Position numbers and translations under genes: made by a program
Notes under the pieces: generated by a model
What the model was told of the DNA's origin: nothing
The model's input: the letters and a program-made list of their open reading frames with translations, nothing else
The model's database searches: none
Shown here: piece after piece, positions 1-44,883 of the stretch
Numbering within the stretch: the first letter of the stretch is position 1
Layout: every line of letters starts with the position of its first letter
NCBI RefSeq assembly: GCF_901447155.2
Contig: NZ_LR588415.1
Location: 1-44,883, forward strand
Source: Peptoniphilus catoniae
Lineage (GTDB): Bacteria; Bacillota; Clostridia; Tissierellales; Peptoniphilaceae
DNA length: 44,883 nucleotides
Direction: 5' to 3'

Positions 1-10
1 TTGTAGTTGG

Positions 11-127
11 ATCCGGTAAAGATAGCATGAGGGAGACACCTGTACCCATACCGAACACAGAAGTTAAGCCTCAGAGCGCCGATGGTACTCGGTTGGAGAC
101 GACCCGGGAGAGTAGGTAAGGCCGGAT
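11..127 (+). rRNA. rrf: 5S ribosomal RNA
   Basis: The core reads like a canonical bacterial 5S rRNA: the CCGAACACAGAAGTTAAG segment near 50-68, then GCGCCGATGGTACT, then GAGAGTAGGT before the 3' end. The ends ATCCGG (11-16) and CCGGAT (122-127) pair as the terminal helix, which fixes a length of about 117 nt. It is probably the last gene of an rRNA operon whose 16S and 23S genes lie before the window. Exact ends could differ by a few bases. Confidence 0.95.
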
Positions 128-182
128 AAAGGTTTATGAGAGTATAGAAATATCACTTGTGAACTTTTAGGAATAATATTAT

Positions 183-212
183 AAAGGAGGACCTGATGGT
201 CCTCTTTTTTTT
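183..212 (+). terminator. Rho-independent terminator of the rRNA operon
   Basis: GAGGACC (187-193), loop TGAT, GGTCCTC (198-204) form a perfect stem followed by a run of eight T. It lies about 60 nt after the 5S rRNA, with no gene between. Confidence 0.85.
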
Positions 213-430
213 ATTATTTCATATTAGTGCTACAAAAAATTTCTAAGAGTGTAAAAAATTATCATAATTTATCAGCTAAGGCAGATTTAAATTTATTTTC
301 CTTTTAATGTACCTTTACTTATATTTATAATTTCTGATATAAATTTGTTTAAAGGTAAAAGTCTATTGGTAAGGTTAATAAAGCCACAAGAACTAGATGA
401 AAAAGTAAACATTCTGACAATAAAAAATAC

Positions 431-474
431 AAAAGAGAAAAGCAGGTTAAATTTACTTAACCTGCTTTTTTGGT
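431..474 (-). terminator. Terminator after the flavodoxin gene (bidirectional shape)
   Basis: AGCAGGTTAA (441-450) and TTAACCTGCT (457-466) form a 10-bp stem. Read on the minus strand it follows the flavodoxin stop codon and leads into a T-rich tract. The plus strand also has a T run, so it could stop transcription from both sides. I see no gene between 213 and 500. Confidence 0.75.
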
Positions 475-500
475 GTGTATGAGATTTTAAATTAAAAAAC

Positions 501-923
501 TTACCTGCACAAAGCTTCGGCAAGATTTTTGCACAAGGATAATACATTTTCGTCCGGATAATCATAGGCAATAACGGGCTCATAAATAAGTAGCGCTTGA
601 TCTTTATTTACTCTTTCTTCCCAGTCACGCATCCACTGACCATCATTCCAGGAGTAAGAACCGAATAAGGCAATTTCCTTACCCTTTAATTTTTCTTCGC
701 AACTTTCAAACATAGGCTCAAAACTTATTTCTTCAAGCTGCTCATCTCCCATTGCCGGGCATCCGAAAGCAATTCTGTCAAAATCATCAATCATTTCTTT
801 TTTAAAATTATCTGAGAATATAAGTTGAGGATCAGATTTATCTTTACAGGCTTCAAATATTTCCTTAGCCATAGCTTCAGTGTTGCCTGTTCCCGACCAA
901 TAGACAATTGCAATTTTTTTCAT
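501..923 (-). CDS. Flavodoxin (short-chain, FMN-binding)
   Basis: This 140-residue protein is a cytoplasmic one-electron carrier that can replace ferredoxin. The FMN phosphate-binding loop is visible at residues 10-15 (SGTGNT) directly after the first beta strand. Later flavin-contact segments are GCPAMG (54-59) and GSYSW (88-92), and the length is normal for short-chain flavodoxins. The ATG at 923 has a good ribosome binding site (AAAGGAG). The gene starts inside the 3' end of the upstream DUF3793 gene (47-nt overlap), so the two are probably translationally coupled and share the Fur-like sites at 1513-1550. That fits the known replacement of ferredoxin by flavodoxin under iron shortage. The electron partner is unknown. 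Confidence 0.92.
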   Translation of the reverse strand: MKKIAIVYWSGTGNTEAMAKEIFEACKDKSDPQLIFSDNFKKEMIDDFDRIAFGCPAMGDEQLEEISFEPMFESCEEKLKGKEIALFGSYSWNDGQWMRDWEERVNKDQALLIYEPVIAYDYPDENVLSLCKNLAEALCR

Positions 924-1494
924 AACAATCTCCTTTTATAAGTAAAACTATTCTTTCAAGACTTATGCCCCCATCAACTAAAGATTTAAGAGTAGATCTA
1001 CACGATTCGTATTGATTAAATTTTTCCTGAGCATCCTTTAGGTTACCATAAACCTTCCAGTTGCCACAGGCCATGTAGTTTTTACCTTTTTGAGAAATAA
1101 ATTCCTTCACATCTTCTATAGGATATCCTAATAAAACGCCTATTTCATGTGGGAAATCAGAATTTTTAAGTTTATATGTAAGGGTATTAAATACGCAATT
1201 TAAATTTTTACAGCTGTAGCCGTTTTCAAGTAAAAAACACTTACTTTCTTCTGATTCAATGACCTTGTGAAGGAACTCCACCCTATAAACAAAAATTAAA
1301 ATTAGGTCCTCGGTTTTTTTGATAACTCTTAAATCCATTTGGGGGTTAAGTATTTTTTTCCAATAATTTACTAAGGGTGTTAGCTTAGAGTCTTTAATAT
1401 TTCTCAAGGTAAAAATATTACCGGGTTTAGCACCTAATAGAGTAGGGGAGCAGTTAAATATTAAATTTTTAGCAATTATATCTTGATAATAAAT
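877..1494 (-). CDS. DUF3793 family protein, probable ATT start
   Basis: The C-terminal part carries DUF3793 features: FPHEIGVLLGYP, then a GKN-x-ACGNWKVYG segment. Function unknown; from memory the family often accompanies flavodoxin in clostridia. The first conventional in-frame start is TTG at 1407, but it has no ribosome binding site and would drop a segment (NCSPTLLGAKPGNIF) that resembles the usual DUF3793 N terminus. The frame stays open upstream to a strong AAAGGAGGGG at 1510-1501, and the in-frame codon 8 nt beyond GGAGG is ATT at 1494. I therefore place the start at ATT, giving 205 residues. The gene overlaps the downstream flavodoxin gene by 47 nt. Family call is fairly sure; the rare start is an inference. 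Confidence 0.78.
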   Translation of the reverse strand: MYYQDIIAKNLIFNCSPTLLGAKPGNIFTLRNIKDSKLTPLVNYWKKILNPQMDLRVIKKTEDLILIFVYRVEFLHKVIESEESKCFLLENGYSCKNLNCVFNTLTYKLKNSDFPHEIGVLLGYPIEDVKEFISQKGKNYMACGNWKVYGNLKDAQEKFNQYESCRSTLKSLVDGGISLERIVLLIKGDCYEKNCNCLLVGNRQH

Positions 1495-1512
1495 ATTTCT
1501 CCCCTCCTTTAA

Positions 1513-1527
1513 TGATAATCACTATCA
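1513..1527 (-). promoter_or_regulatory. Fur-box-like operator, proximal copy
   Basis: TGATAATCACTATCA differs at one base from the 7-1-7 Fur consensus TGATAATNATTATCA. It lies between the predicted transcription start and the ribosome binding site of the DUF3793-flavodoxin operon, where a bound repressor would block transcription. Confidence 0.75.
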
Positions 1528-1531
1528 AATA

Positions 1532-1550
1532 GATAATACTAATTATTATC
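1532..1550 (-). promoter_or_regulatory. Fur-box-like operator, distal copy
   Basis: GATAATACTAATTATTATC matches the classical 19-bp Fur consensus GATAATGATAATCATTATC at 16 of 19 positions. It covers the -10 element and part of the spacer of the operon promoter and sits four bases from the proximal site. Confidence 0.75.
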
Positions 1551-1561
1551 CTTAAAGTCAA
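1533..1561 (-). promoter_or_regulatory. Sigma-A promoter of the DUF3793-flavodoxin operon
   Basis: On the minus strand, TTGACT (1561-1556), a 17-nt spacer and TATTAT (1538-1533) form a good vegetative promoter. The two Fur-like sites overlap and follow it. Confidence 0.75.
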
Positions 1562-1943
1562 TAAAAAGTTTATAAAATTTATAAAAAATTAAAAATGATT
1601 ATAAAAATAAATGATTTAGGGGTTAAATAGTTTTAATTTAAAATTTAAAAGCTTAGCCTAGGTAAAATAAAAAAAGTATAATTAATGATTTTAATAAAGA
1701 TTTAATTAGGAATTTTAAAAATTAATTAAATGGCTGAGTATAAAAATGATTTAGTTTAAAATAAATTGATGCTAGGCGTGGTTAAGTAAGAAAATTTAAA
1801 ATAAATAATAAGATTATAATAAAATTTTAAATTTGAAGGTTTATTTATTTAATAAAAGTAAGTAAAAATAAAACCGGCGCTTTTAGGCACCGATTAATAA
1901 GGGTTTTTTATGGGCTTTGTTAAATAATAACTTAGGCTAAGGG
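1562..1943. other. AT-rich intergenic stretch
   Basis: This stretch lies between the flavodoxin operon promoter and the end of the IclR-family gene. It is very A+T rich with stop codons in all frames and shows no RNA gene that I recognise. The only clear element is the minus-strand terminator near 1864-1893. Confidence 0.6.
1864..1893 (-). terminator. Terminator after the IclR-family gene
   Basis: On the minus strand, CGGTGC (1892-1887) pairs with GCGCCG (1880-1875) across a short loop and is followed by GTTTTATTTTT. It lies about 50 nt downstream of the stop codon. Confidence 0.6.
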
Positions 1944-2693
1944 TTACAATTTATAGTAGCCTAGTTTATAGGATAGTTTTTCTGCAGCTTCCATAACTGA
2001 ATTAATAAGTTCTTTTTCTTTGCCCTTTAATCTGTATAAAGGGACTACGATTCCTAAGGAAGCGACAAATTCATTTTTGTAGTTGAATACAGCAGATCCA
2101 ATACCTGATGTGTTTAATATATATTCTGAATAAGATATTGCATATTTTTGTTCTTTAATTTCTTCAAGCTCTCTTCTTAACTGATCCTTATCTAAAGAAT
2201 TTTTATTTAGGTAAGGCTCCAAGTCAAGCTTCATATACTCTTCTATAAAGGAATCACTTTGGTTGGCAAGAATTACTTTTCTTATTGCTCCCATGTGTAG
2301 GGGGATTTCCCTACCGAAATTTTCCACAACCTTAATTGAATGTTCTCCCAATGCCTTTCCTACTACCAAACCGTTATTGCCGGATCTAATAATTATAAAG
2401 GAGTCTTCTTTAGTAATTTTTGATAAATCGTTAAGTATAGGTAAAGAATCTGATTGTAAGCTTATATTTGCACTTGCCGCGACTCCTAATGAGATAAGTC
2501 CGGGACCAAGTTTATATAAGTGAGACTTATTATCCTTAGATACAAAATCACAGTTTATAAGGGTGTTTAATATTCTATGTGTAGTACTACTTGGTATGTC
2601 AAGAGCATCTGAGATTTCCGAGATGCTGTATTCTCTATTTTCAATTTTCATAAATTCTAGTATGGAAGAGGCTTTTTTTAAACTTTGTATCAT
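1944..2693 (-). CDS. IclR-family transcriptional regulator
   Basis: A 249-residue regulator with the two-domain IclR layout. A winged helix-turn-helix at about residues 5-65 contains SISEISDALDIPSSTTHRIL, the usual recognition segment, and an effector-binding domain fills about 70-245. I chose the ATG at 2693 because it has a strong AAGGAGG and lies downstream of a clear promoter; the longer frame to 2744 starts within the -35 element. Family members act as dimers or tetramers that sense small carboxylic or aromatic acids. The ligand is not predictable here. An inverted repeat across its own promoter suggests autoregulation, and similar half-sites precede the gcd, thl and acyl-CoA dehydrogenase units, so it is a candidate regulator of glutamate fermentation (inference). 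Confidence 0.9.
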   Translation of the reverse strand: MIQSLKKASSILEFMKIENREYSISEISDALDIPSSTTHRILNTLINCDFVSKDNKSHLYKLGPGLISLGVAASANISLQSDSLPILNDLSKITKEDSFIIIRSGNNGLVVGKALGEHSIKVVENFGREIPLHMGAIRKVILANQSDSFIEEYMKLDLEPYLNKNSLDKDQLRRELEEIKEQKYAISYSEYILNTSGIGSAVFNYKNEFVASLGIVVPLYRLKGKEKELINSVMEAAEKLSYKLGYYKL

Positions 2694-2715
2694 GTAATCC
2701 TCCTTAACTAAAAGC

Positions 2716-2744
2716 ATTATACCATAAAGTGGAATGAAATCCAA
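2716..2744 (-). promoter_or_regulatory. Promoter of the IclR-family gene
   Basis: On the minus strand, TTGGAT (2744-2739), a 17-nt spacer and TATAAT (2721-2716) with an upstream TGG extension form a strong vegetative promoter. Transcription would begin just before the AAGGAGG of the 2693 start. Confidence 0.75.
2730..2743. promoter_or_regulatory. Inverted repeat over the IclR-gene promoter, candidate autoregulatory operator
   Basis: TGGAATGAAATCCA has TGGA/TCCA arms and resembles the Escherichia coli IclR site TGGAAATNATTTCCA. It overlaps the -35 element and spacer. Its central GATTTCAT, read on the minus strand, recurs in the operator-like sites at 27157 and 44616. Confidence 0.45.
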
Positions 2745-2864
2745 ATAGTGAACTTAAAATTTTGCCAAAAAATTAAAAATTTTAAATAAGGGTCTAGTAT
2801 AGCAGTGTAAATTGATTTGAGGCTTTCCAATAAATGGCAATTACTATAAAAATATAAGGTCTTG

Positions 2865-2873
2865 TGGTAAAAT
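2865..2873 (+). promoter_or_regulatory. Candidate extended -10 element for yybS
   Basis: TGGTAAAAT is an extended -10-like element 12 nt before the predicted yybS start. No convincing -35 lies upstream, and the 5' leader would be very short, so the call is weak. Confidence 0.35.
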
Positions 2874-2885
2874 AACAGTATTGAG

Positions 2886-3788
2886 GTGAGAATTATTAAT
2901 AAATCCAATAATATTTTTATATTAATAATAAAATCGGTATTAATATCTATAGGAGGAGTTGTTTTTCCTGTTTTATATTTATTTTTGCCATCTTTATTTA
3001 TAGTTGAATCCTTAGGCTCGGGAATGCCTATGATTATAGGACTTTTCGGTTTGTGCTGCGGAATACTTGCCCTTGTAGTTGGACCTATGGTGGGAGCATT
3101 GATCTTTGGAATATTTGGACCTATGATATTGATTTTCCACTATATGATTTCAAAAAAGCAGGCAGTTAATACTACAATTGTAGTTTGCGCAGGTGTATTT
3201 TTCGCATCTTTATTAATAGGCCTTTATTCAGCCGGAATCACTCCTGGAGTTTTACAAAAGCCTGACCTTATAAATACATTTATAGATACACAAATGGATA
3301 TTTTAAAAGCAGGAGGATTTAAAATAGATAGAGCAAGCTTAATTGTTTTATATAAGAGGATGCTCCAGATTATGCCTGCAGCTTTGATAATAGTATCTTT
3401 ATTTATATCTTATGTAACCTATGTACTTACAGGAAGGGCTCTTTTAAAAAGAGGAAATTATATTTTGCAACCTTCCTCATTTATATTTTTTAGAATCCCT
3501 GGAGGCTTAGGTCAAGCTGCACTTTTAAGTGGAGTGCTTATATTTGCCCTTGATAGCGCTGAAATTTTGAATTTAGGCATAGTTATGGATAATCTATATC
3601 TTGTGTTTTCTGCTCTTTTCTTTTTTGTAGGATTGGCAGTTTCTCTGTTTTATATAGGTCGCTTTATAAAGAACCCTATACTAGGTACATTAATGATATT
3701 TTTACTGTTTGTTATACCGGGCTTAGGTAATATACTTGTGCTTATAGGTATTTTGGATTCTTTATTTAATTTTAGGAGACTACCCTAG
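2886..3788 (+). CDS. yybS: YybS-family (DUF2232) membrane protein
   Basis: A 300-residue, very hydrophobic protein with about eight predicted membrane segments. It belongs by sequence character and position to the YybS/DUF2232 family, which typically precedes the c-di-AMP phosphodiesterase gene gdpP in Firmicutes, as here (9-nt gap). Its molecular role is not established. The start is uncertain. GTG at 2886 is the only conventional choice, but it lies inside GAGGTGA (2884-2890), itself a good ribosome binding site, which would better serve an ATT at 2895. The two choices differ by three residues. First gene of the yybS-gdpP-rplI-dnaB cluster. Confidence 0.85.
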   Translation: MRIINKSNNIFILIIKSVLISIGGVVFPVLYLFLPSLFIVESLGSGMPMIIGLFGLCCGILALVVGPMVGALIFGIFGPMILIFHYMISKKQAVNTTIVVCAGVFFASLLIGLYSAGITPGVLQKPDLINTFIDTQMDILKAGGFKIDRASLIVLYKRMLQIMPAALIIVSLFISYVTYVLTGRALLKRGNYILQPSSFIFFRIPGGLGQAALLSGVLIFALDSAEILNLGIVMDNLYLVFSALFFFVGLAVSLFYIGRFIKNPILGTLMIFLLFVIPGLGNILVLIGILDSLFNFRRLP

Positions 3789-3797
3789 AGGTGTTTT

Positions 3798-5780
3798 ATG
3801 AAGGAAAAATATACATTAAAATCATTTAGACCCTACCTTATAATTTCTTTAATACTTATATTAATTCTTATGTACTTGAAGCTGTTTGTCGGAATTGGAG
3901 CTCTTTTTGCTTATATTTATATAGCCTACTATACAGTTAAAAGCATAGATAAGAAAAATAAGGAAGTAAGGGATTACTTTGAAGACTTAAGTGATACCTT
4001 TGACACAGTAACTAAGCAGGCTATATTCAGTATGCCTTTTCCTATACTTCTTTTAAATAAAGATAAGGGTATAATTTGGTACAATCCAAATTTTATAGAT
4101 ATGGTTGGGGAAGATGTAAGTACTGATATGCACCTTAGCGATATTTTTGAAGATCTTAATGTAGATGAGTTTTACGAAAATAAGGTGGATATTTTAGAGT
4201 ATAGTTATAAGGAAAAGACTTATAAGATTTTCAAAAAGCTTGTGAGTGCTAATAAATCCTCAGAGGATGTACTTATGCTCTATTTTATAGATTCTACGGA
4301 TTTTAAAAATCTTGAAGAAAACTATATAGATGAAAAGACAATTATAGCGAAGATAGAGGTTGATAATTACGATGAGGCTATGGATTCAACGCCTACAGCC
4401 AACAGACCTCTTTTAATAGCTGATATAGATTCTACTATAAGCAATTACTTTAAATATTTTGATGCCCTGGTTAGAAAGTACGATACAGATACTTATCTTG
4501 TTGTTATGAGCAACAGGTCTTTAAATATGATTAAGGAAAAAAAGTTTGATATTTTAGATGATCTTAGGGAACTTGATAAGGGAAATACAATACCTATAAC
4601 CTTGTCTATCGGAGTTTCTTCCTGTGGACCCGGACTCATTGAAAGTTATCAGGAGGCTGATACCTGCCTTGATTTAGCTCTTGGACGTGGCGGAGATCAG
4701 GTTGCCGTAAGAATTGAGGATAATTATGAATTTTTTGGTGGAAAATCCAAGGCTATAGAGAAAAGAAACAAGGTTAAGGCAAGAGTTTTAGGTGTGGCTT
4801 TAAAACAGCTTATAGATGCTTCAGATAATGTCTTCATTATGGGTCATAAAAATGCTGACATGGATGCTATAGGTTCGGCTATAGGAATTTTAAGAGCGGT
4901 TCTTAATAGATCCAAGGAAGGTTATATAGTTCTTAACAGCTCCAACCCATCTATAGATAATCTACTTAACAGGATGAAAAATGAAGAGGAAACTTATGCA
5001 AGAATAGTTAAAGAGGAATTTGCCAAAAATACAATGAAGCAAAGCTCTCTCTTAATACTTGTAGATAATCACAAGCCCTCATTTACAGAGGCGCCGGATA
5101 TTATAGATCTTACTCCACAGATAGTTATAATAGATCACCACAGAAGAGGAAAGGAATTTGTAAAAAATCCGGTTTTAACCTATATAGAACCATATGCTTC
5201 GTCAACCTGTGAATTAGTTACAGAAATGCTGACTTACATGAACGAAGATCTTAATCTGACGCATTTTGAAGCAGATGCTCTAATGAGTGGGATTGTAGTT
5301 GACACAAAGAACTTCAGTTATCAAACGGGAGTTAGAACCTTTGAAGCGGCATCAACCCTAAGGCGTGCAGGAGCTGATATGGGGCTTGTTAAAGAGCTTT
5401 TCCAAGATGATCTTGATACCTTACAAAATAAGGCTATTGTGATTCACAATGCTAATATAATTCACGACGAATTTGCCATATCAAAATTTGAAAAACAAAC
5501 GGACAATGCAATTCTTATAGCCGCTCAGTCAGCTGATGAACTACTTGGTATAAACAATATAAATGCTTCTTTCGTAATGGCTCTTACAAATGACGGTATT
5601 CATATATCAGGCAGGAGTAGGGGAAATATATCTGTTCAACTTATATTGGAAAAGTTAGGTGGCGGAGGACATTTAAACATGGCAGGCGCAAGACTTGACA
5701 TTAAAGATTTTAATGAAGCGGAAGAAATGCTTGTAAAAGCTATTGACGAATATGTTGAAGAGGAGAAGGTGAATAAATAA
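3798..5780 (+). CDS. gdpP: Cyclic-di-AMP phosphodiesterase GdpP (YybT)
   Basis: A 660-residue membrane-bound enzyme that hydrolyses c-di-AMP to pApA. The order is standard: two N-terminal membrane helices (about 10-47), a PAS-like region (about 65-170), a degenerate GGDEF domain (about 180-315, ending near GRGGDQVA) and a DHH/DHHA1 phosphodiesterase. Metal-binding residues are visible as H350, D354 and D356 in the [11 protein letters not shown] motif and as the D446-H447-H448 triad, with GGGGH near the C terminus. All catalytic motifs look intact and the length is normal. The ATG at 3798 has a GAGGTG ribosome binding site. Its stop overlaps the rplI start by one base (TAATG), indicating coupled translation. 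c-di-AMP controls potassium and osmotic balance in this phylum. Confidence 0.97.
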
Positions 5781-6229
5781 TGAAGATAATACTTTTAAAG
5801 GATGCAAAAAACATAGGGAAAAAGGGAGAGCTTGTTGATGCAAAGGACGGTTATGCAAGAAATTTTTTAATCCCTAGGAAAATAGCCATAGAAGCAACGG
5901 AAGAAAACTTGAAAAAATGGGAAAAAGATCAAGAGAAAATGGCTGAAGAAGAAAGAGAAAATATAAAGAAATTTACTGAGCTTAAAAAAGAAATTGAAAA
6001 AAAGACCTTCGTTATAACTGCCAAAAATGGAAACAGAGGTAGGCTTTTCGGAGCAATAACTTCAAATGATATAAAGAATATTATTGAAAAAGAGCTTGGA
6101 GTTGAAATAGACAAGAAAAAAATCGAACTTCCTGAAAATATAAAAACTACAGGATCTAGAAAAGTGTCTATTAAGCTTTATAAAGAGATAAGCGCTGATG
6201 CAAAATTGGAAGTAAAGACTGAAGACTAA
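5780..6229 (+). CDS. rplI: 50S ribosomal protein L9
   Basis: A 149-residue protein of normal L9 length. The N-terminal rRNA-binding domain carries [18 protein letters not shown], the hallmark L9 segment, near residues 13-31. A long charged connecting helix (about 40-75) and a C-terminal globular domain follow. It binds 23S rRNA near the L1 stalk and helps maintain reading frame. It is joined by one-base TAATG overlaps to gdpP before it and dnaB after it, so the three are translated as one unit. This order is conserved across Firmicutes. Confidence 0.98.
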
Positions 6230-7566
6230 TGGAAGAATTAAATTATAAAATTCCTCCTCATAATATGGAGGCTGAGCAATCTGTACTAGGAAGTATGATG
6301 TTATCTAAGGATGCTATTACAACAGCAGTTGAAATTTTGCATCAGGATGATTTTTATTCTGAAATAAATGGACAAATTTACCAGGCAATTGTTTCTATTT
6401 ACAATAGAAATGAAGAAGCTGATATTTTAACAACAGGTGAAGAACTTAAAAAATATAATATCTTTGAAGAAATAGGAGGAACCAGTTATTTAGCCAATCT
6501 TACTGGTTCTGTAGTTGCCATTTCAAATGTTAAGTATTACTGCAAAATAATAAAGGAAAAATCTTCTCTTAGAAAGCTTATTTCAGCATCTGATAAGATA
6601 ATTTCCAATTGCTACTCTCAAGAGGGAGAAGTTGCGGCTATTATAGAAAGTGCCGAAAAGTCAATATTTGACATTACACAGGATTCTCATAGAACTGGAC
6701 TTACTCCTGTAAAAGATGTTTTGCTTGAATCCTTTGCCCAAATAGAAGCAAGGGCACAAAACCCAAACAGGTTAACCGGACTTACTACAGGCTTTATAGA
6801 TTTAGATAAAAAACTTTCGGGTTTACAAAAGTCAGATTTAATATTGTTGGCGGCAAGGCCCTCTATGGGTAAAACCGCCCTTATGGTTAATATAGCTACA
6901 AATGCCGCTATAAAAGGTAAGGCTTCAGTTGCGGTATTTTCTTTGGAAATGAGCAAAAATCAATTGGTTCAAAGAATTATATCTTCAATGTCCCATGTAG
7001 ATTTGCAAAAGGTAATAAGCGGAAATCTTAACGAAGAGGAATGGCTTAGAATTATAAACACTATGCCTATTTTGTCGGAAATGGATATAGAAATCGATGA
7101 TACTGCAGGTATATCCCCCTTAGAGCTAAAGGCAAAGTGCAGAAGCCTTATTAATAGAAAAAAGAAGCTGGATCTTGTAGTAATAGATTATTTACAACTT
7201 ATGCAAATGGGGGCTAGAATCGAGTCCAGACAACAAGAAATTTCCGCCATATCAAGAAATCTAAAGGCAATTGCCAAGGAATTGGAAGTGCCGGTTATAG
7301 CTTTATCACAGCTTTCGCGTTCACCTGAAGCAAGATCTGATCACAGGCCTATACTTTCAGACCTTAGAGAATCAGGAGCCATAGAGCAGGATGCGGATAT
7401 AGTAATGTTTCTTTATAGAGATGAATATTACAACAAAGAAGAAAGTGAAAATCCCAATGTGGGAGAACTTATTATAGCCAAGCACAGAAATGGACCTACA
7501 GGAACAGTTGAGCTTGTGTTTAAAAAGGAATTTACTAAGTTTTTAAGTATGGAAAAAAGACCTTAA
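6229..7566 (+). CDS. dnaB: Replicative DNA helicase DnaB
   Basis: A 445-residue hexameric helicase that unwinds DNA at the replication fork and recruits primase. The N-terminal all-alpha domain (about 1-150) begins with the typical PPHNMEAEQSVLGSM. The RecA-like domain carries Walker A (ARPSMGKT, K215) and Walker B (VVIDYLQL, D320), followed by the SQLSR and SDLRESGAIEQDAD segments. Length is typical and no intein is present. The start overlaps the rplI stop by one base. In Bacillus nomenclature the orthologue is DnaC. Confidence 0.98.
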   Translation: MEELNYKIPPHNMEAEQSVLGSMMLSKDAITTAVEILHQDDFYSEINGQIYQAIVSIYNRNEEADILTTGEELKKYNIFEEIGGTSYLANLTGSVVAISNVKYYCKIIKEKSSLRKLISASDKIISNCYSQEGEVAAIIESAEKSIFDITQDSHRTGLTPVKDVLLESFAQIEARAQNPNRLTGLTTGFIDLDKKLSGLQKSDLILLAARPSMGKTALMVNIATNAAIKGKASVAVFSLEMSKNQLVQRIISSMSHVDLQKVISGNLNEEEWLRIINTMPILSEMDIEIDDTAGISPLELKAKCRSLINRKKKLDLVVIDYLQLMQMGARIESRQQEISAISRNLKAIAKELEVPVIALSQLSRSPEARSDHRPILSDLRESGAIEQDADIVMFLYRDEYYNKEESENPNVGELIIAKHRNGPTGTVELVFKKEFTKFLSMEKRP

Positions 7567-7581
7567 GTCCAGGGAGGTAAA

Positions 7582-8442
7582 ATGGATTTTATTAAAGTAA
7601 TAATAATAGGGATAGTTGAAGGAATTACGGAATTTTTACCTATATCTTCAACAGGACATTTGATTTTATTGGGAGAGTTTTTGCCCCTAAGACCACAATC
7701 CTTTGAGAATGCTTTTTTGGTAATTATTCAGTTAGGAGCTATACTTTCGGTTTTAGTCCTTTATTTTAAGGAATTAAACCCACTTTCAAAGAATAAGCCT
7801 AGGCTTAAAGAGTTTAGTAAAGATAAAGATTTAACCTTGAAAGATAAGTGGAGATATAGAGATTTAAAAACTATGCGACTAATAGCAAAAATTCTTGTAG
7901 GATTTTTGCCGGCTGCTGTTTTAGGTTTTCTTTTTGACGATTTCATAGATAAACACCTTTTTAATAAGATTACAGTTGCCCTTGCCCTTATATTCTACGG
8001 CTTTGTAATAATTATAATTGAAAGAAAAAAAATAAGAGAGGTAAAATTTACAAGTATAGATGAAATAGATATGGGAACTATTTTAAAAATAGGACTGTTT
8101 CAATGTCTTGCAATGGTTCCGGGAACATCCAGATCAGCAGCTACAATTATAGGAGCTATGCTTTTAGGCTGCGAGAGGAAAACAGCTGCGGAATTTTCAT
8201 TTTTCTTAGCTATACCTACTATGCTTGGAGCAACGGGACTTAAAATAATAAAGCTTGGTTTTGGATTTACTGCAGTTCAATGGATGCAGATTTTACTTGG
8301 ACTTATTGTATCTTTTCTTGTAGCTTACGGGGTAATAGTAAAATTCTTGGATTACATTAAAAAACACGACTTTCAAGTTTTCGGAATTTATAGAATAGTT
8401 CTTGGAGCCTTTGTCTTAGTTACCGCACTAATAAGAAAATAA
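7582..8442 (+). CDS. uppP: Undecaprenyl-diphosphate phosphatase (UppP/BacA)
   Basis: A 286-residue polytopic membrane protein that dephosphorylates undecaprenyl pyrophosphate to recycle the lipid carrier for peptidoglycan and wall polymers; it also confers low-level bacitracin tolerance. The two family signatures are intact: EGITEFLPISSTGHL at residues 13-27 and PGTSRSAATIIGAML in the second half, which together form the active site with conserved Glu, Ser, His and Arg. Start ATG with GGGAGG, 15 nt after dnaB, so it may be cotranscribed. Its recycling role links it to tagO at 38843, which uses the same carrier. Confidence 0.96.
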   Translation: MDFIKVIIIGIVEGITEFLPISSTGHLILLGEFLPLRPQSFENAFLVIIQLGAILSVLVLYFKELNPLSKNKPRLKEFSKDKDLTLKDKWRYRDLKTMRLIAKILVGFLPAAVLGFLFDDFIDKHLFNKITVALALIFYGFVIIIIERKKIREVKFTSIDEIDMGTILKIGLFQCLAMVPGTSRSAATIIGAMLLGCERKTAAEFSFFLAIPTMLGATGLKIIKLGFGFTAVQWMQILLGLIVSFLVAYGVIVKFLDYIKKHDFQVFGIYRIVLGAFVLVTALIRK

Positions 8443-8555
8443 ACTTATAAAGCTTGCAAGAGGATAATTATTTAAAAGCTAGAAATTTATAAAGTTTAAT
8501 TCTAAGATTTCAGAATAAGCAGTTTATATTGTAAGCATGTCAACTGTATTGGGAA

Positions 8556-8575
8556 AGTTCCGAGAAATCGGAACT
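8556..8575 (+). promoter_or_regulatory. Hairpin / inverted repeat in the hutH-like leader
   Basis: AGTTCCGA-GAAA-TCGGAACT is a perfect 8-bp stem closed by a GNRA-type loop. It lies just before the ribosome binding site of the HutH-like gene. It is followed by TATATTTTT, so it could act as an attenuator or a protein-binding site. The rest of 8443-8596 shows no clear promoter. Confidence 0.45.
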
Positions 8576-8596
8576 ATATTTTTAGAGAGGTGAAAA

Positions 8597-10084
8597 ATGA
8601 AACTTAATAAAACTTTAACAATTGAAGAAGCTATGGCAGTAGTAAGGTTTAATGAAGAACTTGAATTTTCATCTGAAGCAATAGAGAGAGTAAAAAGGTG
8701 TACAGGCCTAATAGAGGATTCCATTAAAAAAAATATACCTATGTATGGAGTTACTACAGGCCTTGGTGCCAACAGCACAAAAAATATTTCACAGGAAGAT
8801 ACAAAAATTTATCAGGAGAAGATTCTCCAAAGCCATGCGGTATCTGTGGGAGAGCCCATTAAGAAGAAAGAGTTAAGAGCAATTCTTCTTATGATTATAT
8901 TAAACGGTATTAAGGGTTATAGTGGAGTAAGAATTGAAACTCTTGAATTAATAAGAAATATTTTAAATAAGGATCTTTACATATTTGTTCCGGGCTCAGG
9001 CTCTGTAGGCTATCTTTCTTTAGAGGCTCACATAGGACTTGCACTTATAGGACAGGGTAAAATCTACAAGGACGGAAAATTTGAAAGCTCTAAAGAAGTT
9101 TTAGAAGAAAACGGTTTAAAACCTTTAGACTTATCTTATAAGGAAGCCTTGTTTTTAATATCAGGAACTACATGTGTAACGGGATATGGACTTATAGCTG
9201 TTTATGATGCAAAGAATTTGCTTAAAAACTTTGAAATTTTGTCAGCTATGGAGATTGAGGTTCAGGAAGCTACAACAAGACTTTTAGATAAAAGGCTTAT
9301 GGAGGTAAGAAGTCAAGTTGAGCAAAGAGAAGTAGCTGATAGTATTTCAGATATGCTCAAGGATTCAGAAATTTGCAAAAAATATTATTATGAAAAACTA
9401 CAGGATGCTCTTTCCATAAGATGTATACCTCAACTTATAGGCCCTGTTAAAAAGAAAATAAATGAAGCTGAGTTAACAGTGCTTAGAGAAATGGATTCCT
9501 GTACCGATAACCCTATTATCTATGAAGAAAATGGAGAGGTGGATGTTATTTCAGGCTGCAATCCCGACTCTTCTTATATAGGTCTTGAAATGGATTGCCT
9601 TTCAATTGCCTTAACCATGCTTGGAAAAATGAGTGACAGAAGAACCTTTAGGCTTCTTGATGAAAAGCTTTCAAATAAGCCTGCCTTTCTTGTAGAAAAT
9701 TCAGGTGCCAACTCAGGTCTTATGATTACTCAATACACTCAAGCGGGACTTTTAAATGAAATGAAGATAAATGCAACTTCTGGAGTTATAGATTCCATAC
9801 CCACTTGTGCAAATCAAGAGGACTATGTATCTATGGGATTTAATTCTTCAAAGAAGGTCTTAAAGCAAATTGAGAATTTAAATTATATATTGGCTATAGA
9901 GCTTTTATGTATCTATGAAGCTAATTTCTTCGTTGATCCGACTTTAAAAAGAGCGAGTCTAAGTCAAAGAGTTTATGATAAATTAAATTTTGTTCCAAGA
10001 CTTAGGGAAGACTTCAAGCTGCACCCATACATTGAAAAAATAAGTGAAATTCTAAAGGATGGAGAGTTAATAAATTTAATATAG
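8597..10084 (+). CDS. Aromatic amino acid lyase (HutH) family protein lacking the MIO triad
   Basis: A 495-residue protein that follows histidine ammonia-lyase along its whole length: MYGVTTGLGA (49-58), QSHA (78-81), QDxxSIRCIPQ (269-279), FLVENSGANSG (364-374) and CANQEDYVSMG (404-414). In the family, Ala-Ser-Gly in GSVG-ASG-DLAPLAH cyclises into the catalytic MIO group. Here the segment reads GSVGYLSLEAH (135-145), exactly three residues shorter, so the triad is absent. Against Pseudomonas putida HutH, Asn195 becomes S189, Tyr280 becomes L272 and Phe329 becomes P323, while Tyr53 (Y50), His83 (H80), Arg283 (R275) and Glu414 (E408) are kept. Normal MIO-dependent deamination is therefore unlikely. 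The frame is intact, arguing against a decayed gene. No hutU, hutI or hutG lies nearby. Start ATG with GAGAGG. Confidence 0.88.
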   Translation: MKLNKTLTIEEAMAVVRFNEELEFSSEAIERVKRCTGLIEDSIKKNIPMYGVTTGLGANSTKNISQEDTKIYQEKILQSHAVSVGEPIKKKELRAILLMIILNGIKGYSGVRIETLELIRNILNKDLYIFVPGSGSVGYLSLEAHIGLALIGQGKIYKDGKFESSKEVLEENGLKPLDLSYKEALFLISGTTCVTGYGLIAVYDAKNLLKNFEILSAMEIEVQEATTRLLDKRLMEVRSQVEQREVADSISDMLKDSEICKKYYYEKLQDALSIRCIPQLIGPVKKKINEAELTVLREMDSCTDNPIIYEENGEVDVISGCNPDSSYIGLEMDCLSIALTMLGKMSDRRTFRLLDEKLSNKPAFLVENSGANSGLMITQYTQAGLLNEMKINATSGVIDSIPTCANQEDYVSMGFNSSKKVLKQIENLNYILAIELLCIYEANFFVDPTLKRASLSQRVYDKLNFVPRLREDFKLHPYIEKISEILKDGELINLI

Positions 10085-10086
10085 GC

Positions 10087-10126
10087 TGAAGGTCATTAGG
10101 GTAAAACCTTTTGACCTTTCTTTTAT
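10087..10126 (+). terminator. Terminator after the HutH-like gene
   Basis: AAGGTCA (10089-10095) pairs with TGACCTT (10112-10118), with an inner AGG/CCT helix, followed by TCTTTTATTT. It begins a few bases after the stop codon and separates this gene from the nitrilase gene. Confidence 0.75.
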
Positions 10127-10205
10127 TTAAAATTGAGGCATAAGTTCAGATTAAAAATTTTATCGGGGGTATTATAAATAAAAAGAAACATTGCAAGGAG
10201 GAAAT

Positions 10206-11021
10206 ATGAGAAAGTTTAAACTTGGAATAGTACAAATTTGTGCAAAGGATAATAAAGACAGAAACATTAAAAGGTGCGAAGAGTTGGTAAGACTTGCCGT
10301 AGATCAAGGAAGCGACGTCGTTCTTTTACCTGAAATGTGGAACTGCCCCTACCAAAATGAATACTTTCCTAAGTTTGCCGAAGAAAAGCATGGAAAAACT
10401 TATAAGTTTATGAAAGACCTTGCAGCGGAATTAAAAATAATTCTTGTTGGAGGATCTATACCTATAATAGAAGACGGAAAAATTTATAATGAAAGTTTTG
10501 TATTTAATAAAAAGGGAGAGGAGATTTCAAGCTATAAGAAGATTTACATGTTTGATATTTTATTTGAAGATGGAAAGGAATTTAGAGAGTCGGATACTAT
10601 AGAGCCGGGAAAGACTGTAACTTGTTTTGACACGGAGTATGGTAGATTCGGAATAGCTATTTGCTATGATTTAAGATTTCCGGAACTTTTTAATCTTATG
10701 CACAAAATGGGAGCTGAAGGTTTCTTTCTTCCTGCAACCTTTACTAAAAGAACGGGAGAAAAACATTGGGAGCTTTTGCTTAGAGCAAGGGCTGTTGATT
10801 TTCAAAGCTATGTTTTTGGAGCCAGCATGGCAAGAGATAATGAACTCTCATCTAATGTATTCGGTCATTCAAGGATAATAGGACCCGGCGGAGAAATACT
10901 TGCTTCAATTGATGAGAAGGAAGGAGTCATTACAGGAGACATAGATATGGATAAGGTTAAAGAGAATAAAAAACTATTTCCCATAGAAAGATCAAGGATA
11001 AGTAAATATTACAGGGATTAA
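10206..11021 (+). CDS. Carbon-nitrogen hydrolase, omega-amidase (Nit2) type
   Basis: A 271-residue member of the nitrilase superfamily. The Glu-Lys-Cys triad is visible as E43 (LLPEMWNCPY), K112 (KKIYMFD) and C153 (AICYDLRFPEL), the same numbers as reported for mammalian Nit2. Nit2-type enzymes hydrolyse the omega-amide of 2-oxoglutaramate and 2-oxosuccinamate to 2-oxoacids and ammonia. If it acts so here it would supply 2-oxoglutarate to the glutamate-hydroxyglutarate route (inference). The start is the ATG at 10206 behind AAGGAGG; a TTG further upstream in frame lies before that ribosome binding site. It appears to be a single gene, with a terminator before it and the secG promoter after it. 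Confidence 0.88.
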   Translation: MRKFKLGIVQICAKDNKDRNIKRCEELVRLAVDQGSDVVLLPEMWNCPYQNEYFPKFAEEKHGKTYKFMKDLAAELKIILVGGSIPIIEDGKIYNESFVFNKKGEEISSYKKIYMFDILFEDGKEFRESDTIEPGKTVTCFDTEYGRFGIAICYDLRFPELFNLMHKMGAEGFFLPATFTKRTGEKHWELLLRARAVDFQSYVFGASMARDNELSSNVFGHSRIIGPGGEILASIDEKEGVITGDIDMDKVKENKKLFPIERSRISKYYRD

Positions 11022-11107
11022 TCAGTTTAGAAAAACAAATAACATATAAGGTGGACATTTAAAAGTATTTTTGTTGCTTTGAAATTTTTATAGTCGGCTA
11101 TTTTTCA

Positions 11108-11136
11108 TTGATTTTAAAAAAAGCTTATGTTAAAAT
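11108..11136 (+). promoter_or_regulatory. Promoter of secG-hppA
   Basis: TTGATT (11108-11113), a 17-nt spacer ending in TGT, and TAAAAT (11131-11136) form a good vegetative promoter about 40 nt before the secG start. Confidence 0.7.
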
Positions 11137-11175
11137 CGATATGTTATAGATATGGATTTAGGGAGGTTAGTTTAT

Positions 11176-11400
11176 TTGAAAACTATATTATCAGTAATAA
11201 TTGCTTTATCTGCTATAGTGATGATTGTAACAGTTGCTTTAACGGAAAGTAAACAAGCGGGACTTGGTACGCTTAGCGGTGAAGAGTCATCATTATGGGG
11301 AGAACATAGAGGCACAAGTAAAAAAGAAATGCAAGATAGAATAGTTATGGTTTCATCAATAGTTTTTGTAGTAGCTGTACTTATGCTTGCGATTTTTTAG
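11176..11400 (+). CDS. secG: Preprotein translocase subunit SecG
   Basis: A 74-residue protein with two membrane helices (about 4-24 and 54-73) separated by a short polar loop, the SecG layout. The loop has the family's AGLGTLSGEESSLWG segment, and the KKEMQDRI stretch before helix 2 is also typical. It is the accessory subunit of the SecYEG channel. I place the start at TTG 11176, which lies 9 nt after GGGAGG; an ATG at 11152 in the same frame precedes that ribosome binding site and would add eight residues unlike other SecG proteins. The gene is 12 nt upstream of hppA and shares its promoter. Confidence 0.9.
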   Translation: MKTILSVIIALSAIVMIVTVALTESKQAGLGTLSGEESSLWGEHRGTSKKEMQDRIVMVSSIVFVVAVLMLAIF

Positions 11401-11412
11401 TTAGGAGGAGAA

Positions 11413-13416
11413 ATGGATAGTATTTTATTAATAGCAGCAGCAGTAGGGGTCGTAGCTCTTCTTTTCGCAGGATACAAGGCGAGTTTCGTAACAAAGCAAG
11501 ACCCCGGTAATGAAAGAATGAAGGAAATAGCATCACATATTGAAGTAGGTGCTATGGCATTTTTATCAAGGGAATATAAGGCCCTTGTAGTATTTGTAAT
11601 TGTACTTGCAATTATACTTGCAGTTGGTCTAGGAAGTGTGGCAACTGCTATTTGTTTTATAGCCGGAGCGATTTGTTCAGTACTTGCAGGATATATAGGC
11701 ATGAAGGTTGCTACAAAAGCCAATGTAAGAACAGCTAACGCAGCTTTAGAATCAGGACTTGGCAAAGCTCTTGACATAGCTTTTTCAGGTGGGGTTGTAA
11801 TGGGAATGTGCGTAGTTGGACTTGGAATAGCAGGTATTGCACTTTCTTATGGAATAACAGGAGATCCTACAATAGTTACAGGATTTTCTCTTGGAGCTTC
11901 ATCAATTGCTTTGTTTGCAAGAGTTGGTGGCGGTATCTATACTAAAGCCGCAGACGTAGGAGCTGACCTTGTAGGTAAAGTTGAAGCGGGAATACCTGAA
12001 GATGACCCGAGAAACCCTGCAGTTATAGCAGATAACGTTGGAGATAACGTAGGTGACGTTGCAGGTATGGGAGCTGACCTTTTTGAATCCTATGTAGGAG
12101 CACTTCTTTCAGTAATAACTCTTGGAGTTGTTGCTTATGGACAAGACGGAATTAATTATGGACTTTTAATTGCGGCAACAGGCATTATAGCTTCAATAGT
12201 TGCAGCCTTTTTCGTAAAGGGAGACAAGAACCCTCAAAAGGCTTTAAATAATGGAGAATATGTATCAGCAGCAGTTACAGTTGCAGTTGCAGCAGTTCTT
12301 TCAAATAATATATTTCAAAGTTTCACACCTTTTATACCGGTAATTACAGGTATAGTTGTAGGACTTATTGTTTCTAAATTTACAGAATTTTATACTTCAG
12401 ACGAACATAATCCGGTGCAAAGAATAGCATCAGAATCTGAAACCGGAGCTTCAACAAATATTATTGCGGGACTTTCAGTTGGTATGATGTCAACTGTAGG
12501 ACCTATTATAGTAATAGCTATTGGAATTATGGTTGCTTTTGTAGGAGCAGGTGGACTTACAGAGTCAATTCAAGGACTTTTCGGTATATCTCTTGCAGCA
12601 GTAGGTATGCTTTCAACTGCAGGGATGACTATTGCCGTTGATGCTTACGGTCCTATTGCAGATAATGCCGGTGGTATTGCTGAAATGTGTGAGCTTCCTG
12701 AAGAAGTTAGAGATATTACAGACTCTCTTGACTCAGTAGGTAACACTACAGCAGCTATAGGTAAAGGATTTGCTATTGGATCAGCAGCTCTAACAGCTCT
12801 TGCACTTTTTGTATCCTACATTAATGCTACAGGACTTGAAGGAATTGATATTTCAAAACCTGAAGTAATAGCAGGGGCATTTATTGGAGGTATGCTACCC
12901 TTCGCTTTCTCAGCTTTAACTATGTCTGCAGTTGGTAATGCAGCTTCAGCAATGATTGATGAGGTGCGTCGTCAATTTAGAGAAATTCCAGGAATTATGG
13001 AAGGAAAAGCTACACCTGAGTATGCAAAGTGTGTCGATATATCTACAGGAGCAGCTCTTAAACAAATGGTTGTTCCCGGTATGATAGCTGTTATAGTTCC
13101 TATACTTGTAGGATTTTTACTTGGATCAGAGGCCCTTGGAGGACTTCAAGCAGGAGCTTTAATTACAGGTGTATTAATGGCGATTTTCATGTCAAACGCA
13201 GGTGGAGCATGGGATAATGCTAAAAAATATATAGAAGGCGGCAAGCACGGAGGAAAAGGCTCAGAAGCTCATAAGGCTGCTGTGACAGGAGACACTGTAG
13301 GAGATCCTTTTAAAGATACATCAGGACCTTCACTTAACATTTTAATTAAGCTTATAACAGTTGTATCCCTAGTATTTGCACCTTTGTTTGTAGCTTTCGG
13401 TGGATTCTTGTTATAA
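11413..13416 (+). CDS. hppA: Membrane-bound pyrophosphatase, K+-dependent type (ion pump)
   Basis: A 667-residue protein with about 16 membrane helices that hydrolyses pyrophosphate and pumps Na+ and/or H+. The substrate-binding segments are intact: D181, D185 and K189 in [11 protein letters not shown], then [37 protein letters not shown] and, near the C terminus, [13 protein letters not shown]. The potassium-dependence site reads [10 protein letters not shown] with A447 and G450; K+-independent enzymes carry Lys and Thr there. K+-dependent enzymes of this type in anaerobes are often sodium pumps, but the ion cannot be settled by eye. It would recover energy from pyrophosphate made in biosynthesis. 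Start ATG with AGGAGG; a strong terminator follows. Confidence 0.96.
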
Positions 13417-13439
13417 TAGAAAAATAAAGCTTATAAAAG

Positions 13440-13474
13440 CTGGCAGTTAAGATTCTTAACTGTCAGTTTTTTAT
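13440..13474 (+). terminator. Terminator of secG-hppA
   Basis: CTGGCAGTTAA (13440-13450) pairs with TTAACTGTCAG (13456-13466), one G-T pair included, followed by a run of T. Confidence 0.85.
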
Positions 13475-13784
13475 TTATAATTGTGAAAATAAAATATAAA
13501 CTAAGTCAGATATCGCTTATTAAAAAAATCTAGCCTTTAATTTCAAAATCCTTATTAAAAATATTAATTTTGCTTAATTAGTCTTTAAAATTAGAGATTA
13601 AACCTACACAAAGTTATTATAATTTTGTGTAGATTTTTTGTTTATTTGATTTATTTAAAGTTATTTTATATAAGATAGGGGACTTTGTTACATGAAAAGA
13701 AAAAATATAAATTAGGGTGTTGTTAATAGCTAAATATTCATGATATATTCATATAGTAGATATTTTATTTAGGGGGCGATAATT
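13475..13784. other. Intergenic region with an orphan terminator-like hairpin
   Basis: Between the hppA terminator and the EamA gene I see no coding frame. CTACACAAA (13604-13612) and TTTGTGTAG (13624-13632) form a 9-bp stem followed by ATTTTTTG, a terminator shape with no gene before it. It may be a backup terminator or the end of a small RNA. No convincing promoter lies between 13475 and 13604. Confidence 0.5.
13720..13749 (+). promoter_or_regulatory. Candidate promoter of the EamA transporter gene
   Basis: TTGTTA (13720-13725), an 18-nt spacer and TATATT (13744-13749) make an acceptable vegetative promoter 35 nt before the TTG start. Confidence 0.45.
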
Positions 13785-14687
13785 TTGAACAATAAGATCA
13801 TATCAACAGTACTTTTAATTCTATGTGCAATTATTTGGGGCTTTGCTTTTGTCGCCCAGACATCAGGTATGGATCACATGGGGCCCTTCGGTTTTTCGGC
13901 TATAAGGTCAATAATAGGAGGTTTAAGTATGCTTGCTATACATCCTCTGCTAAATAAAATAAATAAAGATTCAGATTTTTCAATTGACAAGGCACAAACA
14001 AGAAGAGCATCTTTAATATGCGGACCGATTTTGTTTTTTGCCATGAACCTGCAACAATACAGTTTGCTTTATACAAGTACAGGTAAGGCCGGATTTATAA
14101 CAACTCTATACATAATTATCATACCTGTTATGAGGGGTTTTATGGGAGTAAAAATATCCAAAAAAATGATTTTTTGTATTATAGGCTCCACCATAGGCCT
14201 TTACTTAATAACAGTAAAAGAAAATTTAAGTATAAATATAGGCGATGTAATGGTTTTTGTATCTGCAGTTTTTTATTCTGTTCACACCCTGCTTTTGGCA
14301 GACTTTTCACCTAGGGTTGATGCTATTATATTAAACGCCTATCAGTTTTTAATTTGCGGTTTTATGTCTGCCATACCTATGGTAATTTTTGAAGGGATAA
14401 ATTCAAATGCTGTTGCCCAATCTATAGGATCAATTCTCTATGTAGGGATTCTTTCATCAGCCTTTGCCTATCTTTTCCAGATAATAGGGCTTAGAAATGT
14501 TGACCCTACAATCGCTTCTTTGATTTTGTCATTAGAGTCGATTTTTGCCATAATAGGAGGCTTCTTTATACTTAATCAAACTTTGACTTTAAGAGAAACT
14601 TTAGGTTGTTTAATAATGCTTATATCAACTATAGCAGTGCAGATTCCTTTGGACTTTTTTAAGAAAAAAGTATTAAAAAAATCTTAA
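13785..14687 (+). CDS. EamA/DMT-family metabolite transporter
   Basis: A 300-residue membrane protein with about ten helices arranged as two EamA repeats (about 5-140 and 150-290). The opening FAFVAQTSGMDHMGPFGFSA resembles many bacterial DMT-family exporters, and the second repeat contains the typical DPTIASLILSLESIFAII segment. The family moves amino acids, nucleosides or other metabolites; the substrate is not predictable here. The start is TTG at 13785 behind AGGGGG. About 75 nt separate it from the next gene, with no clear terminator between them. Confidence 0.88.
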   Translation: MNNKIISTVLLILCAIIWGFAFVAQTSGMDHMGPFGFSAIRSIIGGLSMLAIHPLLNKINKDSDFSIDKAQTRRASLICGPILFFAMNLQQYSLLYTSTGKAGFITTLYIIIIPVMRGFMGVKISKKMIFCIIGSTIGLYLITVKENLSINIGDVMVFVSAVFYSVHTLLLADFSPRVDAIILNAYQFLICGFMSAIPMVIFEGINSNAVAQSIGSILYVGILSSAFAYLFQIIGLRNVDPTIASLILSLESIFAIIGGFFILNQTLTLRETLGCLIMLISTIAVQIPLDFFKKKVLKKS

Positions 14688-14760
14688 ATTTTAAATTTAC
14701 ACCGAATTTTTATATAATTTACACCTTTGTATCCTATAATAGAAACGAGGAAGTGAAAAG

Positions 14761-15402
14761 ATGGGAAAAAATATATTATCTATACTTTTTGAAAAGAAAA
14801 GCGATATTAATATAATATTTACAATAGACGGAGAGCATGGAAGCGGAGCAAGTAAAATAGCTGAAATAATCGGAAAAAAACTTGGTATAAAAGTCTATGA
14901 TGAAGATATTATAGAACTTAAAACCCTTGAGGCTAAAATTGATCCCGACAAGGTGACTAAGGATGATTCTTTTTTAAAGGGAACGGTTTACGATCTTTAT
15001 AGGGAAAACTACTCCTATTCTCAAGAGGATATTTTGGAAAATGATGCCAGCTTTTTGGCACATTCTAAAACTATAAGGAAATTAGCTTCAGATGGACCTT
15101 GTGTCATAGTAGGCAAATGCGGAAATTATGTTTTAAAGGACCAGTTTAAAACTCTCGATGCTTTTATTACTGCTAAGGCGGACTACAGAATAAAGGAAAT
15201 TATGAAAAGAGATGAAGTAGACGAAGAAAAGGCTTTGTCTCAGATACAAAAAATAGATACAAGAAGATCCAACCATTACAAAAGATATGCAAATGGTCAT
15301 TGGGCCGAGTCTTCAGAGTATGACATTACTATTAACTCGGCTAAGTTCACCTATGAGGAAATAGCTGACCTTTTAATAGATGCGGCAAGGTTGATAAGAT
15401 AA
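14761..15402 (+). CDS. Cytidylate kinase-like family protein
   Basis: A 213-residue P-loop protein. The nucleotide-binding loop is GEHGSGASK at residues 24-32, followed by a conserved YDEDIIEL segment. A VGKCGNYVL segment lies in the middle and an arginine-rich DTRRSNHYKRY segment forms the lid region. It belongs to the cytidylate-kinase-like group found widely in clostridia, distinct from the housekeeping Cmk. A nucleoside phosphotransferase activity is plausible but the substrate is unknown. The ribosome binding site (GAGGAAGTGA) is only moderate. It is followed closely by the BofA-like and LCP genes, so these three probably form an operon. Confidence 0.82.
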   Translation: MGKNILSILFEKKSDINIIFTIDGEHGSGASKIAEIIGKKLGIKVYDEDIIELKTLEAKIDPDKVTKDDSFLKGTVYDLYRENYSYSQEDILENDASFLAHSKTIRKLASDGPCVIVGKCGNYVLKDQFKTLDAFITAKADYRIKEIMKRDEVDEEKALSQIQKIDTRRSNHYKRYANGHWAESSEYDITINSAKFTYEEIADLLIDAARLIR

Positions 15403-15414
15403 GGGAGGAGTTAA

Positions 15415-15657
15415 ATGAGCTTTTTAGCGGGAGGAATAATATCCCTTTTAATAATAACTTTAATATTTAAATCTATAGGAGCAGTTATAGGTTTAATATT
15501 TAATATAATAGGAGGAGGAGTTTTACTCTATCTCTTTAATTTAATAGGGTCAAAATTCGGGCTTGTTATTTCAATTACGCCTGTTACAGCTTTTTTAGCA
15601 GGATTTTTCGGAGTTCCTGCAGTGGCAGTAATGATACTGATTAAGCTGTTTTTGTAG
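15415..15657 (+). CDS. BofA-like (pro-sigma-K processing inhibitor family) membrane protein
   Basis: An 80-residue hydrophobic protein with two or three membrane segments. The C-terminal half has the BofA signature: a segment beginning ITPVTAFLAGFFGVPAVA and ending in a hydrophobic helix. In Bacillus, BofA holds the SpoIVFB protease inactive during sporulation. The presumed host group does not form spores and nothing else of sporulation is seen here, so a different partner protease or a leftover gene is possible. ATG start with GGGAGGAG, 12 nt after the cytidylate-kinase-like gene and 12 nt before the LCP gene. Confidence 0.78.
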   Translation: MSFLAGGIISLLIITLIFKSIGAVIGLIFNIIGGGVLLYLFNLIGSKFGLVISITPVTAFLAGFFGVPAVAVMILIKLFL

Positions 15658-15669
15658 GAGTGATAAGTT

Positions 15670-16707
15670 ATGAAATATATACTAAGGATACTGGCAGTTC
15701 TTGCTATAGTTATACTTGCAATCTTTGTTGCCTTTGCTTATAGAATAAGACCCCGCTATGACAATAAGGGAATTAACAAACTGGATAAGGGAAGCTCAAA
15801 GGATAAAATTGAAGAGGTTGATGCCTATAAGGTCTTTGATGGGGATAAACCTTTAAGGATTTTACTTTTAGGAATTGATAAAAGTGAAACAAGAGATAGA
15901 GGAGACTCTAAAAGCAACACCAGAACCGACACAATTATGCTTTTTAGTATTTTTCCAAAGGAGAAAAAAGTTCAAATAGTATCAGTTCCAAGGGACAGTT
16001 ATGTTACAATTCATGGTTGGGGCAAGCATAAAGTCAACTCAGCCTTTAATCCAAAGGTATATCCTGACGGAGGCTTAGACCTGACTGTAAAAACTGTTGA
16101 AGACTACCTTGAAGTTCCAATAGACCACTATGCTCTTGTGGATTATGATGCAGTTACAAAAATAGTTGATGCTGTTGGAGGAGTGGATGTAGTTTGGGAT
16201 CATGATGACTACACTTATATAGATGATTGGGTAGTACCCCCTCTTGAAATTTCTCTTAAAAGGGGAATAAATCACTTAGATGGAGAAGGAGCGGTAAGAT
16301 ATTTAAGAACCAGAAAGGCTTACCAAAATCAAGATTTAGGTAGAATTGAAAGTCAACAGAACTTTTTACTTTTGCTTTTTGACAAAATGAAATCTCCGGC
16401 AATAATTTTAAAGGTTCCAGAAATTATAGACATAGTTGACCAATATGTTGAAACCGATTTTAATTATGCTCAGCTTGCATCCTTGGCAAAGTTCGGTTTA
16501 GGACTTGAAAGAGATGACATACATACTGCCACCCTTGAAGGCAGAAATAAAAGCGGAGTGAATTTAGGCGGTTATGTAGTTGATGTATATGAACTTAATC
16601 ATGAAAAAGCACTGGATCTTGTAAAAAACTTCCCCGCTAATATAGAGGAGAAGAGTCCGGCAGAAGGTCAGCTTGATAATTCTAAAGTTCAAGAAGAAAA
16701 CAAATAA
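15670..16707 (+). CDS. LytR-CpsA-Psr (LCP) family wall-polymer transferase
   Basis: A 345-residue protein with one N-terminal membrane helix (about 5-25) and an extracellular LCP domain (about 65-240). Family motifs are clear: ILLLGID (72-78), the arginine/aspartate-containing TRTDTIMLFSI and VSVPRDSYV, and GGVDVVWD. A later RYLRTRK-x-YQNQDLGRIESQQ segment is the other hallmark. LCP enzymes attach wall teichoic acid or capsule-like glycans from undecaprenyl pyrophosphate onto peptidoglycan. That suits the tagO and wecB genes at 38843-40983. A polar C-terminal tail of about 25 residues follows the domain. Last gene of its probable operon; a terminator follows. Confidence 0.93.
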   Translation: MKYILRILAVLAIVILAIFVAFAYRIRPRYDNKGINKLDKGSSKDKIEEVDAYKVFDGDKPLRILLLGIDKSETRDRGDSKSNTRTDTIMLFSIFPKEKKVQIVSVPRDSYVTIHGWGKHKVNSAFNPKVYPDGGLDLTVKTVEDYLEVPIDHYALVDYDAVTKIVDAVGGVDVVWDHDDYTYIDDWVVPPLEISLKRGINHLDGEGAVRYLRTRKAYQNQDLGRIESQQNFLLLLFDKMKSPAIILKVPEIIDIVDQYVETDFNYAQLASLAKFGLGLERDDIHTATLEGRNKSGVNLGGYVVDVYELNHEKALDLVKNFPANIEEKSPAEGQLDNSKVQEENK

Positions 16708-16710
16708 TTA

Positions 16711-16751
16711 AAGGCATGAGATTATGCAAAGGTATTTTCTCATGCTTTTTA
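16711..16751 (+). terminator. Terminator after the LCP gene
   Basis: GCATGAGA (16714-16721) pairs with TCTCATGC (16738-16745) across a 16-nt loop and is followed by TTTTT. Confidence 0.75.
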
Positions 16752-16967
16752 AATGCAAACCTACAAAACATATCTGTTTAAAACTTATTTTGATTTACAG
16801 GTAAATAAAAGTGGTATAAAGACTAAAACAGGTTTTTAAAAATAAGATAATTATTAACTTGTCTATTTTTTATAATCTGTGAATTTATCATACTAGAGGA
16901 GTATAATTATAAATATAAAAAGCGATATATATTGTACTTATTAGTTTGATATTTAGGAGGTGGTGTT

Positions 16968-17275
16968 TTGAAAGATACAATTGAAAAGATAAAAATCCAA
17001 GAAAATTTGGCGAAAGAGAATACAAACAAGGCCAAGGAAGAAGCTGAGGCTATATCTGAAAATGCTAAAAAAGAAGCCTTGGATCTTAAGAACCGTATTG
17101 TTAATGAGGCTAGGCAAAAAGCTAAAGACATTTTAAAGGATGCAGAGGAAAAAGCCCAGTCCAAAACTGAACCTATATTAAAAGAAGCGGAAGAAAAATC
17201 AAAGTTTATCTTAAACGTTAAAGATGAAGAATTAAAAAAATATTCAGATACTGTTTTTGAGAGGATTGTGATGAG

Positions 17276-17285
<10 letters not shown>
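16968..17285 (+). CDS. V-type ATP synthase subunit H/G (peripheral stalk)
   Basis: A 105-residue, highly charged protein rich in Ala, Glu and Lys, predicted to be one long coiled coil (about 5-95). That matches the small peripheral-stalk subunit at the head of bacterial V-type ATPase operons, which pairs with subunit E to hold the A/B head to subunit I. The start is TTG at 16968 behind TTAGGAGGTGG. The last ten bases overlap the subunit I gene, indicating coupled translation. It is the first gene of the operon H-I-K-E-C-F-A-B-D. The 260-nt space before it holds the LCP terminator and AT-rich DNA; TATAAT occurs there but no -35 convinced me. Confidence 0.82.
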
Positions 17286-19697
<2,412 letters not shown>

Positions 19698-19707
19698 GGT
19701 GATAAAT

Positions 19708-20256
19708 GTGTCAAATATAGACAATATTATAGATAAAATAAAATCGGACTCTGATATTGCTGCACAAGATATTATAGAAAATGCAAGGGAAGAGGCGAAA
19801 AAATTACTGGAAGATACGGAAAAAAATGCCAAACTTGAAGCGGAAAATATAATAAAAAACGCAGAAGAGGAAGCTAAAAACCTGGAGAGTAAAATTATAG
19901 AAAATGCAAAGCTAAAAGCAAGAGATAATGTTTTATTTAACAGAAACAAAATGGTAGATAGAATTTTTGACCTTGCCAGAGAAAAATTTCATAATTTAAC
20001 TGAGGATGAGTATATAAAGTACTTAGAAATCGCCTTTAAGAAGGTGGGAGATGAAAATGCTTTAGTCACTGTAGCTGACAGGTATAAGGATGCTGTTTCA
20101 AAAAAAACGGACCTTAACTTATCAGATAAAAGTTTAGATGAAGGGTTTTTAATAGAAACAGGTGATATTACTTATAACGGCAACTTTAATGAATTGGTGG
20201 ATATGGAATATTATCGTTTTGACAAACATTATTTTAAGGAGCTGTTTAATGATTAG
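19708..20256 (+). CDS. ntpE: V-type ATP synthase subunit E (peripheral stalk)
   Basis: A 182-residue protein with a long charged N-terminal helix (about 5-100), rich in Ala, Glu and Lys with ENA-x-EEA-type repeats, and a short globular C-terminal domain. This is the subunit E design that pairs with the small stalk subunit. I prefer the GTG at 19708, which follows GGGTGAT at a suitable distance. An in-frame GTG at 19687 lies inside the subunit K gene without its own ribosome binding site and would add seven residues. Confidence 0.88.
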   Translation: MSNIDNIIDKIKSDSDIAAQDIIENAREEAKKLLEDTEKNAKLEAENIIKNAEEEAKNLESKIIENAKLKARDNVLFNRNKMVDRIFDLAREKFHNLTEDEYIKYLEIAFKKVGDENALVTVADRYKDAVSKKTDLNLSDKSLDEGFLIETGDITYNGNFNELVDMEYYRFDKHYFKELFND

Positions 20257-20267
20257 AGGAGGTAGAA

Positions 20268-21263
20268 ATGGATAGGGAAAAATTTATCCAAGCATCTGCT
20301 CTTATAAGAGTTAAGGAGAAAAAGTTTCTACCCGGGGCAAGCCTTGAAAGACTTGTAGAGGCAAAGGATCTTTCTGAAGCTTTGAAGTTTTTAAACGATT
20401 CTATTTACCAGGAGCATATAAGCAAACTTGACAAGGCCCAAGACTATGAAAAGGCTTTGGAAGCTCAGCAAAAAGTAACCTTTAAAGAGGTTTATGATCT
20501 TTGCCCTGACAGGCGAGTTGTGGATCTTATAGCTAACAACTATTATTACCATAATGTTAAGATTTTAGTAAAGGACAGGGCGCTGGAAAGTGACCTAAGT
20601 CATCTTTATATTGATATAGGGGATTTTGACCGAATCGGAGTTAACAAGGCTATAGATGAGGACCAAAAAAGCGACAATGAGTTTTTACAAGGGGCAAAGC
20701 TTGCTATAAGTGAGTATGATGAAAGTAAGAGTCCTCAAAATATAGACCTGGTAATAGACAACTTGTACTTTAAGAGTTTAAAAAAATTGGCAGATGAAAT
20801 GAATGTAGACTTGTTTAAGGAATATGTAAGAGATTTAATAGATTTTACAAATATAAGTATTTTACTTAGAATGCAAAATCAAAACAGGGACATAAGTTTT
20901 TTGGATAAGGTATTAATACCTGGTGGCAGGATTAGAATAGAAGACCTGGACAAGTATTTTTACAATAAGCTTGAAGCTGAGAGCCCCTTGTTTAAAAGCT
21001 TGGAAATAGGAAAATATTTGAAAGAGGGCATTGAAGATTTTAATAAAACAGGATCTCTAAGTATGCTTGAAGAGTATAGAGATAACTATTTTATGGAAAA
21101 AATAAAAAAGGCAAAAAGCATTACCTATGGACCGGAAGTCATCTTTGCTTATTTATATGCTAAGGAGATGGAAGTTAAAAATTTGAAAATAATACTTATA
21201 TGTAAACTTAACGGGATTGAGCCTTCCATAATTAGAGAAAGGTTGCGTGATAGTTATGTATAG
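20268..21263 (+). CDS. ntpC: V-type ATP synthase subunit C (d-type, AC39 family)
   Basis: A 331-residue mostly helical protein of the vATP-synt_AC39 family, the funnel-shaped subunit linking the central shaft to the K ring. The N-terminal [12 protein letters not shown], the central [20 protein letters not shown] and the C-terminal [20 protein letters not shown] are typical; the last is the strongest signature of the family. Length is normal. ATG start with AGAGGAGG. Its 3' end overlaps the subunit F start by eight bases. Confidence 0.94.
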
Positions 21264-21564
21264 GATAGCGGTTGTAGGAGATAAGGATTCCATACTTGCC
21301 TTTAAAGCTTTAGGGATAGATGTTTATATAGCTTATGAAGGACATGAGGCGAGGAAAATAGTAGATGAACTTGCTGGGAAAAATTACGGAGTAATATTTA
21401 TTACAGAAGAGCTTGCAAGTAAAATACCTGAAACAGTTGAAAGATACGATAGTAGAGTTTTACCTGCAATTATACTGATACCTTCTAATAAGGGCAGCAT
21501 GAACATAGGAATGGAAAATATCTCCTCCTATGTGGAGAAGGCAATCGGATCCGATATATTATAA
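21256..21564 (+). CDS. ntpF: V-type ATP synthase subunit F (central shaft)
   Basis: A 102-residue protein with the small Rossmann-like fold of subunit F. The opening [20 protein letters not shown] is characteristic, and [15 protein letters not shown] and [12 protein letters not shown] are the usual later strands. It forms the rotor shaft with subunit D. I choose the ATG at 21256; a GTG nine bases earlier is in frame but would place extra residues before the conserved start. Overlap with subunit C suggests translational coupling, which would explain the weak ribosome binding site. Confidence 0.92.
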
Positions 21565-21577
21565 AGGAGGAAATTTT

Positions 21578-23350
21578 TTGAAATCAGGAAGAATAATAAA
21601 AGTTTCCGGACCACTTGTAGTTGCAGAAGGCATGGAAGATGCCAATGTATATGACGTGGTTGAAGTTTCTGACAAAAAGCTTATTGGGGAAATTATAGAA
21701 ATGAGAGGCGATGAGGCCTCTATACAAGTATATGAGGAAACTACAGGTATAGGCCCCGGAGATGTTGTAACCTCTACAGGATTCCCCCTGTCAGTTGAAC
21801 TTGGTCCCGGACTTATTGAGCAGATGTTTGACGGGATTCAAAGACCCCTTGAAATTTTAAGACAAGAGGGTGGCGACTTTCTCCAAAGAGGAGCTGAAGT
21901 TAAACACCTTAACAGACAGAAGAAATGGGATTTTAAGCCTGTAGCCAAAGTTGGGGACGAGGTCTCTGAAGGAGATGTTCTTGGAACAGTTCAGGAAACT
22001 CCCGTTGTAGTTCATAAAATAATGGTTCCAATAGGACTAAAGGGTAAACTTATAGATATAAAAGAAGGACAATTTACTGTAGAGGATACAGTTGCAATTA
22101 TTGAAAATGAAAAAGGCAAAAGAGAATTAAATATGATTCAAAGATGGCCTGTAAGACAAGGGAGAAGATATAAAAAGAAAATCGATCCTAAAACACCTCT
22201 TGTAACAGGTCAAAGGGTAATTGACACCTTCTTCCCAATTACCAAGGGAGGAACAGCTGCAATCCCCGGACCCTTCGGCAGCGGTAAAACAGTTGTACAA
22301 CACCAGCTTGCAAAATGGGCCGATGCACAAATAGTAGTTTATGTAGGTTGCGGAGAAAGAGGCAACGAAATGACAGACGTACTTATGGAATTTCCTGAAC
22401 TTATAGATGCACATACAGGAGAATCCATAATGAAAAGAACGGTTTTAATAGCAAACACGTCCAATATGCCTGTAGCAGCCCGTGAAGCTTCAATTTATAC
22501 GGGAATAACAATTTCCGAATACTACAGAGATATGGGCTATTCAGTAGCTATGATGGCGGACTCCACATCCCGTTGGGCTGAAGCTCTTAGAGAAATGAGC
22601 GGAAGACTTGAGGAAATGCCCGGAGATGAAGGTTATCCGGCTTACTTGGCTTCAAGAGTTGCGGATTTTTATGAAAGAGCGGGTCGTGTAATTTGCCTTG
22701 GTAGTGATGAAAGAGAAGGAGCACTTTCAGTAATAGGTGCCGTATCACCTCCAGGAGGAGATATTTCAGAGCCTGTTACTCAGTCTACACTAAGAATAGT
22801 AAAAATCTTTTGGAAGTTGGATTATGACCTGTCTTACAGAAGACACTTCCCTGCTATTAACTGGATGGACTCCTATTCTCTATACCAGGATAAAATGGAC
22901 AAATACTTTGATGAAAATGTAAACGAGGACTTCTCAAAAAACAGAAAAAGAGCCATGGGACTTCTTCAAGAAGAAACATCTCTTCAAGAAATAGTAAGGC
23001 TTGTAGGTAGAGATTCCCTGTCAGATCAGGACCAATTAAAGCTTGAAGTAACCAAGTCCATAAGAGAAGACTTTTTACAACAAAATGCTTTTCACGATAT
23101 AGATACTTATTGTTCAACACAAAAGCAGTTTAAAATGCTTGAAACAATTCTTGAATTTTATGATGAAGCCTTAGCGGCTCTTGATAAAGGAGCTTATATA
23201 TCAGAAATTGAAGATTTGCCTGTAAGGGAAAAAATTTCAAGAATGAAGGTTATAACTGAAGATAATCTTGATGAATTTGAAAATCTTAAAGAAGAAGTAA
23301 GAAATGATTTAAGAAAACTTGTAGAAGGAGGAGGTACTATAAATGCTTAA
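21578..23350 (+). CDS. ntpA: V-type ATP synthase catalytic subunit A
   Basis: A 590-residue catalytic subunit. The N-terminal beta barrel begins [17 protein letters not shown], then comes the non-homologous insert typical of V/A-type A subunits (about 110-190). The nucleotide-binding domain has Walker A GPFGSGKT at 231-238 (K237), followed by [12 protein letters not shown] and [18 protein letters not shown]. The C-terminal helical domain contains [15 protein letters not shown]. It hydrolyses or makes ATP in alternation with subunit B. The start is TTG at 21578, just after AAAGGAGG; a longer frame from 21530 overlaps subunit F and has no ribosome binding site. The last eight bases overlap the subunit B start. 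Confidence 0.97.
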
Positions 23351-24779
23351 GGAATACAGATCAGTAACCGAAGTTGTAGGACCTCTAATGGTTGTAGAAG
23401 GCGTTGAAGGAGCAACCTATGATGAGCTTGTATATATAAAGCTTCAGGACGGGACTCTTAGAAGAGGAAGAGTTATTGAAATAGACAGGGATAAGGCCAT
23501 GGTACAAATATTTGAAGGCTCAAGTGGAATAAATCTTAAGGGAACTAGTGTAAGATTTATAGGTAGACCCCTTAGCCTTGGAGTAAGTCCGGACCTTATA
23601 GGCAGAGTTTTTGACGGACTTGGTGAGCCAATAGATGACGGCCCGAGAGTTATGCACGAAAAGAAAATCGACATTAATGGAAGCGCTATAAACCCGGTAA
23701 GTAGAGATTATCCTTCAGAATTTATCCAAACAGGTATATCAACTATTGACGGACTTAACACTTTGGTAAGAGGACAAAAGCTTCCGATTTTCTCAGGAGC
23801 GGGTCTTCCTCATAACAACGTAGCTGCACAAATAGCAAGACAGGCAAAGGTTAGAGGAATAGATGAAAAGTTTGCAGTAGTTTTTGCCGCCATGGGAATC
23901 ACCTTTGAAGAGGCTCAGTACTTTATAGATGACTTTAAGAAAACAGGAGCCATTGACAGATCAGTTTTATTCATGAACCTAGCTGATGACCCGGCAATTG
24001 AAAGACTTGCCACTCCTAAAATGGCACTAACCTGTGCTGAATATCTGGCATTTGAACTGGATATGCACGTTTTGGTAATTCTTACAGATATGACTAACTA
24101 TGCCGAGGCTCTTCGTGAAATATCAGCAGCTCGTAAGGAAGTCCCGGGCAGACGTGGTTACCCCGGTTACTTATATACCGACCTTGCAGGTATTTATGAA
24201 AGGGCTGGCCGTATAAAAAACAGGAAGGGCTCTATAACTCAAATACCTATTTTAACCATGCCTGAAGATGATATTACCCATCCTATTCCGGACCTTACAG
24301 GCTACATTACAGAAGGACAGATTATACTTTCAAGGGAGCTTTACAAGCAGGGAATTGAGCCTCCTATTGATGCAATACCGTCCCTTTCAAGACTTAAGGA
24401 TAAGGGTATAGGAGAGGGCAAAACCCGTGAGGACCATGCAGATACTATGAACCAAATTTATGCAGGTTATACATCAGGTAAAGAAGCGAAGGAGCTTTCA
24501 GTAATTCTTGGAGAAAACGCCCTTTCAAAATCAGACAAGGCCTTTGCAAAATTTGCCGGAGAATTTGAAAAGAGATATGTAAACCAAGGTTACTATAATA
24601 ACAGAAACATAGAGGAAACCTTGGATCTTGGTTGGGATTTGCTGTCTATAATACCTAAGGCGGAGCTTAAGAGAATAGATGATAGGTTAATAGAAAAGTA
24701 TCTCGGCACAAGTGAAGACCAAGAAGAATCAGAGAATTTAAATGGGGAAGATCAAATAGACGATCAAGAGAAAGAGTGA
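23343..24779 (+). CDS. ntpB: V-type ATP synthase regulatory subunit B
   Basis: A 478-residue non-catalytic nucleotide-binding subunit. It shows the B-type segments ITEVVGPL-like at the N terminus ([14 protein letters not shown]), LGRVFDG-like ([11 protein letters not shown]), then [14 protein letters not shown] in place of a Walker A loop, which is normal for subunit [22 protein letters not shown] and [18 protein letters not shown] follow. The C terminus carries an acidic tail of about 20 residues rich in Glu, Asp and Asn, longer than in many homologues. It overlaps subunit A by eight bases and lies 5 nt before subunit D. Confidence 0.96.
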
Positions 24780-24784
24780 TTTAA

Positions 24785-25468
24785 ATGGCAAGATTAAATA
24801 TTAATCCCACCAGAATGAATCTTAATACTCTTAAAAAAAGACTGGTAAAGTCTACAAGAGGCCATAAACTTTTAAAGGACAAGCAAGATGAACTTATGAG
24901 GAGATTTATCGAAAATGTCAGATTAAATAAAAGCCTAAGACTTGAAGTGGAAGAAGAGTTGTCGGAGTTTTATAAGGATTTTCTTTTGGCGTCTGCATTT
25001 ACAAATTCACAAATGCTTGAAGGAGCGGTATCTTTTCCTACTCAAACAACGGAAATAGACATAGAAAAGGACAACGTAATGTCTGTAATAATCCCCAGAA
25101 TGAAGTTTCACATTACTCCTCTTACAGAAGATGCTTCAATTTATCCTTATGGTTATGCTCAAACAAGCTCCGATCTTGATGAGTCAATAGATAAACTTAA
25201 CAAGCTGACAGATAAACTTTTAAAGCTGGCGGAGGTGGAAAAGTGCAGTCAGCTTATGGCACAGGAAATAGAAAGCACTAGAAGAAGAGTAAATGCACTG
25301 GAGTATAAAACAATACCGGATTTAAAGGATACTATTAAGTTTATAATGAGTAAGTTAGATGAAAATGAAAGAGCAAATATAACAAGGCTTATGAAGGTAA
25401 AGGATATTATATCTAAGGACGAAGCTATTTTAAAAGAGGAAGAGTTTTTAGACGCATATAAGTCTTAG
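24785..25468 (+). CDS. ntpD: V-type ATP synthase subunit D (central shaft)
   Basis: A 227-residue protein that forms the long antiparallel coiled coil of the rotor. The opening ARLNINPTRMNLNTLKKRL and the KSTRGHKLLKDKQDELMRRF segment are diagnostic. The later RRRVNALEYKTIPDLKDTIKFI segment marks the C-terminal helix. Length is normal. It is the last gene of the operon and is followed by a large terminator hairpin, completing the nine-subunit set within one run on the plus strand. Confidence 0.96.
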   Translation: MARLNINPTRMNLNTLKKRLVKSTRGHKLLKDKQDELMRRFIENVRLNKSLRLEVEEELSEFYKDFLLASAFTNSQMLEGAVSFPTQTTEIDIEKDNVMSVIIPRMKFHITPLTEDASIYPYGYAQTSSDLDESIDKLNKLTDKLLKLAEVEKCSQLMAQEIESTRRRVNALEYKTIPDLKDTIKFIMSKLDENERANITRLMKVKDIISKDEAILKEEEFLDAYKS

Positions 25469-25491
25469 AAAAGGTCAAGTGAATTTTTGTA

Positions 25492-25546
25492 TAATACTTT
25501 CAAGAAGGCAAGCTAAAGAGTTTGTCTTTTTGAAAGTATTTTTATT
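25492..25546 (+). terminator. Terminator of the V-type ATPase operon
   Basis: AATACTTTCA near 25493-25502 pairs with TGAAAGTATT (25531-25540). An inner partial stem (AAGGCAA against TTTGTCTT) lies between, and TTTTATTTT follows. The hairpin begins about 25 nt after the subunit D stop. Confidence 0.75.
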
Positions 25547-25618
25547 TTAAAAGAAAGAATAAAGGTCCGGATAGGATAAATGTTTAAAGCTTTATTAAAG
25601 CCAAATGAAAATATTTTG

Positions 25619-25650
25619 GAAAAATAAAAAAGCCCATCTTTAAGATGGGC
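25619..25650 (-). terminator. Terminator of the DUF1858 gene
   Basis: GCCCATCTT (25632-25640) and AAGATGGGC (25642-25650) form a perfect 9-bp stem. On the minus strand it is followed by TTTTTTATTTT, 19 nt after the stop codon of the DUF1858 gene. Confidence 0.85.
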
Positions 25651-25668
25651 AAGCTATTGTAATTAATT

Positions 25669-25869
25669 TTAATTAGACTCCTCTTCCTTGTTAAGAGCAT
25701 CTACAAGTAAATTTACATCAAGACCGTGAACCATACTTGCTTCTTCAAGAGATTCAGCTTGAGATGCAGGGCACATTACACAGCCCATTCCAAAACTCAT
25801 TAGGGTGCCTATACTTTCAGGTTTATTTGAAAGGATTTCGCCTATAATAGTGTCTTTTGTAACTTTCAT
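25669..25869 (-). CDS. DUF1858 domain protein with CxxC motif
   Basis: A 66-residue single-domain protein. The pattern ITKDT-like start (VTKDTIIGEIL), a PESIGTLMSFGMGC segment and the C-x-x-C pair C30/C33 in GCVMCPAS match DUF1858. This domain is found alone or fused to redox and hybrid-cluster-type proteins; its function is unknown, and a redox or metal-sensing role is a guess. The ATG at 25869 has a TAGGAGG ribosome binding site. It has its own strong promoter inside the end of the upstream stalk-domain gene, and a clean terminator, so it can be made as a monocistronic message. Confidence 0.87.
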   Translation of the reverse strand: MKVTKDTIIGEILSNKPESIGTLMSFGMGCVMCPASQAESLEEASMVHGLDVNLLVDALNKEEESN

Positions 25870-25892
25870 ATTTATACCTCCTAGCTATTGAT

Positions 25893-25921
25893 ATTATAAC
25901 ATAGTTAATAACTAATTTCAA
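25893..25921 (-). promoter_or_regulatory. Promoter of the DUF1858 gene, inside the stalk-domain gene end
   Basis: On the minus strand, TTGAAA (25921-25916), a 17-nt spacer ending in TGT and TATAAT (25898-25893) form a near-ideal vegetative promoter. The -35 and part of the spacer are the last codons of the upstream gene. Confidence 0.8.
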
Positions 25922-26834
25922 TTATACTTAAGCCTCTAAAGTTTTTCGCCACACTTTCTCCTTCATAAAAGCCTAAGATAAGAGAAAAATCTTTAGATGC
26001 ATCTACATATTTACCCAATTCTTGCAAAGTTATTCTGTCGGCTTCAGGATTTATTATAGTTTCCTTATCACCTTGTTTAACTTTAACTAAGGGGTCAAGA
26101 ACCATTTCAGCATCGAATTTGAATTCAGGCAGCAAATATATTTTGTGCTCCTTATCATCATAGTAGGATGACACAACTGAAAGCTGCTTTTGATTATTTG
26201 TTAGAAATACCGCTGAATCAATAATGTCGGTAAAATCCTCAATTTTTATTTCTTTAAGGGAGCCGTCATTTTTAATTTCCTTTTTATTTCTCTTGGTGTC
26301 GGAAGCAAGGCTTATAAGATTTACCTTTTCTCTGTTGATCAAATCTATAGGTTCAAGCTTTTGTGTTTTTATTATTACTGAATTTGTATCCTCATTGTAA
26401 TCAACATAAAATCCTATAGTTTTTCCCAGGTCCCTTAACTTAAAAAAGTTGTTGTCATTAATTAGGTAGCCTGAATATAAAACTCTTCTTTTATCAATAG
26501 TAACCTTTTGAGAAGAAGGTTCTATAGTTTTAATTTCCTTATTATCCAGATTAAGATCTCCAGGCAATTTGGTGTAAGGGGTTTCCCTTTGAATCTCTAT
26601 AGTGCCTGTAGATTCGTTAAAGCCTACATTAAAATTAATATCTGTTCCTGTAAGAATGGCAGCCAAATCTCTAAGTCTGTAATAGTTATTTGAGTCAATG
26701 TTGTATCCTTGAATATTTACTTCTTTTCCATTTAATAGTACCTTTTGTTCAGAGGGAAGGGCTTTTGTTTCTGCAAAGACGGCCCCAGAGAAGACAAAGG
26801 TAAATACTAAAGATAGGGTTAATAATTTTTTCAT
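25905..26834 (-). CDS. Secreted stalk-domain (copper amine oxidase N-terminal-like) protein
   Basis: A 309-residue exported protein. The N terminus is a typical signal peptide (KK, hydrophobic 4-18, cleavage near AVFA-ET at 21-22). Two stalk-domain repeats follow, at about residues 29-88 and 105-153, each with a pattern like KVLLNGKEVNIQGYNI...YYRLRDLAAIL and RRVLYSGYLI...FFKLRDLGKTI, ending in VGFNESTGTIEI or VDYNEDTNSVII. Such domains often sit on the surface of clostridia next to other modules. The remaining half (about 155-309) is not recognised; it contains no obvious catalytic motif. ATG start with AGGAGG. Exact role unknown. Confidence 0.85.
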   Translation of the reverse strand: MKKLLTLSLVFTFVFSGAVFAETKALPSEQKVLLNGKEVNIQGYNIDSNNYYRLRDLAAILTGTDINFNVGFNESTGTIEIQRETPYTKLPGDLNLDNKEIKTIEPSSQKVTIDKRRVLYSGYLINDNNFFKLRDLGKTIGFYVDYNEDTNSVIIKTQKLEPIDLINREKVNLISLASDTKRNKKEIKNDGSLKEIKIEDFTDIIDSAVFLTNNQKQLSVVSSYYDDKEHKIYLLPEFKFDAEMVLDPLVKVKQGDKETIINPEADRITLQELGKYVDASKDFSLILGFYEGESVAKNFRGLSIIEISY

Positions 26835-26874
26835 GTTTCCTCCTAGTTATTTTATTAAAAACTCTTTTCATATA

Positions 26875-26905
26875 ATTATATAACAAAGAAATGCAAATTA
26901 GACAA
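26875..26905 (-). promoter_or_regulatory. Candidate promoter of the stalk-domain gene
   Basis: On the minus strand, TTGTCT (26905-26900) and TATAAT (26880-26875) are 19 nt apart, or 17 if the overlapping TATATA is used as the -10. It lies about 45 nt before the start codon. Confidence 0.45.
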
Positions 26906-27117
26906 TAAAATAAGCGAATACAAAATAATCAACAAGGAAGTAATATTTAGACAGATTATTTTAAGGTATTTTTAAAAAATTTTGAAATAAAAATTTGCTA
27001 CTTTTGGGAAAACATTTTTAACTTTAATCTATACCTTACTTCTCAAAAAGCTTTAGTCGATATATTGACTTAGATATGTTATTTACTTAAATAGTCCATA
27101 TAAATAGATAAGTTGTA

Positions 27118-27146
27118 TTGAAATAAAAAGATGGATTTGTTATAAT
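27118..27146 (+). promoter_or_regulatory. Main promoter of the glutaconyl-CoA decarboxylase operon
   Basis: TTGAAA (27118-27123), a 17-nt spacer ending in TGT and TATAAT (27141-27146) form a near-consensus vegetative promoter, consistent with a highly expressed catabolic operon. Confidence 0.8.
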
Positions 27147-27156
27147 AATTGCGATA

Positions 27157-27187
27157 ATGAAATAGATTTCATAGTATGGAATTAAAG
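27157..27187 (+). promoter_or_regulatory. Operator-like palindrome in the gcd leader
   Basis: ATGAAATAGATTTCAT (27157-27172) is a perfect 7-2-7 inverted repeat starting 10 nt after the -10 element. It matches the acyl-CoA dehydrogenase leader site (44616-44631) at 15 of 16 bases and the thl leader site at 13 of 16. The following bases, to ATGGAATTAAAG ending at 27187, are also shared with the thl leader. Confidence 0.65.
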
Positions 27188-27202
27188 GGGAGGTGTTATT
27201 TT

Positions 27203-27511
27203 ATGTGGCAAGGCGAAACGATGACTGTGTTTGAAGCTTTTCAAATTTCCATGGTAGGTTTTTCAATCGTATTTTTAACGCTGATAGCATTATCAATATT
27301 CGTTAAAATTATTTCTTCTGCCGTTGCATCTGTAGCCGGTAAGCAAAAAGAATCTAAACCTGCAAAGGCTCAACCTGCACCACAAGTAGCAAAGAAGGTT
27401 GAAGGCAAAGCAGATGGAGCAATTATAGCTGCAATTATAGCTGCAGTAAGCACTGAAATGAAGCAAGGAGTAGACAAGTTTAAAATAACTTCAATTAATG
27501 AAAAAAAATAA
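27203..27511 (+). CDS. gcdD: Glutaconyl-CoA decarboxylase delta subunit (OadG/GcdD family)
   Basis: A 102-residue protein with one N-terminal membrane helix (about 10-35), a short Lys/Ala/Pro linker and a C-terminal conserved helix (DGAIIAAIIAAVSTEM). This is the small membrane anchor of sodium-pumping biotin decarboxylases; it binds the carboxytransferase and biotin subunits to the membrane subunit. I place the start at ATG 27203, behind GGGGAGGTG. An in-frame ATG at 27176 lies upstream of that ribosome binding site, inside the leader repeat shared with thl. First gene of the operon gcdD-gcdC-gcdB-gctA-gctB-gcdA. Confidence 0.88.
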   Translation: MWQGETMTVFEAFQISMVGFSIVFLTLIALSIFVKIISSAVASVAGKQKESKPAKAQPAPQVAKKVEGKADGAIIAAIIAAVSTEMKQGVDKFKITSINEKK

Positions 27512-27529
27512 TAAGGAAGGATGTAGAAA

Positions 27530-27937
27530 ATGAAATATCAAGTAAAAGTAGATGGAAAAGTTTATGAAGTGGAAGTTGAAAAAGTAGGTGGAGCACCAAA
27601 ATCATTAAGTATGGCTGACTTCGCAGCGCCTGCCGCACCAACAGCACCTGCACCTCAAGCAGCACCAGCAGCACCTAAGGCTGAACCTGCACCTCAAGCA
27701 GCACCTGCACCGGCAGCATCAACAGGTGGAGAACAAGTTATAGCACCTATGCCCGGAAATATTCTTAAGGTTCTAGTAAACGACGGAGATCAAGTAGCTG
27801 CAGGAGATATTGTAGTAATTCTTGAAGCTATGAAGATGGAAAACGAAATAGTAGCACCTACTGCAGGAACTGTAACTATGAAAGTTAAAGCAGGAGAAAC
27901 TGTAGATACTGATCAATTAATAGCAGAAATTAATTAA
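27530..27937 (+). CDS. gcdC: Glutaconyl-CoA decarboxylase gamma subunit (biotin carrier)
   Basis: A 135-residue biotin carrier. A short N-terminal strand region (1-30) is joined by an Ala/Pro/Gln-rich flexible linker (about 31-67) to a biotinyl domain (68-135). The biotin attachment motif is EAMKMENEI with K102 as the modified lysine, 34 residues from the C terminus as expected. The linker lets biotin shuttle CO2 from the carboxytransferase subunit to the membrane subunit. The Ala-Pro linker matches the style known in the Acidaminococcus and Clostridium symbiosum enzymes. ATG with AAGGAAGG, 18 nt after gcdD. Confidence 0.95.
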
Positions 27938-27957
27938 TATACTTAGGAGGAATAATA

Positions 27958-29097
27958 GTGATATTTTTTGAAACATTATCAGGAATTTTGGGCGAGTCCG
28001 GATTTGCCGGCTTGACTTGGCAAAATTGTGTAATGTTCTTAGTTTCCTTTGTATTGTTGTATTTGGCGATTAAAAAAGAATTTGAGCCTCTATTACTGTT
28101 ACCTATAGCTTTCGGTATGATGCTTTCAAATTTACCTGCAGCAAATCTTATGCTTGAAACTGAACCCTGGTATAGTCAAGGGGTACTAAGAATAATATAT
28201 GGTGGAGTTAAGTCAAACCTCTTCCCATGTCTAATATTTATGGGAGTAGGTTCAATGACTGACTTTGGACCTCTTATAGCTAATCCTATATCATTACTTT
28301 TAGGATCAGCCGCACAATTTGGTATATATATAGCTTTTATGGTTGCCATTGCACTTGGATTTACGCCTCAAGAAGCGGCAGCTATAGGAATTATAGGTGG
28401 AGCTGACGGTCCTACAGCGATTTATGTAACAAACTCTTTAGCACCTCAACTACTTGCACCTATAGCGGTAGCTGCATATTCATATATGGCACTTATTCCG
28501 CTAATTCAACCGCCTATTATGAAGGCTCTTACTACAGAAAAAGAACGTGAAACTAAAATGGTTGCATTAAGACCTGTATCTAAAGCTGAAAAAGTAGTAT
28601 TTCCTGTAGTTGTAGTTTTATTTACAGCTTTACTTCTACCTTCAGTTGCACCTCTTTTAGGTCTTTTGATGCTTGGAAACTTATTTAAAGAATCAGGAGT
28701 AACAGCAAGACTTTCAGATACTGCGCAAAACGCTTTAATGAATATAGTAACTATTATGCTTGGTACAACTGTAGGAGCAACTGCAAATGGAGAAATTTTC
28801 TTATCTTTATCAACTATTAAGATAATCCTTTTAGGACTTATGGCTTTCTCATTTGCAACAGTTGGAGGAGTTGTATTCGGTAAGATTTTATACTATGTAA
28901 CCGGAGGAAAAATCAACCCTCTTATCGGTTCCGCAGGAGTATCTGCAGTACCTATGGCAGCAAGAGTGTCACAAGTTGAAGGTAGAAAATATAATCCTAC
29001 CAACTTCTTACTAATGCATGCCATGGGACCAAACGTAGCAGGAGTTATCGGTTCTGCAGTTGCAGCCGGTGTATTTCTGATTATGTTCGGAGGCTGA
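27958..29097 (+). CDS. gcdB: Sodium-pumping glutaconyl-CoA decarboxylase beta subunit
   Basis: A 379-residue polytopic membrane protein of the OadB/MmdB/GcdB family. It decarboxylates carboxybiotin and exports Na+. Signature segments are visible: [20 protein letters not shown] near residues 91-110, then [16 protein letters not shown] (about 143-158), the conserved sodium-site region, and in the C-terminal part [14 protein letters not shown] and [19 protein letters not shown]. About ten helices. The start is GTG at 27958 with TTAGGAGG. It follows the biotin carrier by 20 nt. Its activity turns the free energy of glutaconyl-CoA decarboxylation into a sodium gradient. Confidence 0.96.
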
Positions 29098-29108
29098 TTA
29101 AGATTATG

Positions 29109-29139
29109 ACAATTGGAAATCCTTTGGGTTTCCAATTGT
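29109..29139 (+). promoter_or_regulatory. Hairpin between gcdB and gctA, weak terminator or processing site
   Basis: ACAATTGGAAA (29109-29119) and TTTCCAATTGT (29129-29139) form a perfect 11-bp stem with a 9-nt loop. The bases after it (TTATGTATATAA) are not a proper T run, so it may act as a partial terminator, an RNA-processing site or an mRNA stabiliser. Confidence 0.55.
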
Positions 29140-29152
29140 TTATGTATATAAT
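29124..29152 (+). promoter_or_regulatory. Candidate internal promoter before gctA
   Basis: TTGGGT (29124-29129), a 17-nt spacer and TATAAT (29147-29152) lie 47 nt before the gctA start. The -35 falls within the loop and right arm of the hairpin described above. Confidence 0.4.
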
Positions 29153-29198
29153 ATAAATACAAGGTAAATAAATTTATGAGATATAAGGAGGCATTATC

Positions 29199-30161
29199 TT
29201 GAGTAAAATTTATAGTTTAAAAGATGCTATAAGTAAATTCGTTGAGGACGGAGATGTAATGTCATTTGGCGGCTTTACAACTAACAGAAAACCATATGCT
29301 GCAGTATATGAAATTCTACGTCAAGGCAAAAAAGACTTTATAGCTGAAGCAGGTCCTGCAGGTGGAGATTGGGACATGTTAATAGGTGAAGACAGAGTTC
29401 TTGCCTACATAAACTGCTACACTGCAAACTCAGGCTATACAAACGTATCAAGAAGATTTAGAAAACACATTGAAGAAGGAAAGATACTTTTTGAAGACTA
29501 TTCACAAGACGTTGAAATGCTTAGACTTCATGCAGCATCTTTAGGACTTCCTTATCTTCCGGTAAAACTTATGATGGGAACAGGTCTTACTGAAGAATGG
29601 GGTATTTCAAGAGAAGAAAGAGAAAAAATCGACAAACTTCCTAACGAAAAATTTGTAGAAGTTGAAAACCCCTTTAAAAAGGGAGACAAGGTTATAGCTT
29701 GTCCGGTTCCTGTAATTGATACAGCAATAATTCACGTTCAAGTTGCTTCACCGGATGGAACTTGCAGAATTATCGGCGATGAATTCCACGATGTTGATAT
29801 AGCTGTTGCAGCAAGAAAGACAATTGTTACTTGCGAAGAGCTTGTAAGCAACGAAGAAATAAGACGTGAGCCTACTAAGAACTCAATTCCTGCATTTTGC
29901 GTAGATGCAGTTGTTCATGCTCCATACGGTGCTCACCCTTCACAATGCTATGACTACTACGATTATGATGCTGACTTCTTTAAAATGTACAACGTTGTAA
30001 GTAAAGGCGACGAAGACTTTAAAAAATTTGTTAAAGAGTGGGTTTATGATGTAGAAGACCACGAAGCATACCTAAACAAACTTGGAGCAACAAGACTTAT
30101 TGACCTTAAGCCCGTACCGGGATTCGGATATGCTACAAATGTCCTAAAGGAGGGTAAATAA
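29199..30161 (+). CDS. gctA: Glutaconate CoA-transferase subunit A
   Basis: A 320-residue class I CoA-transferase alpha subunit. The glycine-rich GDVMSFGGFTTNRKPYAAV near the N terminus, EAGPAGGDWDMLIGE and GTCRIIGDEFHDVDIAVAA are typical of GctA. With GctB it moves CoA from acetyl-CoA (or glutaconyl-CoA) to 2-hydroxyglutarate, activating it for dehydration. Length is the same as the Acidaminococcus fermentans subunit (about 320). The start is TTG at 29199 behind AAGGAGG. The gctB start follows two bases after its stop, so the two subunits are coupled. Confidence 0.95.
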   Translation: MSKIYSLKDAISKFVEDGDVMSFGGFTTNRKPYAAVYEILRQGKKDFIAEAGPAGGDWDMLIGEDRVLAYINCYTANSGYTNVSRRFRKHIEEGKILFEDYSQDVEMLRLHAASLGLPYLPVKLMMGTGLTEEWGISREEREKIDKLPNEKFVEVENPFKKGDKVIACPVPVIDTAIIHVQVASPDGTCRIIGDEFHDVDIAVAARKTIVTCEELVSNEEIRREPTKNSIPAFCVDAVVHAPYGAHPSQCYDYYDYDADFFKMYNVVSKGDEDFKKFVKEWVYDVEDHEAYLNKLGATRLIDLKPVPGFGYATNVLKEGK

Positions 30162-30163
30162 TA

Positions 30164-30958
30164 ATGGCTAATTACAAAAACTATACCAACAAGGAAATGC
30201 AAGCTGTTACTATTGCTAGACAAATTGAAAACGATCAAGTTGTAATAGTAGGAACGGGACTTCCTTTAATCGGAGCATCAGTTGCAAAAAGAGCTTATGC
30301 ACCTGATTGCTTTATAATAGTGGAAAGCGGTCTTATGGACTGTAATCCTATAGAAGTACCAAGATCAGTTGGAGACAACAGATTTATGGCTCATTGTGCA
30401 GTTCAATGGCCAAACATCAGATTTATAGGCTTTGAAGCTTGTGAATATCAACATGACAAAAAGAGAATGATCGCTTTTATCGGCGGAGCACAAATTGACC
30501 CCTATGGAAATGTAAACTCAACAATTATAGGAGATTATCACCATCCTACTACAAGATTTACAGGTTCAGGCGGAGCAAACGGTATTGCAACTTATGTAAA
30601 TACTATAATTATGATGCAACACGAAAAAAGAAGATTTATAGAAAAAGTTGACTACATTACTTCTCCAGGTTGGATGGACGGCCCCGGAGGAAGAGAAAGA
30701 GCAGGACTTCCAGGAAATGTTGGACCTCAAATGGTAGTAACTGACAAGGGAATTTTAAAGTTTGATGAAGAAACTAAGAAAATGTATCTTGCAGGATATT
30801 ATCCAACTTCAAGCCCTGAAGACGTACTTGAAAATACAGGATTTGATCTAGATGTTTCAAAAGCTGTATTACTTGAAGAACCGGAAGAAGAAGTAATTAA
30901 ACTTATAAGAGAAGAAATCGACCCGGGACAAGCTTTTATTAAAATCCCTAAGGAATAA
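30164..30958 (+). CDS. gctB: Glutaconate CoA-transferase subunit B
   Basis: A 264-residue class I CoA-transferase beta subunit. The catalytic glutamate that forms the enzyme-CoA thioester is E54 in IIVESGLMD, the same number as in the A. fermentans enzyme. The VVIVGTGLPLIGASVAKRAY segment and the FTGSGGANGIATYVNTIIMM loop are also typical. It works with GctA as an octamer in the cytoplasm. ATG with GGAGGGT, 2 nt after gctA and 13 nt before gcdA. Confidence 0.96.
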   Translation: MANYKNYTNKEMQAVTIARQIENDQVVIVGTGLPLIGASVAKRAYAPDCFIIVESGLMDCNPIEVPRSVGDNRFMAHCAVQWPNIRFIGFEACEYQHDKKRMIAFIGGAQIDPYGNVNSTIIGDYHHPTTRFTGSGGANGIATYVNTIIMMQHEKRRFIEKVDYITSPGWMDGPGGRERAGLPGNVGPQMVVTDKGILKFDEETKKMYLAGYYPTSSPEDVLENTGFDLDVSKAVLLEEPEEEVIKLIREEIDPGQAFIKIPKE

Positions 30959-30971
30959 TAAAGGAGATAAT

Positions 30972-32750
30972 ATGAGCAACTATTCAATGAATTCATATTT
31001 TAAAAATATGCCGGTTATTGGTCAACCGTTAAAACAATCAGACCAACTAAATTCATTTTATGCTGAAAACATTGAGCAAATAACAAAAATAGAAAGAGAA
31101 ATTCAAGAGCTTATAGCACAGGCACAAGCAGCAGGAAAGCCTGATGAAAAGGTTAATGAAAGAGGAGAATGGACAGCACTTCAACGTCTATATGAACTTG
31201 TTGATGAAGGAACATGGTGCCCTTTAAACTCCCTATTTAACCCAAGAGAAAACGAGAATGGTTCAACAGGTATTGTTAAGGGACTTGGAAGAATTAACGG
31301 CAAGTGGGCAATGATTATTGCATCAGATAACAAAAAACTTGCAGGAGCATGGGTTCCGGGACAAGCTGAAAGCTTACTTCGTGCATCAGATGTGGCAAAA
31401 AGACTTAGAATACCTCTAGTATATGTTTTAAACTGCTCAGGTGTTAAGCTTGACGTTCAAGAAGAGGTTTATCCAAATAGAAGAGGAGGAGGAACTCCTT
31501 TCTATAGGAACTCTGAGCTTAACCAATTGGGAATTCCTGTAATAGTAGGAATTTACGGTACAAACCCTGCAGGTGGCGGATACCACTCAATTTCACCTAC
31601 TATCCTTATAGCACATAAGGATGCCAATATGGCAGTAGGAGGAGCAGGAATACTTGGCGGTATGAATCCTAAGGGATATATAGATGAAGAAGGAGCTAAC
31701 CAAATAGCAGATCAAACAATGAATGCTAAAAAGGTAGCACCTCCGGGATCAGTTGGTGTTCACTTTGCACAAACAGGATTCTTTAGAGAAGTTTATGTAG
31801 ATGAAGATGGAATGATTGAAGGTATTAAAAAATATGTTGATATGCTTCCTTCATATAACCCTGAATTTTTCAGAGTAGATGATCCTAAGGCACCTATTTA
31901 TGATGCAAATGACATGTATTCAATTATCCCTGCAAATCCTAAAAAAACCTATGATATATATGATGTAATATCAAGACTTTTTGACGGTTCTGAATTTATG
32001 GAATACAAAAAAGGATATGGACCTGAAATGGTAACAGGACTTGCAAAGGTAAATGGACTACTTGTAGGTGTAGTTGCAAACGTTCAAGGATTCTTAATGA
32101 AATATCCTGAATATAAGGAAAATGCAATAGGTATTGGCGGAAAGCTTTACAGACAAGGCTTGTTAAAAATGAACGAGTTTGTAACCTACTGTAGCAGAGA
32201 CAGATTACCTATAGTTTGGTTACAGGATACTACAGGAATTGATGTAGGAGATGACGCTGAAAGAGCTGAACTTTTAGGACTTGGACAATCTCTAATTTAT
32301 TCAATTCAAAATTCTGACATACCTCAACTTGAAATTACCATGAGAAAAGGTACTGCAGCAGCTCACTATGTACTTGGAGGACCTCAAGGCAATGACACCA
32401 ACGTCTTCAGTTTAGGACTTGCTACAACTGAAATTAACGTAATGAATGCTGAAACTGCAGCGGTTGCAATGTATTCAAGAAGACTTGCAAAAGATAAAAA
32501 GGCAGGAAAAGATCTACAACCTACTATAGATAAAATGAATGAGCTTATTCAAAAATACATTGAAAAATCAAGTCCGAAATACTGTGCACAAGCAGGTATG
32601 GTAGACGAAATTGTAAACATGAATATGATGAGAAATTATATAATGGCATTTACAGAAAGCTGCTACCAAAATCCTGAGTCAATTTGTCCGGTACATCAAA
32701 TGATTTTACCTAGAGTAATTCGTGACTTTGACAATGTTTTTAAGAAATAA
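30972..32750 (+). CDS. gcdA: Glutaconyl-CoA decarboxylase alpha subunit (carboxytransferase)
   Basis: A 592-residue carboxyltransferase with two crotonase-like halves (about 50-300 and 310-580). It transfers the carboxyl group of glutaconyl-CoA to biotin, giving crotonyl-CoA. The N-terminal part has the GRINGKWAMIIASDNKKLAG and NPAGGGYHSISP segments; the C-terminal half has GVVANVQGF, LQDTTGIDVGDDAE and MRKGTAAAHYVLGGPQ. Length matches GcdA of A. fermentans (about 587). It lies after gctAB and apart from gcdDCB, so decarboxylase and CoA-transferase genes are interleaved. ATG with AAAGGAG. A terminator follows. Confidence 0.96.
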   Translation: MSNYSMNSYFKNMPVIGQPLKQSDQLNSFYAENIEQITKIEREIQELIAQAQAAGKPDEKVNERGEWTALQRLYELVDEGTWCPLNSLFNPRENENGSTGIVKGLGRINGKWAMIIASDNKKLAGAWVPGQAESLLRASDVAKRLRIPLVYVLNCSGVKLDVQEEVYPNRRGGGTPFYRNSELNQLGIPVIVGIYGTNPAGGGYHSISPTILIAHKDANMAVGGAGILGGMNPKGYIDEEGANQIADQTMNAKKVAPPGSVGVHFAQTGFFREVYVDEDGMIEGIKKYVDMLPSYNPEFFRVDDPKAPIYDANDMYSIIPANPKKTYDIYDVISRLFDGSEFMEYKKGYGPEMVTGLAKVNGLLVGVVANVQGFLMKYPEYKENAIGIGGKLYRQGLLKMNEFVTYCSRDRLPIVWLQDTTGIDVGDDAERAELLGLGQSLIYSIQNSDIPQLEITMRKGTAAAHYVLGGPQGNDTNVFSLGLATTEINVMNAETAAVAMYSRRLAKDKKAGKDLQPTIDKMNELIQKYIEKSSPKYCAQAGMVDEIVNMNMMRNYIMAFTESCYQNPESICPVHQMILPRVIRDFDNVFKK

Positions 32751-32771
32751 AAAACAATTAAAGACAACAGT

Positions 32772-32800
32772 AAGGCAGGGTAACCCTGCCTTCTTGTTTA
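32772..32800 (+). terminator. Terminator after gcdA
   Basis: AAGGCAGGG (32772-32780), loop TAA, CCCTGCCTT (32784-32792) form a strong stem followed by CTTGTTT. The tail is short in T, so read-through into hgdC is possible. Confidence 0.7.
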
Positions 32801-32832
32801 TATAAAGAATATTTAGCTTAAATCCCATTATT

Positions 32833-32861
32833 TTGACTTTTAAAGCAATTAATAGTACAAT
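32833..32861 (+). promoter_or_regulatory. Promoter of hgdC-hgdA-hgdB
   Basis: TTGACT (32833-32838), a 17-nt spacer and TACAAT (32856-32861) form a good vegetative promoter about 48 nt before the hgdC start. Confidence 0.75.
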
Positions 32862-32909
32862 TAATGTGTAGGTTTATTTATAAAAATATTAATATAAAGA
32901 GGTTTTTTA

Positions 32910-33722
32910 ATGGCAGAAACTATATACACTATGGGGGTGGACGTAGGATCCACTGCGTCTAAAGGCGTAATACTAAAGGACGGTAGAGAAATTGTAGCCA
33001 ATTCCGTAATTGATGTCGGTGCAGGTACATCCGGCCCGTCAAGAGCCATAAGCGAAGTACTGGAAAAAGCAGGATTAAAAATTGAGGATATCGATTTTAT
33101 AACTGCAACAGGTTACGGAAGAAATTCCCTTGAAGAAGCGGACTTTCAAATGTCTGAGCTTTCATGTCATGCAAAGGGTGCGTATTTCTTGTTTCCAAGA
33201 GTGCATACTATAATAGATATAGGCGGACAAGATGCCAAAGCTTTAAAAATCGGGGAAGGCGGAGTTCTTGAAAACTTTGTTATGAATGACAAGTGTGCGG
33301 CGGGAACCGGAAGGTTCTTAGATGTAATAGCAAGAGTACTTGAAGTAGATGTATCAGATCTTGAAAAGCTTGACAGTAAATCTGATAAAGATGTTACCAT
33401 ATCATCAACTTGTACAGTATTTGCAGAGTCTGAAGTAATATCACAACTTGCACAGGGTACTAAAATTGAAGATATAGTAAGAGGAATACACTCAGCTATA
33501 GCAAGTAGAGTAGGTTCCCTTGCAAAAAGAGTGGGAATAAAAGATGATGTAATTATGACAGGAGGAGTTGCTCTTAACGGAGGTATGGTTAGAGCACTTG
33601 AAAAAAACATAGGACATAAGATTTACACATCACCCTACTGTCAGTTAAATGGTGCTTTGGGGGCTGCGATATTTGCTTATCAGAAGATTCAAAACAATAT
33701 GAGAAGAGCGGCAGCTAAATAG
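32910..33722 (+). CDS. hgdC: 2-hydroxyglutaryl-CoA dehydratase activator (component A, archerase)
   Basis: A 270-residue ASKHA-fold ATPase. The dimer holds one [4Fe-4S] cluster and uses ATP to push a low-potential electron into the dehydratase. The nucleotide-binding start [12 protein letters not shown] (9-20), the IDIGGQDAK segment (102-110) and the [12 protein letters not shown] segment are clear. The two cluster cysteines appear as C129 ([11 protein letters not shown]) and C168 ([12 protein letters not shown]), near the C127/C166 positions of A. fermentans HgdC. ATG with AGAGG. First gene of hgdCAB, 39 nt before hgdA. Confidence 0.96.
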
Positions 33723-33761
33723 TAAGTAATTGTTTGTTATATAAATATTTAGGAGGAAAAA

Positions 33762-35087
33762 ATGGCTGAAAAAATATTACAGAAGATACCTGGGAAAAAA
33801 CCCAGACCAATAGAAGGACATAAGCCTGCGGCACAAGTTCTTCGTAGTGTAGTAGATGCAGTATATGGAGATGCTTGGGATGCTAAGCAAAGAGGAGAAT
33901 TAGTAGGATGGTCATCATCAAAATTCCCTATTGAACTTGCAAAAGCATTTGATCTTCAAGTAGTATATCCTGAAAATCATGCTGCAACAACAGCGGCTAA
34001 AAAAGACGGTTTAAGACTATGTCAAGCTGCAGAAGATATGGGTTATGACAATGATATTTGTGGCTATGCAAGAATATCACTTGCCTTTGCAATGGGAGAA
34101 CCGACAGACTCAAGAAAAATGCCTCAACCTGACTTTGTACTTTGCTGTAACAACATTTGCAACATGATGACTAAATGGTATGAAAACATAGCAAGAATGC
34201 ACAACATTCCTATGATTATGATTGATATACCTTTCCAAAACACAATTCATGTACCTGAAGAAAAAGTTGACTATTTGGTAGGCCAATTTGAATATGCAAT
34301 TAAGCAATTGGAAGAACTTACAGGCAAAAAATTTGATGAAAAGAAATTCCAAGATGCTTGTGATATAGCAAACAGAACAGCAGCAGCATGGCTTAAAGCT
34401 TGCTCATATATGAAGTATAAACCATCTCCTCTATCAGGATTTGACCTATTTAACCACATGGCTGATATAGTAGCTGCAAGATGTGATGTTAGAGCTGCAG
34501 AAGGATTCGAACTTCTATCAGAAGAATTTGAACAATCAGTAAGAGAGGGAACATCAACTTGGGAATATCCGGAAGAACACAGAATATTGTTTGAAGGAAT
34601 ACCTTGCTGGCCTGCACTTAGACCATTATTTGAACCATTAAAGAACAATGGAGTTAACGTAACCGCAGTTGTTTATGCTCCTGCTTTCGGATTTAGATAT
34701 AACGGAGTAAGAGAAATGGCTGCAGCTTACTGTAAAGCACCATGTTCAGTATGTATAGAAGACGGTGTAGAATGGAGAGAAACCATGGCTAAGGAAAACG
34801 GAATAAGCGGTGCCTTAGTTAACTACAATAGATCATGTAAACCTTGGTCAGGAGCAATGCCTGAAATAGAAAGAAGATGGAAAGAAGACTTAGATATTCC
34901 GGTAGTTCACTTTGACGGGGACCAAGCGGACGAAAGAAACTTCTCCGCAGAACAATACAACACGAGAGTTCAAGGTTTAGTAGAAATTATGAATGAAAGA
35001 AAAGCTGAAAGAGAAGCAAAAAGCGAAGAAATCTATACTAACTTTGAAAACACAAAAGAAACAGATTGGTCAAAGCAAACAATATAA
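33762..35087 (+). CDS. hgdA: 2-hydroxyglutaryl-CoA dehydratase subunit A
   Basis: A 441-residue subunit of component D, the radical dehydratase that removes water from (R)-2-hydroxyglutaryl-CoA to give glutaconyl-CoA. The segments GWSSSKFPIELAKAFDLQVVYPE, CGYARISLAF, LCCNNICNMM and a cysteine-bearing VNYNRSCKPWSGAMPEIERR are characteristic of the HgdA/BcrC-related family, and several Cys are placed to hold a [4Fe-4S] cluster. It is somewhat shorter than the A. fermentans protein, with no visible internal gap. ATG with TAGGAGG; hgdB begins 12 nt after its stop. Confidence 0.95.
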   Translation: MAEKILQKIPGKKPRPIEGHKPAAQVLRSVVDAVYGDAWDAKQRGELVGWSSSKFPIELAKAFDLQVVYPENHAATTAAKKDGLRLCQAAEDMGYDNDICGYARISLAFAMGEPTDSRKMPQPDFVLCCNNICNMMTKWYENIARMHNIPMIMIDIPFQNTIHVPEEKVDYLVGQFEYAIKQLEELTGKKFDEKKFQDACDIANRTAAAWLKACSYMKYKPSPLSGFDLFNHMADIVAARCDVRAAEGFELLSEEFEQSVREGTSTWEYPEEHRILFEGIPCWPALRPLFEPLKNNGVNVTAVVYAPAFGFRYNGVREMAAAYCKAPCSVCIEDGVEWRETMAKENGISGALVNYNRSCKPWSGAMPEIERRWKEDLDIPVVHFDGDQADERNFSAEQYNTRVQGLVEIMNERKAEREAKSEEIYTNFENTKETDWSKQTI

Positions 35088-35099
35088 GTGAGGGATAAA

Positions 35100-36248
35100 A
35101 TGAGCGAAATTAGAGAATTGGTAGATCAGCTAAATCATATTGCTGAAAATCAAAGAGAACAAATAGATAAATATCTTGCAGCAGGCAAGAAATGTGTTGG
35201 AGTATTTCCTTATTATGCACCTGAAGAAATTATATATGCAGGTGGAATGGTACCAATCGGAGTATGGGGCGGACAAGGACCTATAGACCTTGCAAAGAAC
35301 TATTTCCCTACATTCTATTACTCACTGGCATTAAGATGTTTGGAAATGGCACTGGACGGATCCTTAGACGGACTATCAGCATCAATGCTTACAACTCTTG
35401 ATGATACATTAAGACCTCTTTCACAAAACTATAAGGTATCAGCAGGAAGAAAAATCCCTATGGTATTCCTTAACCATGCACAACACAGAAAAGAAGAATT
35501 TGGTAGAGTTTACAATGCTAAAATATTTAATGAAGCAAAAGAAAGACTTGAAGAAGTTTGCGATGTAAAAATTACAGATGAAGATTTAAAAGAAGCTTTT
35601 GAAGTTTATAATGAAAACAGAGCTTTAAAAAGAGAGTTCATTAAGCTTGCAGCAAGTCATCCACAAACAATAAAGGCATCAGACAGATGTAGAGTTTTAA
35701 AAGCAGGCTATCATATGCTTAAAGACGAGCATTCAGAATACCTTAAGAAAATCAACGCTATCCTAAAAGAAATGCCTGAAGAAGATTGGGACGGAGTAAA
35801 AGTAATAACATCAGGTATTATTACAGATAACCCGGGACTACTTGAAATCTTTGACCAATACAAGGTAGCTATAGTAGGAGATGACGTTTCATCAGAATCA
35901 AGAGGATTGAAGATAGATGTAGATACATCAATTGAAGATCCTATGATGGCACTTGCAGATCAATTTGCAAGAATGGACGAAGACCCGATGCTATATGACC
36001 CTGATATTTGGAAGAGACCTGCTTATGTAGTTAATCTTGCAAAAGAAAGCGGAGCAGACGGATGTCTATTATTCATGATGAACTTTAATGATACAGAAGA
36101 AATGGAATATCCTTCACTAAAGAGAGCCTTTGAAGAAGCCGGAATCCCACTAATAAAAATGGGATATGACCAACAGATGGTTGACTTCGGACAAGTTAAG
36201 ACTCAACTTGAAACATTTAACGAAATCGTTCAATTAAATAGAATGTAA
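35100..36248 (+). CDS. hgdB: 2-hydroxyglutaryl-CoA dehydratase subunit B
   Basis: A 382-residue partner of HgdA in the radical dehydratase. The N-terminal region has KKCVGVFPYYAPEEIIYAGG, typical of the subunit, followed by VWGGQGPIDLAKNYFPTFYYS. The C-terminal half contains VKVITSGIITDNPGLLEIFD and GADGCLLFMMNFNDTEEMEYP. Length agrees with known HgdB (about 380). I use the ATG at 35100, which follows GAGGG at 5-6 nt; a GTG at 35088 is in frame but lies on that ribosome binding site. It completes the route from 2-hydroxyglutarate to glutaconyl-CoA in this window. Confidence 0.95.
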   Translation: MSEIRELVDQLNHIAENQREQIDKYLAAGKKCVGVFPYYAPEEIIYAGGMVPIGVWGGQGPIDLAKNYFPTFYYSLALRCLEMALDGSLDGLSASMLTTLDDTLRPLSQNYKVSAGRKIPMVFLNHAQHRKEEFGRVYNAKIFNEAKERLEEVCDVKITDEDLKEAFEVYNENRALKREFIKLAASHPQTIKASDRCRVLKAGYHMLKDEHSEYLKKINAILKEMPEEDWDGVKVITSGIITDNPGLLEIFDQYKVAIVGDDVSSESRGLKIDVDTSIEDPMMALADQFARMDEDPMLYDPDIWKRPAYVVNLAKESGADGCLLFMMNFNDTEEMEYPSLKRAFEEAGIPLIKMGYDQQMVDFGQVKTQLETFNEIVQLNRM

Positions 36249-36253
36249 AAAGC

Positions 36254-36290
36254 ATAAAAAAGGTAGGTACAGTTTGTATCTACCTTTTTT
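36254..36290 (+). terminator. Terminator of hgdCAB
   Basis: AAAAAAGGTAGGTAC and GTATCTACCTTTTTT pair with one G-T pair around the loop AGTTT, giving a T-rich tail right after hgdB. Confidence 0.85.
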
Positions 36291-36357
36291 ATGTCTAATC
36301 ACTGAAATTATTCTTAAAAATATTTATTAAAGCTATAAACTAAATATAAGTTTGAAT

Positions 36358-36391
36358 AAAAAAAGGACTATAGCTGCTATAGTCCTTTTTA
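36358..36391 (-). terminator. Terminator after the leucine-rich-repeat gene
   Basis: AAAAAGGACTATAGC and GCTATAGTCCTTTTT form a 15-bp stem with a one-base loop centre. On the minus strand it starts a few bases after the stop codon and ends in TTTTTTT. The plus strand also has a T run, so it may be bidirectional. Confidence 0.8.
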
Positions 36392-36395
36392 ATAT

Positions 36396-36989
36396 TTACT
36401 TCTTTATAACTTTTGTATTTTCCTCAAAGGCATAATTATGAAGTATTTCAATTGAAGATGGAACCTCAACTTCATGAATGTTGTTTTTGCGGAAAGCAAA
36501 CATATTTATCTTCTTAATAGAACTTGGAATCTTAACTTCTTCAAGGTTGTTTTTATAGAATGATGATGTGTCAAGAACTTCAACTGTATCAGGAATATCA
36601 ACTTCTTCAAGGTTGTTTAGTGCAAAGGCTGAAGGTCCGATAAATTTAAGATTTTTAGGGAAATGAACTTTTTCTAATTTGTTTCTATAAAAAGCAAATC
36701 CGTAAATTTCTTTTACAGCATCGGGAATATGTACTTCAACAAGTGAACAAACTCCGAAAGCATCATAACCTATTGACTCAACGGTTTCTGGAATTACAAC
36801 TGAAGTAAGTTTTCTTCTATAAAAAGCATTTTCACCGATTTTTCTTATAGGAGTTCCATCAGGTGCAGTTTCAGGAATAATCATATCTGTTAAACCTTCG
36901 TTTTTAACTCTGTCTTTTCCCTTTCTTGTCATGCCTTTTAAAACATCGCCATCAAAAATAAAATCATCATTCTCCCACACGCTACTCAT
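36396..36989 (-). CDS. BspA-type leucine-rich-repeat protein, no signal peptide
   Basis: A 197-residue protein built of about six LRR_5/BspA-type repeats of 23 residues, from about residue 40 to the C terminus. Each has the form LEEVxIPxxVExIxxxAFxxNx, for example LTSVVIPETVESIGYDAFG and LEEVDIPDTVEVLDTSSFY. An N-terminal cap (1-35, MSSVWENDDFIFDGDVLKGM) is polar, with no signal peptide or membrane helix, so it appears to be cytoplasmic, whereas most BspA-type proteins are exported. The ATG at 36989 has GAGGAGG and its own promoter. A longer frame reaching 37247 runs past that promoter into tsaC and is not real. Function unknown; likely protein binding. Confidence 0.82.
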   Translation of the reverse strand: MSSVWENDDFIFDGDVLKGMTRKGKDRVKNEGLTDMIIPETAPDGTPIRKIGENAFYRRKLTSVVIPETVESIGYDAFGVCSLVEVHIPDAVKEIYGFAFYRNKLEKVHFPKNLKFIGPSAFALNNLEEVDIPDTVEVLDTSSFYKNNLEEVKIPSSIKKINMFAFRKNNIHEVEVPSSIEILHNYAFEENTKVIKK

Positions 36990-37026
36990 TTTATTCCTCC
37001 TCTTTGTAAACAATAATCTTGAATTG

Positions 37027-37055
37027 ATTATACCATATAAAATGGCTTTTATAAA
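37027..37055 (-). promoter_or_regulatory. Promoter of the leucine-rich-repeat gene
   Basis: On the minus strand, TTTATA (37055-37050), a 17-nt spacer ending in TGG and TATAAT (37032-37027) form an extended -10 promoter about 40 nt before the start codon. Confidence 0.7.
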
Positions 37056-37089
37056 GGATTTAGACCATATGGATAAAGTTATTAATTTC

Positions 37090-37118
37090 TTGTAGCCTTT
37101 ATTAATCACTGATATAAT
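37090..37118 (+). promoter_or_regulatory. Promoter of tsaC-upp-tagO-wecB
   Basis: TTGTAG (37090-37095), a 17-nt spacer and TATAAT (37113-37118) lie 25 nt before the tsaC start and diverge from the leucine-rich-repeat gene promoter. Confidence 0.7.
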
Positions 37119-37143
37119 AGTAGAGTATGAAAGGTCTGATAAT

Positions 37144-38193
37144 ATGAGGACAAAAATTATAGATGTAAAAGATAATAAACTTGATACAGGGCAGCTTGAT
37201 CTTATAGCAGATGCCTTTAAAGAGGGAAAGCTTGTAGTATTTCCCACAGAAACCGTTTATGGACTTGGCGCTGATGGTTTTAATTCAGATGCTTGCAAAA
37301 AAATTTTTGAAGCTAAAGGAAGACCCGGTGATAATCCTTTAATACTTCATATAGCTTACATATCACAAATGGATGATCTCGTTTTGGATTTTCCTGACTT
37401 GGCAAAGACCTTGGCCGATGAATTTTGGCCGGGACCTCTGACTATGATTTTAAAAAGGTCAAAAAGGGTTCCTGATGCAGTTACTGCAGGTCTTGATACT
37501 GTCGCCATAAGAATGCCCTCTCATCCTATAGCTAGGGAAATTTTAAAGTATAGCGGACTTCCTATAGCGGCACCTTCGGCAAATCTTTCAGGTAAACCAT
37601 CACCAACAGCTTTTAAAAGAGTATTTGAAGATTTAAATGGTAAAGTTGATATAATAGTTGATGGAGGTCAGGCGGATTATGGTATAGAATCAACTGTAGT
37701 TGACTTGACTGTAAAGCCTCCTATGATTCTTAGACCGGGGGGAGTAACTCCTGAAGAGCTTAGAAAAATAATTCCGCAAATTGAAATTGACAATGCTGTA
37801 ATAGATGCTTCCGATAAAAGGGTGCCTAAGTCTCCGGGGCAAAAATATAAACACTATGCTCCTGAGGCGGAATGTTATACTTTTGCCGGGAGGCTTCCAA
37901 GTGTTGTGGCGGAAATTAACAGGAAAATTCAACAGGAGAAGGGCAAAAAAATTGCAGTTCTTGCTACTGATGAAACAGTAGAAGATTATAAGGGAGCCTA
38001 CATAGTTATTAATTTAGGCAGCAGAGAAAATTTAATAGAGGTAGCACATAATTTATTTGAAGCACTTAGGAAGTGCGATGATGAAAAGGTAGATTTAATA
38101 TATGCCGAAGGTTTTGAGCTTAGAGGTTTGGGCGTAGGTATTATGAACAGACTTTTAAAGGCATCCGGCGGTAGGGTTAAATTCGGTTTATAG
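37144..38193 (+). CDS. tsaC: L-threonylcarbamoyladenylate synthase (TsaC2/Sua5 type)
   Basis: A 349-residue enzyme that makes threonylcarbamoyl-AMP from threonine, bicarbonate and ATP for the t6A modification of tRNAs reading ANN codons. The N-terminal YrdC domain (about 12-205) has [26 protein letters not shown] and [13 protein letters not shown], which hold substrate and nucleotide. A C-terminal Sua5 domain (about 235-349) starts after the [14 protein letters not shown] linker, the signature of the long form. ATG with a modest AAAGG. It starts an apparent four-gene operon; genes are separated by only 8, 11 and 2 nt. Confidence 0.95.
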
Positions 38194-38201
38194 GAGGAAA
38201 T

Positions 38202-38831
38202 ATGGGAAAAGTAGTAGTTATTGATCATCCTTTAATACAGCACAAACTTACAATTTTAAGAAGTATTCACACAAGCTCAATGGATTTTAGAAATTTGGTA
38301 ACTGAAATTTCAACTCTTATGTGTTATGAAGTAACAAGGGATTTGGAGCTTAGAGACATAGAGGTTGAAACTCCATTAGGCAAGTGTATGGGTAAGGAAA
38401 TTTCAGGAAAGAAAATAGGATTTGTACCTATATTAAGAGCAGGTCTTGGTATGGTTGATGGAGTTCTTAATGTGGTGCCCGGAGCAAGAGTGGGACATAT
38501 TGGAATGTATAGAGATCCGGAAACTTTTAAACCTGTAACTTATTATTGCAAGTTGCCTAAGGATGTAAATGAAAGGACTATGATTTTACTCGATCCAATG
38601 TTGGCAACAGGCGGTTCTTTAATTGCTGCAATTGACGAACTTAAAAAGAGAAATGTTTCAACTATTAAAGCTCTAAATATAATTGGAGCTCCTGAGGGAA
38701 TAGAAGCGGTTAAGAAGGCTCATCCTGATGTAGATGTATTTCTTGCCGGCATAGATGAAAGATTAAATGAACATAAGTATATAATACCCGGACTTGGAGA
38801 TGCAGGAGATAGATTGTTCGGAACTAAATAG
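38202..38831 (+). CDS. upp: Uracil phosphoribosyltransferase
   Basis: A 209-residue salvage enzyme that makes UMP from uracil and PRPP. The PRPP loop is [17 protein letters not shown] (about residues 127-143). The N-terminal [15 protein letters not shown], the mid [15 protein letters not shown] and the C-terminal uracil site [17 protein letters not shown] complete the family pattern. Length is typical. ATG with TAGGAGG, 8 nt after tsaC. Pyrimidine salvage may support the UDP-sugar demand of the next two genes, though the link is loose. Confidence 0.97.
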
Positions 38832-38842
38832 GAGGGGAACTT

Positions 38843-39871
38843 ATGAAGTTTTTCCATTATTCTATTTTTGTAGCGGCGATTTTGTCTTTGGTTTTTACTC
38901 CTCTTGCGAGGATTTTGGCAATTAAAACCGGTTTTGTGGATATACCTAAAGATAAGAGAAGAATGCACAAAAAGCCCATTCCTCTTTTGGGAGGCTTGGC
39001 TATTTATTTAGGAATTCTTATTCCTATATTTATCTTTATGGATTTATCCAAAGAGTTATGGGGTCTTATAATAGGATCTACATTAATATTTATCTCAGGT
39101 CTTATAGATGATAAAAGAGATTTAAGTCCCAAGGCTAAAATGGCATTTCAATTTGCAGGGGCAATTATATTGGTAGCCTCCGGATCAAGGGTTGAATTTT
39201 TCACCAACCCCTTTAAATTTGGAGAGTCTGTAATATTTTTAAAGATATTTTCAATACCGGCCACTATTTTTTGGGTGGTGGGAATTACAAATACTGTAAA
39301 CTTAATTGACGGTCTTGACGGTTTGGCAGCAGGAGTCTCTGCAATTAGTGCACTTTCCTTAATGATTATTGCAAAAGAATTGGGTTATAATGACATATCC
39401 CTTTTAGCAGGACTTGTTGCAGGAGCTTGCTTAGGATTTTTACCCTATAACTTTAATCCTGCAAAAATATTTATGGGAGATGCGGGAGCCTTGTTTTTAG
39501 GATTTGTACTTTCATATATATCCATAGAAGGAGTTATGAAATCAGCTGCAGCTCTTACTATTTTTGTTCCGGTTTTAATACTGGGAGTACCTGTATTTGA
39601 CACTACCTTTGCCATGATTAGAAGAAAAATTAACGGCAAAAGCATGGTATCTGCTGATAAGGGTCATTTACACCATAGACTATTAAGACTTGGACTTAGT
39701 CAAAGACAAACTGTGATGATACTATATCTAATATCGATAATTTTTGGTATTTTAGCCAATCTAGTGTCAACTGTAAATGCAAAAATAGGACTTTTTATAT
39801 CAGTTTTAGTAGTAATTGCCACAATAGTTTTGGCATTTATTTTCGGCATGTTTAAATCTAAGGAGGAATAA
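38843..39871 (+). CDS. tagO: Polyprenyl-phosphate GlcNAc-1-phosphate transferase (TagO/WecA)
   Basis: A 342-residue membrane protein with about eleven helices of the MraY/WecA family. It transfers GlcNAc-1-phosphate from UDP-GlcNAc to undecaprenyl phosphate, starting wall teichoic acid or another surface glycan. Signature loops are present: [30 protein letters not shown] with the catalytic aspartates, [12 protein letters not shown] and the histidine-rich [13 protein letters not shown] typical of WecA/TagO rather than MraY. ATG with GGAGGGG. It is 2 nt before wecB and works with the LCP transferase at 15670 and UppP at 7582 in the same lipid-carrier cycle. Confidence 0.94.
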
Positions 39872-39873
39872 GA

Positions 39874-40983
39874 TTGAAGGTAATGTGCGTCTTCGGTACA
39901 AGACCCGAGGCTATAAAAATGGCTCCTGTGGTATTGGAACTAAAGAGCCGTAAAAATATAGATACAATTGTAACTGTTACAGCACAACACAGAGAAATGC
40001 TGGATCAGGTTCTAAGAATTTTTGATATAGCACCTGATTATGATTTGAATATATTTAAAAAAGGACAAAGCCTAAGCGAAATAACTATAAATTCTCTAAA
40101 AGGTCTTGAGGATGTTATTGAAAAGGAAAAGCCGGATGTTCTTTTAGTACAGGGGGATACAACAACTGTATTTTCAGGAGCCTTGGCAGCTTTTTACAAA
40201 AAAGTAAAAATAGGTCATATAGAAGCCGGCCTAAGATCAGATAATCTTTACTCACCGTATCCGGAAGAGGCAAATAGAAGACTTACAAGTGTACTTTCAA
40301 ACTTTCACTTTGCTCCTACAAAATCAAATAAAGAAAATCTTTTAAAAGAAGGCTATGACGAGAAAAATATTTACATAACCGGAAACACTGTAATAGATGC
40401 TTTAAAGTACGCAACGTCTAAGGATTATGAATTTGACGAAAAAATTCTAAATGATTTGGACTATGAAAAAAACAGGGTAATACTTTTAACCTCTCATAGA
40501 AGAGAAAATTTAGGAGAACCCATGGAAAATATTTTTAGAGCTGTAAATGATGTAGTTAATGAATATGAAGATGTAGAAGTGGTATTTCCCGTTCACCTTA
40601 ATCCTAAGGTAAGGGAAGTTGCAAAAAAAGTATTTGATAAAAATGAAAAGGTTCATTTAATAGAACCTCTAGACTATCTTCCCTTTTCAAATCTTATGAA
40701 AAAGGTTTATCTGGTAGTTACCGATTCAGGTGGAATCCAAGAGGAGGCACCTGCCCTAGGAAAGCCTGTAATAGTTGTAAGGGAAGAAACTGAAAGGATG
40801 GAAGGCGTAGAGGCAAATACTGCTGTTCTTGTAGGATCTGATTATAATAAGATTTACAAAAATTTAAAGGATCTTTTAGACAATAAGGACAAGTATCATG
40901 AAATGGCTCATGCAGTTAACCCTTATGGGGATGGAAAAGCAGCTAAAAAAATTATTGATATTCTTGAAAAAGAATTAGGATAA
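39874..40983 (+). CDS. wecB: UDP-N-acetylglucosamine 2-epimerase (non-hydrolysing)
   Basis: A 369-residue enzyme that converts UDP-GlcNAc to UDP-ManNAc. Conserved segments are FGTRPEAIKMAPV (7-19), TAQHREMLDQ, QGDTTTVFSGALAAFY, GHIEAGLRS, TSHRRENLGEP and TDSGGIQEEAP, including the active-site Asp, Glu and His residues. UDP-ManNAc serves teichoic acid linkage units or capsule. The start is TTG at 39874, seven bases after AAGGAGG. The next gene lies 440 nt on; a terminator follows wecB. Confidence 0.96.
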   Translation: MKVMCVFGTRPEAIKMAPVVLELKSRKNIDTIVTVTAQHREMLDQVLRIFDIAPDYDLNIFKKGQSLSEITINSLKGLEDVIEKEKPDVLLVQGDTTTVFSGALAAFYKKVKIGHIEAGLRSDNLYSPYPEEANRRLTSVLSNFHFAPTKSNKENLLKEGYDEKNIYITGNTVIDALKYATSKDYEFDEKILNDLDYEKNRVILLTSHRRENLGEPMENIFRAVNDVVNEYEDVEVVFPVHLNPKVREVAKKVFDKNEKVHLIEPLDYLPFSNLMKKVYLVVTDSGGIQEEAPALGKPVIVVREETERMEGVEANTAVLVGSDYNKIYKNLKDLLDNKDKYHEMAHAVNPYGDGKAAKKIIDILEKELG

Positions 40984-41008
40984 ATTTTATTAAAAAATAT
41001 ATGTTGTA

Positions 41009-41041
41009 AAAATTCTCGGATATACCGAGAATTTTTTTTGA
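41009..41041 (+). terminator. Terminator of tsaC-upp-tagO-wecB
   Basis: AATTCTCGG (41011-41019), loop ATATA, CCGAGAATT (41025-41033) and a T run follow wecB closely. Confidence 0.88.
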
Positions 41042-41225
41042 ACAAATTTTCGTCTATTTAATATCTAATTTAAAATAAAAATTAAAAATTTACTAAAGGT
41101 CAAATAAAAAATAAAAAAATCATGTAATAAGGGTAAAGCTTAGTTAAAAATAGCAGGTTTTTTAGAATTTTAAATTAAAATAATATATTTTTATGATATA
41201 GTTAGGTAAGAAAACCTAATAATAG

Positions 41226-41254
41226 TTGATTATATATTGATTTCTTTATATAAT
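41226..41254 (+). promoter_or_regulatory. Promoter of thl-crt-hbd
   Basis: TTGATT (41226-41231), a 17-nt spacer and TATAAT (41249-41254) form a good vegetative promoter, giving a long leader of about 160 nt before thl. Confidence 0.75.
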
Positions 41255-41262
41255 ATTCATAG

Positions 41263-41293
41263 GTGGAAAAGGTTTCATAGAATGGAATTAAAG
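41263..41293 (+). promoter_or_regulatory. Operator-like palindrome in the thl leader
   Basis: GTGGAAAAGGTTTCAT (41263-41278) begins 8 nt after the -10 element and aligns at 13 of 16 bases with both the gcd and acyl-CoA dehydrogenase leader sites. Together with the following bases to 41293 it matches the gcd leader (27157-27187) at 26 of 31 positions. Confidence 0.6.
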
Positions 41294-41424
41294 CTAAAAT
41301 CTTTAATCTGCCAAATATTTTTAGTATGAATTAAAAATTTAGCATCAAAATAGAGTCTTATTTGCGACTTTATAGCTGCTTAATTTTAAATTAAAAAAGT
41401 TTTAAACAATTCAAGGAGGTTTAT

Positions 41425-42609
41425 ATGGAAAACATAGTTATAGCTAGTGCTGCAAGAACTGCGGTAGGATCTTTCGGTGGTGTCTTTAAAAGCGTAAGTG
41501 CTTTGGAACTTGGCGTTGTCGCAGCTAAAGAAGCAATTAATAGAGCGGGAATCGATTCTTCAGAAATCGACGAGGTAATTATAGGCAACGTATTACAAGC
41601 TGGTCTTGGACAAAATATTGCAAGACAGGTTTCAATTCATTCAGGAATACCACAAGAAGTACCGGCAATGACTATTAACAAGGTTTGCGGATCAGGACTT
41701 AGAGCTGTATCTCTTGGAGCTCAAATTATTAAAGCTGGAGATGCGGAAGTTGTACTTTGCGGTGGAACAGAATCAATGTCTCAAGCACCTTTCTTACTTG
41801 ATAAATCAAGATGGGGCTATAGAATGGGAGACGGCAAGATTATAGACGAAATGATTAAAGACGGTCTATGGGACGCTTTCTATAATTATCATATGGGTAT
41901 TACGGCTGAAAATATATCTGAAAAATTCGGCATAACAAGAGAAGAACAAGATCATCTTGCTACAACATCACAAAACAGAGCATCAAAGGCAAGAGCTGAA
42001 GGTGTATTTGATGAAGAAATTGTACCGGTTGAAGTTAAAGACAGAAAGGGCAATGTTACAGTAGTAGATAAGGATGAATTTATCAGAGATGGAGTAACTG
42101 AAGAAAACCTTGCAAAACTTAGACCGGCCTTTAAGAGAGACGGCGGTACAGTAACAGCAGGAAACGCATCAGGTATTAATGATGGAGCTGCTATGCTTGT
42201 TATTATGACTGAATCAAAGGCAAAAGAACTTGGAATTAAGCCTCTTGCTACAATAGTTTCCTACGCATCAGCAGGTGTTGACCCACAAATCATGGGAACA
42301 GGACCTATACCTTCATCAAGGAAGGCTGCAAAAAAAGCCGGAATTGAAATTAAAGATATAGATTTAATTGAAGCTAACGAAGCTTTTGCAGCACAAGCTT
42401 GTGAAGTTGCGAAAGAACTTGAACTTGATATGAATAAGGTAAATGTTAACGGTGGAGCAATTGCAATAGGTCACCCTATAGGAGCAAGTGGAGCTAGAAT
42501 TCTTACAACACTACTATATGAAATGAAGAGAAGGGACTCTAAAACAGGTCTTGCAACTTTATGTATAGGTGGAGGACAAGGAACAGCTTTAATAGTAAAA
42601 AGGGACTAA
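41425..42609 (+). CDS. thl: Acetyl-CoA C-acetyltransferase (thiolase)
   Basis: A 394-residue biosynthetic thiolase that joins two acetyl-CoA to acetoacetyl-CoA. The nucleophile C88 sits in [12 protein letters not shown]. The C-terminal [10 protein letters not shown] (histidine near 350) and [12 protein letters not shown] (cysteine near 380) give the other catalytic residues, and NEAFAAQA is present. Length is standard. ATG with AAGGAGG. First gene of thl-crt-hbd, which supplies crotonyl-CoA from acetyl-CoA; crotonyl-CoA is also the product of the glutaconyl-CoA decarboxylase, so the two routes meet there. Confidence 0.97.
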
Positions 42610-42618
42610 GAGATAGAT

Positions 42619-43392
42619 ATGGATTATAGATATTTACAAGTTGAGGCAAAAGACCATATAGCTATAGTCACAATAAATAAAGAAAAAAGCTTAAACGCTT
42701 TAAACACCGAGCTTATTAAAGAGCTTAGAGATTGTTTTTTAAGCCTTGAAAAAGATGAAGATACCTTTTCTATAATAATTACGGGAAAAAGCAAGGCTTT
42801 TGTAGCCGGAGCCGACATATCTGAAATGGTTAATTTAACTTCGGAGGAAGCCTTTGAGTTTTCAAAATTCGGAAATGAAACTTTTCTTATAATAGAATCT
42901 ATAAATAAACCTGTAATAGCTGCAGTAAACGGTTTCGCTTTAGGTGGAGGCTGTGAGCTTGCTCTTGCGTGTGATATAAGGATTGCATCTTACAAGGCTA
43001 AATTCGGTCAACCGGAAGTAGGTCTTGGAATAACTCCGGGTTTTGGAGGAACTCAAAGACTTGCCAGAGAAATAGGACAGGCCCGCGCCAAGGAGCTTAT
43101 TTATACAGGTAAGGTTATATCAGCAGAAGAAGCGTATAAAATAGGTCTTGTTAATAAACTTGTTGACCCTGACGAATTAATGAATGAAGCCATAGAAATG
43201 GCAGAAGCTATAAATAAAAATTCCAAGGTAGCTGTTGCATATTCCAAAAGAGCAATAAGAGAGGGACTACAGACAAGTATAGAAGAAGGCGTAAAAATAG
43301 AAGAGGAAAGCTTCAAGGAATGTTTTAATGCACAGGACCAAAAAATAGGCATGGAAGCGTTTTTAGAAAGAAGAAAACCAAACTTTAAATAG
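42619..43392 (+). CDS. crt: Enoyl-CoA hydratase / 3-hydroxybutyryl-CoA dehydratase (crotonase)
   Basis: A 257-residue crotonase that interconverts 3-hydroxybutyryl-CoA and crotonyl-CoA. The oxyanion-hole segments are [11 protein letters not shown] (about 58-68) and [17 protein letters not shown] (about 104-120), with the catalytic glutamates in GGGCELA and [20 protein letters not shown]. The C-terminal trimerisation region is complete. The ribosome binding site is weak (AAGAGATAG), so its translation may depend on thl, which ends 9 nt before. It is 16 nt before hbd. Confidence 0.96.
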
Positions 43393-43408
43393 TAGAGGAG
43401 GATATATA

Positions 43409-44257
43409 ATGAAAATAGGAGTAATAGGATCCGGAACCATGGGTTCAGGAGTTGTACAGGTTGTGGCTCAATACCACGATGTAATACTAAAAAGTAGAAA
43501 TCTTACAGATGAAAAAATAGCATCTATAAAGGGAAAGATTTCAAAAGGATATGCAAGAAACGTATCTAAGGGTAGAATGGAACAAGCGGCTATGGACGAA
43601 GCCATGGCACGTATCAGCATAACTGAAGAATTTAAAGATATGGCTGATTGCGACATTATTATTGAAGCTGCAACAGAAGATCCTAAGGTAAAAAAAGAAT
43701 ATCTTGCAGAACTTGATGAACTTTGCAAAAAAGAAACCATTCTTGCAACAAACACATCATCATTAAGTATTACAGATATAGCTACAGCAACTAAACGTCC
43801 TGATAAGGTTATAGGAATGCACTTCTTCAATCCGGTTCCGGCTATGAAACTTATAGAAATTATAGATGGAATTAATACCAGTGAAGAGACAGTAAAGGCT
43901 ATCCTTGATCTTACAGAAGAAATCGGAAAAACTCCTGTAAAAGTTGCAGAAGCTCCGGGATTTGTAGTAAACCGTATTCTTATTCCTATGGTAAACGAAG
44001 CAATAGGAATATACTCAGAAGGCCTTGCATCAGCTGAAGATATAGACACAGCTATGAAACTAGGCGCAAATCACCCTATAGGACCTTTGGCTTTAGGAGA
44101 TTTAATAGGACTTGATGTATGTCTTGCAATTATGGATGTACTATATAGTGAATTTGGAGACAGTAAGTATCGCGCACATCCACTTCTACGTAAAATGGTT
44201 CGTGGGGGACTTCTTGGAAGAAAAACAGGTAAGGGCTTCTACGATTACTCCAAATAA
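43409..44257 (+). CDS. hbd: 3-hydroxybutyryl-CoA dehydrogenase
   Basis: A 282-residue NAD(P)-dependent enzyme that reduces acetoacetyl-CoA to 3-hydroxybutyryl-CoA. The N-terminal Rossmann motif is [11 protein letters not shown] (4-14). The catalytic histidine is in [15 protein letters not shown] (near residue 138) with its glutamate partner in the same segment. [18 protein letters not shown] and [18 protein letters not shown] mark the C-terminal helical domain. Length matches clostridial Hbd. ATG with GAGGAGG. Last gene before a large hairpin terminator. Confidence 0.97.
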
Positions 44258-44370
44258 TTTAAAGGACGAAAATTTTTTGTAAAATCCTTTTCACAAAGAT
44301 TTTGTCTAATAGAAGAGGAAATATAGAAGCACAATACTAGTCTAAAAATCGTCAAATATATTAAAGGAAA

Positions 44371-44432
44371 ATGTACCTTGAAAAATAAAACTTGACTGAC
44401 AGGTGATAGTTTTATCAAGGTGCATTTTTTAT
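44371..44432 (+). terminator. Bipartite hairpin terminator of thl-crt-hbd
   Basis: ATGTACCTTG (44371-44380) pairs with CAAGGTGCAT (44416-44425), one G-T pair. An inner stem AAAACT/AGTTTT continues it, and TTTTTT follows. It lies 110 nt after the hbd stop. Confidence 0.75.
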
Positions 44433-44663
44433 TTATTGTAGAAATTTGTAATTTACAGGGTATATAAGTAATGAGGTCATTAATTTAATTTTTAAAATTG
44501 AGGAATATCTTTTATTATAGGCAAAAAAAGCAAGGAAATGTTTTTGTTAAAAAACTTTAACTTGCTAACTTATTAGATGTTTTTAAGACTAGAAATCGAT
44601 ATCATCAAGACACCGATGAAAAAGATTTCATTAAAAATTTTTAAAAATGTAAGGGGGAAACAA
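44433..44663. other. Leader region of the acyl-CoA dehydrogenase gene
   Basis: No coding frame is seen. A nested inverted repeat lies at 44529-44566 (AGCAAG/CTTGCT outside, GTTAAA/TTTAAC inside). TATCAT at 44600-44605 is a possible -10 element without a good -35. The operator-like palindrome is at 44616-44631 and a strong AAGGGGG precedes the start codon. Confidence 0.5.
44616..44631 (+). promoter_or_regulatory. Operator-like palindrome before the acyl-CoA dehydrogenase gene
   Basis: ATGAAAAAGATTTCAT has perfect ATGAAA/TTTCAT arms and matches the gcd leader palindrome at 15 of 16 bases. It begins 10 nt after a possible -10 element (TATCAT), the same distance as in the gcd leader. Confidence 0.6.
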
Positions 44664-44883
44664 ATGGATTTCGGATTTAACGAAGAATATAAAATGATAC
44701 AAAAGATCTACAGAGACTTTGCAGAAAAAGAAATAAAACCACTAGCAGAAGAAATAGACGAAGAAGAAAGATTTCCAAGAGAAAGCGTAGAAAAGATGGC
44801 AGAACAAGGAATGCTTGGAATACCATGGCCAGAAGAATACGAAGGAGAAGAAGGAGACTACCTAACCTACGTAATAGCAGTAG
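44664..44883 (+). CDS. Acyl-CoA (butyryl-CoA) dehydrogenase, 5' part only
   Basis: The first 73 codons of an acyl-CoA dehydrogenase; the gene continues past the window. The visible N-terminal helical domain (MDFGFNEEYKMIQKIYRDFA, then EIKPLAEEID, EERFPRE, AEQGMLGIPWPEEYEGEEGD) is typical of short-chain and butyryl-CoA dehydrogenases. Its position after thl-crt-hbd suggests Bcd, which reduces crotonyl-CoA to butyryl-CoA, usually bifurcating electrons with EtfAB. Neither the active-site glutamate nor any etf gene is inside the window, so the substrate is inferred. Codons are strongly biased to A- and C-ending forms, unlike the genes before it, suggesting very high expression. ATG with AAGGGGG. 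Confidence 0.88.
   Translation, partial: MDFGFNEEYKMIQKIYRDFAEKEIKPLAEEIDEEERFPRESVEKMAEQGMLGIPWPEEYEGEEGDYLTYVIAV

Follow-up and report, generated by a model that had tools for sequence, protein, structure and literature searches.

What can a protein with the fold of histidine ammonia-lyase (HutH, HAL) do without the Ala-Ser-Gly triad from which the electrophilic MIO group is formed? The question is raised by the gene at 8597..10084 (+) of the window, the whole 44,883-nucleotide stretch of Peptoniphilus catoniae DNA analysed here. An earlier note, made from the letters alone, had described a full-length HutH-like protein with an intact frame, and this description holds. The open reading frame starts with ATG behind a likely ribosome-binding site, AGAGAGGTG at 8584..8592 (+), and runs through 495 uninterrupted codons to its stop. 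Residues 7-463 align with positions 1-464 of the 466 in the Pfam Lyase_aromatic profile (PF00221) at 467.6 bits against a cut-off of 27.3, which covers the whole domain and places the protein in the family. The HutH equivalog TIGR01225 of NCBIfam scores 427.6 bits against a cut-off of 539.15, and the protein lies far under the cut-offs of the NCBIfam HutH models. A terminator-like hairpin at 8556..8575 (+), about 20 bases 5' of the start codon, is either the end of the uppP transcript or part of a leader, and may be an attenuator; the orthologues in two related genomes, G011 and G018, are likewise preceded by stem-loop-like sequences.

Alignments to Pseudomonas putida HAL (1eb4/1b8f) confirm that the triad is gone, GSVG-ASG-DLAPLAH becoming GSVG-YLSLEAH. 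The resulting loop (codons 135-145, 8999..9031, +) is three residues shorter at the MIO site, where HutH has GSVGASGDLAPLAH. The same comparison, with residue equivalences assigned by motif, bears out the replacements and retentions that had been listed with it. Ser189 (9161..9163), Leu272 (9410..9412) and Pro323 (9563..9565), all on the + strand, take the places of Asn195, Tyr280 and Phe329. Kept are Tyr50 (Tyr53), His80 (His83), Gln269 (Gln277), Arg275 at 9419..9421 (+), the counterpart of the carboxylate-side Arg283, and Glu408 at 9818..9820 (+), the counterpart of Glu414. The Ser-His pair at codons 79-80 (8831..8836, +) corresponds to Ser82-His83 of HAL, which is named as a substrate-switch motif in work on GkHAL (PMC11432326). 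In the available text of that study, mutations at Y52, H82, N194 and E411 abolish GkHAL activity, and MIO formation fails in PpuHAL F329G. Of the features of a MIO-dependent HutH, the window protein has Ser-His and Glu414, and lacks the ASG triad, Asn195 and Tyr280.

Is this an isolated oddity? The homologue search and tree that had been proposed as a check reveal a MIO-less clade with the same shortened loop, mostly in Bacillota. Of 60 other near genomes searched, four encode relatives that share the loop GSVGYLS[LPV]E[AS]H, at 69% (G011), 50% (G018), 46% (G031) and 45% (G055) identity, and all 26 canonical loci from the same genome and the near-genome searches carry [AS]SG. A genome collection searched with the five-member alignment yielded at least 80 loci and at least 594 matching stretches, with Clostridium, Sporomusa, Blautia, Acidaminococcus, Bacillus and its relatives, Acinetobacter and others among the matches listed. 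At 88 loci (the 80 listed matches and eight further ones), the YL loop is present in 105 of the 106 lyase ORFs not pre-typed as MIO or ergothionase-like, the one exception among the matches listed being a C-terminal fragment. A further alignment covers 129 members of the family, including 93 YL-type, 28 MIO and three ergothionase rows, with two GSVAYL-loop rows assigned to a class "other"; every YL-type row in it keeps the equivalents of Tyr53, Gln277, Arg283 and Glu414. His83 is kept in 91 of the 93, and Ser or Thr precedes it in 91. The other three columns drift: at Asn195, 62 rows have Ser and 29 have Asn; at Tyr280, 83 have Leu and 8 have Tyr; and the Phe329 column is divided among Ala (30 rows), Pro (25), Cys (21) and Phe (16). 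All eight active-site positions, these three included, are kept in 28/28 MIO rows. Within the window's class, 5 of 291 genomes hold a clade member (at least 744 bits, with every other match at 570 or below), and ergothionase-type proteins co-occur with it in 3/5 genomes, versus 2/286 of the rest.

The P. catoniae genome (1.73 Mb) itself holds three PF00221 members: an ASG-bearing HutH on contig C8, the window gene on C3, and on C5 a relative of ergothionase that matches the Treponema denticola enzyme (6S7J) at 913 bits. The C5 gene lies in a cluster with a xanthine-dehydrogenase homologue, a BCCT transporter, a GntR regulator and an amidohydrolase, and profile searches place the sole BCCT and the sole urocanase of the genome in this cluster. 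The earlier remark that no other hut gene is nearby stands for the 30 of the window's 45 listed ORFs that were scanned with Pfam, but does not extend to the genome, which has its HutH on C8 and its urocanase on C5. The window gene sits between uppP and a carbon-nitrogen hydrolase gene, and neither BCCT nor hut genes occur over 8.6 kb upstream and 9.4 kb downstream of it; the window begins at the end of C3, so the upstream view is limited to those 8.6 kb. A functional link to the hydrolase was considered and found unsupported; when the neighbouring genes were clustered, the hydrolase grouped with nothing from the other loci.

Two known enzymes invite comparison. Ergothionase is a trimethylamine-lyase of HutH fold without MIO (PMC13405746), and the ergothioneine trimethylamine-lyase of T. 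denticola (6S7J) and the window protein both combine the PF00221 fold with the absence of Ala-Ser-Gly. Like the clade, ergothionase has Ser or Cys at Asn195 (Ser in the three aligned rows) and Leu at Tyr280, retains the Tyr53, His83, Arg283 and Glu414 positions, and has BCCT neighbours, in this genome and in G011. Unlike the window protein, it has a full-length loop, SSxGE[AG]DITTLSH, and keeps Phe329. The window protein falls outside the ergothionase group in the tree, and aligns at 143.7 bits to 6S7J versus 271.6 bits to an archaeal HAL. HutH in turn shares with the window protein an end-to-end alignment, the Ser-His motif and Glu414, is the nearest neighbour of the clade in the tree, and some clade operons contain HutU and HutI; it differs in having the ASG triad, Asn195, Tyr280 and Phe329, and in coexisting with the clade gene. 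The window protein is thus a member of PF00221 that is neither a MIO-dependent HutH nor, by group, an ergothionase, although it probably works like the latter.

The trees bear on whether this likeness is inherited. In a quick tree of 72 rows the clade (46 of the 47 YL rows, with L128 outside) lies within the MIO rows, and the acid-type, ergothionase-like group stands apart. A careful tree of 43 rows puts the MIO rows on one side of a branch supported at 70/57, with the YL group at 91/70. In a careful tree of 46 rows with PAL/TAL-type proteins, computed after removal of the loop columns and of the three positions that drift, the YL clade (86/92) is placed next to the HutH proteins of Bacillota (97/96). 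Ergothionase-type proteins form a separate group (100/100), and the MIO state must change twice on this tree. The long-branch rows L107_2, L128_p and L134_p were excluded from both careful trees, and the L135 lyase is included in the 46-row tree only. MIO rows form one group in 0% of 200 bootstrap trees of the 46-row set, yet an AU test on the same set does not reject a single common non-MIO group (p 0.219). Separate loss of MIO in the YL clade and in ergothionase is favoured at most.

Gene neighbourhoods point to a substrate. They were compared between 86 non-redundant clade loci and 25 canonical HutH loci. Five of the latter belong to genomes that also carry the clade, that of the window among them, and 20 come from the top of a hit list of 127 genomes. 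A BCCT transporter gene lies within 5 kb at 52/86 clade loci and at none of the 25 HutH loci (Fisher p 1e-8). The proportions are 39/53 versus 0/22 when counted by genus (by locus where that failed), 47/86 versus 0/25 within 400 bases, and 40/61 versus 0/21 at loci with complete 5 kb flanks. More than 90% of 43 aligned clade-neighbour BCCT proteins have the Trp motif WWT...W..W; in G018, a BCCT frame of 210 codons adjoins a transposase gene. Urocanase is found within 5 kb at 15/86 clade loci and is commoner at canonical HutH loci (12/25), so the link to urocanate concerns a minority of the clade. Thirteen of the 15 have no MIO lyase within the fetched locus. BCCT and urocanase occur together at 8/86 clade loci versus 0/25, and the gene order BCCT-lyase-HutU-HutI-HutG is seen for example at L081, L086 and L092, and in Halalkalibacter and Halobacillus. 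At 34 of the 86 loci no BCCT lies within 5 kb. At 17, including the window, all five of the marker genes looked for (BCCT, urocanase, HutI, xanthine dehydrogenase, MttB) are missing. Some loci have SSF or MFS carriers instead, and ABC importers are found at loci on plasmids of Klebsiella and Rhizobium; more than one substrate may therefore be served within the clade.

BCCT carriers move quaternary ammonium compounds, and urocanase consumes urocanate. The compound that links an importer of the first kind to the second enzyme would be the betaine of histidine, hercynine. MIO activates a substrate whose amino group leaves poorly; trimethylammonium is the better leaving group, and its nitrogen lacks a free electron pair for addition to MIO. 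With such a leaving group, MIO and the residues around it would be dispensable, while those that hold the imidazole and the carboxylate would be kept. These considerations suggest, with a probability of about 0.55, that the window gene encodes a MIO-free lyase of HutH fold that eliminates trimethylamine from hercynine to give urocanate. We infer the substrate, the reaction and the leaving group, the first from relatives that share 45-69% identity or are more distant still, since the gene's own neighbours are unrelated. Hercynine, the trimethylated betaine of histidine, would be imported by a BCCT carrier, trimethylamine would be eliminated by acid/base catalysis alone, and the urocanate produced would join the ordinary histidine route to glutamate. 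Import is what the genome suggests, since a profile search found no match to EgtD (PF10017) and its one BCCT is in the ergothionase cluster. The retained pair of His83 and Glu414 fits an imidazole substrate; the Glu414 column is Gln in all five PAL/TAL/aminomutase-type rows.

Could the betaine be a different one? A MIO-free trimethylamine-lyase acting on ergothioneine, a derivative of it or another aromatic amino acid betaine is unlikely, but it is the alternative with most in its favour. The BCCT link speaks for it too, and the G011 orthologue belongs to a single run of genes that also encodes ergothionase, a BCCT, a DcuC carrier and three subunits of xanthine dehydrogenase, neighbours that could mean an ergothioneine derivative in place of hercynine. 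Molybdenum-cofactor-type genes adjoin the G018 and G031 orthologues, and adjacent paralogues in Blautia and others suggest several specificities, of which the clade probably holds more than one. A described precedent is ergothioneine catabolism in the gut, which pairs ergothionase with C-S bond cleavage by a xanthine-oxidase homologue (Feng et al. 2025; PMC13405746, PMC12771579). Contig C5 resembles that pathway in keeping ergothionase-type and xanthine-oxidase-type genes together, with a BCCT; the window gene is on another contig, and the available portions of these two papers name no second MIO-less lyase. Against another betaine, ergothioneine is already served in this genome by a close ergothionase relative, the urocanase neighbours point to urocanate, and Ser-His and Glu414 are HAL-like, the PAL/TAL/aminomutase-type rows having Gln at the Glu414 column.

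Still less probable is an ammonia-lyase that handles histidine, or an N-methylated histidine, without MIO. Each tested residue on the imidazole and carboxylate sides is retained, urocanase operons without a MIO lyase occur in the clade, and a clade-type gene on a Priestia plasmid record is annotated hutH. Against this, loss of MIO formation abolishes activity in the family, as in RxPAL S153A according to the text available of PMC3903478. A HutH-type lyase is also already at hand: all five clade-bearing genomes of the class sample have a HutH with the triad, and in 16 of 16 clade-bearing genomes chosen from the 80 listed loci a PF00221 protein scores at least 624 bits, which is HutH level by score only, with triads unread. 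The BCCT carriers, too, speak for a quaternary substrate. That the protein has given up catalysis for regulation or binding would explain the loss of the triad and Asn195, but we consider it very improbable given the four residues invariant in 93/93 clade members and neighbours suited to transport and catabolism. The earlier suggestion of a maintained protein with a different chemistry or a binding role accordingly survives in its first part, and the binding role finds no support. Decay of a hutH gene, or a sequencing or assembly error, has the missing triad alone in its favour and is ruled out by the open frame, by purifying selection (dN 0.24 with saturated dS of about 3 against the G011 orthologue) and by a loop shared throughout the clade, including four relatives at 45-69% identity, which is neither chance nor sequencing error.

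If hercynine is the substrate here, how far does the chemistry extend? A widespread, misannotated family of MIO-free trimethylamine-lyases, which lost the cofactor separately from ergothionase and would break down hercynine, with paralogues perhaps acting on further aromatic betaines, is a tentative proposal to which we give slightly less than an even chance. Were it true, many genes named hutH or aromatic ammonia-lyase would do other chemistry, some of them on Klebsiella plasmids. There would be a catabolic route for hercynine, the precursor of ergothioneine, and with it a further microbial source of trimethylamine. How a lyase fold works without its built-in electrophile, possibly after two separate losses, would become testable. 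Titles and opening lines of abstracts listed by searches of open-licence literature describe neither a hercynine lyase nor a MIO-less HutH clade; subscription journals may report the reaction.

Several further observations concern the fate of the products and the breadth of the family. Genes of the MttB family (trimethylamine methyltransferase superfamily) lie near clade members at L103 (8565-14673), L104, L095 and L181 and could take up released trimethylamine; a profile search of the P. catoniae genome for MttB (PF06253) gave no match. At 27958-36248 the window encodes an OAD beta subunit, a CoA-transferase pair, a carboxyltransferase, a BadF/BcrA-type ATPase and two HGD-D proteins, a set that fits glutamate fermentation via 2-hydroxyglutarate and would be a plausible sink for urocanate-derived glutamate. 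Clade paralogues stand side by side at some loci, in Blautia and others. Five Peribacillus members (L109, L110, L112, L116, L118) lie beside an MFS carrier and a DAO-type FAD oxidoreductase, with 5-oxoprolinase-type genes (LamB/YcsF, carboxyltransferase domains) and a D-glutamate cyclase family gene in the same set of loci, and are possibly a sub-clade with another substrate. On a Klebsiella grimontii plasmid (L125, 3992-5524), a gene with the annotation "aromatic amino acid ammonia-lyase" encodes another loop of MIO-less type, GSVGYLIATAH, and adjoins hutU, hutC, a gene of the HutD family and an ABC importer. This gene matches 179 plasmid records at E < 1e-120, 162 of them from Klebsiella, with loops read in L125 and Rhizobium L127 only. 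Full-length loops with GAAD, GESD or GEAD in place of GASG occur at L132 (953-2458), L133 (965-2461), L134 (965-2500) and L107 (2520-4100), whose products are possibly further MIO-free lyases; the L132 gene adjoins one for a glycine-betaine ABC binding protein.
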